Shown: piece by piece, positions 1 to 64,000 of the stretch | Position numbering within the stretch: the stretch's first letter is position 1 | Layout: the number at the start of each line of letters is the position of its first letter | Source: Acidimicrobiaceae bacterium | GTDB taxonomy: Bacteria; Actinomycetota; Acidimicrobiia; Acidimicrobiales; UBA8190 | NCBI GenBank assembly: GCA_003151955.1 | Contig: PLZB01000035.1 | Coordinates: forward strand, 1,399 to 65,398 | DNA: 64,000 nucleotides | Direction of reading: 5' to 3' | Notes under the pieces: model-generated | Databases searched by the model: none | Seen by the model: only the letters and a program-made list of their open reading frames with translations | Told to the model about the DNA's origin: nothing | Made by a program: the position numbers and the translations under genes

Positions 1-2
1 AG

Positions 3-56
3 CACAAGAAGATGCTGAAGGCCACCCGCTGGCAGCGCCGGGCCGCCGGGAAGTAG
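3..56 (+). CDS. Small ribosomal protein bS22 (AURKAIP1/COX24-type), 3' end only
   Basis: Only the last 17 residues and the stop are in the window. They read HKKMLKATRWQRRAAGK, which matches the C-terminal half of the very short, Lys/Arg-rich actinobacterial protein bS22 (typical family ending ...KHRKLLRKTRVQRRKLGK). The family is a small-subunit ribosomal component of about 30-35 residues, so roughly half the gene lies before position 1. Two strong hairpins follow within 120 nt and probably terminate this transcript. The call rests on the tail alone. Confidence 0.75.
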   Translation, partial: HKKMLKATRWQRRAAGK

Positions 57-79
57 CCACCCAACCTTCGAGTTCGTCA

Positions 80-110
80 GGCACTCCCGCCCCCCACGGG
101 CGGGAGTGCC
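80..110. terminator. Perfect 13-bp GC-rich hairpin
   Basis: Positions 80-92 (GGCACTCCCGCCC) pair perfectly with 98-110 around a 5-nt loop. There is no T-tract, as is common in high-GC actinobacteria. It lies 24 nt after the bS22 stop, between that gene and the convergent DUF1963 gene. Confidence 0.7.
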
Positions 111-136
111 CGCGTCCGTTCCCGAATTCCGGACGC

Positions 137-174
137 GAAGAAAGGGCCGGAGAGCGCCCACCGGCCCTTTCTTC
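137..174. terminator. Second tandem hairpin, 14-bp stem, possibly bidirectional
   Basis: Positions 137-150 (GAAGAAAGGGCCGG) pair perfectly with 161-174 around a 10-nt loop. The stem has an A-rich left edge and a T-rich right edge, so on either strand the 3' arm ends in a run such as CCCTTTCTTC. That suits a bidirectional terminator between convergent genes. From 175 to 420 I see no further feature. Confidence 0.7.
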
Positions 175-420
175 CGCTGGTCCTCCGGGCCGGCGCCGTC
201 GTGTGCGCCTACCCTCCCGCTCGTCAGCCGGGAACGGGCGGCCGGAGGGCCCATCTGGCGATGGCGATCGAGATTCCGAGCCTCCGGAACGTGCTCCACA
301 TGTACCGACCTCCTTGCTCGTCGCTGACCTCGCTACCCGTCCCACCATACGGATGGGCCATAAACGCCGGGGGTCCGGGACATGACGACCGTGTGAACGA
401 CTCCTCCCTCCGCCCACCCG

Positions 421-1119
421 TCAGAAGCACTGCCAGGCTGCCTCCCAGGACGACGGGTCCCGGCGCCCCCTGCCGATGTGGACCACGCCGCCGTCGCCCC
501 ACTGGATCCGGGCCTTCTCGTCGCTTCCGATCTGGATGAGGTAGCCAGGGTCCTCCGGCCCCGACCACCCGATCTCCCCCTGGATGAGCGAAGGCCACCC
601 GCCGACCTTGAAGCCGTCGTCCGTCGAGCCGGCCAATTCCTCGTAGTCGTCCTCGAACTCCTCCATCTCCTCGTCGCTCAGGAGGAGGGTGGCATCGTCC
701 CAATTCGGGAGCTCGTCGGGGCCGGCGCTCCACAGCACCGGGAAGGGCTGCACGTCCGGGGCCAGGCTTCCCTCGACAGGCCGGAGGCCCAAGGTCTCCT
801 TATAGGCCCGGAGCAGCCAGCTCCCCTCCCCCGATCCCCCTGAGGGGGGCTCCATGGCCCCGTCCCCGTCGACAGCCACGAACAGGGCCAGGAAGGCCAG
901 GTCGGCCAGTGCCGCCGGGACCAGGGGGAGCTCGGCCAGGTTGATCTGGGCCAACCCGACCATGGGGCCGGCGGCGTTCTCCGGCCACTCCTCCCCGGGA
1001 CCGACCACGCCGACCCGGCCCAACCAGGAGGCCAGCAGGTCCTCGGGCGGCCGGAACCCCCCGATCTGTCCCAGGGCCACGGGACGGGCGAGACGGGCGC
1101 GCACCGCATCGAACGTCAT
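421..1119 (-). CDS. DUF1963 (YwqG-like) protein
   Basis: A 232-residue acidic protein of the DUF1963/YwqG family. The family signature is seen as alternating hydrophobic stretches with a QINLAELPL segment near residue 57, LAFLALFV near 75, and a C-terminal GWPSLIQGEIGW near 173 followed by YLIQIGSDEKARIQWGDGG. The molecular function of the family is not established. There is no signal peptide or membrane segment, so it is probably cytosolic. It starts with ATG 33 nt after the ispE stop and is probably the last gene of the msrA-to-DUF1963 run. The tandem hairpins at 80-174 lie beyond its stop. Confidence 0.8.
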   Translation of the reverse strand: MTFDAVRARLARPVALGQIGGFRPPEDLLASWLGRVGVVGPGEEWPENAAGPMVGLAQINLAELPLVPAALADLAFLALFVAVDGDGAMEPPSGGSGEGSWLLRAYKETLGLRPVEGSLAPDVQPFPVLWSAGPDELPNWDDATLLLSDEEMEEFEDDYEELAGSTDDGFKVGGWPSLIQGEIGWSGPEDPGYLIQIGSDEKARIQWGDGGVVHIGRGRRDPSSWEAAWQCF

Positions 1120-1152
1120 GGACAGAGACGGTATTCCGTCGGCGGGCCCGGA

Positions 1153-1974
1153 TCAGCTCGGGGCGCGCCAGCCGGCCGGCACCGTCCGGGTCGCGACCAA
1201 CGGTGCCCGGCGGCCTCCGACGACGAGAGCTTCCACCGGGACTCCGAGGGACTGCGGGTCGCCCTCCACCCACCAGGTCGACCCGCTGCCGGCCAACCGG
1301 GGCCGGAGACCGGTCAGGTTCCCGAAGGCCTCCCGCCAGGGACCAAGCTCCGGAGCCACGGCCAGCGCCGCCGCCTCCAGGTCGTTCCCCCCATCACCGG
1401 TCCGCGATCCCGTCGCCTTCCCCTCCTCCAGGAGATCCCACATGGCGAAGACGGCGGCCGTCTCCACCTGGACCGGCGGGAGGAGCAGCAGGAGCCGCCG
1501 CTCCTCGAAGGGGAGGACAACCAGTACCTCGCCGATGCCCGTGACCCGGGCCCTACCCCCGACCGCGCAGAACGGGACGTCGGCCCCGAGGGTCGCCGCC
1601 CCGACCGGGTCCCACCCGCCGGCCCAGCGGAGCACGGCGCCGGCGTCGGCCGACCCCCCTCCGAGTCCGGCCCCGGCCGGGATCCGCTTCACCAACCGGA
1701 CGTCGGCGGTTGCACCGACGAGGGACAGCGCCCGGCTGACCAGGTTCCCCGTTCCTGTCGGGACCGACGCCACCCCCAGCCCGCCGGGGACCTCGTCGAC
1801 GACGGTGAGCCCGTCTCCGGGGCCGAAGGTCAACCGGTCGGCGAAGTCGACCGTGACCATCTCGGCGTCGAGGAGGTGGAACCCGTCGGGCCGGACCCCG
1901 CAGACCTTCAGGCTGAGGGTGAGCTTGGCCGGGGCGTCGACGGTGGCTCCAGGCTGCCCAGCCCCAGGTCGCAT
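1153..1974 (-). CDS. ispE: 4-diphosphocytidyl-2-C-methyl-D-erythritol kinase IspE
   Basis: GHMP-family kinase of the methylerythritol phosphate route to isoprenoid precursors; it phosphorylates CDP-methylerythritol with ATP. The N-terminus carries APAKLTLSLKV with the substrate-binding Lys, and DGFHLLDAEM. The ATP loop PAGAGLGGGSADAG is near residue 90, and a C-terminal glycine motif LAGSGSTWW is present. At 273 residues it is slightly short but complete. The ATG at 1974 lies inside the end of rsmA, a 67-nt overlap; a second ATG at 1992 is in frame. No later start keeps the APAKL motif. The rsmA-ispE order is widely conserved in actinobacteria. Confidence 0.92.
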   Translation of the reverse strand: MRPGAGQPGATVDAPAKLTLSLKVCGVRPDGFHLLDAEMVTVDFADRLTFGPGDGLTVVDEVPGGLGVASVPTGTGNLVSRALSLVGATADVRLVKRIPAGAGLGGGSADAGAVLRWAGGWDPVGAATLGADVPFCAVGGRARVTGIGEVLVVLPFEERRLLLLLPPVQVETAAVFAMWDLLEEGKATGSRTGDGGNDLEAAALAVAPELGPWREAFGNLTGLRPRLAGSGSTWWVEGDPQSLGVPVEALVVGGRRAPLVATRTVPAGWRAPS

Positions 1975-2783
1975 CGAACCAGTCTCCCCCAATCCTCGAC
2001 ACCGAGCTCCTCGGCCCGGGCCTCGGGGGCCACCCCGGCGGCCTCGAAGGCCTCGGGCCGGACCACCCCGGCCAGGGACCGCCGGAGCATCTTCCGCCGC
2101 TGGGCGAACCCGGCCCGCACCACGGTGAAGAGCCGCTCGGCCGGGACCAGCCCCGGGTCGACGGCCACCTCGGGCAGTCGCTCCAATGCCACCAGGACCG
2201 ACTCCACCCGGGGGCGGGGGACGAACACCGTGGCCGGGACCTTCCCGACCAGCCGGGCCCGGGCGTGATAACGGACCTTGACCGAGACGGCCCCGTAGGC
2301 CTCGTCGCCCGCCCCCGCCGCCAACCGCTCCCCCACCTCCCGCTGGACCATGACGAGCAGCCTCCGAACGGCGGGAGCCTCGTCCAGGACCCGGAGGACG
2401 AGGGGGACGGCCACGTTGTAGGGGAGATTGGCCACCAGGGACCAGGGGGCCTCGCCGTCGAGGAGCTCGGCCCAGTCGAGCCGAAGGGCGTCCCCCTCCA
2501 CCACCCGGGCCCCCAGTGGCTCGACCTGGGCCCGCAGGACGGGGAGCAGGTACTGGTCGATCTCGACGGCGGTGACGGCCGCCCCCGTCTCGAGGAGGGC
2601 CAGGGTGAGCGATCCCAGCCCGGCCCCGATCTCCACCACCGGCTCCCCCGGCTCCAGGGCGGCCAGCCGGGCAATCCGCCGGACCGTGTTCGGGTCGGCC
2701 ACGAAGTTCTGGCCCAGGGCCCGACTGGGCCGCAGCCCGTGGCGGGCCAGCAGCGCCGTGATGTCCTGACGGGAGAGCGTCAC
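1908..2783 (-). CDS. rsmA: 16S rRNA dimethyladenosine transferase RsmA (KsgA)
   Basis: Dimethylates two adjacent adenosines in the 3'-terminal helix of 16S rRNA during small-subunit assembly, using S-adenosylmethionine. The 291-residue protein has the LGQNFVAD segment near residue 23, SAM motif I EIGAGLGSLT at 51, the acidic VEIDQYL loop, and the catalytic motif NLPYNV near 118. A C-terminal part with FVPRPRVES and FAQRRKMLRR is typical of the family. The GTG at 2783 fits the family's usual N-terminus and lies 7 nt after the stop of the RlpA-like gene. It overlaps ispE at its 3' end. Confidence 0.94.
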   Translation of the reverse strand: MTLSRQDITALLARHGLRPSRALGQNFVADPNTVRRIARLAALEPGEPVVEIGAGLGSLTLALLETGAAVTAVEIDQYLLPVLRAQVEPLGARVVEGDALRLDWAELLDGEAPWSLVANLPYNVAVPLVLRVLDEAPAVRRLLVMVQREVGERLAAGAGDEAYGAVSVKVRYHARARLVGKVPATVFVPRPRVESVLVALERLPEVAVDPGLVPAERLFTVVRAGFAQRRKMLRRSLAGVVRPEAFEAAGVAPEARAEELGVEDWGRLVRCDLGLGSLEPPSTPRPSSPSA

Positions 2784-2790
2784 CTGACCC

Positions 2791-3531
2791 TCACCAGCTG
2801 AGGGTGACCTCGATGACACCTTCCGACGGGTCGGCCAGGGCGGCGAAGCCCGACTCCGACAGGTCGAGGACCCGGCCCGAGGCCGGATCCTCCCGGTCCT
2901 CGACGGTGCAGGTGACCCGGGCCCCGTTGGCCTGGTCGGTGACCGTGAGCACCGTCCCGAAGGGAAGGTCGGGACTGGCGCAGGTCCCGTCAGGGGCCCC
3001 GTACCAGGTGGCCTGCCCGCTCTCCGAATGGCCACCGTTCGCCGGCACCGTCGTGGGTGGGGTGGTCGTGGGCGGCGCGGTCGTCGGTGGGGTGGTGGTG
3101 GCCGGGGTGGTCGTCGTCGGGGCCGGCTCGGCCCGGGTGGCGGGGGCCGGAGCCGAGAGCGGGGCCGTCGTCGGGGAGGGCGTCGTGGTCGTGGGCGGTG
3201 CCTCGGTGGTCGTCGTCACAGGCGGGACGGTCGTGGGATCCGGAACCGTCGCGGCCGGGGCGGCGGCCGTAGCCGGTGAGACCAGGGCCCGCACGGCCTG
3301 GACGTGCCCGAGCCCAGCGGGGCGGACCGTGGCCGAGTTGGACGGAGCCAGTCCCGGGGTGGAGAGGAGGAGGAGCGGGACCACCGCCACCGCGATGCAG
3401 AGCACCAGGGCGAGTGCGGGCCGCGCCCCCCGGTCGGTGAGGGTCTTCAGGAGACCAGCCTTCCGGTGGGGGCCAGGAACGGGACCGTAGGGTCCGAGGG
3501 TCAGGCTAGGGGGGATCCGACAAGGTCTCAA
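2791..3531 (-). CDS. Exported RlpA-like double-psi beta-barrel protein with Thr/Pro-rich linker
   Basis: A hydrophobic segment (ALVLCIAVAVVPLLLL) near residues 41-56 acts as signal or anchor. About 90 residues rich in Thr, Pro and Ala follow. The last 80 residues form a compact domain with GQATWYGAPDG, LPFGTVLTVTDQANG and VLDLSESGFAAL, matching the RlpA-like double-psi beta-barrel fold. Relatives are cell-wall proteins, some of them transglycosylases. The domain sits where many actinobacteria keep an Rpf/3D-domain protein beside rsmA. The frame opens with TTG at 3531. A CTG at 3450, preceded by GGAAGG, would give a more normal Lys/Arg-led signal peptide, so the start is uncertain. Confidence 0.75.
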   Translation of the reverse strand: MRPCRIPPSLTLGPYGPVPGPHRKAGLLKTLTDRGARPALALVLCIAVAVVPLLLLSTPGLAPSNSATVRPAGLGHVQAVRALVSPATAAAPAATVPDPTTVPPVTTTTEAPPTTTTPSPTTAPLSAPAPATRAEPAPTTTTPATTTPPTTAPPTTTPPTTVPANGGHSESGQATWYGAPDGTCASPDLPFGTVLTVTDQANGARVTCTVEDREDPASGRVLDLSESGFAALADPSEGVIEVTLSW

Positions 3532-3559
3532 CTCGGATCGGCATCGACTGACCGGCTGT

Positions 3560-4375
3560 TCAGCCCAGGGCGAAGACGGCCCGGGTGGCCGCCGTGGCCG
3601 ACGTGGCCAGCTCGGCCGGGTCCATCCCCTTCACCGCGGCGACGGCCTCCCCGACCACCGTCACCCAGGCCGGCCGGTTCTGCTTCCCCCGGTGGGGGAC
3701 CGGCGCAAGGAACGGGGCGTCGGTCTCCACCAGGAGCCGGTCCGTCGGGCAGAGCCGGGCCGCCTCCCGGATCTCCGGGGCCCCCTTGAAGGTCAGGATG
3801 CCACTGAAGGACAGGTAGGCCCCCAGCTCGAGGCAACGCCGGGCCTCCTCGGGTCCTCCGGTGAAGCAGTGGATGACGGTCCGCTCCGGAGGACCGACCT
3901 CGGCCAGGATCCCGAGGGTCTCGTCCCAGGCCTCCCGGGTGTGGACGACCAGGGCCAGTCCGTGGGCCTTGGCCAGGGCGATCTGGGCCGCGAAGACCTC
4001 CCGCTGGGCCGGCCGGGGGGAGTGGTCGTAGTGGAAGTCCAGACCGCACTCCCCCACCGCCACCACGAGGCCGGGGCGGTCCTCCATGGCCCCGGTCAAG
4101 ACCGGCTCCAGCTCGCCGAGCCCGTGGGAGGCCTCGTGGGGGTGGAGCCCGACCGTGGCCCAGGCCCCCATGGCCCCCGCCTCGGCCTCCCCGGCCCGGA
4201 TCTCATGGACGAGGGAGAGGGCCTGAGCCGACGTGCCGGCGTCGGTCCCCACGCACACCAGGCCCCCGACCCCGGCCCCGACCGCCTCGGCCACGGCCTC
4301 GGCGACGGCCAGGTCCCCCGACCGGTACTGGTCCTGGAGATGGCAGTGGGAGTCGAACCAGACGGGTTCCGTCAC
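3560..4375 (-). CDS. tatD: TatD-family metal-dependent deoxyribonuclease
   Basis: Amidohydrolase-fold nuclease of the TatD family. Metal-binding DSHCHLQD is at residues 8-15. The later family motifs [47 protein letters not shown] and [20 protein letters not shown] are all present in order, so the active site looks intact. Its 271 residues are the family's usual length. Start GTG 4373-4375 overlaps the msrA stop as GTGA, indicating translational coupling. It sits upstream of the RlpA-like and rsmA genes in the conserved actinobacterial tatD-...-rsmA-ispE order. Confidence 0.93.
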
Positions 4376-4932
4376 CAGTTGGCCACGTGACAGCCACCCC
4401 GGCCGGTCCGCTCGGTGTAGCGCTGGTGGTAGGCCTCGGCCGGCCAGAACGTGGCGGCCGGGCTGATCTCGGTCACGATGGGCCGGTTGAACCGGACCTG
4501 GTACTCCTCCAGCGAGGCCCGGGCCGCCTTCTCCTGGTCGGGGCTGTGGACGAAGACGGCGGAGCGGTACTGGGTCCCGTGGTCGGGGCCCTGCCGGTTC
4601 GGGGTGGTCGGGTCGTGGTGGCGCCAGAACTCGGCCAGGAGGTGCTCGTAGGTCACCTTGGCCGGGTCGTAGACGACGAGGACGGCCTCGGCGTGGCCGG
4701 TCCGGCCCGAGCAGACCTGCTCGTAGGTGGGATGGTCGACCTCCCCCCCGGTATAGCCGGAGGTGGCGTCCACCACCCCGGGGATCTGGAGCAGGAACTC
4801 CTCCACCCCCCAGAAGCAGCCGGCCGCCACCGTGGCCAGGGCCAGGCCCTCCGGAGCGTCCTGAGGGCCCACCGGTGGACCCAGCGTCTCGTCCAGCGCT
4901 TCCCGCCCACCGAAGAGTCCCATGTTCCTCAT
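4372..4932 (-). CDS. msrA: Peptide methionine (S)-S-oxide reductase MsrA
   Basis: Repairs oxidised methionine using a nucleophilic cysteine in the GCFWGVEE motif (Cys39). [48 protein letters not shown] and a C-terminal YHQRYTER follow, all family hallmarks. Near the end is [10 protein letters not shown], whose Cys may be the resolving residue. The protein has 186 residues. ATG at 4932 is preferred because AGAGGTGAGG precedes it closely; an upstream extension of the frame adds nothing conserved. It heads the run msrA-tatD-RlpA-like-rsmA-ispE. Confidence 0.94.
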
Positions 4933-5037
4933 CCTCACCTCTGGGGGCGGCGCGAGCGGCCCCGCGAATCGTTCCGCCGTTCCAACCACCGGTTCCGGCC
5001 AGGCATTCCGCCACCGTTACCCCTGCGGAGCAGTGTT

Positions 5038-5376
5038 CTACTCCGACGGCCGGAACTCGAGAACGTCGCCGGGGCGGAGCCTCCACCGTTCGAAGGCCCC
5101 CGCCTCCGCCTCCAGGACGAACCGGCCCCGCCACCGGGGCCGGCCGAACCGCCAGCGGGCCATGGTGACGGTGTCGAGGACGACGTGGTCCTTGTCGAGG
5201 AAGGCGACGTCGATGGGGAACTGCATCCCGAGGGTGTGGACGGCCCGGGTCCGGGGGAGGAGGAAGGCCCCCTCGTAGCCCTTCTTCCCGAGGAGCCCCC
5301 GGGAGCGGAGAGCGAAGGTGTCGGCCACCTCCGCCACGGCCAGCACCTCGTCCTCCCGGAGCATCCAGGTCGTCAT
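5038..5376 (-). CDS. DUF192 protein
   Basis: A 112-residue single-domain DUF192 protein. Family marks are ADTFALRSRGLLGKKGYEGAFLL, AVHTLGMQFPIDVAFLD with the conserved His/Met/Asp region, and the C-terminal LEFRPSE. The family's biochemical role is unknown; other members are often exported. No signal peptide is seen here with the ATG at 5376, so this one should be cytosolic. It diverges from the tiny bL37 gene; the 94 nt between them must hold promoters for both. Confidence 0.85.
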   Translation of the reverse strand: MTTWMLREDEVLAVAEVADTFALRSRGLLGKKGYEGAFLLPRTRAVHTLGMQFPIDVAFLDKDHVVLDTVTMARWRFGRPRWRGRFVLEAEAGAFERWRLRPGDVLEFRPSE

Positions 5377-5470
5377 CGTTCCCGAGGATACTGCCCTCCG
5401 GTGCTGTTTCCGCGGCGCAGTCCGTGCCTGAGGTGGCCTCCGATGGCCACCTCCGACTAGCCTGCCCCCC

Positions 5471-5554
5471 ATGTCGAAGCGCACCAACAAGCGCAAGAAC
5501 GCGCGGGTGAAGAAGGCCAACCACGGGAAGCGGCCCAACGCCGGTCGTGGTTGA
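5471..5554 (+). CDS. Large ribosomal subunit micro-protein bL37-like (27 aa)
   Basis: An ATG opens a 27-residue, extremely basic protein: MSKRTNKRKNARVKKANHGK followed by RPNAGRG. The KxNHGKRPNA tail matches the actinobacterial ribosomal micro-protein bL37, first seen in mycobacterial ribosome structures (about 24 residues). It binds rRNA and is usually missed by gene callers because of its size. I see no Shine-Dalgarno sequence; TAGCCT ends 7 nt before the ATG and could be the -10 box of a leaderless transcript. It converges with the glycerophosphodiesterase gene, whose stop is 4 nt further on. Confidence 0.8.
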   Translation: MSKRTNKRKNARVKKANHGKRPNAGRG

Positions 5555-5557
5555 CCC

Positions 5558-6430
5558 TCAGGGCCGGTAGCTGCGGCCCTTCGCCTCGAGGAGCCCCACC
5601 AGGGTGGTCGGCAGGTCCGAGATGATCCCGTCCACCTCGAGGCCGAGCAGCCGGGCCATCTCCTCCTCGTCGTTGATAGTCCAGACATGGACGGCCAGGC
5701 CGTCCCGGTGGGCCGCGTCGACGAAGGCCTGGTCGACGATGACGAGGTCCCCCATCCGGGCCGGGACCTGGAGGGCGACGTGGTCCATCGGGGCAGGGTC
5801 CTCCCCGGCCCGGACGGCCTGGTAGAAGGCGGCCACCGCCGTCGTCCCCGCCGAGGTGGCCACGTCGGGGGCGTACCGGGCGAAGGCCTCGGTGGCCGGA
5901 TCGAGGAACGACGCCACGATGACCCGGTCGGTCCCCCCGAATTCGGCCAGGAGCCGGGCCAGGTCCTCCTCGTAGGGCTCGACGACGGGGGCCGTCTGCT
6001 TGATGTCGAGGTTCAGGGCCACCCCGGGGTGGTCGGCCAGTAGCTCGAGAACGGACCGGAGGGTGGCGAACCGGAAATCCGGGTCACCGGCGGCCCGGCC
6101 CCGGTAGGGGTAGTCCCCGTCGGGACTTCCCGGGGTGACGTCGGCCCCGGGGATGAACCAGTAGCCCGGGTCGAGCTCCTCGAGCCGGGCCAGGGTCAGC
6201 TCGGCGATGTTCCCCGTCCCCGCCGTGGTCCGGTCGACGGTGGCGTCGTGGCTGACGACGAGGTGGCGGTCGGCGGTGGCATGGACGTCGAGCTCGATGC
6301 CGGTGGCCCCCGCCTCCAACGCCCGCCGGATCGTGAAGAGCAGCGACGAAGGGGCCTCCCAGGCCCCGCCCTGGTGGGCGTAGGCGAGGACCCGACGACC
6401 AGGCCAGGGGCTACCGTCCGACGGGGACAC
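5558..6430 (-). CDS. Glycerophosphodiester phosphodiesterase family protein
   Basis: TIM-barrel hydrolase of the GDPD family, which releases glycerol 3-phosphate from deacylated phospholipids. AYAHQGGAWEAPSSLLFTIRRAL near residue 20 has the HxGGxxxxPExT-type pattern but with Gln for Arg (HQGG instead of HRGG) and SS for EN, so the catalytic loop deviates. IELDVHATADRHLVVSHDAT keeps the metal-binding ExD and the second His. LNLDIKQ and the C-terminal VHVWTINDEEEMARLLGLEVDGIISDLP are typical. No signal peptide is evident. The GTG at 6430 is my choice of start; the protein has 290 residues. The gene diverges from the unknown gene at 6458. Confidence 0.82.
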   Translation of the reverse strand: MSPSDGSPWPGRRVLAYAHQGGAWEAPSSLLFTIRRALEAGATGIELDVHATADRHLVVSHDATVDRTTAGTGNIAELTLARLEELDPGYWFIPGADVTPGSPDGDYPYRGRAAGDPDFRFATLRSVLELLADHPGVALNLDIKQTAPVVEPYEEDLARLLAEFGGTDRVIVASFLDPATEAFARYAPDVATSAGTTAVAAFYQAVRAGEDPAPMDHVALQVPARMGDLVIVDQAFVDAAHRDGLAVHVWTINDEEEMARLLGLEVDGIISDLPTTLVGLLEAKGRSYRP

Positions 6431-6457
6431 GCCACGAACGGTAGCCTCTCGCCCGCC

Positions 6458-7066
6458 ATGCTCGACCACATCCTGGTGGACCTCATCACCGAGACCCGCA
6501 CCGCCCTCGAGAACGCCCTCCTCCAACGGCAGGCCGTCGAGGAGCGGTTCCAGGTCGACGTCTTCCTCGGGGACGTCTCCTGGGAGACCTCCTACTCCCT
6601 GCCCGGCGAGGAGCAGCCCCCCCGGGTCCGGGCCGACCTCTCCCTGGACTGGCCCACCTGGAGCCAGAGCTCCTACCGGTCCTGGTCCATCGGGGAGCCT
6701 CCCGAGGACCTCCCCGAGGTCGTCGTCGAGATCACCCTCCGCCAGCAGCGCCTGGCCGCCCTCCCCGACCTGGCCGCCGTGATGGCCTGCCTCCCCGACG
6801 AGTCCCCCCCGGTGGGCCGGGACAGCCTGGTCCGGGCGGCCACCGTGGTCGAGCAGGTCCACGAGCCCGGGGAGCCCGAGCCCCGCTTCGCCGTCGAGAC
6901 GACCTACCAGGGGACCATCCGGCTGGTGGAGTCGGCCCTGGAGGACACCGCCACCCTGGCCGGCCCCGTGGGCGAGCTGGCCCGCTGGGTGGCCTCCGTC
7001 CTGGTCCGCCTGGCCGACCTCGACTTCGCCTACCTCCCCCCCGACCCGCCCGAGGAAGGCGACTAG
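6458..7066 (+). CDS. Uncharacterised acidic protein (202 aa)
   Basis: I do not recognise this family. The product is acidic, starts MLDHILVDLITETRTALENALLQ and is rich in Glu, Pro and Val. It has no signal peptide and no convincing membrane segment. Two pieces, FQVDVFLGDVSWETSYSLPGE and PRFAVETTYQGTIRLVESALED, look like beta strands followed by a helix. Codon use is like the neighbours (strong C/G at third positions). The stop overlaps the convergent PfkB stop by 4 nt. Only 27 nt separate it from the diverging phosphodiesterase gene. Confidence 0.7.
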   Translation: MLDHILVDLITETRTALENALLQRQAVEERFQVDVFLGDVSWETSYSLPGEEQPPRVRADLSLDWPTWSQSSYRSWSIGEPPEDLPEVVVEITLRQQRLAALPDLAAVMACLPDESPPVGRDSLVRAATVVEQVHEPGEPEPRFAVETTYQGTIRLVESALEDTATLAGPVGELARWVASVLVRLADLDFAYLPPDPPEEGD

Positions 7067-8154
7067 AGGATCCCGGCCTCCCGGGCCAGCTCCCGGAGGT
7101 CGACCTGGGGCCGGGCCCCGAGGTGGGAGATGACCTCGGCGGCGCAGAGTCCCCCGAGCCGGCCACTCTCCTCCGGCCCGAGGCCGTTTGTCAGGCCGTA
7201 GAGGAACCCAGCGGCGTAGAGGTCGCCGGCGCCGGTGGTGTCGACGACCTTGTCGACGGGCTGGGCCGGGATCTCGACGGTCCCGGCCGCGGTCAGCACG
7301 ACCGACCCGGCCGCTCCCCGGGTGACGGCGGCCAGGAGACCCGTCTCCTCCAGGGCGCCCAGAGCGGCGTCGAAGCTCGAGGACCCGAAGAGGGAGATGA
7401 TCTCCTCCTCGTTGGCGAACAGGACGTCGACGTCCTCCTGGAGGAGCTCGAGGAATTCCTTCCGGTGCCGCTCCACGCAGAAGGGGTCGGAGACGGTGAG
7501 GGCGACGAGGGCGTCGGAGCCGTGGGCCACCTCGACGGCCACCCGGAGGGCCGCCTTGGCCGGACCGAGGTCCCAGAGGTAACCCTCCAGGTAGACGATC
7601 TGGCCCCGGCCCACGAGGTCGACGTCGAGCTGGTCGGGGCCGAGGGTGGAGGCGGCGCCCAGATAGGTGGCCATGGTCCGCTCCCCGTCGGGCGTGACGA
7701 GGACCAGGCACCGCCCCGTGCCCAGCCCCTCGGCACTCGGGGCCGGGGTGGTCCGGCCCAGGATGACCCCGGCCGCGGTGATGTCGTGGCGGAAGACCTC
7801 CCCCATCTCGTCGTCGGCGAACAGCCCAACGAACCCGGCCCGGCCCCCCAGGGCGGCCACCCCGGCCGCCGTGTTGGCCGCCGATCCCCCCGACACCTCG
7901 GTGGCCGGGGCCATCCCCCCGTAGATGGAGGCGGCCCGGTCCAGGTCGACGAGGGCCATCGACCCCTTCACCAGCTCGACGGCGGCCAGGTCGGCGTCGG
8001 CTGCATGGGCCAGGACGTCGACCAGGGGGGAGCCGACGGCCACGACGTCCAATGGGACCGGAGGAACCTCCTCGGCCCAGGAGGCCGCTTCCTCGGCCGA
8101 GGAGGGGGGTCGGCCCACGGAGACGGGCACGGGGACGGGATCGAGGTCGGTCAC
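7063..8154 (-). CDS. PfkB-family carbohydrate/nucleoside kinase (adenosine kinase-like)
   Basis: A ribokinase-fold kinase. The first PfkB region is seen as ATEVSGGSAANTAAGVAALGGRAGFVG near residue 93. The second is DTTGAGDLYAAGFLYGL near 315, with the catalytic Asp in GAGD. FANEEEIISLFG lies between them. Sequence style (VGSPLVDVLAHA, YLEGYLWD) is closest to the adenosine kinase-like branch, but the substrate cannot be fixed from sequence. The GTG at 8154 gives 363 residues with an approximately 35-residue unconserved N-terminal extension. The gene diverges from pepN with 49 nt between the start codons. Confidence 0.87.
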   Translation of the reverse strand: MTDLDPVPVPVSVGRPPSSAEEAASWAEEVPPVPLDVVAVGSPLVDVLAHAADADLAAVELVKGSMALVDLDRAASIYGGMAPATEVSGGSAANTAAGVAALGGRAGFVGLFADDEMGEVFRHDITAAGVILGRTTPAPSAEGLGTGRCLVLVTPDGERTMATYLGAASTLGPDQLDVDLVGRGQIVYLEGYLWDLGPAKAALRVAVEVAHGSDALVALTVSDPFCVERHRKEFLELLQEDVDVLFANEEEIISLFGSSSFDAALGALEETGLLAAVTRGAAGSVVLTAAGTVEIPAQPVDKVVDTTGAGDLYAAGFLYGLTNGLGPEESGRLGGLCAAEVISHLGARPQVDLRELAREAGIL

Positions 8155-8203
8155 GGCGTGCGACGCTACTGGGCCCCGGGTCCGGGCGGTAGCCTGCCCG
8201 ACT

Positions 8204-10831
8204 GTGACCGACACCCTCCCCGCTGACGCCTCCGCCGCCCACCGGCTCCCCTACACGCTGACCCCCGTCCGCTACGACCTCCACCTCGCCCCCGACCTGG
8301 AGGCGGCCACCTTCACCGGGAAGGTCTCCATCGAGGCCGAGGTCCACGAGGCGGTCAGCGAGATCGTCCTCAACGCCGCCGAGCTCACGATCGGGTCGGT
8401 GACGGTCGAGGCCGGGGGGACGACCCTGGCCGCCACCGCCACCTCCGACGAGGAAACCGAGCGGGTCACCCTGGCCCTCGACGGGGAGCTCCCCCCCGGA
8501 CCCTGCCGGATCCACCTCGACTTCGCCGGGATCCTCAACGACCACCTCCACGGCTTCTACCGGTCGACCTTCACCGACACCGAGGGCGCCACCCGGACCA
8601 TCGCCACGACGCAGTTCGAGGCCACCGACGCCCGCCGGGCCTTCCCCTGCTTCGACGAGCCCGACCGCAAGGCCGTCTTCGCCGTCACCCTCGACGTCCC
8701 CGCCGGGCTGGCCGCCTACTCGAACGGCCCCCAGACCGGGGAGGAACCCATCGAGGGAGGGGCCCGCCGGGTGACCTTCGGGGAGACCATCCCCATGTCC
8801 ACCTACCTGGTGGCCTTCGTGGTCGGCCCCCTCGAGGCCACCGACCCCGTCGACGTCGACGGGACCGCCGTCCGGGTCGTCCACGTGCCGGGCAAGGACG
8901 GCCTCACCGACTTCGCCGTCGACTGCGCCGCCCACGCCCTCCGGTTCTTCACCGACTGGTTCGGGATCCCCTATCCGGCCGAGAAGCTCGACCTGGTCGC
9001 CATCCCCGACTTCGCCTTCGGGGCCATGGAGAACCTGGGCTGTGTCACCTTCCGGGAGACCGCCCTCCTCGTCGACCCGGCCCGGTCCTCCCGGCTCGAG
9101 CAGGAACGGGTCGCCGACGTCATCTCCCACGAGATCGCCCACATGTGGTTCGGGGACCTCGTCACCATGAAGTGGTGGACGGGGATCTGGCTCAACGAGG
9201 CCTTCGCCACCTTGATGGAGCTCCTCTGCGTCGACCACTACCGTCCGGACTGGCAGCGCTGGGTCTCCTTCGGGATGGAGCGGGACGTGGCCATGGCCAC
9301 CGATTCCCTCCACCGGACCCGGCCCGTCGAGTACCCCGTCGGGCCCCCGGAGGAGGCCCAGGGGATGTTCGACGTCCTCACCTACCAGAAGGGGGCCAGC
9401 GTCCTGCGGATGCTCGAGCGCTACCTCGGCCCCGAGGCCTTCCGGGCCGGCATCCGCCGCTACCTCGACACCCACCGCTACGGCAACACCGAGACCTCCG
9501 ACCTCTGGGACGCCATCGAGGCCGCCAGCGGGGAGCCCGTCCGGGACATCATGGACACCTGGATCCTCCAGGGGGGCTTCCCCCTCGTCCACGCCGAGAC
9601 TCCCGAGGACGACCCCGACCACGACGCCGACGGCAGCGGCAGTGACAGCGGGGCCGTCCTCGAGCTGACCCAGGAGCCCTTCACCCTCGGGCCCCCCGAC
9701 GGGGAGAGCGCCATCGGGTCGCACTGGCGGATCCCCGTCCTGGCCCGGTCCCTCGCCTCCGAGGGGGAGACCAAGGTCCTCCTCGACCGGGCCGCCCTCG
9801 TCGACCTCGGCTCCGGGCCCGTCGTCGTGAACGCCGGGGGGGCCGGCTTCTTCCGGGTGGCCTACTCCGCCGACCACCTCCGCCACCTGGCCACCGCCCT
9901 CGACCGGCTCGATCCCCTGGAGCGGTTCAACCTCCTCGGGGACACCTGGACGGCCTTCATCGCCGAGCGGGCCGACCTGGCCGACTTCCTGGTCCTCGTC
10001 GAGGGGCTCGGCAACGAGGGAGACCCGAACGTCTGGGCCCAGGCCACCGGGGCCCTCGGCTTCCTGGACCGGGCCGTCGACGACGATGCCCTCGAGGCCC
10101 TGGCCGGCTACACCCGGGCCCTCCTCCGGCCCGTCCACGACCGCCTGGGCTGGGAGGCGGCTCCGGGCGAGGGGGAACGGACGGCCACCCTCAGGGCCCA
10201 GGTCCTCGGGGCCCTCGGGACCGTTGGCCAGGACGAGGCCGTCCGGTTCGAGGCCGCCAGCCGCCACGCCGCCGCCCTCGAGGGGACCGCCCCCCTCGAC
10301 CCCGACCTGGCCTCCGCCGTCGTCGGGATCGTCGCTTCCGCTGGATCAGAGGCTGAGTACGAGGCCTTCCTCGACCGCTACCGCCACCCGGCCACCCCCC
10401 AGGAGGAGATGCGCTACCTCACGGCCCTGGCCGCCTTCGGTGACCCCGGCCTGGCGGCGAGGACCTTCGACCTGGCCGTCGGCGAGGTCCGGTCCCAGAA
10501 CGCCCCCTTCCTGGTCCAGGCCCTCCTCACCAACCGCACCAACGGCCCGGCCGCCTGGGACCGGGTCGTCGACCACTGGGACACCCTGGTGGACCGGACA
10601 CCGGCCAACATCCTCCCCCGGATGCTCGACGGGGTGAAGCTCCTCTGCCGCCACCCGGCCCTGGCCGCGGCCGTGGCGGCCTTCGTCGCCGACCACCCCC
10701 TCCCCACCGGCCAGCGCACCGTCGACCAGGCCGTCGAGCGGCTCTTCGTCAACGTCGGCGTGGCCGGCCGGCTCCGTCCCAGCGTGGCCGACGACCTGAC
10801 GGCGGGAGTGGACCGGCTGTCCTGGGGCTGA
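8204..10831 (+). CDS. pepN: M1-family metalloaminopeptidase (PepN-like)
   Basis: A zinc aminopeptidase that removes N-terminal residues from peptides in the cytosol. The 875-residue protein shows the exopeptidase motif GAMENLG (about residue 273) and the zinc site HEIAHMWFGDLVTMKWWTG beginning at His309, with the third ligand in WLNEAFA. A catalytic Tyr region (LTYQKGASVLRMLE) and a long helical C-terminal half match the ERAP/puromycin-sensitive branch. Around residues 467-480 is an acidic insertion (DDPDHDADGSGSD). The GTG start at 8204 fits the conserved N-terminal sheet (LTPVRYDLHL). Confidence 0.94.
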   Translation: MTDTLPADASAAHRLPYTLTPVRYDLHLAPDLEAATFTGKVSIEAEVHEAVSEIVLNAAELTIGSVTVEAGGTTLAATATSDEETERVTLALDGELPPGPCRIHLDFAGILNDHLHGFYRSTFTDTEGATRTIATTQFEATDARRAFPCFDEPDRKAVFAVTLDVPAGLAAYSNGPQTGEEPIEGGARRVTFGETIPMSTYLVAFVVGPLEATDPVDVDGTAVRVVHVPGKDGLTDFAVDCAAHALRFFTDWFGIPYPAEKLDLVAIPDFAFGAMENLGCVTFRETALLVDPARSSRLEQERVADVISHEIAHMWFGDLVTMKWWTGIWLNEAFATLMELLCVDHYRPDWQRWVSFGMERDVAMATDSLHRTRPVEYPVGPPEEAQGMFDVLTYQKGASVLRMLERYLGPEAFRAGIRRYLDTHRYGNTETSDLWDAIEAASGEPVRDIMDTWILQGGFPLVHAETPEDDPDHDADGSGSDSGAVLELTQEPFTLGPPDGESAIGSHWRIPVLARSLASEGETKVLLDRAALVDLGSGPVVVNAGGAGFFRVAYSADHLRHLATALDRLDPLERFNLLGDTWTAFIAERADLADFLVLVEGLGNEGDPNVWAQATGALGFLDRAVDDDALEALAGYTRALLRPVHDRLGWEAAPGEGERTATLRAQVLGALGTVGQDEAVRFEAASRHAAALEGTAPLDPDLASAVVGIVASAGSEAEYEAFLDRYRHPATPQEEMRYLTALAAFGDPGLAARTFDLAVGEVRSQNAPFLVQALLTNRTNGPAAWDRVVDHWDTLVDRTPANILPRMLDGVKLLCRHPALAAAVAAFVADHPLPTGQRTVDQAVERLFVNVGVAGRLRPSVADDLTAGVDRLSWG

Positions 10832-10936
10832 ACCGGGCCGACCCTCGATCCGGGCCCCGTGAACTGGCAGACTGACTCGTCGGTTGAATCAGAGAGGCCC
10901 GGACCGGGCCGACGAACGGCCCGAGGGGGGGACGCC

Positions 10937-12748
10937 GTGGAGGAGGACAAGGACGTCGGTGCCGACGCGGCCGACCCGGCCGACCTCCCGGCCCGGTTGG
11001 CCGCCACCGAGGAGGCGCTGCGCCTGGCCCGGTCCCGGAACCTCCGGACCTTCCTCCTGACCCGGACCGTCATCATCATCGTCGCCGACGGGCGACTGGT
11101 CGAGGTCAACCCGGCCGCCGTCGCCCTCCTCGGCTACCCCGACGCCGAGACCCTGGTCGGGACACCCTTCGAGGAGATCCTCCATCCCGAGGACCGGGCC
11201 AGGACACTGGCCTGGCTGGGCCACCCCGGCCCCGAGGACGACCGGTCCGAACCCCTCGAGATCCGCCTCGTCGGCCTCGACGGCCGGCTCGTCGACATCG
11301 AGCTCCTGGCCCTCGGGATCCGCCACCAGGGGGAGGTCGTCATCCAGCTCCTCGTCTACGACATCACCGAGCGGAAGCACGCCGTCGAGTCACTCACCTA
11401 CCAGGCCCTCCACGACGCCCTGACCGGCCTCCCCAACCGGCTCCTCTTCCTCGACCGGGTCCGCCAGGCCCTGGCCCGGATGGGCCGGGCCGGCACCCGG
11501 GCCGCCGTCTTCCTCTGCGACCTCGACCGGTTCGAGGTGGTGAACGACTCCCTCGGCCACCGGGCCGGCGACGAGCTCCTCGTCCACGCCGCGGCCCGGC
11601 TCCGCAACGCCCTGCGCCCCTCCGACACCGTGGCCCGCTTCGCCGGCGACGTCTTCGTCATGCTCTGCGAGGTCTCCCCCGAGCCGGGCGACACCGTCGT
11701 CGTGGCCCGGCGCCTCCTGGCCGCCATCTCCCAGCCCGCCTTCGTCGACGACCAGCCCTTCTCCTTCACCGCCTCGATGGGGGTCGCCGTCGCCACCGGC
11801 CGGCTGACCGACCCCGAGGACCTCATCCGCGACGCCGCCGCCGCCATGACCCAGGCCAAGAACCGGGGCCGGGGCCGTTTCGAGCTCTTCGACGAGTCGA
11901 CCCGGGCCAAGGCCATCGGACGGATGCAGATCGAGACGGCCCTGCGCCAGGCGATGGACCTCGACGAGCTCCGGGTCTACTACCAGCCCATCCTGACCTG
12001 CCCCGGCGGGGAGCTCGTCGGCATGGAGGCCCTGGTCCGCTGGCAGCACCCCCAGCACGGCTTCCTCCTCCCCGGCTCCTTCATCCCCGTGGCCGAGGAC
12101 TCCGGCCTCATCGTGGCCCTCGGGAACTGGGTTCTCGAGGAGACCTGCCGCCAGGCCAACGACTGGGAGATCCTCCTCCCCGAGGACCGTCCCATCTACC
12201 TCTCCGTCAACCTCTCGGCCCACCAGCTCCACGACCCCGGCCTGGTCGAGCGGGTCCGGGACACGCTCATCCCCCCCGGGGGTGGTCCCCGCAAGGTCGT
12301 CCTCTCCCTCGAGGTCACCGAGACCACCCTCGTCCGCGACACCGAGCAGACCGTCGAGGTCCTCGAGCGACTCGACGACCTCGGCATCCGGATCGGGATC
12401 GACGACTTCGGGACCGGCTACTCCTCGCTCAGCTACCTGAAGCGGTTCCCCGTCACCTCCATCAAGATCGACCAGTCCTTCATCGTCGGCGTCGACACCG
12501 ACCCCGACGACCGGGCCATCGTCAACGCCGTCATCCAGCTGGCCCACAACCTCGGGCTCCTGGTGGTGGCCGAGGGGGTGGAGCGCCCCGAGCAGTTCGC
12601 CGCCCTCCACCAGATGGGCTGCGACCTCGTCCAGGGCTTCCTCTTCGGCCGGCCCCTCCCCGCCGAGGCCATGACCGCCCTTCTGACCGGCACCTCCGGC
12701 CCGATTACCCTGGCCCCCGACGCCGGCGCCCCCGCCCCGTCCGCCTGA
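10937..12748 (+). CDS. PAS-GGDEF-EAL protein with degenerate GGDEF site; probable c-di-GMP phosphodiesterase
   Basis: GTG at 10937 follows a very strong GAGGGGGGG Shine-Dalgarno run. Layout: a PAS sensor (about residues 40-150, with [17 protein letters not shown]), a GGDEF domain, then EAL. In GGDEF the signature reads AGDVF at residues 236-240, so the catalytic Glu is Val; the upstream [12 protein letters not shown] is kept. EAL looks intact: MEALVRW with Glu364, [35 protein letters not shown] and AEGVERPEQ. Expected role: a soluble c-di-GMP-hydrolysing enzyme, with the dead GGDEF perhaps binding GTP as an effector. No membrane segment is present. Confidence 0.9.
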
Positions 12749-12761
12749 CGGCCGAGGAGCC

Positions 12762-13427
12762 ATGGAGACCACCGAGATCGAGGCCCTCCTCACCCTGGCC
12801 CGGGCCGCCCGGGGCTTCATGCCCGACGACGAGGGCCTGGCCCTCTTCGAGGCGGCCCACCGGGCCGGGGCCGAGGGTCCCGCCGCCCGGGCCGGGGAGC
12901 CCGCCACGCTGGTCGAGATCGGGGCCTGGTGCGGGAAGTCCTCCCTCTACCTCGGGGCCGCCGCCGAGGCCACCGGGGCCGTCGTCTTCAGCATCGACCA
13001 CCACCACGGCTCCGAGGAGAACCAACCCGGCTGGGAGCACCACGACCACGACGTCGTCGACCCTGCCACCGGCCGGATCGACACCCTCCCCTTCTGGCGG
13101 CGGACCGTCGACGGAGCCGGCCTCGGCCACCGGGTCGTCGGTGTCGTCGGGGACTCCCCCGTGGTCGCCGCCCACTGGTCCCGGCCCCTCGACCTCTGCT
13201 TCATCGACGGCGGCCACGGCGCCGAGCCGGCCTGGGCCGACTACCGGGGTTGGGCCCCCCAGGTGGCCGTCGGGGGCTGGCTGGCCATCCACGACGTCTT
13301 CGAGAACCCGGCCGACGGGGGCCGGCCCCCCTACGAGCTGTTCTGCGCGGCGGTCGAGTCGGGCCGCTTCGTCGAGGACGGCGCCGAGGGTTCGCTCCGG
13401 GTCCTGCGCCGGACAGCGCCCGACTGA
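12762..13427 (+). CDS. Class I SAM-dependent methyltransferase (Methyltransf_24 type)
   Basis: A 221-residue methyltransferase. LVEIGAWCGKSSLYLGAAA near residue 46 is the SAM-binding glycine loop in the variant seen in the Methyltransf_24 group. FSIDHHHGSEENQPGW holds the motif II acid followed by a His/Glu cluster that could bind a metal. DLCFIDGGHGAEPAWADYRGW and GGWLAIHDVFENP are the later motifs. The substrate is unknown; relatives act on small molecules or glycans. It starts 13 nt after the EAL gene and its stop almost touches the exonuclease gene, so the three genes probably form one transcript. Confidence 0.83.
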   Translation: METTEIEALLTLARAARGFMPDDEGLALFEAAHRAGAEGPAARAGEPATLVEIGAWCGKSSLYLGAAAEATGAVVFSIDHHHGSEENQPGWEHHDHDVVDPATGRIDTLPFWRRTVDGAGLGHRVVGVVGDSPVVAAHWSRPLDLCFIDGGHGAEPAWADYRGWAPQVAVGGWLAIHDVFENPADGGRPPYELFCAAVESGRFVEDGAEGSLRVLRRTAPD

Positions 13428-13434
13428 GGATCCC

Positions 13435-14049
13435 GTGGCCCGGGACGTCTACATCTCCATCGACATCGAGGCCGACGGCCCCATCCCCGGTCCCACCGGC
13501 TGGGGCTACTCCATGCTCTCCCTGGGGGCGGCCGTGGCCGGCGTCCTCGACGAGGAGACCGGCTTCAGCCGGGTCCACCCCACCGCCGAGACCTTCTACG
13601 TGGAGCTCAGGCCCATCTCGGACGACTGGGTCCCCGAGGCCCTGGCCGTCTGCGAGTCGGCCCTCCACCACAGCCGGGCCGACCTCCTCACCCTGGGCCA
13701 GGACCCGGCCGAGGCCATGACGGCCTTCTCCGACTGGGTCGGGACCGTGGCGGCCGGCCACGGGGGGAAGCCGGTGGCGCTGGCCTGGCCCTCCTCCTGG
13801 GACTACGGCACCTACCTCTACTGGTACCTGACCCGCTTCACCGGAGGATCCCCTTTCTCCCACGGCTGGCACCGGGACATCCGGACCACCTTCGCCGACC
13901 GGGCCGGGCTCCCGATCCGCAGCGTCGGGAAGCACACCGTCCCCGCCGGCCTCCTCTCCCGGCGCCGCCACACCCACAACGCCCTCGACGACGCCATCGA
14001 GCAGGGGGAGCTCTTCGCCAACATCATGGGCTGGGCGCCCCCACCCTGA
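13435..14049 (+). CDS. DEDD-type 3'-5' exonuclease-fold protein
   Basis: A 204-residue protein of the RNase H/DnaQ fold. The Exo I motif is SIDIEADGPIPGP near residue 8, with the two metal-binding acids. The central strand is VALAWPSSWDYGTYLYWYL, and the Exo III motif is HTHNALDDAIEQG near the C-terminus with the conserved His and Asp. Many proteins of this type are annotated only as exonucleases; nucleic-acid processing is likely but the substrate is unknown. The GTG at 13435 is preceded by GAGGA overlapping the stop of the methyltransferase gene. Confidence 0.8.
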   Translation: MARDVYISIDIEADGPIPGPTGWGYSMLSLGAAVAGVLDEETGFSRVHPTAETFYVELRPISDDWVPEALAVCESALHHSRADLLTLGQDPAEAMTAFSDWVGTVAAGHGGKPVALAWPSSWDYGTYLYWYLTRFTGGSPFSHGWHRDIRTTFADRAGLPIRSVGKHTVPAGLLSRRRHTHNALDDAIEQGELFANIMGWAPPP

Positions 14050-14065
14050 CCGCGGGGCCGGTCAG
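14046..14065. terminator. Short hairpin spanning two convergent stop codons
   Basis: CTGACCG (14046-14052) pairs with CGGTCAG (14059-14065) around a 6-nt loop. The two arms contain the stop codons of the exonuclease gene (plus strand) and the GNAT-like gene (minus strand). It could serve as a compact bidirectional terminator. Confidence 0.45.
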
Positions 14066-14610
14066 CTCGCCATCCGACCCATCCTCTGCTCGTAGCGAGC
14101 GTCGCCGACACCGGACGAACGGGTTAGTCCGATCCTGTCGCAGAGGGCGAGGCTCTTGGCGTTCTCCCTGGCCACGATCGTCTTGAGGAACGGCTGCCGG
14201 TCGAGATGCCCAGCGATGTCCGAGAGCAGGACCTCCATGAGGTAGCGACCCAATGTGACCGGCCGTCCGGCCTCAAGGGGATCGACGGTGGGAAGGACCA
14301 CACCCTGGTACTCGATGCGCACCGCGACGACCTCGAGATGCGTGATGAGCACCGTGCCGCCGACGTGGCGGGCATAGTCGGACTCGTGGGAACCGACGGC
14401 GATGATGCCGACACCGACGAGCTCGAGCCCGACGACCCGATGCCCTGAATGTGGCGATCGGTGGCCATGCCGGTCGATCAGCTGACGACGGACAAACTGC
14501 TGCACCTCGTCCTCGTACCAGAGACCGGTCGAGCAGGTGAACCCTCGCAATTCGGCGGCGTCGGCCTCGCCGAGGGCGCGCGCCTCCGGGGTGAGGGCGT
14601 CCTCCGCCAT
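14062..14610 (-). CDS. GNAT-like acetyltransferase-related protein
   Basis: A 182-residue protein. The N-terminal half has a basic stretch (VRRQLIDRHGHRSPHSGHR). The middle has beta strands (VVGLELVGVGIIAVG, VLITHLEVVAVRIEYQGV). The end shows FLKTIVARENAKSLALCDRIGLTRSSG, which resembles the motif B region of GNAT acetyltransferases, where a residue such as Asn precedes the last helix. The acetyl-CoA loop itself is not clear, so activity is uncertain. It starts 7 nt after the stop of the unknown gene at 14618, forming a two-gene cassette. Third-position GC looks slightly lower than in surrounding genes. Confidence 0.6.
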   Translation of the reverse strand: MAEDALTPEARALGEADAAELRGFTCSTGLWYEDEVQQFVRRQLIDRHGHRSPHSGHRVVGLELVGVGIIAVGSHESDYARHVGGTVLITHLEVVAVRIEYQGVVLPTVDPLEAGRPVTLGRYLMEVLLSDIAGHLDRQPFLKTIVARENAKSLALCDRIGLTRSSGVGDARYEQRMGRMAS

Positions 14611-14617
14611 CCGCCGC

Positions 14618-15421
14618 TCAGTCCTCGGAGATCGCGATGGGCCGGGGCCGGCTGACCGTGGCGGCCGCCCACAGAAGTGAGGCTGGGATCTCGACCGCCG
14701 AATCCCGGGTCGGCAACGGGCGGTCGAAGGCGGAGCCGGAGTGGTTCGCCAGGGTCGCGGGTGCAGTGGGTAGCTCGAGGGCCTCCTCGTAGCTGATCAG
14801 CAACTGGCAGATCCCGGACCGCTCCACCCGCACGCACACGGGAAATCCAGGACGAACGGTCTCGGACCAGATCCGATCGGTTACCAGTGGCAGCCGCTCC
14901 CCGGTGAGATCGACCTCGATCATGAACGGAATCCCTGGACCACCTTGCACGACCGTGCCAAACAGGATCTGGGGCTCATCGTCCCCCAAGACCTCCCTCC
15001 GGACCTTCGACGTCCTCTTCGTGAGGAGCTTGATGGCATCGAAGACCCGTCGGTCGGACCGGGCCGCCTCAGCCAGAGCCTGGGATGCCGAGGGCGCCGG
15101 GACCCGGACCCCGAGGGCAAGCGGTGCCAGAAGTCGGGCCGGCGCGCTCCCCTCGAGCGTGGAGGCCTCACGAGCGAGCCGCCTCGCTACGTCCCCCTGG
15201 CCTGACCGCAAGGCCCGGGCGGCATCCCGATTCAGCGAGGAGTAGAGGTGGGCTCTTCCTCCGAGGACACCGCCCCCGAGGCGGATGATCTGGTCGATGC
15301 CTTCGCTCAATGCCCCCTTGTTCCGAAGCGCCCGGAGCGCCGCGGAGGGAACGACCTCGCGGCCGGGCTTCCACGCCGCGGCAATCTGCGCCGCCTCAGC
15401 AAACGGGGTCTCGATCTTCAT
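14618..15421 (-). CDS. Uncharacterised protein, first gene of a two-gene cassette
   Basis: I do not recognise this 267-residue protein. The first half is Ala/Arg-rich and helical (ALRNKGALSEGIDQIIRLGGG, DAARALRSGQGDVARRLARE). The second half looks like beta sheet (QILFGTVVQGGPGIPFMIEVDLTG, RPGFPVCVRVERSGICQLLISYEEAL). No signal peptide is seen. Start ATG is at 15421. It is followed after 7 nt by the GNAT-like gene, suggesting co-expression. The pair has no housekeeping partner and may be accessory. Confidence 0.65.
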   Translation of the reverse strand: MKIETPFAEAAQIAAAWKPGREVVPSAALRALRNKGALSEGIDQIIRLGGGVLGGRAHLYSSLNRDAARALRSGQGDVARRLAREASTLEGSAPARLLAPLALGVRVPAPSASQALAEAARSDRRVFDAIKLLTKRTSKVRREVLGDDEPQILFGTVVQGGPGIPFMIEVDLTGERLPLVTDRIWSETVRPGFPVCVRVERSGICQLLISYEEALELPTAPATLANHSGSAFDRPLPTRDSAVEIPASLLWAAATVSRPRPIAISED

Positions 15422-15521
15422 GACCCCAGCCTAGCACCGACGGGACAAAATGCATCTTCGGTCGCCCAGCTCGAAGCCGTCCTCGTCGCCGTAGACTCGG
15501 TGGTAACCGGCGGGAGGCGCG

Positions 15522-16028
15522 ATGATCGGTCGTCAAAGTTTCGAGCGGGTCCTCTCCCTCCTCGCCCCCGGGGAACGCTGCATCGGGGTGGTCCGGGCCC
15601 AGACCGGTCCGCTCTCCGGGATCTGGACATGCCTTCCTTACACCTTCCTGACCATTGCGGTCGTGAACCTCGGTTTCGGCCTCGGCAGCCGGTTCTCAGA
15701 CCATGACGCCACCATGGGCCTCGTCGTATATCCGGCCCTGTTCGCCGCCGTCATGACGGTGAGGTGGCTCACCGACAGCCGGAACGTGACCATCGCCTTC
15801 ACTGACCAGTCGGTCCTCATCTACGGCACCGACCTCCTCTTCCGGACGACGGTCCTCCGGGAGCGCCTCCCGATCACGCCGGTCTGGTTCCGCCTGGGCT
15901 TCCCCACGGACCAGGTGGTCCTCGGGTCGAGGACGTTCTGGACCTACAGGGTCGACCGGGCCTTCCTGGCCTCCTTCTCCTACCCTTTGAGCTTCGGGTC
16001 GCCCATCCCACACCGGCCCTGGCCCTGA
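15522..16028 (+). CDS. Small membrane protein with two transmembrane segments
   Basis: A 168-residue protein. Residues 36-55 (WTCLPYTFLTIAVVNLGFGL) and 66-84 (GLVVYPALFAAVMTVRWLT) are hydrophobic helices. The C-terminal half (VTIAFTDQSVLIYGTDLLFRTTVLRERLP) resembles the beta-rich cytosolic part of small PH-like bacterial membrane proteins, but this is only a resemblance. The ATG follows GGGAGG at a good distance. Function unknown. Confidence 0.65.
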   Translation: MIGRQSFERVLSLLAPGERCIGVVRAQTGPLSGIWTCLPYTFLTIAVVNLGFGLGSRFSDHDATMGLVVYPALFAAVMTVRWLTDSRNVTIAFTDQSVLIYGTDLLFRTTVLRERLPITPVWFRLGFPTDQVVLGSRTFWTYRVDRAFLASFSYPLSFGSPIPHRPWP

Positions 16029-16144
16029 CCCGGGCGGGGAGCTCGATCCCTCACACTTCCCTCACGGTTGTCGAAACGTCTGTTGACCTGGCCAGGCCAA
16101 TCTGGGGCACACTGGAGACGTCGAGTCGACGGGGGGAGACATCG

Positions 16145-17794
16145 ATGGGCATGCACATGACTGGCAACAGCGGCCTCTGGAGCGTGCCTGGAGAGCACCT
16201 GCCCGGGCTGATCGCCCTGCTCCTCTTCCCGTTGCTGGCCTGGGCCGCCCTCCTGGCTCTCCGGGCCGGGAGCCGTCACGGGCTCCGGCTGGCCACCGCC
16301 CTGGAGGGCCGCCTGTCCGCCACCCCCTTCGCCGGGAAGGTGGCCCTGACGGTCATGCTCCTCGGAGCCGCCGTCCACGCCGCCATCGTCCCCACCCACT
16401 GGGGGAACTCGAGGCCGCTCGCCATCCTCTTCGTCCTGGATGTCCTCGGGTTCCTGGCCACCTCGGCCTGGCTCGTGGCCGGCTGCCCGGGCTGGCGCCT
16501 GGGAGCCATGGCCATGCTTGGGGGGACCTTCGCCGGCTACACCCTCTACCTCCTGAAGGGCTGGGAGACCGCCGATGTCGTGGGGCTCACCGTCACCTCC
16601 CTGGAGTTGGCCGGCGTCCTCGTCCTCCTCGTCCCCGAGGGCACCACGGTGGCGGCCTGGCGGAAGGGCCGGCTCCTGGCCACCGCCCTGCCCATGGCTG
16701 TCGTCGTCCTGATCGGGACCGCGGTCGTGGCCGCCGCCGTGGTCCCCCCGACCGCCCCCGGTTCCACCGGGTCGACCTCGAACGCCTCGGCCATGCGGTC
16801 GATGCCGTCGGCATCGGGGTCGATGGCCCCCATGACGGGGACTTCGTCCACGGTGGCCGGCAGCTCGATGTCGAACATGGGTGGCCCCGACACGACGATG
16901 CCCGGCGCCATGGCCATGGGTGGCGTCAGCGGGTCGACCACCACCATGCCCGGCGGGATGGCCATGGGCGCGGCGGGGAGCACGACGACGATGCCTCCGA
17001 TGGGCGGGGGCGGGTCAGGCCCGACGACCACCATGGGAGCCATGCCCATGGGTGGGGGCAGCACCACGACCATGCCCGCGATGGGCGGCGGCGGGTCGAC
17101 CACCACCACCATGCCCGGCATGGGCGGGGGCGGCTCCGGGGGCCCGCTCTCCCTGGCCACCACCTCCCCGGCCGGACCGATCACCTGGCCCATGACCATG
17201 GGGGCCATGGAGCCCGGGATGGCCATGGCCACTCCCAACTGCACCACCGACCCCACCACGGCCCAACAGCAAGCGGCCGTGACCCTGGTCGACCAGACGG
17301 TGACTGGCTTGGCCCGCTATCAGAGCCTGGCCAACGCCAAGTCCGACGGCTACGTGCCCATCACCCCAACGGGCGCCCAGGTGGTCCACTACGTGAAGGT
17401 CTCGTTCCTGGCCGACAATTTCCTCGTCAACCCAGCCGCGATCGAGTCCCTCGTCTACGCCAACACCCCCCAGGGGGCCATCCTGGTGGCCGCCATGTAC
17501 CTCATGAACCTCGACCAGGTCGGCGTCACCCCGCCCATGCCCGGAGGGTGCCTCACCGAGTGGCACATCCATACCAACCTCTGCTTCTCGGACGCCAACG
17601 GCGCCGTCGTGGGCGAGACCCACGCCGACGGGACCTGCAACGCCGGGTCCTCGAACCACGTGACCGAGCCCATGCTCCACATCTGGCTGGCTCCGGTTCC
17701 CGGGGGTCCCCTCACCGTGGACGCCTCGAACTCCCAGGTCGTCCAGGCCGCCGAGCAGCTCCCGGTCCCCAGCCCGGCCAACGCAGCGGCCTGA
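16145..17794 (+). CDS. Six-helix membrane protein with methionine-rich repeats and an extracytoplasmic His/Cys domain
   Basis: Residues 1-200 hold about six hydrophobic helices (for example GLIALLLFPLLAWAALLAL, VALTVMLLGAAVHAAIV). Residues about 215-360 are low complexity: repeats of the type STTTMPGGMAMG and TTTMPAMGGGG, very rich in Met, Gly and Thr. The C-terminal domain (about 365-549) contains Cys469, His474, His476 and Cys480 in CLTEWHIHTNLCF, plus VVHYVK and HVTEPMLHIW. Met-rich stretches with HxH and Cys ligands are typical of copper-handling proteins, so an envelope copper-binding role is a reasonable inference, but no family match is certain. A TTGACC box lies at 16083 and GGGGGGAGA precedes the ATG. 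Confidence 0.7.
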   Translation: MGMHMTGNSGLWSVPGEHLPGLIALLLFPLLAWAALLALRAGSRHGLRLATALEGRLSATPFAGKVALTVMLLGAAVHAAIVPTHWGNSRPLAILFVLDVLGFLATSAWLVAGCPGWRLGAMAMLGGTFAGYTLYLLKGWETADVVGLTVTSLELAGVLVLLVPEGTTVAAWRKGRLLATALPMAVVVLIGTAVVAAAVVPPTAPGSTGSTSNASAMRSMPSASGSMAPMTGTSSTVAGSSMSNMGGPDTTMPGAMAMGGVSGSTTTMPGGMAMGAAGSTTTMPPMGGGGSGPTTTMGAMPMGGGSTTTMPAMGGGGSTTTTMPGMGGGGSGGPLSLATTSPAGPITWPMTMGAMEPGMAMATPNCTTDPTTAQQQAAVTLVDQTVTGLARYQSLANAKSDGYVPITPTGAQVVHYVKVSFLADNFLVNPAAIESLVYANTPQGAILVAAMYLMNLDQVGVTPPMPGGCLTEWHIHTNLCFSDANGAVVGETHADGTCNAGSSNHVTEPMLHIWLAPVPGGPLTVDASNSQVVQAAEQLPVPSPANAAA

Positions 17795-17809
17795 CCGGCG
17801 CGGTCCCCG

Positions 17810-18862
17810 TCAGTCCCGGTCGTCCCGGCGGTCCCGCTTCTGGGCCCGCTGACGGCGTTGGGCCACGTTGGCGTCCTTGCGCCGGGCCGCCTCGGCGTCG
17901 TCCCGGTCCCGCCGCCGGCCGGCCACGTCCTCGAGCTCCCGGGTGAGGGCCCGCCAGCTGGAGAACCGGGCCGGATCGAGGGTTCCGTCGGCCAGGGCGG
18001 CCCGGAGGGCGCAGCCTGGCTCGGTCTCGTGGGCACAGTCGGAGAACCGGCAGGACCCGGCCAGCGCCTCCACGTCCGGGAAGGTCTGGGCCAAACCCTC
18101 CTCGGCGTCCCAGAGACCCAGTCCCCGCATCCCCGGGGTGTCGAGGAGGAGCCCCCGACCCGGGAGGAGGACGAGCTCCCGGTGGGTGGTGGTGTGCCGG
18201 CCCCTGGTGTCGCTGCGGACCTCCCCAGTGGCCATGACCTCGGCCCCGGCCAGCCGGTTGACCAGGGTCGACTTCCCCACCCCCGACGGTCCGATGAGGG
18301 CCATGGTCCGGCCGGGCCGGAGGTGGCCGGCGACCAGCTCGTCGAGGCCCTCGCCGGTCCGGGCACTCAACAGGTGGACGGCGGCCTCCCCGGCCAGCCC
18401 GACCGCATCGGCCCGGGCCGCGGCCCGCTCGTCGTCCGAGCAGCCGTCAGCCTTGGTCAGGACGACCACCGGGACAGCTCCGCTCTGCCAAGCCAGCGCC
18501 AGGGAGCGCTCGAGCCGCCGGGGATTTACGGGGCTGTCGAGCCCGACCACGATCAGGACGGTGTCGACGTTGGCCGCCACCACCTGCTCGGTCGCCTCCA
18601 GGCCGGCCCGCTTCCGGAGGAAGGCGCTCCGGCGGGGCAGGACCAGCCGGACCACGGGCCGGTCCCCGCTCTGGTCCCCGGGCCCGACCACCACCCAGTC
18701 CCCCACCGCCACCGGCCCGGCCGTGGCCACCCGGTGGGGCTCCGGTCCGAGGACGGTGCAGACGGCCCGGTCGACCCGGGCCACCCGGCCAGGACTGGTC
18801 CCGGGCCGGTCCACCACCTCGAAAGCAGCCCGCCAGCCGTCGTCCCAGCCCAGCTCGACCAT
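17810..18862 (-). CDS. rsgA: Ribosome small subunit-dependent GTPase RsgA
   Basis: Circularly permuted GTPase that acts in late 30S maturation. After an N-terminal OB-type domain come the permuted motifs: VVLTKADGC (G4), SARTGEGLDEL (G5), IGPSGVGKSTLVNRL (G1), the TRGRHTTTHRE G2 switch and LLDTPGMRGLGLW (G3). The zinc-binding part GSCRFSDCAHETEPGCAL is C-terminal, followed by a basic tail (RRRDRDD, RRQRAQKRDRRD). ATG 18862 gives 350 residues; a TTG at 18898 is a possible longer start. Confidence 0.93.
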   Translation of the reverse strand: MVELGWDDGWRAAFEVVDRPGTSPGRVARVDRAVCTVLGPEPHRVATAGPVAVGDWVVVGPGDQSGDRPVVRLVLPRRSAFLRKRAGLEATEQVVAANVDTVLIVVGLDSPVNPRRLERSLALAWQSGAVPVVVLTKADGCSDDERAAARADAVGLAGEAAVHLLSARTGEGLDELVAGHLRPGRTMALIGPSGVGKSTLVNRLAGAEVMATGEVRSDTRGRHTTTHRELVLLPGRGLLLDTPGMRGLGLWDAEEGLAQTFPDVEALAGSCRFSDCAHETEPGCALRAALADGTLDPARFSSWRALTRELEDVAGRRRDRDDAEAARRKDANVAQRRQRAQKRDRRDDRD

Positions 18863-19083
18863 GGCGGTCTCTCGGGTCGCAGCGTCTGAATCCGACAAGG
18901 TGCCTCACGGTTCCCCGGCTCGGGGCCGGTCACAACGACGGGCACCGGGTCTCGACACGGCTGGGGTCCGGGCCCGGCCGGGCCGCCCCGGCGCCGCCCT
19001 AACCCTAGCGACCTGACCGGTGCCCGCCCGGCCCGACCGATCCGTCCGCCACGGGGGAACCCCGGTCTGGCATCATCGGGGGA

Positions 19084-19242
19084 GTGTCCGACCCCTCTCA
19101 GCGCTTCCCCGACGCCCAGCCCCCCGATCCCACTGACCCCACCAAGACCGTCCTCGGTCTCTTCGGCGTCGCGGCCCTGATCGTCGTACTGGGGCTGATC
19201 GCCCTGGCCGTGATCATCGGCCTGATCATCTGGCTGGTCTGA
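19084..19242 (+). CDS. Small single-pass membrane protein (52 aa)
   Basis: GTG at 19084, directly preceded by GGGGGA, opens a 52-residue frame. The first 24 residues are Pro/Asp-rich and polar; the rest is a single strong hydrophobic helix ending in ...GLIIWLV and the stop. The design (short acidic cytosolic or outer head plus one helix) is common among actinobacterial hypothetical small membrane proteins. It diverges from rsgA across about 220 nt that must contain both promoters. Function unknown; it could be non-coding by chance, but the clean hydrophobic segment and Shine-Dalgarno argue for a real gene. Confidence 0.6.
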   Translation: MSDPSQRFPDAQPPDPTDPTKTVLGLFGVAALIVVLGLIALAVIIGLIIWLV

Positions 19243-19374
19243 GCCGGCCTCGAGGCAACGCGGCATCGGTCAAGGAGCCAGGGAAACCAACCCCTCCCAC
19301 CCGGGGGTTCGGGAATGTCCCTTGACCACAGCCGCCGATCGAAGGCAGGCGTGTGTCAGTGGCACAGTTGTCCG

Positions 19375-19572
19375 ATGGGCCGCCGCCAACGACATCGAGA
19401 GCGCTTCGTGCTGCTCGAGCAAGTTGCCGACGCCTACTGGGCAAGCCAGGGTTCGTGGACGCCGACGGAAGACGCAGCCAAGCTCCTGGGGTTACCGGCA
19501 GAGACGATGCCAGGTCTGGTGGCTCAGGCTCGGAAGCTTGGGATCCTCCAGCAGCGCAGACCGGAGCGGTGA
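19375..19572 (+). CDS. Small protein with helix-turn-helix-like segment
   Basis: A 65-residue frame from ATG 19375 (an in-frame ATG at 19315 would add 20 poorly conserved-looking residues). The sequence has FVLLEQVADAYWASQGSWTP, then TEDAAKLLGLPAETMPGLVAQARKLGIL. The second part has the helix-turn-helix pattern of small DNA-binding proteins (A-KLLGL---T---LV-QARKLGI). Third-position GC is lower than in neighbours. I see no strong Shine-Dalgarno. Possibly a small regulator or a remnant. The 78 nt that follow contain nothing I can name. Confidence 0.45.
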   Translation: MGRRQRHRERFVLLEQVADAYWASQGSWTPTEDAAKLLGLPAETMPGLVAQARKLGILQQRRPER

Positions 19573-19650
19573 CGGAGGTCATCGCTCGTCGCTCGACGGC
19601 GGAGAACAACGAGCCGCAGCAGACGGTTGCGCAATGTCCATAGAGGAAGC

Positions 19651-20160
19651 TCACATGACGGAGATAGTGATCTGCTCCGGCTGAGGCAGACCGCATCCCA
19701 TGGAGGCGATTTGGGCGCAGAGCTGGGCGCTGCTCGTGCTGAGGTGCCAGCCCGGCTTCAGCGGCACGGTGACGGTGACCTGTCCGATCGTCGTGGCGAT
19801 GTAGAAGAAGTTCGCGGTGGGCAGGCTGTAGACGCCCGTGGAGGCGTCGGGACACAGGCTGATCGTCCTGAGGTTGCGAGCGGGTTGCACGACCGGGTCT
19901 AGCCACGGCCACGGGCTCTCAGCGAGGAACTCGCCTTCGTCTTGGCGGATGTCGATGAGAGATCCCCGCCGAACAGAGTCCCCGTTGCTGACGCCGTTCG
20001 CCGAGGCCGCCGAGCCCGAAGTAAGGCAGGAGAGACCTTCGAGGTCCGGGGGAGGCTGCGTTCGGACGCTCACTGCTGCCGCCTCGACCGTGAAGGCGAC
20101 CAAGACGATCAGCGGCAGGAAGACGGTGAACCTGCTGGTGCGCCATTCAACCGACACCAT
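19651..20160 (-). CDS. Exported or membrane-anchored protein of unknown function
   Basis: From ATG 20160 the protein begins MVSVEWRTSRFTVFLPLIVL, a signal peptide or anchor. About 140 residues follow that look like one small beta-rich extracytoplasmic domain (SGVYSLPTANFFYIATTIGQ-type strands near residue 113). Several Cys (near LSCLTSGS, SLCPDAS, AQLCAQIASMGCGL) could form disulfides. GGGGAGG ends just before the ATG; a GTG one codon later would have better spacing. Codon use is less GC-biased than in housekeeping genes around it, so recent acquisition is possible. No family recognised. Confidence 0.6.
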   Translation of the reverse strand: MVSVEWRTSRFTVFLPLIVLVAFTVEAAAVSVRTQPPPDLEGLSCLTSGSAASANGVSNGDSVRRGSLIDIRQDEGEFLAESPWPWLDPVVQPARNLRTISLCPDASTGVYSLPTANFFYIATTIGQVTVTVPLKPGWHLSTSSAQLCAQIASMGCGLPQPEQITISVM

Positions 20161-20324
20161 GGCCTCCCCGGCGCTCTTCCCGGCTGCTTCCGATCCTAGG
20201 GCCTTCGAACGCCTCGGGTTGGCAGCTGGTCCGAGGCACAGGGGGCCGTCCCAGCCGAGGGTGCTCTCATCAGAGGCCGGATCTCCCGCGGACGGGCCGC
20301 CGGAACTGCCCACTCCCCAGCCGC

Positions 20325-21452
20325 CTAGCGGACTTCGTCGAGGTCCAGCCCGGCCGGGAGGCCCTCGCTACGGAAGAGGCCGGCCGCGGGGGTGGCCCCG
20401 GTGAGGGCGTCGGCGGCCAGGATGACCGCGGCGGCGGTGTAGGAGGTCCGCTCCTGGTCGGGGAAGGTCTCCTCGTCGGGGTAGACGATCCCGGTCAGGT
20501 AGGAGCCGTCGGTCTGGCGGTGGGCCTGGGCCCAGGTCAGGAGGTCGAGGGCCCGGTCCGGGCGGCCGACGGCGTCGAGGGCCAGGGCGCACTCGGCCGT
20601 CTCGGCGGCGGTGACCCAGGGGCCGGTCGAGACGCAGCGGACCCCGAGGCCCTCCATGACGAAGAGGTCCCAGAAGCTGTCGATCCGCTCCTCCGCGGCT
20701 GCCCCCTCGAGGGCGCCGGCGAGGACGGGGTAGTACCAGTCCATGGCGAACTCCTCCTTCGGCTCGAAGGAGAAGGGGCGGTGGGCGATGGCGTGGCCGA
20801 GGCGGCCGGCGGCCAGCTCCCAGTCGGGGCGCTCGTGGCCGAGGGTCTCGGCGCAGGCCACCCCGCAGCGGAGCGCGTGGTAGATCGAGGAGGAGCCGGT
20901 CAGCAGGGCGTAGCGGGCCGGGTGGCCGTCGGGGTCGACGGACCAGAGGATCGACCCGTCGGGCTGCTGCCAGCGCAGGACGAAGGCCAGGGCCCGGTCG
21001 ATCGTGGGCCAGAGGTCATCGAGGAGGGCCCGGTCCCCGGTGATGAGGTAGTGGTGCCAGGCGCCGGTGGCCAGGTAGGCACAGACGTTGGTGTCGAGCC
21101 GGGGGTCCTTGACCCCGGTGTCGGCCAGGTAGTAGTTGAACCAGGCCCCCTCGGGGAGCTGGGTGGCCACCAGCCAGCGGTAGGCGGCCTCGGCCTCGTC
21201 CCGGAAGCCGGCCACAGTCAGGGCCATGGCCGCCTCGACGTGGTTCCAGGGGTCGCAGTGCCCCCCGGTGAACCAGGGGATCATCCCGTCGGGCCGCTGA
21301 ACGGCGATGATGGAGGAGGCGCTCTCGATGACCTCGGCGGCGGCGATGACGCCGGGGAGATCGGGGACCTCGACGACGAGGGAGCGGCGGGCCAGGGCGG
21401 CCTCGGGGTCGCGGACGTCGGCGTCGGGCCGGGCTCCGTTGACGGTGGTCAT
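20325..21452 (-). CDS. Alpha/alpha-toroid protein (prenyltransferase/glucoamylase-like)
   Basis: A 375-residue all-helical repeat protein. Repeating pieces such as DGMIPWFTGGHCDPWNHVEA, EAEAAYRWLVATQLPEGAWF, DTNVCAYLATGAWHHYLI, QQPDGSILWSV and QTDGSYLTGIVYPDE have the QxxDGS pattern of alpha/alpha toroids (terpene cyclases, prenyltransferase beta subunits, glycosidases). Given its place after a glycosyltransferase and a methyltransferase, action on a glycan or glycolipid is likelier than terpene cyclisation. Its ATG overlaps the methyltransferase stop (ATGA). It is the last gene of this operon. The exact reaction is unknown. Confidence 0.75.
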   Translation of the reverse strand: MTTVNGARPDADVRDPEAALARRSLVVEVPDLPGVIAAAEVIESASSIIAVQRPDGMIPWFTGGHCDPWNHVEAAMALTVAGFRDEAEAAYRWLVATQLPEGAWFNYYLADTGVKDPRLDTNVCAYLATGAWHHYLITGDRALLDDLWPTIDRALAFVLRWQQPDGSILWSVDPDGHPARYALLTGSSSIYHALRCGVACAETLGHERPDWELAAGRLGHAIAHRPFSFEPKEEFAMDWYYPVLAGALEGAAAEERIDSFWDLFVMEGLGVRCVSTGPWVTAAETAECALALDAVGRPDRALDLLTWAQAHRQTDGSYLTGIVYPDEETFPDQERTSYTAAAVILAADALTGATPAAGLFRSEGLPAGLDLDEVR

Positions 21453-22162
21453 GCCGGCTTCTCCAGGTAGACGACCAGGCTCTTGCCCAGCACGGGGTTG
21501 AGGATGCGCTCCGCCGTCCGGGTGACCCAGGGGGCGGAGGTGATGTCCCAGACGAGGAGCCGGTGGTAGGCCTTCACGGCCGGATGACCATCCCGGCCCA
21601 CCCCGACCAGGCACTTGAGCCACCAGTAGGGGGAGTGCAGGGCGTGAGCGTGGTGGGTGCCGGTGGGCTCGAGTCCGGTCCGCCGGAGCCGGTTGAACAG
21701 GGCCGAGCGCCGGTAGATCCGGACGTGGCCGCCGGGGACGTCGTGGTAGACGTTGGAGAGGGCCCAGTTCACCATCTCGGGCCCGTAGCGGGGGACGGTG
21801 ACGGCCATGGTTCCGCCCGGGCGGAGGACCCGGGCCAGCTCCTCCATGGCGGCCGAGTCCTCGGGGATGTGCTCGAGGACCTCGGCCACGATGATCCGGT
21901 CGAAGGCCCCGTCGGGGAAGGGGAGCCGGAGGGCGTCGCCCTGGACGGCCCCCGCCTCGCCGTCGGGGCCGATCTCGCCCACGTCGACCATGGCCCCGAT
22001 GGTGTTGCGAACCTGGACGACCTCCCCCTCGCCGGCGTCGACGGCCACCACCCGGGCCCCGAGCCGGAGGGCCTGATAGGCGTGCCGGCCGCCTCCGCAG
22101 CCGAGGTCGAGGAGCCGCTCCCCGGGCATGACCCCGAGCTTCTCGTAGTCGACGGTCAGCAC
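21449..22162 (-). CDS. Class I SAM-dependent methyltransferase
   Basis: A 237-residue Rossmann methyltransferase. The SAM loop is LLDLGCGGGRHAYQALRLGA near residue 18, motif II is VVAVDAGEGEV, then GDALRLPFPDGAFDRIIVAEVLEHIPED and the post-motif LARVLRPGGTMAVTVP. The C-terminal part (HHAHALHSPYWWLKCLVGV) is specific to a branch often found beside glycosyltransferases. The ATG overlaps the end of the glycosyltransferase gene by 7 nt. A sugar or lipid hydroxyl acceptor is likely but not shown. Confidence 0.87.
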   Translation of the reverse strand: MLTVDYEKLGVMPGERLLDLGCGGGRHAYQALRLGARVVAVDAGEGEVVQVRNTIGAMVDVGEIGPDGEAGAVQGDALRLPFPDGAFDRIIVAEVLEHIPEDSAAMEELARVLRPGGTMAVTVPRYGPEMVNWALSNVYHDVPGGHVRIYRRSALFNRLRRTGLEPTGTHHAHALHSPYWWLKCLVGVGRDGHPAVKAYHRLLVWDITSAPWVTRTAERILNPVLGKSLVVYLEKPA

Positions 22163-23562
22163 GGCTCAGCCACCTCGGCCCGGGCCGCCCTGACCGGCGT
22201 GGCGACGGGGCCCTGGGCCCGATGGGCCTCGAGGACGTGGCGGTACTCGTCGGCCGTGCCCTTGGCGGTGGCCTGCCAGGTGAACCGGCCCAGGACCCGG
22301 TCCCGGCCGCCGGCTCCGAGCCGGGCGGCGAGGTCGGGGTCGTCGAGGACCCGGCGGATGGCGCCGGCCAGCGCCTCGGGGTCGTCGGGGGCGACGAGGA
22401 CTCCGGTGTCCCCGTCGGTCCCGACCACCTCCGGGAGGGCCCCTCCGGTGGTGGCCACCAGGGGCACCCCGCAGGCCATGGCCTCGATGGCGGGGAGGGA
22501 GAAGCCCTCGTAGAGGGAGGGAACCACGGCCACCTCGGACTCGGCGTAGAGGCAGGCCAGCTCGTCGTCGGTGATCCCGCTGACGCAGCGGACGGCGGAC
22601 CGGAGCCCGAGCCGCTCGATGGTCCGGTCGACCCGGCCTCCCTCGGTGGGCCGGCCGATCACGACCAGCTCGATGTCCCGCTCGGTCCGGAGCTTGGCCA
22701 CGGCCTCGAGGAGGGGGACGAGGCCCTTCATGGGAACGTCGCTGGAGGAGGTCACCATGAGCCTCCCCGGGATCCGGGGCCGTTCGGGCCGGGGCCGGAA
22801 GACGGTGTGGTCGACGCCGACGGGGACGACCGACATCCGGTCCAGGGGAACCTTCATCTGGGCGTTGATGTCCTTCTTGGAGGACTCCGACACCGTCACC
22901 ACCCGGGGGAGTTGCTGGGCCACCCGGATCTGCATCCCGAGGAACCCGAACCACCGCCGCTGGGTGAGCCGGCGGTAGGCATTCTCGGCGTGGGAGAGGG
23001 CCAGCTCCCGGTCGACGGTGATGGGGTGGTGGAGGGTGGTGAGCAGCGGCCACCCGTCCTCTATCATCCCGAGGAGCCCCGACCCGAGGCACTGGTTGTC
23101 GTGGACGAGGTCGAACTCCCCCCGGCGCTCGGCCAGCATCCGGCGGACCCGGAGGGAGAAGGTCCGGGGCTCGGGGAAGCCGGCCGTGCACATGACGGCG
23201 AACTCGAGGAGGTCGTCCCGGTCCTTGAACTCCCGGGGGTGGGGCACCCGGAAGGGGTCGGGGTCCCGGTAGAGGTCGAGGCCGGGGACGGGGGTGAAGC
23301 CGGTGCCGTCGTCGAGGACGGGCCAGGGCTGGCCGGCGAAGACCTCGACGGAGTGGCCCAGGTTGACGAGCTCCCGGGCCAGGTGGCGGGTGTAGACCCC
23401 CTGGCCTCCGCAGCGGGGGTTCCCCCGGTAGACGAGGTAGGCGATCCGCAGGCCCCCCGGCTCGGGAGGGGCGGCCGGGACCCGGGGCGGGACGGCGATG
23501 GTGGTGCTCCGCTCCCAGGACTCCCTGATCTCGGCGAGGCGTTGCTTCGGACTCTTAGGCAC
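22156..23562 (-). CDS. GT4-family glycosyltransferase
   Basis: A GT-B fold retaining glycosyltransferase. The N-terminal domain starts LRIAYLVYRGNPRCGGQGVYTRHLARELVNLGHSVEVFAGQ (sugar-nucleotide transferase style). The C-terminal donor domain has VVPVGVDHTVFRP, VVIGRPTEGG and the E-x7-E motif in EGFSLPAIEAMACGVPLVAT. GTG at 23562 gives 468 residues; the first 35 are a basic helical lead. It is the first gene of the three-gene operon with the methyltransferase and toroid protein, in an arrangement like actinobacterial clusters making methylated glycans or glycolipids. The donor sugar is unknown. Confidence 0.86.
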   Translation of the reverse strand: MPKSPKQRLAEIRESWERSTTIAVPPRVPAAPPEPGGLRIAYLVYRGNPRCGGQGVYTRHLARELVNLGHSVEVFAGQPWPVLDDGTGFTPVPGLDLYRDPDPFRVPHPREFKDRDDLLEFAVMCTAGFPEPRTFSLRVRRMLAERRGEFDLVHDNQCLGSGLLGMIEDGWPLLTTLHHPITVDRELALSHAENAYRRLTQRRWFGFLGMQIRVAQQLPRVVTVSESSKKDINAQMKVPLDRMSVVPVGVDHTVFRPRPERPRIPGRLMVTSSSDVPMKGLVPLLEAVAKLRTERDIELVVIGRPTEGGRVDRTIERLGLRSAVRCVSGITDDELACLYAESEVAVVPSLYEGFSLPAIEAMACGVPLVATTGGALPEVVGTDGDTGVLVAPDDPEALAGAIRRVLDDPDLAARLGAGGRDRVLGRFTWQATAKGTADEYRHVLEAHRAQGPVATPVRAARAEVAEPC

Positions 23563-23652
23563 AGAAACCCACTTCCTCGCCGACCATGACCGACCAGCCT
23601 CCCCCGCAGGGACGCAACGGCGCAAACGGGACTGGGGCGTTCCCGGAGCGGG

Positions 23653-24939
23653 TCAATGGAACCCGAACCAGCCCGCCACCGTCAGGCCGACGAGGAGCAG
23701 GGAGAAGGCCCCGACCCCGACGACCGAGACGGCCCCCAGGACCCTGGCCACCAGCCCGTTGACGGCCTTGCCGAGGAGGGCCGACCGGTTGGCCAGGACC
23801 AGGATGAAGGCCAGGGTGATCGGGGTGATGAGCCCCTCGAGGACCTGGGTGTTGATGATGAGCTTGATGAGGTTCCCCGGGACGAGGACGACGAGGGCCC
23901 CGATGAGGAGCTGGGCGGTGAAGAGGCCGATGAAGAGGGGGGCTTCCCGGAACCGCTTGGACACCGACCGCTCCACCCCGACCGCCTCGGCCAGGGCGTA
24001 GGAGGTGGAGAGGGGGACGATGGCGGCGGCCAGGGCCGAGGCCCCGAGCAGGCCCAGGCCGAAGAGGGCCTCGGCGGCGTGCCCGGCCAGCGGCCGCAGG
24101 GCCAGGGCCGCCTGCCTGGCCGAGCTCAGGGGACCGGTCCCCCCGATGACCGATCCGGTGGCGATGATGATGCAGATCGAGACGAAGGCGGCGGCCAGGG
24201 CGCCCACGATGGCGTCGATCCGGGCGTAGCGGTACTCCTCGGGGCCGATCCCCCGGTCGACGACGGCCCCGGCCTCGTAGAGCTGGATGTAAGGGGTGAT
24301 GGTGGTCCCGATGAGGGCCACCCCGAGCAGGACGAAGGCCTTCGTCCCGAGGAAGTGGGGGACGACCAGGCTGGAGGAGACCTGGCCCCAGCGGGGGTGG
24401 CCGAGGAGCATGGCCACGGGGTAGGTGAGGAAGACGAGCATGAGGACGAGGAAGACCCGCTCGGCGTAGCGGTAGGAGCCGAAGGCGACGAGGGCCCAGA
24501 TGGCGACGGCGGCGATCGGGACCGAGACGTAGGGGGAGACGGAGAAGAGCTGGAAGGCGGCCCCGATCCCGGCGAACTCGGTGACGACGAGCCCGACGTT
24601 GGCCACGGCGAAGGCGGTCATGGCGAAGGTGGTCCAGCGGAGGGAGAACTCCTCCCGGATGAGGGCGGCCAGGCCCTTCCCGGTGTGGGCGGCCAGGCGG
24701 GCCACCATCTCCTGGACGACGACGTAGGCGACGGTGACGATCACCATGAAGAACAGCGTCCGGTACCGGAACTCGGCCCCGGCCGAGGCGTAGGTGGTGA
24801 CGCCGCCGGCGTCGTTCCCGGCACCGGCGGCGATGATCCCCGGCCCGGCGATGGCCAGGAACCCGAGGACGTGCTTCCGTCGCCGCTTCGACCGGGCCGG
24901 GGCCTCGCCCGGCGGGCTCTCGACCACGGGTTCGGTCAC
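23653..24939 (-). CDS. Nramp-family transporter of the magnesium (NRMT-like) type
   Basis: An SLC11/Nramp-fold transporter with about 11 helices. The first helix reads GPGIIAAGAGNDAGGV, so the DPGN motif of Mn/Fe Nramps is absent (Asn42-Asp43 occur as GND). Helix 6 reads GTTITPYIQ (residues 211-219) where manganese Nramps have a Met-containing MPH motif. The lost soft Met ligand and TP(Y/W) pattern characterise the Nramp-related magnesium transporters. GTG 24939 overlaps the stop of the MgtE-N/CBS gene (GTGA) and follows GAGGTGG; a GTG at 24948 is possible. The coupled sensor gene supports Mg2+ as substrate. Confidence 0.85.
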   Translation of the reverse strand: MTEPVVESPPGEAPARSKRRRKHVLGFLAIAGPGIIAAGAGNDAGGVTTYASAGAEFRYRTLFFMVIVTVAYVVVQEMVARLAAHTGKGLAALIREEFSLRWTTFAMTAFAVANVGLVVTEFAGIGAAFQLFSVSPYVSVPIAAVAIWALVAFGSYRYAERVFLVLMLVFLTYPVAMLLGHPRWGQVSSSLVVPHFLGTKAFVLLGVALIGTTITPYIQLYEAGAVVDRGIGPEEYRYARIDAIVGALAAAFVSICIIIATGSVIGGTGPLSSARQAALALRPLAGHAAEALFGLGLLGASALAAAIVPLSTSYALAEAVGVERSVSKRFREAPLFIGLFTAQLLIGALVVLVPGNLIKLIINTQVLEGLITPITLAFILVLANRSALLGKAVNGLVARVLGAVSVVGVGAFSLLLVGLTVAGWFGFH

Positions 24940-26282
24940 TGCATCCACCTCGGCAGATGCAGCCGACCCTTGGCCGGCAGGAGGGCGTCGACCACGTCGT
25001 CGGCCAGGATCCGGCCCAGAGGGCGGCGATCCTCATCCACCACCACCATCGAGAGCCGCCTGGCCTCGACGAACCGCTCGGCCACCTCCGACAGGTCGGC
25101 GTCGGGAGAGATGGTGACGGGGTCCCCGTCATCGCCGAGCCGGCCCACCCGGACCCCGGCCCCGGCCACGGCCACGTCGAGGATGGGGAGGTCCTTCACC
25201 AGCCGGCCCTCCTCGTCGACGACGGCGACGGCGTCGATGTCGTGGCGGTGGTCGGTGAGCTCGGCCAGGCGGGCCAGGACGCTGCCGACGGTGTCCTCCC
25301 GGCCCACGACCACCAGGGCCGTGGTCATGATGCCTCCGGCCCGGTCCTCCCGGTAGCCGAGGAGGGTGGCGAGCTCCCGGGACCGCTCGACCGGCATCTG
25401 CTCCAGGAGGTCCTCCCGCTCGTCATGGCTCAGATCCCGGAGGGCGTCGACGGCCTCGTCGGGCTCCATCCGGGCCACCAGGGAGGCGGCCCGGACCGGG
25501 TCGACGTCCCGGAGGAGGTTCCGGACCTCGTCGGCGTCCATCTCCTCGATGGCGTCGGCGGCCTCCTCGGGGTCGAGGGCGTCGAGGAGGGCTTCCCGGG
25601 CCGGCCGCTGGAGGTCCTCGAGCAGGTCGGCGAGCTCCCCGGGGCGGAGCCGGTGGAGGCCGCCGTGGGCGGACCGGAGCCGGACCTCGGGGGGCCCGCT
25701 CCCGATGTCCCCGAAGGGGGCGATGGCGGCCCAGTCGATGACCCGCTCCGGGGTGGGCCGGGACCGGCGCCGGGCCGGGCCCAGCCGGCGCAGGAGTGAC
25801 TGTATGGAGACGTCCACCCCGACGAGCCGGATCCGGCCCAGGACCTCGGCCAGGTAGAGGTCGGCGGCCCGGATGACCTGGACCCCGTCCACGTCGACGA
25901 GCTGGTGGTCGAGGACGTCCCGGGCCAGGGTGACCTCCCCGGGACGGCGGGAGAAGTCCCGGAGGTCGAGCTTCGCCGTCCGGAGCGTCACCTGGCGGTG
26001 CTCGATGGTGTCGATGGCGCCGGCGTCGACGAAGGCCATCCGCCGGCCCACCCGGACCAGGAGGCCGGTCACAGGCGGATAGGTCTGGCCGTCGGCCCAG
26101 CGGGCCACCACGTCGACGAGGTCGCCGATCTCGGCCCCGGCCTGGTTCCGGACCGGCTGCCGGAGGAGCCCGGCCAGAGAGACGATGGATTCGGCCACCG
26201 CCCTGGTGGCCAGGATCCGTTGGGTCCGCTGGCGGCGCCGGGAAAGTACCGGGGCCGGCGACGCGGGGGCGCTTCGAGTCAC
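24936..26282 (-). CDS. Soluble MgtE-N/CBS magnesium sensor with PRC-barrel-like N-terminus
   Basis: A 448-residue cytosolic protein. Residues about 35-190 resemble PRC-barrel-like repeats (GAEIGDLVDVVARWADG, LVDVDGVQVIRAADL). Residues about 210-325 form the helical MgtE N-domain: LRPGELADLLEDL, LDPEEAADAIEEMDADEVRNLLRDVDP, MEPDEAVDALRDLSHDEREDLLEQM. A CBS pair follows (about 330-448; GIMTTALVVVGREDTVGSVL, VVDEDRRPLGRILADDVVDAL). The MgtE membrane channel is missing. In MgtE these domains bind Mg2+ and gate the pore; here they probably do so for the coupled Nramp protein. The GTG start follows GGAG. Confidence 0.85.
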   Translation of the reverse strand: MTRSAPASPAPVLSRRRQRTQRILATRAVAESIVSLAGLLRQPVRNQAGAEIGDLVDVVARWADGQTYPPVTGLLVRVGRRMAFVDAGAIDTIEHRQVTLRTAKLDLRDFSRRPGEVTLARDVLDHQLVDVDGVQVIRAADLYLAEVLGRIRLVGVDVSIQSLLRRLGPARRRSRPTPERVIDWAAIAPFGDIGSGPPEVRLRSAHGGLHRLRPGELADLLEDLQRPAREALLDALDPEEAADAIEEMDADEVRNLLRDVDPVRAASLVARMEPDEAVDALRDLSHDEREDLLEQMPVERSRELATLLGYREDRAGGIMTTALVVVGREDTVGSVLARLAELTDHRHDIDAVAVVDEEGRLVKDLPILDVAVAGAGVRVGRLGDDGDPVTISPDADLSEVAERFVEARRLSMVVVDEDRRPLGRILADDVVDALLPAKGRLHLPRWMQ

Positions 26283-26646
26283 GGGGATCTCCGAACACTC
26301 GGCCCGACCCGCCCTGGGGCGGACCGGCAGTTGACAGGTCGAGATGTCCGGTCTCGGCGGGGTCCTCCCGGGGAGCGGGACGCGCCTGGTCAGGCCGTCA
26401 CTGGTCGAGCCGGGAAGGCCCCGGTGGTCGGGACCGCCCTAGGAGGCGGGGCCCGGCCGGGGAGGCCGAACGACTGGGCGCCGGTGGCTACTGGGGGGTT
26501 CACTCTCGTGCACTGGCCTCACCTCCTCGGCTCAGGTGTCCCCGCCGCCGACGGCGGGTGATCCGGGCGACATCCTACCTGTTCCGGCCGATCTGACGCC
26601 CCGTCGGGCGTTGGCCCGGAGCGTTCCGGGGCGGTACCTTCGGGTC
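26283..26646. other. 364-nt divergent intergenic region: leader of the Mg operon plus acyl-CoA dehydrogenase promoter
   Basis: The region is GC-rich with no coding frame that looks real. It must hold the minus-strand promoter and leader of the MgtE-N/CBS-Nramp operon and the plus-strand promoter of the acyl-CoA dehydrogenase gene (26611-26640). On the minus strand there is a GAGGTGAGGC stretch at about 26517-26526, reminiscent of one short conserved block of the M-box magnesium riboswitch. The remaining M-box blocks are not recognisable, so this is only a lead. Confidence 0.4.
26611..26640 (+). promoter_or_regulatory. Promoter of the acyl-CoA dehydrogenase gene, leaderless type
   Basis: TTGGCC (26611-26616), an 18-nt spacer and TACCTT (26635-26640). 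The -10 box ends 6 nt before the ATG at 26647, and no Shine-Dalgarno is visible. Transcription would therefore start at or next to the start codon. Confidence 0.5.
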
Positions 26647-27882
26647 ATGGATCTGACCTATCCCCCTGAAGCAGAGACCTTCCGCGCCGAGATCCGCGCC
26701 TGGCTGGAGGAACACCTCCCCCCGGGGTGGGGCCAGCCCGGCTTCTCCATGTCGGTCGAGGACCGCAAGGCCTTCAACGCCGACTGGGTCAGCACTCTCT
26801 TCGAGGGGGGCTGGATCTGCGCCTCCTGGCCGACGGAGTACGGGGGCAAGGGCCTCTCCCTCATCGACCAGGTCGTCCTGAACGAGGAGTTCGCCCGGGT
26901 CAAGGCACCCCTCCGGGCCGACTTCTTCGGGGACACCTTGGTGGGCCCGACCATCCTCCAGTGGGGCACCGAGGAGCAGAAGAAGGAGTTCATCCCGAAG
27001 ATCCTCGATGGGACCATCGCCTGGTGCCAGGGCTTCTCCGAGCCCGACTCCGGGAGCGATCTGGCCTCCCTCAAGACCAGGGCTGAGCTCGACGGGGACG
27101 AGTGGGTCATCAACGGCCAGAAGGTCTGGACCACCCAGGCCCAGTTCGCCGACTACATCTTCCTCCTGGCCCGGACCGATCCCGACGCCCCCAAGCACAA
27201 GGGGATCTCCTACCTTCTCGTCCCCATGAAGCAGCCCGGGGTCGAGGTCCGGCCCATCCAGCAGATTGACGGCTCGGCCGAGTTCAACGAGGTCTTCTTC
27301 GAGAACGTCCGCTGCCCCAGGGACAACGTCGTGGGTGGCGTCAACAACGGCTGGGGGGTGGCCATGACCACCCTCGGCTTCGAGCGGGGGGCCTCCTCCA
27401 CCACCGGCTACCGCCGGTTCCAGCGGGAGCTCGACCACATCATCTCCGAGGCCCGCCGCCTGGGGAAGTCCTCGGATCCCCTGGTCCGCCAGGGCCTGGC
27501 CCGGGCCTGGTCCAAGGTCAAGATCATGCAGGTCAACGGCTACCGGACCCTCACCGACGCCCTGAACGGGACCTCCACCACCGTCGCCCTGGGGGCCACC
27601 AACAAGATGTTCTGGTCGGAGTACCACCGGGAGACCATGAACCTGGCCATCGACATCCTCGGCCTCGAGGGCCTGGTCATGGCCGGGGGCGACTTCGAAC
27701 CCGACCCCGACGAGGCCGCCATGGGCCAGCGGGGGAAGCCCGGCTACCAGGTCAACGAGATCCAGGCCTCCTTCTTCTTCTCCCGCTCCGAGACCATCTG
27801 GGGGGGGACGGCCGAGATCCAGCGGAACATCGTGGGCGAGCGGGTCCTGGGGCTCCCGAAGGAGCCCAAGGCGGCAGGCTGA
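26647..27882 (+). CDS. Acyl-CoA dehydrogenase family protein
   Basis: A 411-residue FAD enzyme that introduces a double bond into acyl-CoA. Order of features: N-terminal helical domain (FRAEIRAWLEEHLPPG, WICASWPTEYGGKGLSLIDQ), the FAD-binding GFSEPDSGSDLASLKTRAELDGDEWVINGQKVWTT, then the C-terminal helices ending RSETIWGGTAEIQRNIVGERVLGLP. The middle insert (LEGLVMAGGDFEPDPDEAAMGQRG) and overall type resemble the large ACAD subfamily used in actinobacterial sterol and branched-acid breakdown. The substrate cannot be set. It stands alone behind its own promoter. Confidence 0.92.
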   Translation: MDLTYPPEAETFRAEIRAWLEEHLPPGWGQPGFSMSVEDRKAFNADWVSTLFEGGWICASWPTEYGGKGLSLIDQVVLNEEFARVKAPLRADFFGDTLVGPTILQWGTEEQKKEFIPKILDGTIAWCQGFSEPDSGSDLASLKTRAELDGDEWVINGQKVWTTQAQFADYIFLLARTDPDAPKHKGISYLLVPMKQPGVEVRPIQQIDGSAEFNEVFFENVRCPRDNVVGGVNNGWGVAMTTLGFERGASSTTGYRRFQRELDHIISEARRLGKSSDPLVRQGLARAWSKVKIMQVNGYRTLTDALNGTSTTVALGATNKMFWSEYHRETMNLAIDILGLEGLVMAGGDFEPDPDEAAMGQRGKPGYQVNEIQASFFFSRSETIWGGTAEIQRNIVGERVLGLPKEPKAAG

Positions 27883-28060
27883 CCGTGGGCGAGGTCCGGG
27901 ACTGTCGGGGGCGGAGGAAGAGGAAGCCCTGCGGCGCTGGCTCACCGACCAAGGCCTCGAACCTGCGCCGTCCCTCGGCAACGACACCGTCAACGTCAGG
28001 ATCGGCCTGACCTCCCCGGACGACGTCGACGACGTGGCGGCTGATTACCGCAGTGACGCC
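27883..28060 (+). pseudogene. Possible remnant of a coding sequence
   Basis: From about 27908 one frame reads GAEEEEALRRWLTDQGLEPA then PSLGNDTVNVRIGLTSPDDV, with the codon pattern of a genuine helix-plus-strand domain. There is no plausible start codon upstream and the frame runs into the antisense of the gene at 28045. It may be the end of a gene cut by rearrangement, or chance. Nothing else is seen in this stretch. Confidence 0.3.
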
Positions 28061-28578
28061 TGCTCGTCGAGGAGGAAGGTGGGAGCCACCCCGGTGAAGA
28101 GGTCGGCCGTGGGCACCCCGTCACAGAACCCGACGTTCACGACCACCTTGCTGTAGGTCCAGCCCCCGTAGGCGCCTTGACGGTTGTTCCGCAGCGCCCG
28201 ACCGGTCTCCCCGGGGCCGAGGGTGAAGGCCCGGACGGGCCGGTCCCGGCTGGGCCAGCCGCTGCGGATGTCGGCCAGCCTGGTCACGACGATCCGGTCG
28301 CCGTCGCCGACCAGCCGGAACCCGGCGACGTCGAGGGGAGGGCCGTCGACGACGTCGAGCGACCGGCTGACCGGTTCGAAGCCCTCCGTCTCCAGGGCCT
28401 CGACCCGCTGGACGAGGACAGCCCCGGGTCGGACACCGGGGAGGAGCTCGACCGTTACCGCCTCGGGGACGACGGCCCGGGCGGTTGACCCGGGGGCACC
28501 CCGGGACGCCTTGGACCAGACGCTGGTGACGATCTGGACCACGACCATCCGACCGCCACCCCGGAACCGACGACTCAC
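28045..28578 (-). CDS. Uncharacterised protein coupled to the NifU-type gene
   Basis: I do not recognise this 177-residue protein. It is beta-rich: RMVVVQIVTSVWSK near residue 11, AVTVELLPGVRPGAVLVQRVEAL, FRLVGDGDRIVVTRLADIRSGW, VRAFTLGPGETGRALRNNRQ, and WTYSKVVVNVGFCDG. There is no signal peptide. The GTG start overlaps the last base of the upstream TAG stop (TAGTG), so it is probably co-translated with the NifU-type protein. That pairing is the only hint at function. Confidence 0.65.
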   Translation of the reverse strand: MSRRFRGGGRMVVVQIVTSVWSKASRGAPGSTARAVVPEAVTVELLPGVRPGAVLVQRVEALETEGFEPVSRSLDVVDGPPLDVAGFRLVGDGDRIVVTRLADIRSGWPSRDRPVRAFTLGPGETGRALRNNRQGAYGGWTYSKVVVNVGFCDGVPTADLFTGVAPTFLLDEQASLR

Positions 28579-28943
28579 TACTTGGGGACGTAGCCCCCGT
28601 GGCCCATGGCCGCGCTCTCGTAGGGGTCGGCGGACTCGTCGACCCCGCCCCGGACCTCGGTGACCCAGTCGAGCCGGCCCCGGAGGATCCGGTCGACCCC
28701 GCCCTGGAGGGTGGCCGAGGAGATGGCGCAGGAGCTGCAGGCCCCGACCAGCTGGACGTCGATCTCGCCGGTGACGACATCGAAGTCGAGGAGCTGGAGG
28801 TCACCACCGTCGGCCTGGACGGAGGGCCGCATCAGCTCGATGAGGTCCCGGAGGTCGGACTCCCGCTGGGCCTTCACCTCGTCGCTGAGAGGCGCGCCGG
28901 GGTCGGCGGGGGCGGCGTCGGGGGACTGCTGGTCGGTTTCCAC
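28578..28943 (-). CDS. NifU C-terminal-domain iron-sulfur scaffold protein
   Basis: A 121-residue NifU-like (Nfu) protein. The domain reads LRDLIELMRPSVQADGGDLQLLDFD near residue 35, then the metal-binding CxxC in LVGACSSCAISSATLQGGVDRIL. Such proteins carry transient Fe-S clusters to target enzymes. A C-terminal tail YESAAMGHGGYVPK is extra. GTG 28943 is the only sensible start, though GGAGGG lies unusually close to it. It diverges from the LLM oxidoreductase gene, sharing about 110 nt of promoter region. Confidence 0.88.
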   Translation of the reverse strand: METDQQSPDAAPADPGAPLSDEVKAQRESDLRDLIELMRPSVQADGGDLQLLDFDVVTGEIDVQLVGACSSCAISSATLQGGVDRILRGRLDWVTEVRGGVDESADPYESAAMGHGGYVPK

Positions 28944-29055
28944 CCCTCCAGTGTGCCGTGTCGGCGCCCGGGCCGTGCCACGGGGCGGTCCCGCCCCCGG
29001 AAGACTGGCGGGTAGGGCCAAGCAATCGGGTGGCCGGGGCCGGGTACGATGGTCC

Positions 29056-30063
29056 GTGCCCTCAGACACGACGGAAGCGGCAGGTGGCCCGGCGCGGGGC
29101 GGTCCTCCCGGTGGCGGCCTATCCGGTTCCATCGGGATGATCCTCCCGACCTTCCCCCAGGACTCGGCCGATCCCCCGTCCGCCGCCCGGCTCGGGGAGA
29201 TCTGCCGGGAGGCCGAGGCCCTCGGGGCCCGCGCCTTCTGGGCCACCGACCACCTCTTCTGGCACACGCCCCTCATGGAGTGCCTGACGGCCCTGACCGT
29301 GGCCGCCCTGGCCACGGAGCGAGCCTCGGTGGGCTCCTGCGTCCTCCAGCTCCCCCTCCGCCACGCCCCCGCCGTGGCCAAACAGGCCGCCTCCCTCCAG
29401 GAGCTCTCCGGGGGCCGGCTCCTCCTCGGGGTGGGGGTCGGGAGCCACGAGGGCGAGTACGACGCCGCCGGGGTCCCCTTCCACGGCCGGGGGGCCCTCC
29501 TCGACGCCGGGATCGACCAGCTCCACGCCGCCTGGGCCTCGGCCGACGCCGAGCACTACCGACAGCTCCCCCCGGTGGGGACGGTGCCGGTCTGGGTGGG
29601 GGGATCGAGCGAGGCCGCCCTCCGGCGGGCCGCCCGGCACGCCGAGGGCTGGATCCCCCTCTTCCTGACCCCCGAGCAGTACGCGGCGGCCATGGACCGG
29701 CTCGACAAGGAGGCGGACCGGGCCGGGCGGGATCCCGCCGGGGTGACCCGGGCCATGACCTGCTTCGTCTCCGTGGGCGACGAGGCCACCAACCAGGCCG
29801 GCCTGGACTGGATGGGCTCGATGTACGGGCTCCCGGCCAAGGCCTTCGCCCGGCACCTGGTGGCCGGGGACGCGCCCACGGTGGCCGCCGCCCTGGAGGA
29901 GTGGCGGGAGGCCGGCGCCGAGCACATCGCCGTCTACTTCACCTCCGATGACCCACTGGTACAGTTCCGGCAACTGGCCGCGGAGCTCGGCGGGTCGTTC
30001 CCGCCCCCCGGTCCGGACCGGTCGACGGGCTCGGGAACCGGGACAACGGTGGTGGGGCCGTGA
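29056..30063 (+). CDS. LLM-class (F420-type) oxidoreductase
   Basis: A luciferase-like TIM-barrel oxidoreductase of the class that mostly uses F420 in actinobacteria. SIGMILPTFPQDS near residue 26 is the first strand, then ATDHLFWHTPLMECLTAL, VGSCVLQLPLRHAPAVAKQAASLQELSGGRLLLGVGVGS, and VWVGGSSEAALRRAARHAEGW. GTG 29056 is chosen because TACGAT (29045-29050) ends 5 nt before it, a leaderless arrangement. The ATG at 29137 would cut into the first strand. The substrate is unknown. The thiolase gene follows 55 nt later. Confidence 0.86.
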   Translation: MPSDTTEAAGGPARGGPPGGGLSGSIGMILPTFPQDSADPPSAARLGEICREAEALGARAFWATDHLFWHTPLMECLTALTVAALATERASVGSCVLQLPLRHAPAVAKQAASLQELSGGRLLLGVGVGSHEGEYDAAGVPFHGRGALLDAGIDQLHAAWASADAEHYRQLPPVGTVPVWVGGSSEAALRRAARHAEGWIPLFLTPEQYAAAMDRLDKEADRAGRDPAGVTRAMTCFVSVGDEATNQAGLDWMGSMYGLPAKAFARHLVAGDAPTVAAALEEWREAGAEHIAVYFTSDDPLVQFRQLAAELGGSFPPPGPDRSTGSGTGTTVVGP

Positions 30064-30118
30064 GGACCCGCGGCCGGGGAGCAATCGAACAGCGCAGGCG
30101 CTGGGAAACGAGGACAGC

Positions 30119-31285
30119 GTGAATCAGGTCGTGAGCGTCGTCGGCGTGGGCATGACCCGCTGCGACCAGCGGGACTACACCGTCGACGGGATGGCCCTGG
30201 GGGCGGCCCGGGCCGCCCTGGCCGACGCCGACGTCGCCCCCTCGGAGGTTAGCCTCGTGGTCCTCGGGAATGCGGCCGGGGGGCGGCTCTGCAACCAGGG
30301 CTGCATCCGGGGCCAGACCTGGCTCCGGACCCTGGGCCTGGAGGGGACCCCGATCGTCAACGTCGACAACTCCTGCGCCGGAGGGTCCTCCTCGCTGCGG
30401 CTCGGCCACATGGCCGCCCTGGCCGGGGAGTCCCCGGTGCTGGTGGTCGGGGTGGAGAAGATGTGGACCGGGGACCGGGCCTCCACCCTCTCGGGCGTCG
30501 AGGACGGGCTCCCCTCGGTCGAGCGCGACGCCATGCACGCCGTTCTCGACAACCCGGCCGGCTCGATCCTGATGGGCATGAACTCCGTGTGGATGGAGCG
30601 CCTGATCACCGAGCGGGGCATCACCCTCGACGAGGTCGTCGCCACGGCGGTCAAGGCCCGCCGGGCCGCGGCCCGCAATCCGCTGGCCCAGTGGCAGCGC
30701 GAGGTCACCGCCGAGGAGGTCCTGGCCTCGGCCGAGGTGGCGGGGCGGCTGACCAGGCTGATGTGCTCCTCCTTCACCGACGGAGCGGCCGCGGCCGTCC
30801 TCACCACCACCCCCCGGACCGGGGCCCCGAGGATCCTGGCCAGCGTGGCCCGGTCGGGGAACGGGGACAAGGACTACCACGAGCGCCTCGAGGAGACCGC
30901 CGAGCTGGCCTGGAAGACGGCCGGAGTCGGGCCCGGCGACATGGATCTCGTCGAGCTCCACGACGCCACCTCGGCCGAGGAGCTCTACGCCCTCGAGTCC
31001 CTCGGCTTCTTCGCCCCCGGGGCGTCGGGCCCAGCCACGATGGCCGGCGACACCGATCTCGGCGGTGGCGGGGTCAGGGTCAACTCCAGCGGGGGCCTCG
31101 TCGGCCGGGGCCATCCCCTGGGGGCGACGGGGCTCTGCCAGCTGGCCGAGGTCGTCCTCCACCTCCGGGACCAGGCCGGGGCCCGCCAGGTCCCCGGGGC
31201 CCGGCTCGCCGCCTGCATCAACACCGGCGGGATCATCGGCGGCGACGCCGGGTTCGTCGGGATCCACATCGTCGAGAAGGGCTGA
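30119..31285 (+). CDS. Thiolase-family protein (lipid-transfer/SCP2-type)
   Basis: A 388-residue thiolase-fold protein. VSVVGVGMTRCDQRDYTVDG is the first strand region; the nucleophile Cys is in IVNVDNSCAGGSSSLRLG; the C-terminal motifs are DLVELHDATSAEELYALE and NSSGGLVGRGHPLGATGLCQ with the catalytic His, and ACINTGGIIGG. The HDAxS-type motif and loose NEAF equivalent place it with the SCP2-like thiolases, which often act in lipid or sterol side-chain metabolism. GTG 30119 follows GAGGA. It is 3 nt before the KAS III gene, so they are co-expressed. Confidence 0.86.
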   Translation: MNQVVSVVGVGMTRCDQRDYTVDGMALGAARAALADADVAPSEVSLVVLGNAAGGRLCNQGCIRGQTWLRTLGLEGTPIVNVDNSCAGGSSSLRLGHMAALAGESPVLVVGVEKMWTGDRASTLSGVEDGLPSVERDAMHAVLDNPAGSILMGMNSVWMERLITERGITLDEVVATAVKARRAAARNPLAQWQREVTAEEVLASAEVAGRLTRLMCSSFTDGAAAAVLTTTPRTGAPRILASVARSGNGDKDYHERLEETAELAWKTAGVGPGDMDLVELHDATSAEELYALESLGFFAPGASGPATMAGDTDLGGGGVRVNSSGGLVGRGHPLGATGLCQLAEVVLHLRDQAGARQVPGARLAACINTGGIIGGDAGFVGIHIVEKG

Positions 31286-31288
31286 GCG

Positions 31289-32215
31289 GTGCCGGGCGCC
31301 ATCGTCACCGGCTGGGGGATCGCCGTCCCCGACAAGGTCGTCACCAACGAGGACCTCTCCCTCACCCTCGACACCTCCGATGCCTGGATCACGGAGCGGA
31401 CGGGGATCAAGGAGCGGCACATCGGGGGGACCACCTCGGGTCTCGCCATCGAGGCCGGGGAACACGCCCTCAAGCGGGCCGGCCTGACCGGCTCCGACAT
31501 CGACCTCCTCGTGCTCGCCACCACCACCCCGGACGCCATCGTCCCGGGGACGTCGGCCACCGTCCAGGCCGGCCTCGGGGTGGCCGGAGGGGCCTTCGAC
31601 GTCAATGCGGCCTGCTCCGGCTTCGTCTACGCCCTGGTGGTCGCCCACGGGATGGCCCTGGTCGGGGCCCAGAAGATCCTCGTCGTTGGCAGTGAGACCC
31701 TGTCCCGGATCACCGACTGGGACGACCGGTCGGTGGCCATCCTGGTCGGGGACGGGGCCGGAGCCGTGGTCCTCGAGGCCACCGAGGGACCCGGGGAGCT
31801 CCTGGGCTGGCACCTCGGCGCCGACGGGGAGCTCCGGGACCTCCTGAAGTGCGACCACGGCGGTCACCTCTACATGAACGGCAAGGAGATCTTCCGCCAC
31901 GCCGTCCGGGCCGTGATCGACTCCTCGCTCATCGCCCTGGAGCGGGCCGGGCTCACCCCCGACGACGTCGACCTCTTTGTCCCCCACCAGGCCAACGCCC
32001 GGATCATCACCGCCGCGGCCCAGCGGCTCGGGATCGCCGAGGACCGCTATGTGGTGACGATCGACCGCTACGGGAACACCTCGTCGGCCTCGATCCCCCT
32101 GGCCCTCGTCGACGCCCTGGAGACGGACCGGATCAAGCCGGGGTCGATCGTCCTCCTCTCCGGGTTCGGCGGGGGGATGACCTGGGCCAGCGCCGTCCTG
32201 CGCTGGGGAGGTTGA
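31289..32215 (+). CDS. fabH: 3-oxoacyl-ACP synthase III (FabH-like)
   Basis: Condensing enzyme of the KAS III class, joining an acyl-CoA with malonyl-ACP. It is 308 residues long. The full Cys-His-Asn triad is visible: Cys109 in NAACSGFVYAL, His233 in VPHQANARI and Asn263 in RYGNTSSASIP. VGDGAGAVVLEA and the final LLSGFGGGMTWASAVLRW are typical. There is no partner FabD/ACP gene nearby, so it may initiate a specialised chain rather than bulk synthesis. GTG start 31289; the stop overlaps the next gene's TTG start. Confidence 0.92.
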   Translation: MPGAIVTGWGIAVPDKVVTNEDLSLTLDTSDAWITERTGIKERHIGGTTSGLAIEAGEHALKRAGLTGSDIDLLVLATTTPDAIVPGTSATVQAGLGVAGGAFDVNAACSGFVYALVVAHGMALVGAQKILVVGSETLSRITDWDDRSVAILVGDGAGAVVLEATEGPGELLGWHLGADGELRDLLKCDHGGHLYMNGKEIFRHAVRAVIDSSLIALERAGLTPDDVDLFVPHQANARIITAAAQRLGIAEDRYVVTIDRYGNTSSASIPLALVDALETDRIKPGSIVLLSGFGGGMTWASAVLRWGG

Positions 32216-33123
32216 GCACCGGATCCGGGACCGGCGGGAAGCCGGTCCTGGTCGTCCTGGCCGCCGGGATGGCGAAGCGGTTCGGGGGGGGCTGCAAGCC
32301 CCTGGCCCCCCTCGGCCTCCACGGGGAGGCCGTCATCGACCTGAACGCCGGGGACGCCCTCCGCGGGGGGTTCGGGCCCGTCGTCCTCGTCCTCGGCCCC
32401 CAGACCGGCCCCGCCATCGAGTACCACGTGCGGCGGATCTGGCCGGAGCGGGTCGAGGTGGGCTTCGCCCTCCAGCCCGTGGCCCTCGGGACCGCCCACG
32501 CCGTCCTCTGCGCCCGGAGCCTCGTCGGGGACCGGCCCTTCGCCGTCATCAACGCCGACGACGTCTACGGAACCCCCGCCTTCGAGACCCTGGCCGGCCA
32601 TCTGGCCGGCGGGACCGGCCACGCCCTGGTCGGCTACCCCCTGGCCGACACGGTGGTCACCGACGACCCCGTGACCCGGGGCACCTGCGAGGTCGACGCC
32701 GGGGGGTCCCTGGTCCGGATGGCCGAGCGGAAGCTGGTCAGCCGGCAGCCCGACGGGACGTTCCGGTCCGCCGACGGCCGGGAGCCGGCCGACCTCGACC
32801 CGGCCACCCCGGTCTCGATGAACCTCTGGGGCCTCCTCCCCTCCGTCTGGCCCGTCCTCGAGGAGGCCGTCCTCGGCACCCACCCGGAGGTGGCCCCCGA
32901 CGGCACCCTGGGGTCCCCTCCGGCCTCGACGACCGAGGTCCTCCTCCCTGAGGTCATCGGGAACCTGGCCGATTCGGGCCGGGCCGAGGTCCGGGTCCTC
33001 CCCGGGTCGGGCCGCTGCGTCGGGGTCACCCACTACGACGATCTCCCCGCCACCCGGGCCGAGCTGGCCCTGATGGTGGCCGAGGGACAGCGCCGGGAGA
33101 CCCCCTGGGAGGGCCTCCCCTGA
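32212..33123 (+). CDS. Nucleotidyltransferase of the sugar-phosphate NTP-transferase family
   Basis: A 303-residue Rossmann-type transferase. LVVLAAGMAKRFGGGCKPLAPLG is the NTP-binding signature with the catalytic Lys; ALQPVALGTAHAVLCARSLVGD and FAVINADDVYGTPAFE give the Mg-binding Asp; SMNLWGLLPSVWPVLEEAV lies near the end. It probably activates a sugar phosphate or related group to NDP form. The TTG start overlaps the KAS III stop (TTGA), with GGGGAGG immediately before it, so the exact start is uncertain. The stop overlaps the GH20-like gene. Confidence 0.82.
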   Translation: MSTGSGTGGKPVLVVLAAGMAKRFGGGCKPLAPLGLHGEAVIDLNAGDALRGGFGPVVLVLGPQTGPAIEYHVRRIWPERVEVGFALQPVALGTAHAVLCARSLVGDRPFAVINADDVYGTPAFETLAGHLAGGTGHALVGYPLADTVVTDDPVTRGTCEVDAGGSLVRMAERKLVSRQPDGTFRSADGREPADLDPATPVSMNLWGLLPSVWPVLEEAVLGTHPEVAPDGTLGSPPASTTEVLLPEVIGNLADSGRAEVRVLPGSGRCVGVTHYDDLPATRAELALMVAEGQRRETPWEGLP

Positions 33124-34901
33124 CCGGCGGGCCGGTTCCCCTCCTCCTCCCCCGGCCCCGATCCCTCGACCTCGACCCGGCCGGCGGCCGGGTCCCGGCC
33201 GTCCCGGTCGGCGAGAGCTTCGACGGCCGGCTCCCGGCTCAGGGCTACCGGCTCGTGGCCGACTCCAAGGGGGTCCAGCTCACCGCGGCCGACGAGGCCG
33301 GCCGCCGCCACGGGCTCGCCACCCTGGCCCAGCTCGGCCACCGGGCCAACCAGCCCGGGCCGGGTGAGCCGGCCGATCCCGACGGGCCTTCGGTAGCGGC
33401 CTGCACCATCCTCGACTGGCCCGACTTCCCCGTCCGGGGGGTCATGGTCGACGTCTCCCGGGACCGGGTCCCGACGGTGGCCACCCTGGTGGGGCTGGCC
33501 GGGCAACTGGCGGGGTGGAAGCTGAACCATCTCGAGCTCTCCATGGAGCACACCTTCGCCTCGGTGGGCCACGAGACGGCCTGGGGGGCCGCCGACCCCT
33601 ACACGGCGGGAGACCTGGCCGAGCTGGACCTGGCCTGCCGGGACCGCGGGGTGGAGCTGGTCGGGAACCAGAACAGCCTGGGCCATTTCGAGCGGTGGCT
33701 CCGCCACGACCGCTACCGGGCGCTCGCCATCGCCCCGGAGGGGTTCGACTGGCTCTTCGGGATCCGGCGGCCCCCGCTGACCCTGGACCCGGCCAAGCCG
33801 GGGGCCTTCGAGCTGGTGGCCGATATCCTCGGCCAGCTCGCTCCCCTCCTCGACAACCGGCCCTTCCACGTCGGGATGGACGAGCCCTGGGAGCTCCCGG
33901 CCGAGCGCCGGGGGGAGTGGCTGGGCTGGCTCCGGCGGCTGAAGGCCCTCCCGGCCCTGGCCGGCCGGGAGACCCTCGTCTGGGGGGACGTCCCGGCCGG
34001 CGACCCGGGGCTCCTGGCCGGCTTCCCCGAGGGGGTCACCGTCTGCGAGTGGGGCTACGAGGAGGGTCACCCCTTCGAGGAGCGGCTCGACCGGCTGGCC
34101 GGGGCGGGGATCCCCCGGTGGGTGGCCCCGGGCACCTCGAGCTGGCTGTCGGTCACGGGCCGGATCGAGAACATGCTGGCCAACGTCCGGGAGGCGGCCC
34201 AGTCCGGGCTGGCCCACGACGCCGGGGGCCTCCTCATGACGGACTGGGGGGACATGGGCCACCACCAGCCCCGCCCGGTCAGCGAGCCGGGGTTCGCCGT
34301 GGCGGCGGCGATGAGCTGGTGCCTGGAGGCCAACCGGGGACTCGACCTCGACTCGTTGGCCGTCCTCCTCGACGCCTTCGCCTTCGACGACCCGGCCGGG
34401 GAGCTGGGTGGAGCCCTCGTCACCCTGGGCCGGGTTCATCGGATGGTGACCCCCCGGCCCTTCAACTCCTCGGCCCTGGTCCAGCACCTCCTCCTCCCCC
34501 AGTGGCGGGTCGGCGCCGGGTTCACCACCGGCCTCCGGGTGGAGGAGCTCGAGGCCGTCGAGGAGGCCCTGGCCGGAGCGGTGGCGGCCCTGGGCCGGGC
34601 CCGTCCCGGCCGGGCCGACGGCCAACTCGTCCTGGAGGAGCTCCGGGCCGCATCGGCCTGGATCTCCCTGGGCTGCCGGGACGCCCGGCTCCGGCTGGCC
34701 GGGGACGGGAGCCTGGGGTCGATCGGGCCGGAGGACCGCCAGGGCCTCGTCACCGAGGTGGAGGCCCTGGCCGCCGAGCACGGCCGGCTCTGGACGGCCC
34801 GGGACCGGCCCGGGGGCCTCCCCGACAGCCTGGCCTGGCTCGACCACCTCCGGGACACCTACCGGACGGGAACGGCCGACCGGGCCTGGTTCGGCCCGTG
34901 A
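33120..34901 (+). CDS. GH20-like beta-N-acetylhexosaminidase family protein
   Basis: An approximately 593-residue glycosidase-like protein. The N-terminal part (LLLPRPRSLDLDPAGGRVPA, YRLVADSKGVQLTAADEAGR) is the GH20b-type domain. The barrel starts DFPVRGVMVDVSRDRVPTV and includes LNHLELSMEHTFA, NQNSLGHFERW, HVGMDEPWELP (the position of the GH20 Asp-Glu pair) and TSSWLSVTGRIENM. No signal peptide is seen. The only start that keeps the N-terminal domain is CTG 33120, overlapping the previous stop (CTGA) after GGGAGGG; the next GTG is 33255. The substrate is a guess: an amino-sugar glycoside. Confidence 0.75.
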   Translation: MTGGPVPLLLPRPRSLDLDPAGGRVPAVPVGESFDGRLPAQGYRLVADSKGVQLTAADEAGRRHGLATLAQLGHRANQPGPGEPADPDGPSVAACTILDWPDFPVRGVMVDVSRDRVPTVATLVGLAGQLAGWKLNHLELSMEHTFASVGHETAWGAADPYTAGDLAELDLACRDRGVELVGNQNSLGHFERWLRHDRYRALAIAPEGFDWLFGIRRPPLTLDPAKPGAFELVADILGQLAPLLDNRPFHVGMDEPWELPAERRGEWLGWLRRLKALPALAGRETLVWGDVPAGDPGLLAGFPEGVTVCEWGYEEGHPFEERLDRLAGAGIPRWVAPGTSSWLSVTGRIENMLANVREAAQSGLAHDAGGLLMTDWGDMGHHQPRPVSEPGFAVAAAMSWCLEANRGLDLDSLAVLLDAFAFDDPAGELGGALVTLGRVHRMVTPRPFNSSALVQHLLLPQWRVGAGFTTGLRVEELEAVEEALAGAVAALGRARPGRADGQLVLEELRAASAWISLGCRDARLRLAGDGSLGSIGPEDRQGLVTEVEALAAEHGRLWTARDRPGGLPDSLAWLDHLRDTYRTGTADRAWFGP

Positions 34902-35185
34902 CCGCACCGGAGGAGCCGCCGGTCCGGATCCAGGTCGTCGTGAGCGGCCGGGTCCAGGGAGTCGGCTACCGGGCCTCCTGCGCCCACCGGGCCACCGAGG
35001 ACGGGCTGGGGGGCTGGGTCCGGAACCGGGCCGACGGCCGGGTCGAAGCCGAGCTGGAGGGGTCCCCCACCGCCGTCGAGGCCGTCCTGGCCTGGTGCCG
35101 GGTCGGTCCCCGCTGGGCCACCGTGACCCGGGTCGACCAGGCCCCGAGGGAGCCGGAGGGGACGGTCGGGTTCACCATCCGCTGA
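34898..35185 (+). CDS. acyP: Acylphosphatase
   Basis: A 95-residue acylphosphatase, hydrolysing acyl phosphates such as carbamoyl or acetyl phosphate. IQVVVSGRVQGVGYRASCAHRA contains the phosphate loop and the catalytic Arg; GGWVRNRADGRVEAELEG contains the catalytic Asn. GTG overlaps the upstream stop (GTGA). It is the last gene of the thiolase-to-acylphosphatase run. Confidence 0.92.
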   Translation: MTAPEEPPVRIQVVVSGRVQGVGYRASCAHRATEDGLGGWVRNRADGRVEAELEGSPTAVEAVLAWCRVGPRWATVTRVDQAPREPEGTVGFTIR

Positions 35186-35219
35186 CATCCCGGGCCGTCC
35201 CGACCCCGAACGCGGTGAG

Positions 35220-35265
35220 GCCCCGAGTAGTCCGTTCGGCCGAAGCCGCCCGTACTCCTCGGGGC
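35220..35265. terminator. Hairpin after the acylphosphatase gene
   Basis: GCCCCGAG (35220-35227) pairs with CTCGGGGC (35258-35265). The loop is long (30 nt) and contains further complementarity (TTCGGCCGAA). It lies 34 nt after the stop and may end the five-gene transcript. Confidence 0.4.
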
Positions 35266-35308
35266 GCATCACCAATCGGCGACCGGCTGCCCTGACCCAG
35301 GGTCGGAC

Positions 35309-35340
35309 GACCCCCGGTTTCGGGCCGTGGTCCGGGGGTC
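35309..35340. terminator. Second hairpin in the convergent intergenic region
   Basis: GACCCCCGG (35309-35317) pairs with CCGGGGGTC (35332-35340), 14-nt loop. It lies between the plus-strand acylphosphatase gene and the minus-strand AurF-like gene. In the rest of 35341-35604 I see no gene; this part has a noticeably lower GC content than the surroundings. Confidence 0.4.
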
Positions 35341-35604
35341 CCAGGGAACCGTCCGAGCCACAACCTGCTGCCTGATCTGGGTCCCGTCTCCCGCTGTCCT
35401 GCCGGAGGCTCCCCTTGCGGTTCGCTTCCGGTGTTCAGCCGGTCGGTGCTCCCTGACTGATGCCACTTTGCGCCCCCGCCGGGGGAAGGTCAAGAGGTCC
35501 GGACGAAATCCCTATGTTCTCCACGGAATTTCTTCCGCTGTCCCCAACTTCGGAGTTGCTATCCCCAGGGAGGGCCCCGGCGGTCCCCAGGTCTTCCCCA
35601 GGGA

Positions 35605-36573
35605 TCAGCCGGCGGCGACGGGAGTGGGGATGGTCGAGGAGGGGGTGACGGGACGGCTGTGACGGTCGACGCCGCAGAGGCGGCGCCAGGGCCGTGGGAC
35701 CCGGTCGGGGTCGACGGCCCCGGCCGCAACGAGCTGCTGAAGGATGGGCCGGGTGGCCCGGTGACGCATGGCCAGCCGGGAGGGGCTCCGGTTGGCCCGC
35801 CGCCAGGTCCGCCAACCCGGGAGGCCGACGGACCGGTAGACGCCGGGGTGGACGATCCCGGAGAACATCCCGGAGATGATCCCGGGACCGAGCCGGCGGA
35901 CGATGAAGCGGTCGACGAACGAGGCCTCGGGCCAGAGCTCGGGGAGGACCATCCGGGCGTAGGCCAGGTGGCGGGCCTCCTCCTGGCGGTGGTAGCGGTT
36001 CACCTCCCGGACGAAGGGATCGGTGGCGGGGTCCTCGGCGGCGAGCTTCTGGAAGAGGTCGGGGATCTCCTCCCCCCCGAGGACCATGGTGAACAGGACG
36101 GCGGGCCGCCGGATGACCTGGGCCATGCCCTTGCGGAAGAACCAGCCCAGGAAGGGGTGGGCCAGGGGGTTCGGGGCCAGGGGGGTGAGCTGGCCGACCA
36201 TCCGGGCGAAGAGCCGGGAGTGCCGGGTCTCCTCCCCGATCTCGTGGAGCATGTAGGTGACCCGAGGGTTGGTCAGGTCGGGGGCGTCGGCGATCATGAG
36301 GGCGAAGCCGGCCATGAGGACGGCCTCGAAGCGGATGCCCTCCTGGACGATGGAGGCCACCTCCTGGCGGGAGAGGGTGACGAGCTGGTCGGTGTCGAGG
36401 CCGAGGTCGAGATCGGCGATGGAGAGGAGGTGGGTGGGGATGACCTGGCCCGGCCCGATCGAGCCGGGGACCTCCTCGTCGGGCTCGACGACACGCCGGA
36501 GGGAGGCCGTGTTGAGCCGGTCGATCCGCTGGTCGGTGCCGGCCACGGGGGCGAGGGCGGTGGGAGGGGTCAT
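35605..36573 (-). CDS. AurF-type diiron oxygenase
   Basis: A 322-residue ferritin-like protein of the AurF (p-aminobenzoate N-oxygenase) / DUF3066-related family. Iron-ligand helices are visible as VQEGIRFEAVLMAGFALM, LHEIGEETRHSRLFARM and RYHRQEEARHLAYARMVL, matching the Glu and EExxH ligands. AurF-type enzymes oxidise amines or other substrates with O2; the substrate here is unknown. Its ATG overlaps the TetR gene stop (ATGA), so both are made from the TetR promoter and probably respond to the same ligand. Confidence 0.85.
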   Translation of the reverse strand: MTPPTALAPVAGTDQRIDRLNTASLRRVVEPDEEVPGSIGPGQVIPTHLLSIADLDLGLDTDQLVTLSRQEVASIVQEGIRFEAVLMAGFALMIADAPDLTNPRVTYMLHEIGEETRHSRLFARMVGQLTPLAPNPLAHPFLGWFFRKGMAQVIRRPAVLFTMVLGGEEIPDLFQKLAAEDPATDPFVREVNRYHRQEEARHLAYARMVLPELWPEASFVDRFIVRRLGPGIISGMFSGIVHPGVYRSVGLPGWRTWRRANRSPSRLAMRHRATRPILQQLVAAGAVDPDRVPRPWRRLCGVDRHSRPVTPSSTIPTPVAAG

Positions 36574-37316
36574 TGGCGTTGTCTCCTTGGGGTCCGGCCG
36601 ATGGCGACGACCTCGCCGACGGCGGGGTCCCCGTCGGGGGCGGCGGTGACGAGGTCGGGGGCGGGCTGGGGGTCGGTGGTGATGTCGGCGGCGAGCCCGG
36701 CGGTGAGGGACTCGAGGTCGGGGAGGCCGTCGCAGACGAGGTCGGTGAGATAGGCGGTCAGCCGGGCCCGGGTCATGGTCCGGCGCTCGAGCCACCAGGC
36801 CCCGGCGGCGAAGACCATGCCGACGATGCCGAAGGCCCAGGGCTCGGCGGCCCCGGAGTCGGCCCCGGCGGCCCGGAGGGCCTCACCCAGGATGAGGGCG
36901 ACATCCCGGCCCACCCGGGTCGTGAAGTCGTCGATGGTCTCCTGGAGGTTGCCCGGCTCGTTGACCACCCGCTGGGCCAGGAAGCGGTAGAGCTCGGGCG
37001 CCTGCTCCACGAAGGCCAGGTAGGCGTCGATGGCGTTGGAGACGACCTGGCGGGGCGGGGTGTCGACGCTCTGGAGGGCCCGCTGGAGGCCGGAATCGAG
37101 CCCCTCGAAGGCGTAGGTGGTCACCGCCGCGTAGAGCCCGCCCCGGTCCCCGAAATGGCGGTAGAGGATGGGCTTGGTCACCCCGGCCTCGGCCGCCATC
37201 TGCTCCATGGAGGCTCCGGGACCCTCCCGGCGGATGGCCCGGACGGCGGCTTCGACGAGCTCGAGGCGGCGGACCTGGCGGCGGACCTCCCGGTCCGGCG
37301 ACATCCTCGACTTCAT
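36570..37316 (-). CDS. TetR-family regulator
   Basis: A 248-residue TetR regulator. The DNA-binding head is RRLELVEAAVRAIRREGPGASMEQMAAEAGVTKPILYRHFGDRGGLYAAV (residues about 16-65, helix-turn-helix VTKPILYRHFGD). The rest is a helical ligand domain. The start codon sits one base from a double palindrome (37318-37347), so it almost certainly represses its own promoter and the downstream oxygenase gene. No Shine-Dalgarno precedes the first ATG; the second ATG (four codons on) has GAGG before it. The C-terminus extends unusually far and is rich in Asp/Pro. Confidence 0.9.
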   Translation of the reverse strand: MKSRMSPDREVRRQVRRLELVEAAVRAIRREGPGASMEQMAAEAGVTKPILYRHFGDRGGLYAAVTTYAFEGLDSGLQRALQSVDTPPRQVVSNAIDAYLAFVEQAPELYRFLAQRVVNEPGNLQETIDDFTTRVGRDVALILGEALRAAGADSGAAEPWAFGIVGMVFAAGAWWLERRTMTRARLTAYLTDLVCDGLPDLESLTAGLAADITTDPQPAPDLVTAAPDGDPAVGEVVAIGRTPRRQRQ

Positions 37317-37317
37317 G

Positions 37318-37347
37318 GTTACCGATAGTAACGTTACCTGGAGTAAC
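37318..37347. promoter_or_regulatory. Tandem TetR operator: two GTTAC-N5-GTAAC palindromes
   Basis: GTTACCGATAGTAAC (37318-37332) is followed directly by GTTACCTGGAGTAAC (37333-37347). Each is a perfect 5-5-5 inverted repeat and the junction GTAACGTTAC is itself a palindrome. The pair covers the -10 box and spacer of the TetR promoter and ends 1 nt from the TetR ATG. It also lies 18 nt upstream of the GH43-like GTG, so it may act on that gene too. Confidence 0.85.
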
Positions 37348-37353
37348 AGTCAA
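37325..37353 (-). promoter_or_regulatory. Sigma70-type promoter of the TetR/AurF-like operon
   Basis: On the minus strand: TTGACT (37348-37353), a 17-nt spacer, then TACTAT (37325-37330). The -10 box ends 8 nt before the TetR ATG at 37316, so the mRNA should be leaderless. The double operator lies on top of this promoter. Confidence 0.8.
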
Positions 37354-37365
37354 GGGGAGGGTCCG

Positions 37366-38475
37366 GTGTCCACACGTCGGCGGGCCAGCGGGCACAATGG
37401 AGTACCCGTGCGAACCGTTCGACGCCATCGGTGGTGGCTGGGGGGGACGGTGCCCCTCCTGGTGGCGGCCGCCCTGGCCCTGGGCGAGCCGTCGGTGGCC
37501 GACCCGCCCGGCCCGGGCACCGGCCCGACGACGACCGCCCTGCTGACCCCCCCGCCCACTCCCACCCCCTCCGACCCGGCCCGGATGATCCTCACCGGGC
37601 CCGACGCCCCCGACCCCTTCATCCTGGTGGCCCCGGGCGGCTACTACCTCTACGCCAGCGAGGGGAACTCTCCCCTGAACATCCCCCTCTACACCGGGAC
37701 CACCATCGGCAATTGGGGTCCGGTGACCGACGCCCTCCCGACCCTGCCGGCCTGGGCCCTGCGGGGCTTCACCTGGGCGCCGGACGTCCGCCAGGTCACC
37801 GGGGGATGGGCCCTCTTCTTCACCGGGGTCCTGAAGGGGGTGGACCCCACCATGGAGTGCATCGGGGCCGCCTACGGCACCGACCGGGGAGGGCCCTTCG
37901 TGGCCGACCCCAAGCCCTTCGTCTGCCAACGGGACCACCGGGGGTCGATCGACCCCCGGACCTTCCAGGACGAGGGCGGCCGGGTCTGGCTGGACTGGAA
38001 GTCCGACGACAATGCCGACCCGAACACCCCCGGCCCGGACCAGAACGGCATGACCGGGATCTGGGCCCAGCAGCTCAGTCCCGACGGCCGGTCCCTCCTC
38101 GGCACCCCCACCCGGATATTCCAGCCCGACCAGCCCTGGGAGGGGACCATCGTCGAGTCCCCCGACATGGTGGACGTGGCCGGGATCTACTGGCTCTTCT
38201 TCTCGGCCAATTGGTTCAACCAGCCCGACTACGCCATCGGGGTGGCCCGGTGCGCCGGCCCCACCGGTCCCTGCGCCGACGGGCCCGACCCCCTCCTGAC
38301 CTCGAACGACCAGGGCCAGGGCCCGGGGGAACCGGCCGTCTTCAGCGACGGCCAGGGGATCTGGCTCCTCTACAACCCCTGGAAGAGCAACGTCCCCCAC
38401 GCCACCCCACCCCGGCCGGTGGCCATGGTCCGGCTCGGCTTCAGCCCGGCCGGCCCCTACCTGGCCGCCCCGTGA
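37366..38475 (+). CDS. Secreted GH43-like five-bladed propeller protein
   Basis: A signal-peptide region (RRHRWWLGGTVPLLVAAALALG) near residues 19-40 is followed by a Pro/Thr linker and a beta-propeller of the GH43/GH32 superfamily. Candidate catalytic acids: Asp in DAPDPFILVAPGGYYLY, Asp in SIDPRTFQDEGGRVWLDWKS, and Glu in EGTIVESPDMV. Such enzymes cleave arabinan, xylan or similar side chains. GTG 37366 has an excellent AAGGGGAGG Shine-Dalgarno 5 nt upstream; 369 residues. It diverges from the TetR gene and shares its operator region. Confidence 0.8.
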   Translation: MSTRRRASGHNGVPVRTVRRHRWWLGGTVPLLVAAALALGEPSVADPPGPGTGPTTTALLTPPPTPTPSDPARMILTGPDAPDPFILVAPGGYYLYASEGNSPLNIPLYTGTTIGNWGPVTDALPTLPAWALRGFTWAPDVRQVTGGWALFFTGVLKGVDPTMECIGAAYGTDRGGPFVADPKPFVCQRDHRGSIDPRTFQDEGGRVWLDWKSDDNADPNTPGPDQNGMTGIWAQQLSPDGRSLLGTPTRIFQPDQPWEGTIVESPDMVDVAGIYWLFFSANWFNQPDYAIGVARCAGPTGPCADGPDPLLTSNDQGQGPGEPAVFSDGQGIWLLYNPWKSNVPHATPPRPVAMVRLGFSPAGPYLAAP

Positions 38476-38513
38476 GCCCGGGGACGGACTGGCCCGGGGA
38501 GGGCCCGCCCCAC

Positions 38514-39452
38514 ATGGACGGCGAGGAACCCGCCCACCACCACGACGAGCCCGACCACCACCACGTGGACGCCGCCGCCGACCAGCGGATCCTGGCCGTC
38601 ACCCTCGGCCTCATCGTCGCCTACCTGGCCGTCGAGCTCGTTGTCGCCCTCCTGGCCCACTCCCTCGTCCTCCTCGCCGACGCCGGCCACATGGTCACCG
38701 ACGCCGCCGCCATCGCCGGAGCCATCGCCGCGGCCCGGCTGGCAGCCCGACCCGCCTCCGGGAAGTGGACCTTCGGCCTGAAGCGGGCCGAGATTCTCTC
38801 GGCCGGCCTGAACGGCGTCACCCTCGTCGCCATGGCCGCCCTGGTCGTCACCGAGGCCGTCCGCCGCCTCCTCCACCCCCACCCCGTCCTCGGACCGGCC
38901 GTCCTCGTCGTGGCCGTGGTCGGCCTCCTCGTCAACGTGATGGCCACCACCCTCCTCCACCGGGCCGACCGGACCTCGATGAACGTCCAGGGCGTCTTCC
39001 AGCACGTCCTCACCGACCTCTACGGCTTCGCCGGGACGGTGGTGGCCGGCATCGTCATCGTCACCACCGGCTTCACCCGGGCCGACTCCATCGCCTCCCT
39101 CCTCGTGGCCGGCCTCATGCTCCGGGCCGCCTGGGGGCTCCTCCGGGACTCGGGCCGGATCCTCCTCGAGGCGACCCCGGAGGGCTTCGACCTGGCCGCT
39201 GTCCGGGCCCACATGCTCGAGACGCCCCATGTCACCGACGTCCACGACCTCCACGCCTGGACCGTCACCAGCCGCCTCCCGGCTCTCTCCGCCCACGTGG
39301 TCGTAGCCGACTGCTGCTTCGTCGAGGGCCATGCCCCCCAGATCCTCGACCAGCTCCAGGACTGCCTGGCCGGCCACTTCGACGTCGAGCACTCCACCCT
39401 CCAGCTCGAACTTGCCGGCCACAGCGACCACGAGCGGGACCATGGGCACTGA
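38514..39452 (+). CDS. Cation diffusion facilitator (CzcD/ZitB-type) metal exporter
   Basis: A CDF antiporter expected to export Zn2+ or similar ions. Six helices are visible. The two metal-binding HxxxD motifs are in LLADAGHMVTDAAAI (helix 2) and VFQHVLTDLYGFAG (helix 5). Both ends are His-rich (AHHHDEPDHHH at the start, HSDHERDHGH at the end), as in zinc-type members. ATG 38514 follows GGGGAGG; an in-frame GTG at 38472 overlaps the previous stop (GTGA) and is an alternative. 312 residues. Confidence 0.9.
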   Translation: MDGEEPAHHHDEPDHHHVDAAADQRILAVTLGLIVAYLAVELVVALLAHSLVLLADAGHMVTDAAAIAGAIAAARLAARPASGKWTFGLKRAEILSAGLNGVTLVAMAALVVTEAVRRLLHPHPVLGPAVLVVAVVGLLVNVMATTLLHRADRTSMNVQGVFQHVLTDLYGFAGTVVAGIVIVTTGFTRADSIASLLVAGLMLRAAWGLLRDSGRILLEATPEGFDLAAVRAHMLETPHVTDVHDLHAWTVTSRLPALSAHVVVADCCFVEGHAPQILDQLQDCLAGHFDVEHSTLQLELAGHSDHERDHGH

Positions 39453-39497
39453 ACGGCGGTCGGCCCGGACGTCTGTGAACACCTAGTCAACCCCCTC

Positions 39498-39506
39498 GTG
39501 TACACT
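39498..39506 (+). promoter_or_regulatory. TGTACA operator over the -10 box of the antitoxin gene
   Basis: GTGTACAC (39498-39505) is a perfect palindrome with the TGTACA core known from yefM-yoeB operators. TACACT (39501-39506) makes a -10 box that ends 6 nt before the antitoxin ATG, so antitoxin binding would block a leaderless promoter. No good -35 is seen. Confidence 0.55.
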
Positions 39507-39512
39507 CTTTGC

Positions 39513-39770
39513 ATGGAAGTCGGCGTCCGGCAACTCCGGAACCATCTGAGCGAGTACCTCGACCATGTGAGAGATGGCGATGAGGTCGTGGTGACGGACC
39601 GGGGTGCAGCCGTTGCTCGGATCATCCCGATCTCAGGCGGTCGTGCCCTTGACCGCCTGATCGCCGAGGGCTTGGTCACTCGGGCCGGCACGCCCGTTCG
39701 GAGTACACCTGAGCATCGGGTCAAGGCACAGGGAACGATCAGCGACCTCGTGTCCGATCAACGTCGGTGA
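39513..39770 (+). CDS. Phd/YefM-family antitoxin
   Basis: An 85-residue antitoxin. The Phd/YefM fold is clear: VGVRQLRNHLSEYLDHVRDGDEVVVTDRGAAVARIIPI. The disordered C-terminus (TRAGTPVRSTPEHRV) should wrap the toxin. The ATG at 39513 is preferred over the GTG five codons upstream, which lies inside the operator. Its stop overlaps the toxin start (GTGA). Autoregulation by the TGTACA palindrome is expected. Confidence 0.9.
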   Translation: MEVGVRQLRNHLSEYLDHVRDGDEVVVTDRGAAVARIIPISGGRALDRLIAEGLVTRAGTPVRSTPEHRVKAQGTISDLVSDQRR

Positions 39771-40198
39771 TCGTCTACTTCGACACCTCGGCCTTCGTCC
39801 CGATCGTCATCGAGGAGTCGACGAGTCGGGTGGCCGCCCGTCTCTGGCGTGAAGCGGACCGGGTGGTGTCGAACCGACTGCTCTACGCGGAGGCCCGAGC
39901 AGCCCTGGCCATGGCCCACCGGATGAAGCGGATCGACGACCCAGGGCTCCGTGCCGCCGTCAAGGGTGTCGATGACCTCGTGGCCGAGTTGGACATGGTC
40001 GAGGTCACCGACGACCTCGTCCGCAAGGCCGGGGCCCACGCCGAAGCGCTCGCCCTTCGGGGCTATGACGCAGTCCACCTCGCCTCGGCAAAACTCGTCG
40101 ATGACGGTGACCTCGTCCTGGCCTCGGGCGACCGAGACCTCGTCAAGGCGGCCCGGTCGATCGGACTCGGGGTGGCCGACCTCCACCGGGATTCGTAG
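39767..40198 (+). CDS. VapC-type PIN-domain ribonuclease toxin
   Basis: A 143-residue PIN-domain protein. Acidic residues of the active site are visible: Asp in VYFDTSAFVPI, Glu in LLYAEARAAL, Asp in LRGYDAVHLASA, and Asp in LASGDRDLVKAA. VapC toxins cleave RNA, often tRNA or rRNA. It is coupled to the Phd-type antitoxin gene through a GTGA overlap, a common Phd/PIN combination. Confidence 0.9.
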   Translation: MIVYFDTSAFVPIVIEESTSRVAARLWREADRVVSNRLLYAEARAALAMAHRMKRIDDPGLRAAVKGVDDLVAELDMVEVTDDLVRKAGAHAEALALRGYDAVHLASAKLVDDGDLVLASGDRDLVKAARSIGLGVADLHRDS

Positions 40199-40254
40199 TC
40201 GACGACGTCGGTGGCCCGACCCCGATCGACCAACCCCCCAATTCAGGAGCATCG

Positions 40255-40569
40255 ATGGGCGACAGGATGAAGGTCATGGCCGACTACGACTGCTATCCGA
40301 TCTGGAGCAGCGACGAGGATGGCTACCGGAACCTGGATCCCATGGAGCTGGCCATCTCCTTCGAGCTCCAGGAGCAGCTCCTGGAGTGGAGCCAGCGCTA
40401 CGACTCGATCCTCGACCGGGAAGATCCTCAGCGGTCCGGCTTCGCCACCGGAGCGGAGGAGACGAGCTTCGACATCCAGGGCCGGTCCCTCGCCGTTGCC
40501 CTCCGGGCCGAACTCGGCGAGCCGATCGCCTACTTCAGCCTGATCTCCCGCCAGTTGGAAGACGTCTGA
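40255..40569 (+). CDS. Uncharacterised small acidic protein
   Basis: A 104-residue protein starting MGDRMKVMADYDCYPIW. It contains LDPMELAISFELQEQLLEWSQRYDSILDRED and FDIQGRSLAVALRAELGEPI. Similar short proteins occur across actinobacteria without a known role. AGGAG precedes the ATG at 40255 well. It lies between two toxin-antitoxin modules, and a role as an immunity or accessory protein cannot be excluded, but nothing shows it. Confidence 0.65.
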   Translation: MGDRMKVMADYDCYPIWSSDEDGYRNLDPMELAISFELQEQLLEWSQRYDSILDREDPQRSGFATGAEETSFDIQGRSLAVALRAELGEPIAYFSLISRQLEDV

Positions 40570-40590
40570 TCCACACCGTCCCCGGGGCCT

Positions 40591-40941
40591 CTACAAAGCG
40601 AGGTGGAGCCGCAATGCTTCGTCAAGCATTCCGAGCAGCTCGGGCGGGAGAGCCCCCACTCTGCCGCCGATGCGCTCGACGTCCACCGACCGGACCTGCT
40701 CCGCCTGGGCCTTCGAGTCCCGGACGAGCCCCGTGTCCGGAGCCGGGAGCCGGACCTGGAAGGGGTAGACCCGGCTGAGGTTCGACGTCACCGGAACGAC
40801 GGTCACCACCCCACGTCCGTTGCGCTCGGCTGTGCTGTTCGCTCCGTCGTTGCTGACGATCACCACTGGCCGCCGCTTGTTCGCTTCCGAGCCGTGCACC
40901 GGATCGAGGTCGACGAGGCGGATCTCGCCTCGTCGCATCAT
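40591..40941 (-). CDS. MazF/PemK-family endoribonuclease toxin
   Basis: A 116-residue MazF-like toxin. MMRRGEIRLVDLDPVHGSEA, KRRPVVIVSNDGAN, VVTVVPVTSN and QAEQVRSVDVERIGGRVG are the family blocks, with the conserved Arg and Thr/Ser of the active site. It should cleave mRNA at short sequence motifs. ATG 40941 overlaps the antitoxin stop (ATGA); a second ATG follows directly. Confidence 0.9.
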   Translation of the reverse strand: MMRRGEIRLVDLDPVHGSEANKRRPVVIVSNDGANSTAERNGRGVVTVVPVTSNLSRVYPFQVRLPAPDTGLVRDSKAQAEQVRSVDVERIGGRVGALPPELLGMLDEALRLHLAL

Positions 40942-41129
40942 CCCAACCCGTCGTGGGCCGTGGCGTCCCAGGCCTCGGCCTCGTCCCCGCTCGACCACTC
41001 GTTCCAGGCGTCTTCGTAGGCTGGGCCCAGCTCAGCGGCCCGGAGGAGCCGAACGGCCTTGTGCACCACAGCGGAGCGCGATGCGAACCCCTGGGCGTTG
41101 GCGTAGTCGTCCAGGAAGCTGGAGCACAA
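40938..41129 (-). CDS. Ribbon-helix-helix antitoxin partner of MazF, apparently N-terminally truncated
   Basis: The frame gives FLDDYANAQGFASRSAVVHK, then AVRLLRAAELGPAYEDAWNEW and a stop overlapping mazF. This is the helix-helix part and toxin-binding tail of a CopG/RHH antitoxin. The usual first strand (pattern MKxSVSLP) is missing: upstream the frame reads SPAEGSRSRLCSS, with only a TTG at 41129 as a possible start. That would remove the DNA-contacting strand. Either the start is unusual, a frameshift is present, or the 5' end was lost when the bicupin gene at 41184 came to lie next to it. Confidence 0.65.
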   Translation of the reverse strand: MCSSFLDDYANAQGFASRSAVVHKAVRLLRAAELGPAYEDAWNEWSSGDEAEAWDATAHDGLG

Positions 41130-41183
41130 CCTGGAACGGGAACCTTCGGCCGGGGACCGGCCCGGGCCGTAAGGTTGAGGGTC

Positions 41184-42149
41184 ATGGACAGCGCACGCAG
41201 CGGAACCGGCAGCGTCGGCCTGGCCGTCGGCCTGGCCAGCGAGGACTGGACCGGCGAGGCCCGGTTCCACGAGTACACGGCGGCGGCCGACCCAGTCGGC
41301 GCCGGCACCATCAGCCGGGTACCGCTGCGGACCTTCCCGGCCTCCCTCCACGGCGACGGGCCGACCGGGATCTTCCCCCTCGACCTCTCCGGGGACCTCC
41401 GAGTCGGCTACCCCGCCACCGGGCCCGCCCTCCTGGCCTCCTTCGCCCGGATCCGGGCCGGGGAGTCGGTGACGACCGGGGCCGGGTTCACGAGCCTCCT
41501 GGCCTACTGCCTCTCGGGCCGGGGCCAGGTCGAGTGCGACGGAGGGGCAACAGGCTGGTCGGCCGGGGACGTGGTGACCTTCCCCGGTGGGCCCGTGACC
41601 TTCGAGGCCGAGGAGGACGCCGTCTGCTACCTCGTCGACGACTCCCCCCTCCTCGCCTACCTCGGGGCCCTCCCCGGCCCGGCCCGGTTCTCCCCCACCC
41701 GCTTCGACGGGGAGACGGCCGCGGCTCGCCTGGCCGAGGTGGCCGCCGACCCCCGGGCCGCCGGCCGGAGCCGGGTCTCGGTCCTCCTCGGTGACGCCCG
41801 CAACGACCAGACCCTGACGGCGACCCCCACCCTCTGGGCCATGCTCGGGATCCTCCCCCTCGACGCCGTCCAGCTCCCCCACCGCCACCAGAGCATCGCC
41901 CTCGACCTCATCCTCGACTGCGACCCAGGCTGCTACTCCCTGGTCGGGCCCAGCCTCGACCACGAAGGACGGATCGTCGATCCCACCCGGGTGGACTGGG
42001 AGGCCGGGGGCGCCTTCGTCACCCCCCCGGGGCTCTGGCACAGCCACCACAACGAGTCCGGAAGGCCGGCCCGGCTCCTCCCCGTCCAGGACGCCGGCCT
42101 CCACACCTACCTCCGGACCCTCGACATCCGGTTCACCCGGCCGGGCTGA
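41184..42149 (+). CDS. Bicupin protein (gentisate dioxygenase-like)
   Basis: A 321-residue protein with two cupin barrels. The first has LLAYCLSGRGQVECDGGATGWSAGDVVTFPG (weak metal ligands). The second has QLPHRHQSIALDLILDCDPG and PPGLWHSHHNESGRPARLLPVQD, with several His suited to bind Fe or Mn. The second half resembles gentisate 1,2-dioxygenase-like cupins. The ring-cleaving role is possible but not proven. TAAGGT (41170-41175) ends 8 nt before the ATG, another leaderless-type promoter. Its stop overlaps the convergent debranching gene by 17 nt. Confidence 0.78.
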   Translation: MDSARSGTGSVGLAVGLASEDWTGEARFHEYTAAADPVGAGTISRVPLRTFPASLHGDGPTGIFPLDLSGDLRVGYPATGPALLASFARIRAGESVTTGAGFTSLLAYCLSGRGQVECDGGATGWSAGDVVTFPGGPVTFEAEEDAVCYLVDDSPLLAYLGALPGPARFSPTRFDGETAAARLAEVAADPRAAGRSRVSVLLGDARNDQTLTATPTLWAMLGILPLDAVQLPHRHQSIALDLILDCDPGCYSLVGPSLDHEGRIVDPTRVDWEAGGAFVTPPGLWHSHHNESGRPARLLPVQDAGLHTYLRTLDIRFTRPG

Positions 42150-44028
42150 GCCTCCGGGCCCGGAGGAGCTCGGCCACCGACCAGGCCTGGAAGGGACAGC
42201 CGGTCGCGGCGTTGGGCTCGGCCCCGTCGGTCGTCTCCGACACCGACCCCAGGCCCCAGTCCCCGAGGTGGGCCACCAGGCCGTCGAGGAGCCCGGCGGT
42301 GGGGAGCCCGACACGTTGGGCCGCCTCCACGTAGGGGCCGATGAGCCAGGGCCAGACCGTCCCCTGGTGGTAGGCGGCGTCCCGGTCGGCCGGGCCTCCC
42401 CGGTGGAGGGGCCGGTAGGCGGGGTCGGCCGGGTCGAGGGACCGGAGCCCGAGCGGGGTCAGGAGGGGGGCGCAGGCCAGGACCGGGCCCGGGTCCCGGA
42501 CGGGACCGAAGGGGAGGGAGACGGCCAGGAGCTGGTTGGGCCGGAGTGAGGCGTCGTCCCCGGCCGGGCCGTCGACGACGTCGAGGAGGCCGCCCCCGGG
42601 CCGCCGGGGGAACCGCTCGGCGAACGACCCCCGGGCCCGGGCTTCGATCGAGGCCAGGGCCGACCGGTCCCGGCCGAGGCGGCCCAGGAGGTCGCCCACG
42701 GCGGCCAGGCCGTTGATCCAGAGCGCGTTCACCTCGACGGCCTTCCCGGCCCGGGCCGTGATGGGGACTCCGTTCACCCGGGCGTCCATCCAGGTCAGGG
42801 CCCAGCCCGGGGCCCCCTGGGTCAGGAGCCCGTCGGGCTCGACCTTGATCCCGAACCGGGTCCCGGCCACGTGGTGGTCGACGATGTCGACGAGACGGTC
42901 GGCCAGGCCGGCGGCCAGGTCGAGGTCCCCGGTGACCTCGACGTGGCGGTGGACGGCGTGGAGGAACCAGAGGGTCCCGTCGACGGTGTTGTACTCCGTC
43001 CCCCCCACATCGGCGGTGTTGGCCAGCATTCCCTCCGACAGGGACCCGGCCGCCGCCTCGAGGAGGGCCCGACCCTCGTCGAACCGGCCCGTGGCCAGGA
43101 GGAGCCCCTCGTAGCTCGTCATGGTGTCCCGGGACCAGTCCCCGAACCAGGGGTAGCCGGCCACGATCCGGGGCCCGGCCACCACCAGCTGGTCGGCGGC
43201 CAGGATCAGGGCGGCGTCGACCTCGTCGGCGGGCTTAGCCCGGGCCAGCACCTGCCGGACCCGGGTCCGGGCTCCCGCCACCAGGGTCCCGGCCGGGAGC
43301 GGGGGGGTAGCCAGGTCCCCGGCCCAGGCCTCGACCTCCAGGGTCTCCCCCGCCGCCAGGGTGGCCCCGAAGGTTCCGGCGAACCAGAGGTCCTCGGTGT
43401 CGGTCAGGCCCCGCTCGGCCTCCACCCGGTAGCGGACGCCGCGGTACCAGGCCCCTCCGGGGGTGTACCCCGGCCCCCGGACCCGGTAGGCGCCCTCGAA
43501 GACGAAACCGTCGGCCCCGGCCTCGACGACTGGGTCGGGGCCGGCCGTCCGCTGGCCGTGGACGTCCCGCCAGGTGCACAGGGCCTCCACCTCCAGCCGG
43601 ACCGGTCCCGGGGCCCGGACCACCCGGTGGACGACACCCACCGCCGGCCGGCCCGGGGCCATGGCCAGGCTCGACTCGACGGCCACCTCCCCCACCACCC
43701 ACCGCCACATCGGGATGCCCTCGGCCAGCGTGAAGCACTCCAGGAAGCGGTGCCCGGCGGGGTCGACGACCCCCCCGGCCCACTCATGGGTGGCGAGCCG
43801 GACCCGCTCGTTGCCGAGGACCAGGACCGGGTCGAGGGCGGCCAGGCCCAGCTGCCGGCCGATGGGCGGGGTGGTGGCCACCACCAGCAGGCCGTGGTAG
43901 CGGCGGGTCCGGAGCCCGGCCACCGTCCCCATGGCGAAACCCCCCAGGCCGTCGACCATCAGCCACTCCCGGGCCGCCGCCTCTTCCAGGGTCCCGCACG
44001 CCTGCCGCCCGAACCGGATCTCCGTCAT
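42133..44028 (-). CDS. Amylo-alpha-1,6-glucosidase / glycogen debranching family protein (GH133-type)
   Basis: A 631-residue protein. The N-terminal GDE_N beta domain has REWLMVDGLGGFAMGTVAGL and RRYHGLLVVA. The C-terminal (alpha/alpha)6 barrel has VAGYPWFGDWSRDTMTSYEG, GTEYNTVDGTLWFL, EVNALWINGLAAVGDLL and YHQGTVWPWLIGPYVEA. These match archaeal/bacterial glycogen debranching enzymes that remove alpha-1,6 glucose. No signal peptide, so it should act on intracellular glucan. It diverges from the GH63-type glucosidase gene, 63 nt between start codons, suggesting a shared regulatory region for alpha-glucan use. Confidence 0.9.
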   Translation of the reverse strand: MTEIRFGRQACGTLEEAAAREWLMVDGLGGFAMGTVAGLRTRRYHGLLVVATTPPIGRQLGLAALDPVLVLGNERVRLATHEWAGGVVDPAGHRFLECFTLAEGIPMWRWVVGEVAVESSLAMAPGRPAVGVVHRVVRAPGPVRLEVEALCTWRDVHGQRTAGPDPVVEAGADGFVFEGAYRVRGPGYTPGGAWYRGVRYRVEAERGLTDTEDLWFAGTFGATLAAGETLEVEAWAGDLATPPLPAGTLVAGARTRVRQVLARAKPADEVDAALILAADQLVVAGPRIVAGYPWFGDWSRDTMTSYEGLLLATGRFDEGRALLEAAAGSLSEGMLANTADVGGTEYNTVDGTLWFLHAVHRHVEVTGDLDLAAGLADRLVDIVDHHVAGTRFGIKVEPDGLLTQGAPGWALTWMDARVNGVPITARAGKAVEVNALWINGLAAVGDLLGRLGRDRSALASIEARARGSFAERFPRRPGGGLLDVVDGPAGDDASLRPNQLLAVSLPFGPVRDPGPVLACAPLLTPLGLRSLDPADPAYRPLHRGGPADRDAAYHQGTVWPWLIGPYVEAAQRVGLPTAGLLDGLVAHLGDWGLGSVSETTDGAEPNAATGCPFQAWSVAELLRARRLSPAG

Positions 44029-44091
44029 GGCGGGAAAGTCTCGCGAAGAACGGGGTACCGCCGCGGCTGCGACCGGGGCAGACTCTCGGCC

Positions 44092-46797
44092 ATGACTGAC
44101 GCGGAGCGGGCCCGGCTGGCGGAACCAGGAACGGACTGGCGGAGGTGGGGTCCCTACCTGAGCGAGCGGGCCTGGGGGACGGTCCGGGAGGACTACAGCG
44201 CCGGGGGTGAGGCCTGGGACTCCTTCCCCCACGACCACGCCCGGTCCCGGACCTTCCGCTGGAGCGAGGACGGCCTGGGGGGGATCTCCGACGACCAGCA
44301 GCACCTCTGCCTGGCGTTCGCCTTCTGGAACGGGGAGGACCCCATTCTGAAGGAGCGGATCTTCGGCCTGACCGGCAACCAGGGGAACCACGGGGAGGAC
44401 GCCAAGGAGTACTGGTGGTACCTCGACTCCACCCCGACCCACTCCTGGATGCGCTGGCGCTACCTCTACCCCCAGGCCGCCTTCCCCTACCAGGACCTCC
44501 TCGACGAGAACCACCGACGGGGGAAGCTCGACCCCGAGTACGAGCTCCTCGACACCGGCATCCTCGACGAGGACCGCTACTGGGACATCACGGCCGACTA
44601 CGCCAAGGCCGGCCCCGACGACCTCTGCATCCGGCTCACCGTCCGCAACGCCGGTCCCGACGAGGCCACCCTGGAGGTGCTGCCCACCCTCTGGTTCCGC
44701 AACACCTGGTCCTGGGGGATCGACGACACCCGACCGGCCATCGCCGCCACCGACGGCCGGCTGGTGGCCGAGCACCACGCGCTGGGGGAGATGATCCTCA
44801 CCGGCGACGGCAGCCCCGACCTCCTCTTCTGCGATAACGAGACCAACACCCGGCTCCTCTGGGACTCCCCCACCGGTCCGGCCTACCCGAAGGACGGGAT
44901 CAACGACCACGTCGTCTCCGGGACCGACACCGTCAACCCCCTCCACGCCGGCACCAAGGCCGCCTTCCGCTACCGGCTCACCTTGGCCGCCGGGGCCGGG
45001 ACCGAGATCCGGCTCCGCCTCGGCCCCGGCACCGACAAGGCCTCGGCCAACCTCCGGCGGTCCTGGGCCGAGGTCATGGAGACCCGGAAGCAGGAGGCCG
45101 ACGACTTCTACGCCGCCCTCACCCCCGACGACGCCACCGCCGACGAGGCGGAGGTCATGCGCCAGGGCTTCGCCGGGATGCTGTGGGGGAAGCAGTTCTT
45201 CCACTACGACGTGGAGCGCTGGCTCGACGGCGACCCGGCCGGCCCACCCCCTCCCGAGGCCCGCAAGACCGGCCGCAACAGCGCCTGGCGGCACCTGAAC
45301 AACCACGACATCCTCTCCATGCCCGATCCTTGGGAGTACCCCTGGTTCGCGGCCTGGGACCTCGCCTTCCACTGCGTCACCCTGGCCCATGTGGCCCCCG
45401 CCTTCGCCAAGGCCCAGCTCCTCACCCTGTGCCGGGAGTGGTACATGCACCCCAACGGCCAGCTCCCCGCCTACGAGTGGGCCTTCGGCGACGTCAACCC
45501 CCCCGTCCACGCCTGGGCCGCCCTCCGGGTCTTCGAGATCGACGGCTCCACCGACTACGAGTTCCTCCGGCGGATCTTCGGGAAGCTCCTCCTGAACTTC
45601 ACCTGGTGGGTGAACCGGAAGGACGCCGCCGGCAACAACGTCTTCGAGGGCGGGTTCCTGGGTCTCGACAACATCGGCCCCATCGACCGCTCGGCCCAGC
45701 TCCCCGTGGACGGGATCCTGGAACAGGCCGACGGGACGGCCTGGATGGCCATGTACAGCCTCAACCTCCTGGAGGGGGCCCTGGTCCTGGCCCGCCACGA
45801 CCCCGTCTACGAGGACATGGCCGTCAAGTTCTTCGAGCACTTCGCCTACATCGCCCAGGCCCTGTTCGACCAGGGACTCTGGAGCGAGGAGGACGGCTTC
45901 TTCTACGACGTCCTGAAGGAGACGACCGGAACCTCGATCCCCCTGAAGGTCCGCTCCGTCGTCGGCCTCCTCCCCCTCTGCGCCACCGCCACCCTCGACG
46001 CCACCACCATGGAGGGCCTCCCCTGGTTCACCGAGCACTTCGAGTGGTTCGTGACCCACAAGCCGCAGTACGCCGACATGATCGCCCGGCCCCACGACCT
46101 CGGCCCCCACATCGGCCACCTCCTCTCCGTCGTCGACCCCGAGCGGCTCCGCCGGCTCCTCCAGGTCATGCTGGACGAGAAGGAGTTCCTCTCCCCCCAC
46201 GGGCTCCGGGCCCTGTCCCAGGCCCACCGGGACCAGCCCTTCTCCATCGAGCTGGCCGGCATGGTCGACACTGTCGACTACGAGCCGGGCGAGTCCACCT
46301 CGGGGCTCTTCGGGGGGAACTCCAACTGGCGGGGCCCGATCTGGTTCCCGACCAACTACCTCCTCATCGAGTCCCTCCGCCGCTTCCACCACTTCCTCGG
46401 CGACGACTTCACCGTCGAGTGCCCCACCGGCTCGGGAATCCACCTCACCCTGGCCCAGGCCGCCGACGAGCTGACCCGGCGGCTGGTCGCCATCTTCCTC
46501 GACGACCCCGACGGCCGCCGGCCGGTCTTCGGCCCCTACGAGAAATTCCAGACCGATCCCGCCCTCCACGGGATGATCCCCTTCCACGAGTATTTCCACG
46601 GGGACACCGGCCAGGGTCTGGGCGCCTCCCACCAGACGGGATGGACCGGCCTCGTCGCCGACCTCATCGCCCGCCGCCGCCACCAGCCGAGACCGTCGGC
46701 CCACGAGGCCCACCAGGCGGCCGTGGCGGCCGGCACCGCCACCCCACGCCAGGCCCGGGCCACACCGCCGGGCCCGGCCCGACCGACCCCCCCGTGA
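44092..46797 (+). CDS. GH63/MGH1-type glucosidase
   Basis: A 901-residue cytosolic glycosidase. The N-terminal half is beta sandwich (YWWYLDSTPTHSWMRWRYLY, DRYWDITADYAKAG). The catalytic (alpha/alpha)6 barrel has RHLNNHDILSMPDPWEYPWF, LPAYEWAFGDVNPPVHAWA (the usual general-acid region), GGFLGLDNIGPIDRS, and GLFGGNSNWRGPIWFPTNY. Relatives hydrolyse mannosylglycerate, glucosylglycerate or similar. The C-terminal 25 residues (AAGTATPRQARATPPGPARP) form an unconserved tail that lies within the 91-bp direct repeat found again at 61.3 kb. The stop overlaps the GH3 start (GTGA). Confidence 0.85.
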   Translation: MTDAERARLAEPGTDWRRWGPYLSERAWGTVREDYSAGGEAWDSFPHDHARSRTFRWSEDGLGGISDDQQHLCLAFAFWNGEDPILKERIFGLTGNQGNHGEDAKEYWWYLDSTPTHSWMRWRYLYPQAAFPYQDLLDENHRRGKLDPEYELLDTGILDEDRYWDITADYAKAGPDDLCIRLTVRNAGPDEATLEVLPTLWFRNTWSWGIDDTRPAIAATDGRLVAEHHALGEMILTGDGSPDLLFCDNETNTRLLWDSPTGPAYPKDGINDHVVSGTDTVNPLHAGTKAAFRYRLTLAAGAGTEIRLRLGPGTDKASANLRRSWAEVMETRKQEADDFYAALTPDDATADEAEVMRQGFAGMLWGKQFFHYDVERWLDGDPAGPPPPEARKTGRNSAWRHLNNHDILSMPDPWEYPWFAAWDLAFHCVTLAHVAPAFAKAQLLTLCREWYMHPNGQLPAYEWAFGDVNPPVHAWAALRVFEIDGSTDYEFLRRIFGKLLLNFTWWVNRKDAAGNNVFEGGFLGLDNIGPIDRSAQLPVDGILEQADGTAWMAMYSLNLLEGALVLARHDPVYEDMAVKFFEHFAYIAQALFDQGLWSEEDGFFYDVLKETTGTSIPLKVRSVVGLLPLCATATLDATTMEGLPWFTEHFEWFVTHKPQYADMIARPHDLGPHIGHLLSVVDPERLRRLLQVMLDEKEFLSPHGLRALSQAHRDQPFSIELAGMVDTVDYEPGESTSGLFGGNSNWRGPIWFPTNYLLIESLRRFHHFLGDDFTVECPTGSGIHLTLAQAADELTRRLVAIFLDDPDGRRPVFGPYEKFQTDPALHGMIPFHEYFHGDTGQGLGASHQTGWTGLVADLIARRRHQPRPSAHEAHQAAVAAGTATPRQARATPPGPARPTPP

Positions 46798-46802
46798 CCG
46801 AC
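46712..46802 (+). repeat. 91-bp direct repeat, left copy
   Basis: Matches 61300-61390 without gaps at 82 of 91 positions; the longest exact run is GCCGGGCCCGGCCCGACCGA. It covers the last 27 codons of the glucosidase gene, its stop and the first codons of the GH3 gene (GTGACCGAC). Weaker similarity continues about 70 bp further, up to the WxPAE codons of both downstream genes. Confidence 0.85.
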
Positions 46803-49358
46803 ACCCCGGCGACCCCGCCCGCAGCTCTGGGCACCTCGCCCTCCCCCCAATGCACCCAGGGTGGCTGGCGCCCGGCCGAGCCGATCGGGGGGCGCCTGGC
46901 CCGCCTCTCCCTGGAAGAGAAGGTGGCCCTCCTCTCGGGCCAGGACGCCTGGAGCCTCCCCGGGCTGCCGGCCCACGGGATCCCGTCCCTCGTCATGTCC
47001 GACGGCCCCGCCGGCATCCGGGGATCGAGCTTCCAATCGGGCACCGCCCGTTCCTTCCCCTGCGAGACCGCCCTGGCCGCCACCTGGGACCCCGACGTCG
47101 TCGCCGAGATCGGCCGGGCCCTCGGCGCCGAAGCCCGGCGTCTCGGCGTCCACCTCCTCCTCGGCCCGACCGTCAACCTCCATCGCCACCCTCTGGGGGG
47201 GCGGAACTTCGAGTGTTTCTCCGAGGACCCCCTGCTCAGCGCGGCCATGGTCCGCTCCTACGTCGCCGGCGTCGAGTCCACGGGAGTCGCCTGCTGCGTC
47301 AAGCACCTCGTCTGCAACGACTCCGAGGTCGATCGCTTCACCATCAGCGTCGAGATCGACGAGGCCACACTCCGCCAGAGCTATCTCGTCCCCTTCGAAG
47401 CCGCCCTCCAAGCCGGAGCCGCCGCCGTCATGGCCGCCTACAACCGGGTCAACGGAACCCACGCCAGCGAGGACCCCTGGCTCCTCGACGAGGTCCTCCG
47501 CCGGGAGTGGGGATTCGACGGGGTCGTCGTCTCCGACTGGTACGCCACCCACTCCACCGGACCGGCCCTGGTGGCCGGCCTCGACATCGAGATGCCCGGC
47601 CCCACCCACCATCGGGGACCGAAGCTCGTCGATGCCGTCCGTACCGGTGAGATTCCAGAAGACGTCGTCGACCGGGCGGTGGGACGGGTCCTCGACCTGA
47701 TCGACCGCTGCCATGGCCGCGGCCCCGCCGACAGCACCGGCGACGGCGGGGAGGCCCTGGGCCCGGATAGGTCGGTGAGCGCACTGATCCGCAGGGCAGG
47801 AGCACGGGGCATCGTGCTCCTCAAGAACGAGGGGGTCCTCCCCCTGGATTCCGGGCAGCTCCGCCGGGTGGCGCTGATCGGCCCGGGGGCCGCCACCGGG
47901 GAGGTCCAGGGGGGAGGGAGCGCCTTCGTGAACACCGGACCTGAGGCCGGCATCCTCCCGGCCCTCTCCGAGGCCCTCGGGCCGGGTGTCGAGGTCATCG
48001 TGGAGCGGGGCTGCGTGACGGCAGACTGGCCGCGGCCGCTGTCGGCCCCCCTCGTCCGCACCCCCGACGGCCGTCCGGGGATCGCCGTCCGCTATGTGCG
48101 GTCAGCGGAACCGGGGGGACCGCTGCTCCACGAGGAGACGGCCGGCCGGCTCCACCTGGTGTGGATCGGACGCCTGGTCGACCACGTGTCGAACCGGGAC
48201 ATCCTCGTCCAGGCCCGGGCCGTCCTCGAGCCGTCGGAGACCGGCGTGCACCGGCTGGCCGTCTCCGGTTCGGGGAAGGTCCGCCTGTCCATCGATGGCC
48301 GGGTCCTGGTGGAGCGGGCGTGGGACTCGCCTGGGGAGGGCACCTTCTCCCGGGGGGGCGATGCCGCCCCGGTCGAGCTGGATCTCCAGGCCGGCAAGAC
48401 CTACGACCTCGACATCGACTTCAACCCGGTCCCGGGGACGGGTGTGTCCGACCTGACCGTCGCCGTCGTGCTCCCCGATCCGCCTGACCTGATGGATCGT
48501 GCGGTCGGCGCCGCCCGCTCGTCGGACGCCGTCGTCCTCGTGGCCCAGAGCCCCCCGGGATGGGAGAGCGAGGGCCACGACCGGCACGACATGACCCTGC
48601 CCGGCCCCCAGGACGAGCTGATCGAACGGGTGGCGGCCGTGAGCTCCAAGCTGGTGGTGGTGGTAAACACCGGATCCCCGGTGTCCATGCCCTGGGTCGA
48701 CCGGGTGCCGTCGATCCTCCAGCTCTGGTTCCCCGGCGACCAGCTCGGTCCGGCCCTGACCGATGTGCTGACCGGGGCCGTGAACCCCTCGGGACGCCTG
48801 CCCACGACGTTCCCCCGTCGACGGACCGACGTGGCCTCGGACCCCTGGTACCCGGGGGACGAGGGCGTCGTCCGCTACGGGGAGCGCTCGGCCTTCGGCT
48901 ACCGGTCCGAGTCGAGCCGGTCTGCGGCCCTGTTCCCGTTCGGCCACGGCCTGTCGTACTCGACCTTCGCCCTGGGCCGGCCCCAGGTGGCCCTGACCGG
49001 GACGGGGCCCGAGGCCTGCTACGAGGTGACGGTCGCGGTGACGAACGCGGGCGGGCCCCGGGGGACCCACGTCGTCCAGCTCTACATCACCGGGGCCGGC
49101 CCCGACCGTCCCACCCTCGAGCTGAAGGGCTTCGGTCGGATCGAGCTCGATCCCGGCGCATCGGGCGTCGCCTCCATCGTGGTCCCGGTTCGGGACCTCC
49201 GGCGGTGGACCGACCGGGGATGGGTCCTTCCCGACGGACCCATCCCGGTCCTGATCGGCTCGTCGTCGACCGACCTTCCCGTGGAGGTCCTCCTGCCGGC
49301 CCCCGGCGGGGACCTCGATCAGGCGGAGATCGTCGGGAGCCGCAGCACGGAGGGGTGA
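46794..49358 (+). CDS. GH3-family glycosidase with inserted PA14-like and C-terminal Fn3-like domains
   Basis: An 854-residue beta-glycosidase of family GH3. RLSLEEKVALLSGQDAWSLP near residue 35 starts the barrel; CCVKHLVCND is the KH motif; the nucleophile is Asp248 in VVVSDWYATHST. The second domain has GIVLLKNEGVLPL. A PA14-like insert (about 420-560; HRLAVSGSGKVRLSIDGRVLVE) and the Fn3-like end (FPFGHGLSYSTF, LELKGFGRIEL) follow. No signal peptide. The first 30 residues (VTDTPATPPAALGTSPSPQC...) are not GH3-like and resemble the aquaporin N-terminus. The 3' end overlaps the convergent CocE-type gene by 40 nt. Confidence 0.9.
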   Translation: MTDTPATPPAALGTSPSPQCTQGGWRPAEPIGGRLARLSLEEKVALLSGQDAWSLPGLPAHGIPSLVMSDGPAGIRGSSFQSGTARSFPCETALAATWDPDVVAEIGRALGAEARRLGVHLLLGPTVNLHRHPLGGRNFECFSEDPLLSAAMVRSYVAGVESTGVACCVKHLVCNDSEVDRFTISVEIDEATLRQSYLVPFEAALQAGAAAVMAAYNRVNGTHASEDPWLLDEVLRREWGFDGVVVSDWYATHSTGPALVAGLDIEMPGPTHHRGPKLVDAVRTGEIPEDVVDRAVGRVLDLIDRCHGRGPADSTGDGGEALGPDRSVSALIRRAGARGIVLLKNEGVLPLDSGQLRRVALIGPGAATGEVQGGGSAFVNTGPEAGILPALSEALGPGVEVIVERGCVTADWPRPLSAPLVRTPDGRPGIAVRYVRSAEPGGPLLHEETAGRLHLVWIGRLVDHVSNRDILVQARAVLEPSETGVHRLAVSGSGKVRLSIDGRVLVERAWDSPGEGTFSRGGDAAPVELDLQAGKTYDLDIDFNPVPGTGVSDLTVAVVLPDPPDLMDRAVGAARSSDAVVLVAQSPPGWESEGHDRHDMTLPGPQDELIERVAAVSSKLVVVVNTGSPVSMPWVDRVPSILQLWFPGDQLGPALTDVLTGAVNPSGRLPTTFPRRRTDVASDPWYPGDEGVVRYGERSAFGYRSESSRSAALFPFGHGLSYSTFALGRPQVALTGTGPEACYEVTVAVTNAGGPRGTHVVQLYITGAGPDRPTLELKGFGRIELDPGASGVASIVVPVRDLRRWTDRGWVLPDGPIPVLIGSSSTDLPVEVLLPAPGGDLDQAEIVGSRSTEG

Positions 49359-50998
49359 GCGGGCTCGTGGAAGATCAGCTGGTCGGCCACGCGGAGCTCG
49401 ACCGCCGAGGGCAGGTGGTCGCCCGTCCCCAGGTTGGCCGCGTGCATCGGATGGGCGCCACTCGAGACCTGGAGCCGGAGTCGCTCCCCGGCCCGCCATG
49501 TCATCGCCGTCGGCGCCAGGTCGACCACCAGGTGGGCGGTGCCGTCTGGCGCCGCCGCCGTCCCCGGCCTGAGCCTGACGATCCCGTCGGTCACGTTCGT
49601 CGACACTCCCCGGACCGACACCCGGCAGAGCCGGACGAAGAAGTCGGTGTCGGCCAGTGACGACCGGACATGGAGCTCGACCCCGACCCTGCCGATCACC
49701 GTCAGGTCGGACTCGAGCGGCCGGCCGGTGAAGACGACCACGTCCCCCCGGCGCTCCCGAACCCGCTGATCCTTCCTCCCCGCCGCCCTCCCGGCCAAGG
49801 TGTTGCCCCCGCCGGCCGGCGTCGGATCGGCCGGGTCGTACCGGTAGCGATCGGGTTCCGACGCGACGGGCACGGACTCCTCGAGGACGCCCCGGCCATG
49901 GAGGTACCACCGCTGCTCCGTCGCCGGAGGTGGCCACGAGGGGAACGACATCCACCGCTTCGACCCCATCACGTACAACCGCACCGGCCCACCGCCGGCC
50001 CCCACGACACCGTCGGCGCCTCCGGGGGCGTGGCAGGCGAACCAGGTGAAGGCGTCGCCCAGGCCGGCCGCGTAGGCCCCGAGCCTGGTGTGGGTCCAGG
50101 GCCCGACGGTGAGGCGGGCCGGTCGTCCGGCGGCCTGGAGGGCCTCGAAGTCACCGATCTGCTCGACGAGAAAGAGGTCGTACCACCCGGCCAGCAACGT
50201 GGAGGGCGGGGCCGAGGCCCGGCCGGGGCGGAAGTCGATGGGGTCCCACCACGGATCGTCCGGCCGGTCGTGGGCCAGGTAGTCCTGGAGGAAGTCGACC
50301 CTGCGGTCCAGGACCACCCGGTCGGCATCGGCCAGGGGTCGGGTGTCCCAACCCCGCTGGAGACGTCGACGGGACATGAGGCCGGCCGCCAGCTGTCGGA
50401 GGAACGGGAGGTGGTTGTGGGTGGTCTGGTAGGCCCAGGTCAGCATGTTGTCGAGGGCGAAGGTCTCCCCCGGGTAGATCACCGCGTCCCGGAAGGACGC
50501 CGCACTGATCGAGGGGGCCATGGCCCGCAGGTAGGGAGGCGCCTCACCGGCCACAGCCCACTGGACGACCCCGAGGTAGCTGGGCCCGTAGGTGAACACG
50601 GTGCCCCCGAACCAGGGCTGGTCGGCGATCCAGGTAAGGGTGGCCAGCCCGTCGTCCCGCTCGTGGCGGACCGGGTCCCACCTCCCCCCCGAGTCGAAGG
50701 TCCCCCGGCAGCTCTGGATCACCACCTGATATCCCCGCTCGGCGAACACCCGACCCACCGGACGCAGGGCCCGCCGTCCGTATGGCGTCCGGATGAGCAC
50801 CACCGGCGCAGGTCCGTCCCCAGGATCGTCGTCGCCCTCTCCGTCCGCCACTGCCGCGGCGGCCGGTGCCCACCGGTCGGTCCGGAGCACCTCCCCGTCG
50901 GGCATCGTCACGTCCATGTTCTCGACGACCTCCACCCGCCGATTGATCACCGGCGGGAGCCGGGCCGCCACGGCCACCAGCCGGCTGGACATCGTCAT
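49319..50998 (-). CDS. CocE/NonD-family hydrolase
   Basis: A 559-residue hydrolase of the X-Pro dipeptidyl-peptidase/cocaine esterase group. The catalytic domain has VLIRTPYGRRAL, VIQSCRGTFDSGGRWDP and the nucleophile Ser140 in FTYGPSYLGVVQW. LTVGPWTHTRLG holds the expected catalytic His. A C-terminal jelly-roll (VGVELHVRSSLADTDFFVRL, LRLQVSSGAHPMHAANL) completes the family plan. Substrates are esters or amides; in this operon an acyl ester on the imported glycoside is plausible. ATG overlaps the sulfatase stop (ATGA). It is the last gene of the operon. Confidence 0.87.
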   Translation of the reverse strand: MTMSSRLVAVAARLPPVINRRVEVVENMDVTMPDGEVLRTDRWAPAAAAVADGEGDDDPGDGPAPVVLIRTPYGRRALRPVGRVFAERGYQVVIQSCRGTFDSGGRWDPVRHERDDGLATLTWIADQPWFGGTVFTYGPSYLGVVQWAVAGEAPPYLRAMAPSISAASFRDAVIYPGETFALDNMLTWAYQTTHNHLPFLRQLAAGLMSRRRLQRGWDTRPLADADRVVLDRRVDFLQDYLAHDRPDDPWWDPIDFRPGRASAPPSTLLAGWYDLFLVEQIGDFEALQAAGRPARLTVGPWTHTRLGAYAAGLGDAFTWFACHAPGGADGVVGAGGGPVRLYVMGSKRWMSFPSWPPPATEQRWYLHGRGVLEESVPVASEPDRYRYDPADPTPAGGGNTLAGRAAGRKDQRVRERRGDVVVFTGRPLESDLTVIGRVGVELHVRSSLADTDFFVRLCRVSVRGVSTNVTDGIVRLRPGTAAAPDGTAHLVVDLAPTAMTWRAGERLRLQVSSGAHPMHAANLGTGDHLPSAVELRVADQLIFHEPAHPSVLRLPTISA

Positions 50999-52473
50999 CG
51001 ACGCGACCCGGTGACGGCCGGGAACCGGCAGTGGACCTCGGGCGACCGGGGATCGACGGTCGTCGGGATGATGTCGGCCGTCTCGACCTGCCAGCGCAAC
51101 AGCGCCTCCTTCATGGTCGCCTCCACCTCCGGCGCGCCCGACGTCCCGGCCAGGTTGACGGCCTCGGCCGGGTCGGCCCGGCGGTCGTAGAGCTCCGGCG
51201 GCTCGTAGAGGCGCCAGACGTAGGTCCAGTCCTCGGCCCGCACCGCCACCGCCCGGCCGACCAGGCGGGGATCCTCGTGCTGGAGGTCCGACTTCACGTC
51301 GTAGGGGAAGGGGGCCCGCTCGGTCTGGTCCACTTCCGACAGGGAGAAGCCCCCTTCGGTGAAGGCGAAGGTGCGGTGGGGGTAGGCGGGGTCGGCGAAG
51401 AGGGGCAGGAGGCTCCGCCCGAAGTGGTGGTGGGGGGCGGTCAGACCGGCCAGCCCGAGGGCGGTGGGCAGGACGTCGATCAGCTCGACCGGCCCGTGGT
51501 GTCGACGACCGGCCGGCACCCCCGGCCCGCTGACCACGAGGGGGGTGGCGGTGATGCACCGGTCCATGGCCGACGGCCACTTCTCGACCAGACCGAAATC
51601 CCCGAGGTATTCGCCGTGGTCGGAGAAGAAGAAGGTGACGGTCCGCCCCGCCTGTCCGGTTCGGGAAACGGCGTCGCCGATCCGGCCCACGTGGTGGTCG
51701 AGCCGGGCCACCATGCCGTGGTAGACGGCGGCGACCTCCTGCCACATCCCGGACGTGGCCCGGTCGAGGCCGGCGCGGGACCGCAGGGCCGCCTTGAAGG
51801 CGGCCTCAGGCCCGGTCGGGACCGGCTGGGGAGCAGGGACCGCACCCCGGTCGACGGCGGAGAACCAGGGCTCCTCCGCCTGGAACGGGCAGTGGGGTGC
51901 CATGAAGGCCACGAACAGGGCCCAGGGTTCGGGGGGAGGTGACGCCAGGCGCTCCTCGGCGGTCCGTACGGCGGCCTCGTCGTGGTCGACGCCCCCCGGC
52001 GGGAGGACGCCCCCGTAGAACAGGCGGGCCCGGAACTCCGACGGGAACTCGTCGCCAGGCGCCCGGTCCGGGGCTTCGCTGCATCCGTACTCGTCCACGC
52101 TGAGCTCGGTCACCCCGGGAGCGAAGGTGTCCCCCCGCTCCCCGGCCCAGGCCACGTAGTAGCCGGCGTCGCGCAGGATCCGGAGCAGGTTGGGCTCGTC
52201 GGCCTGGATGAGGTGGGTCAGGGTCCGGTGGCCTCGGACGTGGGGATACCAGCCGGTCAGGAAGGAGACCCGGCTGGGGGAGCACACCGGATGCTGGACG
52301 TGGGCATCGGTGCACACCGTCCCCGAGGCGGCCAGGGCGTCGAGCCGGGGAGTGCGGGCCACCGTGTTCCCGGCCAGGCCCAGGGCATCGGCCCGCAGTT
52401 GGTCGGCCACCAGGAACACCAGGTTGGGGGCGGCGCCGATTCCGGCTCCGACGATGCCGACCCGGTCGGTCAC
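50995..52473 (-). CDS. Type I sulfatase (Cys-type, formylglycine-dependent)
   Basis: A 492-residue sulfatase of the alkaline phosphatase superfamily. APNLVFLVADQLRADAL carries the first metal-binding Asp; HPVCSPSRVSFLTGWYPH has the C-x-P-S-R motif, with Cys64 as the residue converted to formylglycine; FFFSDHGEYLGDFGLVEKW supplies further metal ligands. There is no signal peptide, so it acts inside the cell, after transport. No formylglycine-generating enzyme gene is in the window and one must exist elsewhere. The start GTG overlaps the esterase stop (GTGA). Confidence 0.9.
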   Translation of the reverse strand: MTDRVGIVGAGIGAAPNLVFLVADQLRADALGLAGNTVARTPRLDALAASGTVCTDAHVQHPVCSPSRVSFLTGWYPHVRGHRTLTHLIQADEPNLLRILRDAGYYVAWAGERGDTFAPGVTELSVDEYGCSEAPDRAPGDEFPSEFRARLFYGGVLPPGGVDHDEAAVRTAEERLASPPPEPWALFVAFMAPHCPFQAEEPWFSAVDRGAVPAPQPVPTGPEAAFKAALRSRAGLDRATSGMWQEVAAVYHGMVARLDHHVGRIGDAVSRTGQAGRTVTFFFSDHGEYLGDFGLVEKWPSAMDRCITATPLVVSGPGVPAGRRHHGPVELIDVLPTALGLAGLTAPHHHFGRSLLPLFADPAYPHRTFAFTEGGFSLSEVDQTERAPFPYDVKSDLQHEDPRLVGRAVAVRAEDWTYVWRLYEPPELYDRRADPAEAVNLAGTSGAPEVEATMKEALLRWQVETADIIPTTVDPRSPEVHCRFPAVTGSRR

Positions 52474-53468
52474 GAGGGGACCAGCCGCCCACCGGCCTGG
52501 ATCGTCCCGACGGCGGTCACCAGATCCCCAGTCAGCTGGCTGTAGGTCTCGGGGAGGGCCACGTCGTGGAGCATCGGATACTCGCGCCACCACACATCGA
52601 CCCCGGCCCCGCCCAGCCGTTGGGCATACCGTCGGCCGTCGTCGCGCAGGGGGTCGTGGGCACCGGTCACGATGACGGCGGGAGGCAGCCCGGAAAGGTC
52701 CTCGGCCAGGAGGGGTGACACCAGGGGGTCGGTCCAGCGGTCGGGAGGGGCGTAGAGGGGGGCCACGACGGCCTTCACCAGGGCGGCCATGGGTTCCTGG
52801 GCGATCGAGGGGGAGCTGCCGGTGAAGTCCAGGGTCGGGGCCAGCAGGATCTGCCCGCGCAGCGTCGGTCCACCCCGGTTGCGGGCGAGGAGGCAGACGG
52901 CGGCGGCCTGGTTGGCCCCCGAGCTCGCCCCCATGACCGACAGGTTGGCAGGGTCGACGTCGAGCTCGGCGGCGTGGTCGACGACCCAGGTGAGCGCCGT
53001 GTAGTTGTCCTCCAGCTGGACCGGGTAGGGATGTTCGGGGGCCAGCCGGTAGTCGACGTGCACCACCACGCTGCCGAGGCCGGCGCAGAGGTCCCGGCAG
53101 GGGGCCTCGGCCAGGGCGAAGCCCACCTCCCCACCAGCCATCCAGAAGGCCCCGCCGTGGTAGGAGACGATGGCCGGGAACGGGCCGGAGCCGACGGGGG
53201 TGTAGGCGCGGGCCGTGATGGCCGCCCCCTCGACCGGGATGGGGTGGTCCCGGACGGACCCGACGTCGGGCCCCGTCCGGCCGGCGGTCGACGAGCCGGC
53301 CGCGGCCAGGGCGTCCCAGCGGGCCCGGCACGTGGCCACCTCGGCCAGCCATTCCTCCCGGCTCTGCCCCCCGGAGGGAGCCGGGGACGGGAACGGGGGG
53401 ATCTCGGCGTTGGGGCCGGCCTGGCGGTCGGCCACCAGCCGGGCCAGTTCGGGATCGATGGGACGCAT
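52470..53468 (-). CDS. HSL-type alpha/beta-hydrolase (carboxylesterase)
   Basis: A 332-residue esterase of the hormone-sensitive lipase family. The oxyanion motif is YHGGAFW at residues 103-109; the nucleophile elbow is GASSGAN with Ser182; the acid and His are in VTGAHDPLRDDG and the YPMLHDVA region. It probably removes short acyl groups. ATG 53468 has AGAGAGG upstream. It is the first gene after lacI within the long minus-strand operon. Confidence 0.9.
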   Translation of the reverse strand: MRPIDPELARLVADRQAGPNAEIPPFPSPAPSGGQSREEWLAEVATCRARWDALAAAGSSTAGRTGPDVGSVRDHPIPVEGAAITARAYTPVGSGPFPAIVSYHGGAFWMAGGEVGFALAEAPCRDLCAGLGSVVVHVDYRLAPEHPYPVQLEDNYTALTWVVDHAAELDVDPANLSVMGASSGANQAAAVCLLARNRGGPTLRGQILLAPTLDFTGSSPSIAQEPMAALVKAVVAPLYAPPDRWTDPLVSPLLAEDLSGLPPAVIVTGAHDPLRDDGRRYAQRLGGAGVDVWWREYPMLHDVALPETYSQLTGDLVTAVGTIQAGGRLVPS

Positions 53469-53497
53469 GGTCGTGGACCTCTCTGTCGGCCGCCGGT

Positions 53498-54526
53498 TCA
53501 GGCGGTGCTTCGGATGACGAGCTCGGTGGGGAGCGAGACGTGCTTCACGGTCATGTCCCTCCCCAGGATCCGGTCGAGCAGCAGGGCACACCCGACCCGC
53601 CCGGACTCGACGAAGGGCTGGCGGACGGTGGTGATCCCCATGGCCCGGGCCAGGTCGCCGTCGTCGTAGCCGACCACGGCCACGTCCCCGGGCACCTCGA
53701 GACCGAGCTCCCGGAACCTCCCCACCAGCCCGGCGGCGATGTCGTCGAAGTGGGCGAAGACGGCATCGGGGACGGTCCCGGCGTTCACCATCTCCTCGGC
53801 GGCCCGGCGCCCGCCTTCGACATCGCTGCCGGTGGTCACGTGGTCGATGGCCTGGGGATCCAACCCGGCCTCGGCGACGGCCCGGGCAAACCCCCGGATG
53901 CGACGCTGGCCCTGGGACAGGAAGGCCCGGGACTGCTGACGCTCGCTCACGTAGGCGAACGTGCGGCGGCCGGAGCGGACCAGGTGCTCGCCGACCCGGA
54001 ATCCGCCGTCCTCGTCGTCGACATACACCGACGACAGGTCCCGGTGGTAGCTGTCGACCAGCACGGCCGGCAGGTTTCGCCGAGCCAGACGGTCGGCCAT
54101 GGCCTCCTCGAGAGGGAGGCCCATGACGAGCAGGCCGTCGAGCCGGCCCGTGGTGGGCAGGGAGCCGAGGAGCGGTGACGTCGACACGGCCGCCGAGGGC
54201 TGGTCGAAGAGGACGACGTCGACCGACTGGCCCTGGCAGGCCTCGAGGACGCCGACCAGGCGGGTCCGGTAGGACGAGTAGGAGGTGAACGGCGACAGGA
54301 CGCCGATGCGGCCCACCCCCTGCCGGGCCTGGGTGACGGCCGCCGCCTTCGGGGTGAACCCGAGATCGTCGGCCACGGCCAGGACCCGTTCCAAGGTCGC
54401 CGCCCCGACCCGCTCGGGCCGGTTCAGGGCATTGGACACCGTGGTGATCGAAACCCCGGCCTCGGCGGCGACGTCGTAGATGGTGACGGTCGTGGACCGG
54501 CGAGGCCGGCGGCCCGTTCCGGCCAC
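53498..54526 (-). CDS. LacI-family transcriptional repressor
   Basis: A 342-residue LacI/GalR regulator. The helix-turn-helix is TVTIYDVAAEAGVSITTVSNALNRPERVGAATLERVLAVADDLGF near residues 13-57. The periplasmic-binding-protein-like sensor domain follows (RIGVLSPFTSYSSYRTRLVGVLEA, DGLLVMGLPL, AVVGYDDGDLARAMGITTVRQP). It sits inside the operon it probably controls; the palindrome at 61112-61131 before the operon promoter is the best operator candidate. The inducer is expected to be the imported or partly digested sugar. Confidence 0.92.
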   Translation of the reverse strand: MAGTGRRPRRSTTVTIYDVAAEAGVSITTVSNALNRPERVGAATLERVLAVADDLGFTPKAAAVTQARQGVGRIGVLSPFTSYSSYRTRLVGVLEACQGQSVDVVLFDQPSAAVSTSPLLGSLPTTGRLDGLLVMGLPLEEAMADRLARRNLPAVLVDSYHRDLSSVYVDDEDGGFRVGEHLVRSGRRTFAYVSERQQSRAFLSQGQRRIRGFARAVAEAGLDPQAIDHVTTGSDVEGGRRAAEEMVNAGTVPDAVFAHFDDIAAGLVGRFRELGLEVPGDVAVVGYDDGDLARAMGITTVRQPFVESGRVGCALLLDRILGRDMTVKHVSLPTELVIRSTA

Positions 54527-54527
54527 C

Positions 54528-55481
54528 TCAGATCACCCCCACCACATCCACCGCGGTGGAGGCCCCGCTGGCGGATCCGTTGATCCGTCGCAGATGGTCG
54601 ATGACGTCCTGCTGCCAACGTCGGGCCGTCGGCCAGGTGCCGGTGAGAATGGGGGAACCGTGCATCGCCCCCTTGTAGCAGGTCAGATGCACCTCGACAC
54701 CGGCGGCGCTCAGCCGTTCGGCGAACCGCTCGCTGTCACGCCGGAGGGGGTCGAGCTCGGCGGCGAGCAGCACCGTCTCCGGGAAGCGACCCGGGTCGGG
54801 TTCGAGCAGGGGGGAGGCCAGCGGGTCCTGGCCCCGCGACCTGTCGCCGAGATACCCCGACAGGACCTCCTCCAGGGGGCCGTCGACCGGCCCCCGACTG
54901 AGGTCCAGGGCCGACACCTCGAGGATGAGGGCCCGCAGTCCGAGGTCGTCGGCTCCGACGACGGCGGCGGCAGCCAGATTGGCCCCGGCCGACGCACCGC
55001 CGAGGGTGAGGACCCTTCCGTCCGCCCCGATCAGGGAGGCGTGGTCGCGGACCCAACGGACGGCGGCGATCACGTCGTGGACCGCCACAGGGAACCGGTG
55101 CTCAGGGGCCAGGCGGTATTCGACTGCGGCCACCACGCAGCCGGCCCCGACGGCCCGGTGCCGGGCCGTGGCGTCGGAGACCAGCTCGTCGATCGATCCC
55201 CCGGTCCAGCCCCCCCCGTGGAGCAGCACGTGGATCGCCGGCCTCCCGGCCACCGGGCGGGACGCTTCCGGATGGTAGATCCGGACGGTGATCTCGCCCC
55301 CTTCGACCGGAACCCGGTGATCACGGACGTCGGACACGGGCGGCCCGGGCTGGCCGAAGAGCATGAACATGCGGTCGATCTCGGCCCGCATGAGGGGCCG
55401 TCGGGCGGCCGGGTCGAGCCCGCTCAGATTCCGACGGCTCATGGCGTCGAGGTGGGCGCGGACGGCAGGTTCGAGGGTCAC
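54528..55481 (-). CDS. HSL-type alpha/beta-hydrolase, second copy
   Basis: A 317-residue esterase of the same family as the gene at 52470 but clearly distinct. LLHGGGWTGGSIDEL has the oxyanion HGGGW motif (residues 88-92), GGASAGANLA the nucleophile Ser164, and LLAAELDPLRRDSE the acid region. Two different esterases plus a CocE-type hydrolase suggest a substrate with several acyl groups or a mixture. GTG overlaps the upstream ATPase stop (GTGA); lacI starts directly after its stop. Confidence 0.9.
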   Translation of the reverse strand: MTLEPAVRAHLDAMSRRNLSGLDPAARRPLMRAEIDRMFMLFGQPGPPVSDVRDHRVPVEGGEITVRIYHPEASRPVAGRPAIHVLLHGGGWTGGSIDELVSDATARHRAVGAGCVVAAVEYRLAPEHRFPVAVHDVIAAVRWVRDHASLIGADGRVLTLGGASAGANLAAAAVVGADDLGLRALILEVSALDLSRGPVDGPLEEVLSGYLGDRSRGQDPLASPLLEPDPGRFPETVLLAAELDPLRRDSERFAERLSAAGVEVHLTCYKGAMHGSPILTGTWPTARRWQQDVIDHLRRINGSASGASTAVDVVGVI

Positions 55482-56497
55482 GGCCGGGCCCCCAGGGACC
55501 GGCCGGCCGGCCGGGGCCCGGCTTCGGCCGGGGTGTCGAGGTCGAGGTGGCAGGCCACGGCCACCCCGCTCCGGCGGACGGCGAGGACGGGACGCTCCGA
55601 CCGGCACCGGTCGGTGACCGACGGGCAACGCGCCGCGTACGGGCAGCCCGACCTGGCCGCCTCGTCCATCCCCGCCACCACCGCGGCCCGCCGGGCGGCC
55701 CGGCGGTGGCCCTGTTCGGCCTGATCGGGAACGGGAACGGCGGCGACCAGGGCCCGGGTGTAGGGATGGGCGGGGGAGGCGGACACGACGGACGCCGGCC
55801 CGCGCTCGACGATCAGCCCGGCGTACATGACGGCGATCTCGTCACTCATATGGCGCACCACCGACAGGTCGTGGGAGATGAACAGGTAGCTCAACCCCCG
55901 ATCGGCCTGGAGGCGGAGGAGCAGGTTGAGCACCTGGGCCTGGACCGACAGGTCGAGGGCGCTGACCGCCTCGTCGCAGACGACGAAGTCCGGATCGACG
56001 GCGATGGCCCGGGCGATGGCAATGCGCTGGCGCTGCCCACCCGAGAAATCGGCCGGGAAGCAGTCGGCGGCCGAGGCCGGCAGGCCGACCTCGGCCAACA
56101 CGTCGATGACGCGCCGGCGGACCTCGGCGGGCGGGAGGCCCAGGGCGTGGCGGAGACCCTCGCCGACCGATTCCCCGATCCGTCGGGCCGGGTCGAGCGA
56201 GGCGTGGGGATCCTGGAAGACCGCCTGGAGCCGGGCACTGAGCCGGCGCCGCATGGCCGGCCGGGCCCGGACGAGGTCCTGCCCGGCCAACCGCACCCGT
56301 CCGCCGGCCACCGGCACCAGGCCCAGGATGGCGCCACCAAGGCTGGATTTCCCGGAGCCCGACTCACCCACCAGCCCGAGGGTCGACCCGACGGGGATCG
56401 AGAGGTCGACGCCCCGCACGGCCTCGATCCACCGTCGCCGGGCCCCGGGGTACCCGACGACCAGGTCCTCGACCTCGACCAGGGGCCCGGCGTTCAT
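55478..56497 (-). CDS. ABC transporter ATPase, Opp/DppF type
   Basis: A 339-residue ATPase. Walker A is GLVGESGSGKSSLGGAILGL, the signature is FSGGQRQRIAIARAIA, Walker B is VVCDEAVSALDLSVQ, and the switch His is in FISHDLSVVRHM. The C-terminal oligopeptide-type extension has Cys in SGCPYAARCPSVTDRC, a cluster-binding signature of OppD/OppF proteins. It pairs with the ATPase half of the fused gene upstream; the ATG overlaps that gene's stop (ATGA). Confidence 0.92.
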   Translation of the reverse strand: MNAGPLVEVEDLVVGYPGARRRWIEAVRGVDLSIPVGSTLGLVGESGSGKSSLGGAILGLVPVAGGRVRLAGQDLVRARPAMRRRLSARLQAVFQDPHASLDPARRIGESVGEGLRHALGLPPAEVRRRVIDVLAEVGLPASAADCFPADFSGGQRQRIAIARAIAVDPDFVVCDEAVSALDLSVQAQVLNLLLRLQADRGLSYLFISHDLSVVRHMSDEIAVMYAGLIVERGPASVVSASPAHPYTRALVAAVPVPDQAEQGHRRAARRAAVVAGMDEAARSGCPYAARCPSVTDRCRSERPVLAVRRSGVAVACHLDLDTPAEAGPRPAGRSLGARP

Positions 56498-58467
56498 CGT
56501 CGGACCGTCCCCGGGAGGCCCACGGCGACCACGTTGGGGGGCGTGGCGGGGGGACCCGTGGGACCTCCCGGGGAGGACATGGCCCCGACGGTGCCCACCA
56601 GGTCCACGTGGCGACACCGGCTCTCGTGCTCGGGGCCGACGGGGAGCAGGGGAACGGGCCGCTCGGTGCAGTCGGGGCGGGCCAGACGGCATCGGCTCTG
56701 GAAGCGGCAGCCGGCCGGCCAGTCGGCGGGCGGGGGAACGGCACCCTCGATGGCGGCCAGGAACGTCTTCGGCGCGGCGAGCCGGGGGTCGGCGGCCATG
56801 AGGGCCTCGGTGTAGGGATGGCGGACCCGCCGGAGGAGGTCCGAGGTGTCGGCGCGCTCGACGACCTGACCGGCGTACATGACCACGGCCCGCTGGCAGA
56901 GATCAGCCAGCACACCCCAGTCGTGGGTGACAAGGACGATGGCCATCCCGGTTTCCCGGAGCTCGTGGAACAGGTCGAGGATGCCGGCCTGGACGGTGAC
57001 GTCGAGCGATGTGGTCGGCTCGTCGGCGATCAACAGGACGGGGTCGCCGGCCAGGGCGGCGGCGACGGCGACGCGCTGGGCCATGCCCCCGGAAAGCTGG
57101 TGCGGGTACAACCCGGCCACGTCCTCGGGCCGGGGCAGATGGACTCGCCGCAACAGGTCCAGGACCTGGTCCTGGTCATTGCGTCGGGCCAGGGGACGAT
57201 GGGCCCGGACGGCCTCGACGATCTGTGAGCCGACGGTGAAGGACGGATTTAGGCTGGCCAGGGGCTCCTGGGACACCCATCCGATGCGGCCGCCCCGGAC
57301 CCGGCGTATCTCGGCCGACCCGACCTGGAGGAGGTCGGACCCTTCGAAGACGATGGTGCCCGCCGTGGCCCTCCCCCCTCCCTGGAGCAGGCCCAGGACG
57401 GCCCGGGCCGTGACCGTCTTCCCGCATCCCGACTCACCGACGATCCCGACCGCCTCGCCGGGCATGACGTCGAGGTCGACCTCGGTGACCACGACAGTCT
57501 CCATCCCGTCCCGGGGGAACGCCACGGTCAGGTCCCGGACCGAGAGGAGGGCGCCGGACCGGTCGTCGGGACCGACGATCGCCACCGGTGGCGGAGCCGA
57601 CCTGAAGGTCAACCGCCCCGGCCGGCATGGGACCGGGGTCTCCTGACCGCCCAGGCGCTCGGTGGTGCCGTCGCGTAGGGCGTCCCCGGCCAGTCCGAGG
57701 GCGAGGACGAACGAGACGATCAGGAAGCCGGAGGGCACGAGGAGCCAGGACTGGGTCCCGATGTTCTGCGACGCCTCGGAGACGAGCCCCCCCCAGGTGG
57801 CCCCGGTGGCCCCCACCCCGAGGAACCCGAGACCCGTCTCGAGGAGGACGGCGGCGGCGCTGAAGAGGGAGACCTGGACGATGACCGTCCCGAGGACATG
57901 GGGAAGGATGTGCCGGCGCATGATGGCCCATCGGCCCATACCGGCCAGCTTGGCCGCCTGGACGTAGGGCTCCCCACGCAGCCCACGGGCTTGAGCCCGG
58001 ACCACCCGGGCCAGGCCCGGTGAGCCGATCAACCCCAGGCCCACCATGGCCACCAACTCGTTGCCGGGGAAGATGGCCAGCACCACGAGGAGGACAACGA
58101 TGAGCGGAACCGAGTAGACGATCTCGGCCAGGCGGAGGACGGCCTTCTCGACGAACCCCCCGAGATAGCCGGCTGCCAGGCCCATGAGCACCCCGAGGCC
58201 GGTGTAGAGGGCGTCGGAGACGAGGACCCCGACGAGGGTCACCCGGCCGCCGTAGAGGAGCCGGACGAGCACGTCCTGGCCCAGGACCCCGGTCCCGAGC
58301 CAGTGGTGGGAGCTCGGTCCAGAGAAGACGTGGCTCAGGTCCTGGGTCCCGGGTCCGGACGGGGCCAGGAGGGGCGCGGCCAGGCTGGCCAGGACCACGA
58401 TCAGGAGCCAGGCCAGGCTCAACGTGCCGAGCGGCCGCCGACGGAGACGGCGCCAGACTCCGGTCAC
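56494..58467 (-). CDS. Fused ABC permease-ATPase (DppC-DppD type)
   Basis: A 657-residue fusion. Residues about 1-275 are a DppC-type permease: TGVWRRLRRRPLGTLSLAWL helix, HWLGTGVLGQDVLVRLLYGG, and the EAA loop YVQAAKLAGMGRWAIMRRHI. Residues about 300-657 are a DppD-type ATPase: Walker A GIVGESGCGKTVTARAVLG, signature LSGGMAQRVAVAAAL, Walker B LLIADEPTTSLDVT, and a C-terminal Cys cluster (AGCRFQSRCRLARPDC). The frame is continuous without a stop between them. GTG 58467 overlaps the DppB stop (GTGA). Such fusions exist in actinobacteria; here both halves look intact. Confidence 0.9.
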   Translation of the reverse strand: MTGVWRRLRRRPLGTLSLAWLLIVVLASLAAPLLAPSGPGTQDLSHVFSGPSSHHWLGTGVLGQDVLVRLLYGGRVTLVGVLVSDALYTGLGVLMGLAAGYLGGFVEKAVLRLAEIVYSVPLIVVLLVVLAIFPGNELVAMVGLGLIGSPGLARVVRAQARGLRGEPYVQAAKLAGMGRWAIMRRHILPHVLGTVIVQVSLFSAAAVLLETGLGFLGVGATGATWGGLVSEASQNIGTQSWLLVPSGFLIVSFVLALGLAGDALRDGTTERLGGQETPVPCRPGRLTFRSAPPPVAIVGPDDRSGALLSVRDLTVAFPRDGMETVVVTEVDLDVMPGEAVGIVGESGCGKTVTARAVLGLLQGGGRATAGTIVFEGSDLLQVGSAEIRRVRGGRIGWVSQEPLASLNPSFTVGSQIVEAVRAHRPLARRNDQDQVLDLLRRVHLPRPEDVAGLYPHQLSGGMAQRVAVAAALAGDPVLLIADEPTTSLDVTVQAGILDLFHELRETGMAIVLVTHDWGVLADLCQRAVVMYAGQVVERADTSDLLRRVRHPYTEALMAADPRLAAPKTFLAAIEGAVPPPADWPAGCRFQSRCRLARPDCTERPVPLLPVGPEHESRCRHVDLVGTVGAMSSPGGPTGPPATPPNVVAVGLPGTVRR

Positions 58468-59402
58468 GGCCGCACCTTCGGGTCGAGAGCGGCGTAGACG
58501 ATCTCGATGAGCAGGTTGACCCCCACGACGATGAGGGTGAAGACGACGGCGACGGCCTGGATCACCGGGATGTCGTGCTGGGTCGTGGCGGTCACGGCCA
58601 TGGAGCCGAGGCCGGGGAGGACGAAGACCGTCTCGACGAGGACCGTGCCCCCGATGAGGCCGGTGACGACCAGTCCGAGCACCGTCACGACGGGTGCGGC
58701 GGCATTGCGGAGGACGTGGCGGAGCACGATGCGACGCTCGCTCAGCCCCCGGGCCCGCAGGGCCAGTACGTAGGGACGGCCCAGTTCGGTGAGCACGCCA
58801 CTGCGGGTCTGCTTGGCGATGACGGCCGAGCCGCCGAAGCCGAGGGTGACGACGGGGAGGACGAGCGACACCAACCAACCCCCTGGGGATTGGCTGAACG
58901 AGACATACCCCGAGGCCGGGAACCAGTGGAGCTTGACGGCGAAGACGGTGACGAGGACAAGGCCGAACCAGTATGCCGGGACGGCCAGGCCCGACAGCGA
59001 GAGAACGTCGAGCGCACGGCCCAGAGGACCTCCCCGGACGGCGCTGACCAGGCCCAGTCCCACCCCGAAGACGGCGGCGACCAGCGCCGCCCCGCCCACG
59101 ATCGACAGGGTCACGGGTAGGCGGGCGGCGAGCTCGTGACCCACCGGGGCCGACGACTGGATGGAGATGCCGAAGCTCCCGTGCGCGACCTGGTCGAGCC
59201 AGTTCCAGTACTGACGCCACAGTGGCAGGTTCAACCCGAGCTGACGGCGAAGCGCCTCGTAGGTCTGGGGCGTCGTCTCCACCCCGAGGATGGACCGGGC
59301 GGCATCGCCGGGGACCAGGCTGACCAGGACGAAGGTGAGGACGGAGACGAAGAGGACCAGGGGCACCGAGGTCAGCAGCCAACGCAGCAGGACCCGCCTC
59401 AT
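58464..59402 (-). CDS. ABC transporter permease, DppB type
   Basis: A 312-residue permease with six helices. It begins MRRVLLRWLLTSVPLVLFVS, has the usual FVLVSLVPGDAAR and LGLNLPLWRQYWNWL of DppB/OppB proteins, and the EAA loop YVLALRARGLSERRIVLRHVLRN. The end GVNLLIEIVYAALDPKVR is the family signature. It forms the pore with the permease half of the next gene. It follows the binding-protein gene after 31 nt. Confidence 0.92.
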   Translation of the reverse strand: MRRVLLRWLLTSVPLVLFVSVLTFVLVSLVPGDAARSILGVETTPQTYEALRRQLGLNLPLWRQYWNWLDQVAHGSFGISIQSSAPVGHELAARLPVTLSIVGGAALVAAVFGVGLGLVSAVRGGPLGRALDVLSLSGLAVPAYWFGLVLVTVFAVKLHWFPASGYVSFSQSPGGWLVSLVLPVVTLGFGGSAVIAKQTRSGVLTELGRPYVLALRARGLSERRIVLRHVLRNAAAPVVTVLGLVVTGLIGGTVLVETVFVLPGLGSMAVTATTQHDIPVIQAVAVVFTLIVVGVNLLIEIVYAALDPKVRP

Positions 59403-59433
59403 CTCCTCACCTCCTTCCGGGGGACGGCCGGGC

Positions 59434-61020
59434 TCAAGGCTGGGTCCGGTACCAGTCCAGGGGGTCGGACACCGGTGACCGGGACGTCACCGTCACCCCG
59501 CCGATCCCCGGGCGACTGAAGGTGAGGACCGGCCCGAAGGCGACCGGGACGAACCAGGCCTGGTCCACCAGGTACTCCTCGATCTGCTGGTCGATCCGGG
59601 ACTGCTGAGACGGGGCCGCCGACAGGGAGCTGGCCACCAGGCCGTCGAGGTCGGGGGAGTCGGTGCCGAATGCGTTGTACTCGGATGCCTTGGGCCCGAA
59701 GAGGCCCTGGTCCTCCAGGTAGATCGGTTGGGCCCCGTAGGCGACGACGGCGGCCGGGTACTGGCGGTCGAGAAGGGCCGTCAGCGAGGAGGCCGAGAGG
59801 CTCAGAGTCTCGATCTGGAGGTTGATGCCGACCTTGGCCAGCTGGCCGGCCAGGGCCTGGCCCATGGTGTTGAGCCCGTCCAGGTCGATCGAGGCCACCG
59901 GGATGGTGAGACCCTTCGGGTAGCCGGCTTCGGCCAGCAGCTCCCTGGCCTTGCCCGGGTCATAGGCATACCGGCCGGCGGCCGCCGCCGACCATCCGTC
60001 AGCCCCGGGGAGGACCGTCTCGTCGGTCGGGACCCCGTACGGGCCGAGGACGGCCCGGGTCAGCAAGGGACGGTCCACGGCGTAATTGATGGCCTGGCGG
60101 ACCCGGACGTCGGCCAGAGCCCGGTCGGTGGTCCCGCCCCGGTCGAGGAGGTCGAGCCCGATCCAGACGAAGGGGACGGCCGTGACGTGACCGCCTGCCG
60201 CCTTGACCTGGGAGACGGTGGATGGGTCACCCTGGACCACGACGTCGACCTGGCCGGTCGACAGGGCGTTCACGGCGGCCTGGGAGTTGGCGATGACCCG
60301 GATCACGATGGTCGTGAACCGTTGGCGGGACAGATCGAAGTAGCCGGAGCGGGCCCGGTAGGTGTAGTGGTCCCCAACCACGCTGGCTGTCGGGTCGTAG
60401 ACGTAGGGACCGGCTCCTGCGCTGGGATTGGCCGAGGTGAGAGCCGAGGGGTCGGCGAGGGCCTTCGGGCTGATGACGTCGCCGATGCCGTAATACTGGG
60501 TGAGTTCGAGGGGGAGGACGGGGTCCGGCGCCGAGAGGTTGATCGCCAGGCTGAGGGGACCGGTCACGTCGATGCTCGAGATCCCGGCCAGCATGCCCGA
60601 CTGAGGCCCTCCAGCCCCTTTGGCGTAGTCGAGGGACTGCCGGACGCCGACCGCGCTGAGGAGGCTCCCGTCGGAGAACGTCACGTCCGGTCGCAGGGAG
60701 AGGTCGAGCTGGGTGTTCCCGGAGCCGACGTAGGACCACGAGGTGGCCAGGTCCGGTTGAAGCTCCCCGTCGGACGCCTCGAAGATCAGCGGGTCGTAGT
60801 CGGGGATGGTGAAGTCGACGGCGGCGTTGGCCACCATTGCCGGCGAGAGGCTGTTGGTGGCGGTGGCAACGGCAACGGTCAGCGTACCCCCGGACCCGGG
60901 ACGGGCCGCCGGACCTGACTTTCCCGGCGAGCCCCCGAGGACGCCCACGGCGACGGCCACCGCCACCAGCACGGCCACCCCCACGACCGCCAGCCTGCCA
61001 ATCCGGCCCCGACCGGCCAT
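59434..61020 (-). CDS. ABC transporter solute-binding protein, family 5
   Basis: A 528-residue extracytoplasmic binding protein. The N-terminus MAGRGRIGRLAVVGVAVLVA is a signal/anchor; no Cys follows, so it is not an evident lipoprotein. The mature part starts GGTLTVAVATATNSLSPAMV and has the family-5 blocks DGELQPDLATSWSYV, LRPDVTFSDGSLLSA, VRQAINYAVDRPLLTR and YDPGKARELLAEAGY. Family 5 binds peptides but also oligosaccharides; the neighbouring glycosidase and sulfatase suggest a saccharide. ATG 61020; a GTG two codons earlier is possible. First gene of the operon. Confidence 0.92.
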   Translation of the reverse strand: MAGRGRIGRLAVVGVAVLVAVAVAVGVLGGSPGKSGPAARPGSGGTLTVAVATATNSLSPAMVANAAVDFTIPDYDPLIFEASDGELQPDLATSWSYVGSGNTQLDLSLRPDVTFSDGSLLSAVGVRQSLDYAKGAGGPQSGMLAGISSIDVTGPLSLAINLSAPDPVLPLELTQYYGIGDVISPKALADPSALTSANPSAGAGPYVYDPTASVVGDHYTYRARSGYFDLSRQRFTTIVIRVIANSQAAVNALSTGQVDVVVQGDPSTVSQVKAAGGHVTAVPFVWIGLDLLDRGGTTDRALADVRVRQAINYAVDRPLLTRAVLGPYGVPTDETVLPGADGWSAAAAGRYAYDPGKARELLAEAGYPKGLTIPVASIDLDGLNTMGQALAGQLAKVGINLQIETLSLSASSLTALLDRQYPAAVVAYGAQPIYLEDQGLFGPKASEYNAFGTDSPDLDGLVASSLSAAPSQQSRIDQQIEEYLVDQAWFVPVAFGPVLTFSRPGIGGVTVTSRSPVSDPLDWYRTQP

Positions 61021-61083
61021 ACCCACCCCCCAGAGATGTCGACGCCGCTCGCCCCTGTTCGGGTGGGAGCCGGCGTTCCAGGC

Positions 61084-61112
61084 AGAGTACGGTGCAGGTC
61101 GGTCCATGTCAA
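61084..61112 (-). promoter_or_regulatory. Strong sigma70-type promoter of the island operon
   Basis: On the minus strand: consensus TTGACA (61107-61112), a 17-nt spacer and TACTCT (61084-61089). Transcription should start near 61077, giving an approximately 57-nt leader before the binding-protein ATG. It is among the best-matching promoters I see in the window. Confidence 0.85.
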
Positions 61113-61131
61113 GTGCTTTACACAAAGCACT
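61112..61131. promoter_or_regulatory. 20-bp palindrome, probable LacI operator
   Basis: AGTGCTTT (61112-61119), ACAC, AAAGCACT (61124-61131): a perfect 8-4-8 inverted repeat abutting and sharing one base with the -35 box of the operon promoter. It is AT-rich in an otherwise GC-rich sequence. The only regulator in the block is the LacI protein, so it is the likely ligand. Confidence 0.75.
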
Positions 61132-61202
61132 CGTATCAGCCGGGATCCAAGAGGGACCTAAGGTGATCGGGGCCGGCCGGCGGCAGGGGGAGGGAGCGAA
61201 TA

Positions 61203-61355
61203 ATGCAAGGACAGGACCTTCAGCACGTCGGCGCCACCCTCATGGACCACCCGGCCGCGGGCCTGGTCGACGGCCGGAGCGTCACGGTTGTGGAACGGAA
61301 CCAGGCGGCCGGGGCAGCTGGCACCGCCACCCCACGCCCGGCCCGGGCCACGTAG
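61203..61355 (+). CDS. 50-aa chimeric ORF ending in the glucosidase-like tail
   Basis: ATG 61203 with GGGGGAGGGAG 8 nt upstream opens a 50-codon frame. The first 32 residues (MQGQDLQHVGATLMDHPAAG...) match nothing I know. The last 18 (AAGAAGTATPRPARAT) are the right-hand copy of the repeat, corresponding to the glucosidase C-terminus, where a TAG now ends the frame. It looks like a junction product of the insertion; translation is possible but a function is not implied. It ends 26 nt before the aquaporin start. Confidence 0.4.
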   Translation: MQGQDLQHVGATLMDHPAAGLVDGRSVTVVERNQAAGAAGTATPRPARAT

Positions 61356-61390
61356 CCGGGCCCGGCCCGACCGAGCCCACCGTGACCGAC
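61300..61390 (+). repeat. 91-bp direct repeat, right copy
   Basis: Second copy of the sequence at 46712-46802, offset 14588 bp. Relative to the left copy an ACACCG pair of codons has become ACGTAG, introducing an in-frame stop. It ends with the aquaporin start GTGACCGAC. Confidence 0.85.
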
Positions 61391-62230
61391 CCTGCTGCTC
61401 CCGGCCCGGCCGTCGCCCCGTCCCCCGGACCCCGGGACGTCCACGCCGGCTGGCACCCGGCCGAATGGACGGCGGAGCTGGCCGGGACCGCCCTCCTCGT
61501 CCTGGGGGGCCTCAGCGCCATCGCCCTCGACTTCGGCTCGGGATCGACCGTGGCCCGGCTCCTACCCTCGGCCTCGGCCCGGCTCCTCGTCACCGGGGTC
61601 CGGTTCGCCGGGACCGGCTCCTTGGTGGCCGTCAGCCCCCTGGGCCGGCGCAGCGGAGCCCATCTCAACCCAGCCGTCTCCCTGGCCTTCTGGCGCCTCG
61701 ACCACCTCCACCCCGGGGACCTGGCCGGCTACGTGGCCGCCCAGCTCGTCGGGGCCCTGGCCGGCGCCGGCCTGGCCAGCGGGCTCTGGGGGCACCGCCT
61801 GGCCAGCGCCGGCTCCGGGGTCACCCAGCCGGGGGCCCACATCGGCCCGGCCGAGACGGCCGTCCTGGAAGCCATGATGACCGCCCTCCTGGTCCTGCTC
61901 ATCCTGGCCATGGTCTCCTCCGACCGCACGGCCCGATGGACGCCCCTGGCCGTCTGGGTCCTGATCGCCACCCTGGTCTGGCAACTGGCCCCGAGAACGG
62001 GGACCAGCCTCAACCCGGCCCGGAGCCTCGGCCCGGCACTCGCCGCCGGCCGCTTCCACGACCTTCCCCTCTACCTCGTGGCGCCCCTGGTCGGTTCCCT
62101 GCTGGCGACGACCCTCTGGCTCGTGGTGATCCGCCGGCCCCTGGCCACGGCCAAGATCTTCCACGACCCGAGCTACCCCTCCGTCGTCCGCAGCTCCATG
62201 CCGGCCATGCCCCCGACCCGGAGGGCCTGA
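61382..62230 (+). CDS. MIP-family aquaporin
   Basis: A 282-residue channel protein with six helices. Both half-helix motifs are intact: GAHLNPAVSLAF with Asn96-Pro97-Ala98, and GTSLNPARSLGPAL with Asn211-Pro212-Ala213 and the selectivity Arg214. The residue after Arg is Ser rather than the Asp of glycerol facilitators, favouring a water-type pore. The N-terminal 28 residues (VTDPAAPGPAVAPSPGPRDV...) form a polar extension like the start of the GH3 protein. GTG 61382 lies in the right-hand repeat. Confidence 0.9.
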   Translation: MTDPAAPGPAVAPSPGPRDVHAGWHPAEWTAELAGTALLVLGGLSAIALDFGSGSTVARLLPSASARLLVTGVRFAGTGSLVAVSPLGRRSGAHLNPAVSLAFWRLDHLHPGDLAGYVAAQLVGALAGAGLASGLWGHRLASAGSGVTQPGAHIGPAETAVLEAMMTALLVLLILAMVSSDRTARWTPLAVWVLIATLVWQLAPRTGTSLNPARSLGPALAAGRFHDLPLYLVAPLVGSLLATTLWLVVIRRPLATAKIFHDPSYPSVVRSSMPAMPPTRRA

Positions 62231-62246
62231 TTCCCGTCAGGTCGGG

Positions 62247-62693
62247 TCACAGCAGCGCCTCGGGCCCCCGGCCCCGCTCTCCCGCCTCCAGGAGCCGGCC
62301 GATCTCGGCCACCTCGGCCGCCACCGACCGGGCGAACCACCGCCCGGCCACCAGGTCGTGGAGCCAGCCCAGCGGACCGTGGCCGAGGTCGAGCTCCTCG
62401 ACGTGGCGAACCCGGGTCCCCTCCGGGACGGCCTCGATCTCGAACCAGGCGTGGAGGGACCGGGGCACGCCGTGCTCGAGGACCACGTCGATGGATCCCG
62501 GCCGCTCCCACCGGTACCGGGTGACGACGGAGCCCTTCAGCAGTCCCAGGAACTTCCCGTCCTCCCGGGCCAGCATCCCGTCGGGGGTGTCGGCCAGCTT
62601 GGTCACCCAGACCATCTTGGTGTCGGCCTTCGTGTACTGGGCCGGGTCCAGGACGAAGTCGAAGACCTCGTCGGGGGTCACCCCCCGGACCAC
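62247..62693 (-). CDS. SRPBCC (START/Bet v1-like) family protein
   Basis: A 148-residue protein of the SRPBCC hydrophobic-cavity fold. VTPDEVFDFVLDPAQY near residue 6 is the usual first helix, followed by strands (LLKGSVVTRYRWERPGSIDVVLEHGV, LHAWFEIEAVPEGTRVRHVEELDLG) and a long C-terminal helix (LVAGRWFARSVAAEVAEIGRLLEAG). GTG 62693 has an excellent GGGGGAGGGG site 8 nt before it. It probably binds a lipid or small hydrophobic ligand. It follows the APC permease gene on the same strand by 31 nt. Confidence 0.8.
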   Translation of the reverse strand: MVRGVTPDEVFDFVLDPAQYTKADTKMVWVTKLADTPDGMLAREDGKFLGLLKGSVVTRYRWERPGSIDVVLEHGVPRSLHAWFEIEAVPEGTRVRHVEELDLGHGPLGWLHDLVAGRWFARSVAAEVAEIGRLLEAGERGRGPEALL

Positions 62694-62724
62694 CGCCGTC
62701 CCCTCCCCCGGACCGCCATCGGGC

Positions 62725-64000
62725 TCAGTCGGCGATGGCGAGCTCCCGCTCCAGGGCGGCCAGCTCCTCGGGGGTGCCCTGGATCTTCGGGCCGGTGAAC
62801 CACTTCCGGGCCGAGACGACCCACCAGGCCAGGATCAGCCCCATCAGCCCCAGGAACAACGGCCCGGCCCAGTTGAAGTCGGCCGCCGTCGTCCACGGCC
62901 AGAAGGCCGGGGCGAAGAAGAGGACGGTGATGATCCCGACCCAGACCACGGCGACGATGCCGATGGGCTTGCTCCACTTCCCCAGGCTCCAGGGGCCCGG
63001 CACGAAGGAGGACCCGGCCCGGAGCCGGAGGAAGATGGGCAGGACATAGGCCACGTAGAGACCGACGGTGCCGATGGAGACGATGGCGAAGAAGGCCACC
63101 GAGTAGCCGCCCCGCTGGTAGAGGGAGGGGAGGCCGAGGAGGGCGGCACCCACGACGGCGAACCAGACGGCGTTGACCGGGGTCCGGGTCCGGTGGTGGA
63201 GCTTGTGCCAGAGCTTGTGCCCGGGGACGGCCCCGTCCCGGGAGAAGGCGTAGATCATCCGGCTGTTGGCCGTCACCGAGGCCAGCCCGCAGAAGAACAT
63301 GGCCACGATCGAGATGATGAGGAGGAGCTTCCCCCCGGCGCCGGTGAGGGCGTCGATGAAGACCTGCCCACCGGCGGTGGCACCGCCCAGGGCCAGGGCG
63401 CCGTACTCCTTCTCCCCGCCCTGGATGGCCAGGGTCATGGCCAGGTTCAGGACGAACCCGGCGATGATCGAGACGTAGATGGCCCGGACGATGGACTTGG
63501 GGCCCTCGGTCGAGGCCTGCTGGGTCTCCTCGGTCATGTGGGCCGAGGCGTCGTAGCCGGTCAGGGTGTACTGGGCCAGGAGGAGGCCGATGGCGAAGAC
63601 GTAGATCCCGGCAAAGGGTCCCGTCCACCCGGTCAGGTTCTCGTGGTGGACCAGGAACGAGATGCTCTGGTGGTGGGAGGGGATGAGGAGCAGGGCTCCC
63701 ACGATCACCGCCGTCCCGATGAGGTGCCACCAGACGCTGATGTCGGCCAGCATCCCGACCAGCTTCACCCGGAAGGTGTTGAGCAGTCCGTGGGCGGCCA
63801 GAACGGCCACGTACATGACGAGGATCCACCGGACGGTGGAGTGGAAGCTCGACGAGTAGAGGGAGATGGCGAAGGCGATGTAGGTGGCCAGCCCGTAGTC
63901 GATCGAGGCGGTGATGGCAACCTGGCCCACCAGGTTGAACCAGCCCGTGCACCACGACCACGCCGCCTGGTTCTTCCGGGCCAGCTTGGCCGACCAGTAG
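62725..64000 (-). CDS. APC-family amino acid permease, 5' end beyond the window
   Basis: The frame runs through the right edge without a start, so the N-terminal part is missing. Present: the segment AWSWCTGWFNLVGQVA typical of GABA/amino acid permeases, then about nine more helices (WHLIGTAVIVGALLLI, YVFAIGLLLAQYTLTGYDAS, ISIVAMFFCGLASVTANSRM). GYDASAHMTEETQQASTEGPKSI is the family's cytosolic loop. It resembles the BAT1/UGA4-like branch that moves GABA, choline or other amines. The substrate cannot be fixed. Confidence 0.9.
   Translation of the reverse strand, partial: YWSAKLARKNQAAWSWCTGWFNLVGQVAITASIDYGLATYIAFAISLYSSSFHSTVRWILVMYVAVLAAHGLLNTFRVKLVGMLADISVWWHLIGTAVIVGALLLIPSHHQSISFLVHHENLTGWTGPFAGIYVFAIGLLLAQYTLTGYDASAHMTEETQQASTEGPKSIVRAIYVSIIAGFVLNLAMTLAIQGGEKEYGALALGGATAGGQVFIDALTGAGGKLLLIISIVAMFFCGLASVTANSRMIYAFSRDGAVPGHKLWHKLHHRTRTPVNAVWFAVVGAALLGLPSLYQRGGYSVAFFAIVSIGTVGLYVAYVLPIFLRLRAGSSFVPGPWSLGKWSKPIGIVAVVWVGIITVLFFAPAFWPWTTAADFNWAGPLFLGLMGLILAWWVVSARKWFTGPKIQGTPEELAALERELAIAD

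Follow-up and report, generated by a model that had tools for sequence, protein, structure and literature searches.

A putative copper-capture protein with a membrane module, a methionine-rich linker and a WHxH...HxW domain in an acidimicrobial genome

The window analyzed here, i.e., the whole stretch of 64,000 nucleotides of acidimicrobial DNA, encodes a 549-aa protein, the C-terminal domain of which belongs to a large undescribed family present mainly in Actinomycetota. We consider it slightly better than an even chance that this is an extracytoplasmic copper-capture protein, its methionine arm feeding a site of four histidines and methionine. According to the proposed mechanism, six helices would anchor the protein with both ends probably outside, while the disordered Met-rich arm would gather Cu(I) loosely and pass it via a conserved Met element to a single site in the C-terminal domain; copper would be held there by H415, H474, H476 and H512 together with M451 and/or M510, in a domain held by two predicted disulfides (C366-C469 and C480-C498), and the role would be that of copper capture, buffering or delivery. 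From computed evidence, namely the family, its confident predicted fold, conservation, covariation of cysteines, linker composition and domain fusions, we infer an extracytoplasmic position of the protein, its binding of a metal, the identity of this metal as copper and the arm-to-domain transfer. The architecture of the protein is as follows:

16145..17794, + strand: whole ORF, 549 aa
16190..16738, + strand: membrane module with six predicted helices (residues 16-198; AlphaFold2 and alignment)
16751..17152, + strand: Met-Gly-Ser-Thr-Pro repeat linker (residues 203-336), varying among relatives
17153..17239, + strand: conserved Met element LATTSPAGPITWPMTMGAMEPGMAMATPN (residues 337-365; 13 subfamily sequences)
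17240..17791, + strand: C-terminal folded domain (residues 366-549) of the unnamed WHxH...HxW family

Gene context, membrane module and Met-rich linker

The ORF begins with an ATG codon, preceded by GGGGGGAGA, and lies between a 168-aa ORF upstream and an opposite-strand ORF downstream, so that it appears to be a stand-alone gene; the scan for promoters and terminators returned zero sites. The convergent downstream ORF (17813-18898, - strand) resembles, as judged by eye, an RsgA-type ribosome GTPase. The tested neighbours included no copper genes, which counts against copper capture, and comparison of the gene neighbourhoods of the relatives, as well as of the short form of the domain described below, revealed neither a conserved partner nor a conserved metabolic neighbour.

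The six helices of the original prediction were reproduced in the AlphaFold2 model of the membrane module (residues 16-44, 62-86, 90-111, 117-137, 145-162 and 176-198), built with 32 relatives at pLDDT 86.7 and pTM 0.79. Since the Arg and Lys residues of the loops are concentrated before helices 2 and 6, location of both protein ends outside is weakly favoured. According to the alignment, H78, H85, G139 and E141 are kept in the relatives. Comparison of the module with PDB structures yielded generic four-helix bundles only, namely BT_0352 (Z 9.5), the copper storage protein Csp (6zif, Z 9.7) and VKOR (4nv5, Z 7.2), and these similarities were not counted as evidence of kinship. The window protein is not a Csp, in which Cys residues line the four-helix bundle, as only one Cys occurs in the module. 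The score to VKOR, a four-helix membrane fold with a redox CxxC, is inside the range of unrelated helical bundles, and the module contains no CxxC.

In other settings the module occurs alone or joined to PAS-GGDEF-EAL. The latter is the case in two relatives, L197 (494-3391, - strand) and L198 (3-2921, - strand), where the fusion points to a possible sensory module, which may act in c-di-GMP signalling. The window protein itself might, by the same token, be a membrane sensor, its module detecting copper captured on the outside, or the redox state there, and signalling inward, as these two fusions and the conservation of H78, H85 and E141 would allow; yet it has no cytoplasmic output domain, and the folded domain occurs without the module in lipoprotein members of the family, so we regard such a function as very improbable.

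The Met-rich repeats noticed in the original prediction are real: 23 of the 150 residues in positions 203-352 are Met (15.3%), versus a mean of 1.8% over 1,333 genes called heuristically from the fetched sequence. At least 10% Met was found in 29% of the family linkers versus ~1% of 186 other low-complexity linkers, the latter set including a few unrecognised family members. Because a DNA tandem array is absent from the linker (none scoring above 36) and the Ser, Thr, Gly and Pro codons differ from one repeat copy to another, these are protein-level repeats. The long Met repeat is not conserved among the subfamily members, which is a further argument against copper capture; what is kept, in 13 subfamily sequences, is the stretch of 29-30 residues adjoining the domain (LxTxSPAG...GMxM), with 4-6 Met in each. 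The linker thus represents a Met/His-rich low-complexity segment beside a folded domain, presumably on the extracytoplasmic side, as in proteins with copper-binding arms.

The C-terminal domain and its candidate metal site

Modelling of the C-terminal domain, proposed originally as a check, gave a confident AlphaFold2 structure (51 sequences, pLDDT 92.9, pTM 0.87), in which a helix at the N-terminus is followed by a mostly beta body. The C-terminal 189 residues had no match in Pfam, NCBIfam or PDB sequences, and searches of the same three collections, in which the whole protein, its domain and profiles served as queries, produced nothing relevant, the weak Pfam matches to DUF7475 and FKS1_dom2 being under their cutoffs. 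Foldseek of the domain against PDB gave no match (best E 0.32) and against viral models gave nothing, while a second-look structure comparison with PDB reached Z 2.8 at best; these results are consistent with an as yet unsolved fold, the absence of a match being no proof of a new one. Neither did the literature search find a description of the WHxH...HxW domain, nor did an assignment to an unrelated enzyme family, named originally as part of a refuting outcome, arise. The original claim that the protein resembles no known family therefore holds as regards curated families, PDB sequence relatives and solved folds. The residues considered further are listed below:

17240..17242, + strand: C366, predicted to form a disulfide with C469 (17549-17551; covariation)
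17387..17389, + strand: H415, candidate metal ligand (His in 120/123 aligned relatives)
17495..17497, + strand: M451, candidate ligand; Glu in the HxH-less short form
17564..17572, + strand: H474-x-H476, candidate metal ligands (invariant in 67 full-length members)
17582..17638, + strand: C480 (17582-17584) and C498 (17636-17638), predicted disulfide pair (covariation)
17672..17680, + strand: M510-x-H512, candidate ligands; H512 kept throughout, M510 in most WHxH members

C480 and C498 are both present in 96 sequences and both missing from three (L112, L114 and L060), with no sequence having a single one; C366 and C469 are both present in 38 and both missing from 60, with one mismatch, the Fisher value on such co-occurrence taking no account of relatedness. 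Because each pair covaries, C366-C469 and C480-C498 are read as disulfides, which argues for location of the domain outside the cytoplasm. Hence, of the putative site originally composed of C469, H474, H476 and C480, all positions were correct and the histidines stand, whereas the two cysteines, covarying with C366 and C498, are probably disulfide members and not ligands; H415, H512, M451 and M510 were added as candidates.

The conserved set of the domain comprises H415, M451, W473, H474, H476, M510, H512 and W514. Among 123 aligned relatives, His at position 512 and Trp at 514 were each found in 122, and His at 474 and 476 in 107 and 108, respectively, the sequences devoid of the pair all being of the short form; the equivalents of H415, W473, H474, H476, H512 and W514 are invariant in the 67 full-length members. 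Position 451 is occupied by Met in 99 relatives, Glu in 16, Ser in six and Ala in two, and all 16 Glu-451 sequences lack the HxH pair, while every sequence with Met, Ser or Ala has it. Such a pattern would fit a single metal sphere, although it also separates clades and so does not represent many independent events. Judging from this conservation, the metal site is likely composed of H415, H474, H476 and H512 with M451 and/or M510.

Distribution of the family and its short form

With the WHxH and HxW motifs and the upstream His (H415), the window protein possesses the family-defining features and fits the family by every feature tested; its domain, itself a row of the family profile, matched that profile with 241 bits (E 1.2e-71) when its own genome was searched. 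A search for the domain in acidimicrobial genomes, also suggested originally, located it in 47 of the 198 genomes of the order. A scan of 84,980 species (one genome each) revealed 76 loci, all in records titled Actinomycetota except for one from Oceanospirillales (L148); this is not a census, since the pattern demanded WHxH. Carriers of the gene include the cultured strains Smaragdicoccus niigatensis DSM 44881 and Aquihabitans sp. G128. By the profile search of the phylum, which includes remote members, 34 of 396 genomes were positive, and the plasmid collection contained no long-form member.

The tree of 70 domains falls into two sides, separated by a branch of 100% SH-aLRT: linkers are His-rich or plain on one side and Met-rich or plain on the other, the latter except for the long-branch His-rich L106 and L125; the linker type changes 10 times on this tree versus 32 in shuffles. 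The linkers of the freshwater clade are low in both Met and His, which also speaks against copper capture. Ten freshwater actinobacterial sequences (L111, L118, L121-L124, L126-L128 and L131), with such Met/His-poor linkers, carry the domain twice per protein. The record of L111 is titled Bifidobacterium breve, while the sequence clusters with freshwater Actinomycetota, and the MAG label is probably wrong.

A short secreted form of ~180 aa is distantly homologous to the domain (hhalign probability 98%, E 1.8e-13) and was found in rhizobia, Limimaricola, Gemmatirosa and haloarchaea, being hypothetical where annotated. It retains H415 (with one exception) and H512, and has Glu at 451 and no HxH; unlike the window protein, the rhizobial, Gemmatirosa and haloarchaeal proteins possess neither C480/C498, nor the Met linker, nor the membrane module. 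As the His/Glu/His set of these homologs is more typical of harder metals, the domain could be supposed to bind Zn, Fe or Mn, the Met linker being only a flexible spacer, all the more so as the Gly-Met-rich tail of GroEL is an example of Met-rich low-complexity sequence serving without metal (PMC11978752). However, Met linkers recur in the clade of the window protein and His linkers in its sister clade, and the short Met element is kept while the rest of the linker varies; we therefore consider this explanation improbable.

Comparison with copper proteins and possible enzymatic function

Disordered His/Met-rich segments of CopI, PcoB and SilE bind copper or silver (PMC13308877, PMC12509749, PMC5008109), the His-rich peptide of CopI binding Cu(II) (PMC13308877). 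The N-terminal regions of these proteins are disordered arms rich in His and Met, as here, and the His-rich linkers of the sister clade resemble the CopI peptide, whereas a counterpart of the folded domain is missing from all three and sequence homology is not claimed. The Met-rich segments of CutO and CueO are likewise extracytoplasmic low-complexity stretches. In Smaragdicoccus niigatensis and a Nocardiaceae MAG, the family is represented by lipobox-bearing lipoproteins with the folded domain, without the membrane module and with MDHGNMDHGNMNHG, which is similar to the Met-rich segment of CutO (PMC8456105); the MDHG-type motifs of the Smaragdicoccus homolog (the MDHGNM-type linker) are like those of this multicopper oxidase. 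Unlike CutO and CueO, the window protein has no multicopper oxidase or Pfam cupredoxin-type domain, and belongs to neither group, its arm being joined to a membrane module and to a domain that is unrelated. The likeness to proteins with Met-rich copper arms would, on this reading, concern mechanism and not descent.

Two remote lipoproteins, L175 and L177, share the WHxH...HxW domain with the window protein and differ from it in having Ser in place of M451, no membrane module, and a C-terminal plastocyanin/azurin domain (PF00127, above the Pfam cutoff). Copper is favoured as the metal because of the Met-rich linkers of the window protein's clade, the His-rich linkers of its sister clade, the MDHGNM-type linker, these plastocyanin-like fusions and the Met positions. 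The original suggestion of an envelope protein that captures copper or has a redox role is thus retained as the best-supported reading in view of the Met/His-rich linkers, plastocyanin-like fusions and invariant histidines, the metal binding itself being putative; the copper reading is plausible, and its basis is now firmer than it was originally.

The same fusions are relevant to another interpretation, namely that the domain has enzymatic activity at a copper or other metal centre, to which the Met arm merely supplies the metal or protects it, capture being secondary. Plastocyanin-like domains are a usual electron-transfer partner, the His set is invariant along with Trp and Gly, and in L201 (1487-3280, G091:C15) the same membrane module and a long Met-rich linker are followed by a different C-terminal domain, which matches PF07712 (SURNod19) just over the cutoff (26.0 versus 25 bits). 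The motifs HHIVLF and GGHLHDGG of this domain are reminiscent of copper monooxygenases of the PHM type. Transcript levels of plant Nod19 track copper supply (PMC3882225). Nevertheless, there is no match of the WHxH...HxW domain to an enzyme family or fold and no conserved metabolic neighbour, and we hold the enzymatic function to be rather unlikely.

If copper capture is the true function, an unannotated family, with candidate ligands named per residue and a confident model for which no solved relative was found, joins the envelope copper handling, and a function would be suggested for many genes of 'hypothetical proteins' in bacteria and haloarchaea; the variants that occur in nature (position 451 being Met, Ser, Ala or Glu, presence or absence of HxH, and Met-rich, His-rich or plain linkers) would then constitute a ready test series for metal choice. 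More tentatively, and with doubts prevailing, the domain may belong to an undescribed metalloprotein superfamily with an unsolved fold, spread over bacteria and archaea, in which the WHxH members are copper transferases or copper enzymes, their partners being Met-rich, His-rich or cupredoxin in kind, and the metal preference shifts with the Met/Glu position and the HxH pair.

Two additional copies of the domain are present in the window's genome, at C66 (G000:C66, 43% identity) and C33 (G000:C33, 31%). The former copy has its own GMSGMSGMAGMAGMAG linker, and the gene after it is a relative (48% over 103 aa with L100) of the membrane module fused to the domain in L078-L105. In this locus (L045, ~9300-12000) the domain and the L078-L105-type module are hence separate genes, being a single gene in L078-L105. 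The DoxX-like identity ascribed by eye to the fused modules of L078-L105 was unsupported by Pfam and the name was dropped. One 6.4-Mb genome of the same order (G143, with L062, L065 and L212-L214) matched the domain six times and the membrane module nine times.

Follow-up and report, generated by a model that had tools for sequence, protein, structure and literature searches.

Fused GTTAC-N5-GTAAC dyads as a predicted operator within a putatively leaderless promoter of a TetR-AurF gene pair in an Acidimicrobiaceae genome

Results and Discussion

Gene content of the locus

The window analysed here, a stretch of 64,000 nucleotides from an Acidimicrobiaceae genome, carries on its minus strand a gene for a TetR-family regulator followed by a gene for an AurF-type protein, and on its plus strand a divergent gene for a GH43-like protein (Table 1). 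The regulator matched TetR_N with 37.7 bits against a Pfam cut-off of 24, which places its DNA-binding domain in the TetR family, and TetR_C_32 with 75.7 bits (cut-off 27). Its structure model (pLDDT 89.0) has ten helices and presents the all-helical fold of this family, including the ligand domain at the C-terminus. FasR of Mycobacterium tuberculosis (6o6n, 6o6o, and 6o6p) is the closest solved relative both by sequence (E 2e-14) and by fold; FadR, DesT, and EthR are also among the top folds, and behind FasR the ranking mixes several fatty-acid regulators with other TetR structures. The protein was not assigned to the FasR equivalog, NCBIfam NF053731, against which it scored 71.2 bits for a cut-off of 330. 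The product of the second gene matched PF11583 with 152.5 bits (cut-off 29.6) and is assigned to that family.

A Shine-Dalgarno-like GGAG stands before the GTG codon of the GH43-like gene. Directly after this gene, on the plus strand, lies a gene for a cation efflux (CDF) transporter (38514-39452), and further on a Phd/YefM antitoxin gene is followed by an overlapping PIN-domain toxin gene (39498-40198). A PemK/MazF-like toxin gene is located on the minus strand (40591-40998).

Table 1. Genes and predicted regulatory features around the TetR start in the window
Feature	Position	Strand	Remarks
AurF-type (PF11583) diiron oxygenase-like gene, 322 aa	35605..36573	-	ATG overlaps the TetR stop codon (ATGA)
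TetR-family regulator gene, 248 aa	36570..37316	-	TetR_N, TetR_C_32; nearest solved fold FasR
Shine-Dalgarno-like AAGGAGA for the second (AurF-type) gene	36582..36588	-	
TetR ATG	37314..37316	-	transcription start predicted, from geometry, at or within ~2 nt of its A
ATG-proximal operator dyad (predicted), GTTAC-TATCG-GTAAC	37318..37332	-	also supplies the -10; centre T
-10 element TACTAT	37325..37330	-	inside the proximal dyad
Upstream operator dyad (predicted), GTTAC-TCCAG-GTAAC	37333..37347	-	fills most of the -35/-10 spacer
-35 element TTGACT	37348..37353	-	
Secreted GH43-like gene, divergent	37408..38475	+	adjacent; regulon membership not supported

Two fused dyads at the TetR start

A preliminary description of this DNA had placed two perfect GTTAC-N5-GTAAC dyads, joined end to end, inside a leaderless TetR promoter, and their coordinates, spacing, and fusion proved correct by sequence. 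Read on the minus strand, the order is TTGACT, the upstream dyad, the proximal dyad, a single C, and the TetR ATG. No base separates the two dyads, and the pair ends 1 nt before the start codon. TTGACT and TACTAT are 17 nt apart, and 8 nt (37324-37317) lie between TACTAT and the ATG at 37316. This TTGACT-17-TACTAT arrangement was the only promoter-like site found in a scan of positions 37200-37520, for which shuffled sequences gave a mean of 0.0.

With at most one mismatch allowed, the window contains two dyads; 100 shuffles averaged 0.08, and none had two. The genome search that the preliminary description had called for returned these two as the only perfect copies among 4,566,085 bases. Dyads with one mismatch occurred at four other places in the genome, below the nine of a backwards control; since these sites are not above the control, they give no evidence for further sites, and no wider regulon is claimed.

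Comparison across relatives

TetR matches turned up in 87 of 148 related genomes searched, and scanning named genomes yielded 80 loci. The comparison covered 57 non-redundant loci, the window included, which represent the stronger matches of the 148-genome search plus the named-genome loci and not every match; 56 streptomycete loci were tallied apart. Loci L154 and L170 were dropped for want of a TetR hit, identical-sequence copies were merged, and L168 is a fragment. Dyads with at most one mismatch were sought around the TetR reference point, from 450 nt before it to 90 nt past it. The TetR start codon of L139 is GTG, and that of L033 was scored as a GTG 3 nt past the dyad, with an in-frame ATG directly at the dyad.

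A dyad was present near the TetR start in 29/57 loci, and in 20 of these 29 it abuts an in-frame ATG or GTG, ending 0-3 nt before it. Sixteen of the 20 abutting loci carry two dyads, with a pitch of 15 in eight and of 16 in the other eight. The spacing within the dyad is strict: the 35 perfect half-site pairs found at spacings between 0 and 15 were all N5. These 35 perfect dyads fell in 29,294 nt near TetR starts, against two in 483,868 nt elsewhere, both of them in L099 before a gene that we take to encode an acyl-CoA dehydrogenase. On the phylogenetic tree the abutting state requires at least seven changes on well supported branches, which indicates several gains or losses.

The dyad was absent from 28/57 loci, among them L161, L035, and L036, which hold the closest TetR relatives (~60% identity) and have two changes in the recognition helix. 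Their lack of a dyad may represent rewiring, or else the site could be dispensable. In the dyad-less sister group the recognition helix reads VAKPILYRVF instead of VTKPILYRHF, and the helix change accompanies the dyad loss. Members L004-L006 of this group still present TACGAT a few nt before the GTG start, and judged from sequence they may be leaderless too; near the TetR start of L004 there is a CCGGT-N4-ACCGG pair, a possible different operator.

Scanned across the class, the pattern of a dyad before an ATG matched 21 places in 19/395 genomes, and a control pattern also matched many. Of the 21 places, four, the window's among them, are TetR starts of this clade, and one is a gene for the membrane protein MEM28. 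The scan is too unspecific to be used alone, because low-GC genomes and the control give chance hits.

Promoter signature inside the dyads

The abutting loci share promoter features that fall inside the dyads. The symmetry of a bound dimer puts no constraint on the centre base of a dyad. This base is T in 20/20 start-proximal dyads and in 3/16 upstream dyads (Fisher 2.4e-7, a value that overstates the case, as the loci are related), and in the proximal dyad it is the last base of a TACNNT -10 element. TACNNT was found in all 20 abutting loci, 7-10 nt before the start codon used by the script, too close for a leader to fit between (PMC4633059). A -35 element with at least 5/6 of TTGACA at a spacing of 17 or 18 was present in 14/20 loci, against 123/17,080 random windows (0.7%). 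In L038 and L041, where the pitch is 16, TTGAC stands one base nearer to the upstream dyad, which preserves the spacing of 17 nt; the related loci L049, L055, and L144 have a spacing of 18. The conservation of this geometry in relatives argues, independently of the window, for operators placed within a leaderless TetR promoter.

Genes associated with the dyad

Labels such as MEM28, GatB, MFS, and ACAD are our own names for query proteins; MEM28 had no Pfam match, and the other three identities are presumed from their sequences and not from a family search. A dyad was found in 17/18 loci with AurF or MEM28 near TetR, against 12/39 of the others (Fisher 6.8e-6, again overstated by the relatedness of the loci); L048 has AurF and lacks the dyad. 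The ATGA overlap of the TetR and AurF-type genes recurs in L034. The overlap and these counts support the AurF-type gene as a co-regulated target, as the preliminary description had supposed. Of six AurF loci that lack a linked TetR of this clade, five (L180-L183 and L187) are without a dyad, and in L179 a mismatched one lies distant from the gene. AurF is thus not generally under this site, as no dyad lies near the gene in such loci.

MEM28 genes were seen by dyad-bearing TetR genes in L041 (515 to 2348 nt after the reference point), L038, L051, and L008, and further in L134, L135, L137, and L141. In L154/L120, where no TetR adjoins the MEM28 gene, a centre-T dyad stands directly before the ATG of that gene. 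In the three related loci L043, L138, and L050, a gene presumed to be of the major facilitator type lies upstream of TetR in the same direction.

The other target named in the preliminary description, the divergent glycosidase under the same ligand, was not supported. The two start codons are only 91 bp apart, so any GH43 promoter there would lie near the dyads, which could then repress both the TetR-AurF operon and the GH43-like gene through one ligand. This shared control is nevertheless unlikely. The sole promoter-like site in 37200-37520 faces TetR, with none on the plus strand, the GH43-like gene carries the GGAG mentioned above before its GTG at 37408, and L034, with the same TetR-AurF order, has a different upstream gene, which we take to be GatB-like. 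No GH43 hit was obtained near TetR in the 72 fetched loci, copies included (tblastn), and for lack of such a counterpart the shared control is unsupported. The earlier interpretation is supported for the operators in a leaderless promoter and for the AurF-type target, and is unsupported for the inclusion of the glycosidase in the regulon.

Alternative readings of the sites

The junction of the two dyads forms a perfect 10-bp palindrome in eight loci, and the binding unit could therefore be this central zero-spaced palindrome, GTAACGTTAC, with the outer half-sites as extras. This is hardly credible, since the junction measures 0 nt in eight loci and 1 nt in eight whereas the N5 spacing is invariant in all 35 perfect pairs, and the N5 pair is also kept in loci with a single dyad. 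For the use of the sites by another regulator of the genome, we found no supporting point, the adjacent TetR being only the natural candidate; this explanation is very improbable, given that the genome has no further perfect sites, that 35/37 perfect dyads in the compared loci are near a TetR start, and that the AurF loci unlinked to TetR either lack the dyad (5/6) or, as in L179, carry it mismatched and at a distance.

Activation by TetR from these sites was also considered because FasR, the nearest solved fold, is an activator at its own target, fas-acpS, according to PMC7382501. This, too, is very improbable: the dyads cover the spacer and the -10 element, where a bound dimer would block the polymerase. 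FasR also recognises another DNA site, and the FasR oligonucleotide, as given in that paper, contains neither GTTAC nor GTAAC, which also speaks against placing the protein in the FasR equivalog.

Proposed mechanism and ligand

On the basis of sequence and comparison, the site very probably serves a leaderless TetR-AurF operon as its autoregulatory operator-promoter, and most likely TetR represses this operon, its own. Two TetR dimers would bind the dyads on roughly opposite faces of the helix, their centres being 15 or 16 bp apart, cover the spacer and the -10 element, and bar the RNA polymerase. A ligand would free the dimers from the dyads; transcription would then start at or beside the A of the TetR ATG and yield a leaderless repressor mRNA. 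Translation of AurF would use a Shine-Dalgarno site of its own, together with coupling via the ATGA overlap.

The likeliest class of ligand would be a long-chain acyl-CoA or a similar, acyl-CoA-like lipid, a guess that falls somewhat short of probable and serves as a lead only; it comes from FasR as the nearest fold, with other fatty-acid regulators next among many TetR structures, and from the acyl-CoA dehydrogenase-like neighbour in Streptomyces.

Comparison with known systems

The Streptomyces homologues present the same recognition helix, TKPILYRHF, as the protein here (56/56) and the same dyad, perfect in 46/56 and within one mismatch in 56/56. In all 56, the dyad precedes a divergent gene that we take to encode an acyl-CoA dehydrogenase. 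They differ from the window in that the dyad lies at least 120 nt upstream of the TetR reference point and adjoins a TTGAC motif that points towards the dehydrogenase gene, and the second dyad is degenerate. As the dyad is so far upstream of the TetR start, leaderlessness is not general among these regulators.

The tetR gene of Tn1721 has a ligand, an operator, and a target unlike those here. Its leaderless repressor mRNA is named in PMC3017554, which describes the leaderless acuR-acuI-dddL operon of Rhodobacter sphaeroides with a mapped start site. That source shows AcuR to be similar in its arrangement, with a TetR-family repressor gene placed first, an inverted-repeat operator over the promoter, and downstream genes with their own Shine-Dalgarno sites. 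The mRNA there starts at the acuR AUG; here a leaderless start is predicted, and the geometry fits. According to the same text, AcuR differs in having one operator, TAATAGAC-N6-GTCTATTA, against two N5 dyads here, in having other downstream genes, and in its ligand, which was shown to be acrylate. With the repressor gene first and the predicted operator over the promoter, the present locus would be of the AcuR type by likeness in working and not by homology.

The principle of a leaderless TetR repressor gene heading its operon, with the operator over the promoter, is thus known from AcuR, as PMC3017554 describes it. The GTTAC-N5-GTAAC operator and the TetR clade look new; the operator, sought in six written forms, was not found in the open-access literature and may be in print in subscription papers. 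The fused twin dyad is a feature peculiar to this system.

Significance

More broadly, and only tentatively, these regulators might form an old actinobacterial clade in which operator and promoter are one: a ~40-bp cassette before regulator genes accompanied by AurF or MEM28, responding to lipid-type ligands. In such a cassette the proximal dyad would carry the -10 element and the spacing to the start codon, and the upstream dyad would act as the spacer. For a so far uncharacterised clade of regulators in Acidimicrobiia and Streptomyces, the analysis offers an operator that is sharply defined and testable, and ties AurF-type oxygenases and the undescribed membrane protein MEM28 to that clade. 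The predicted cassette is short enough for trial as a sensor part, and the case illustrates to what extent the same bases can serve both an operator and a leaderless promoter.
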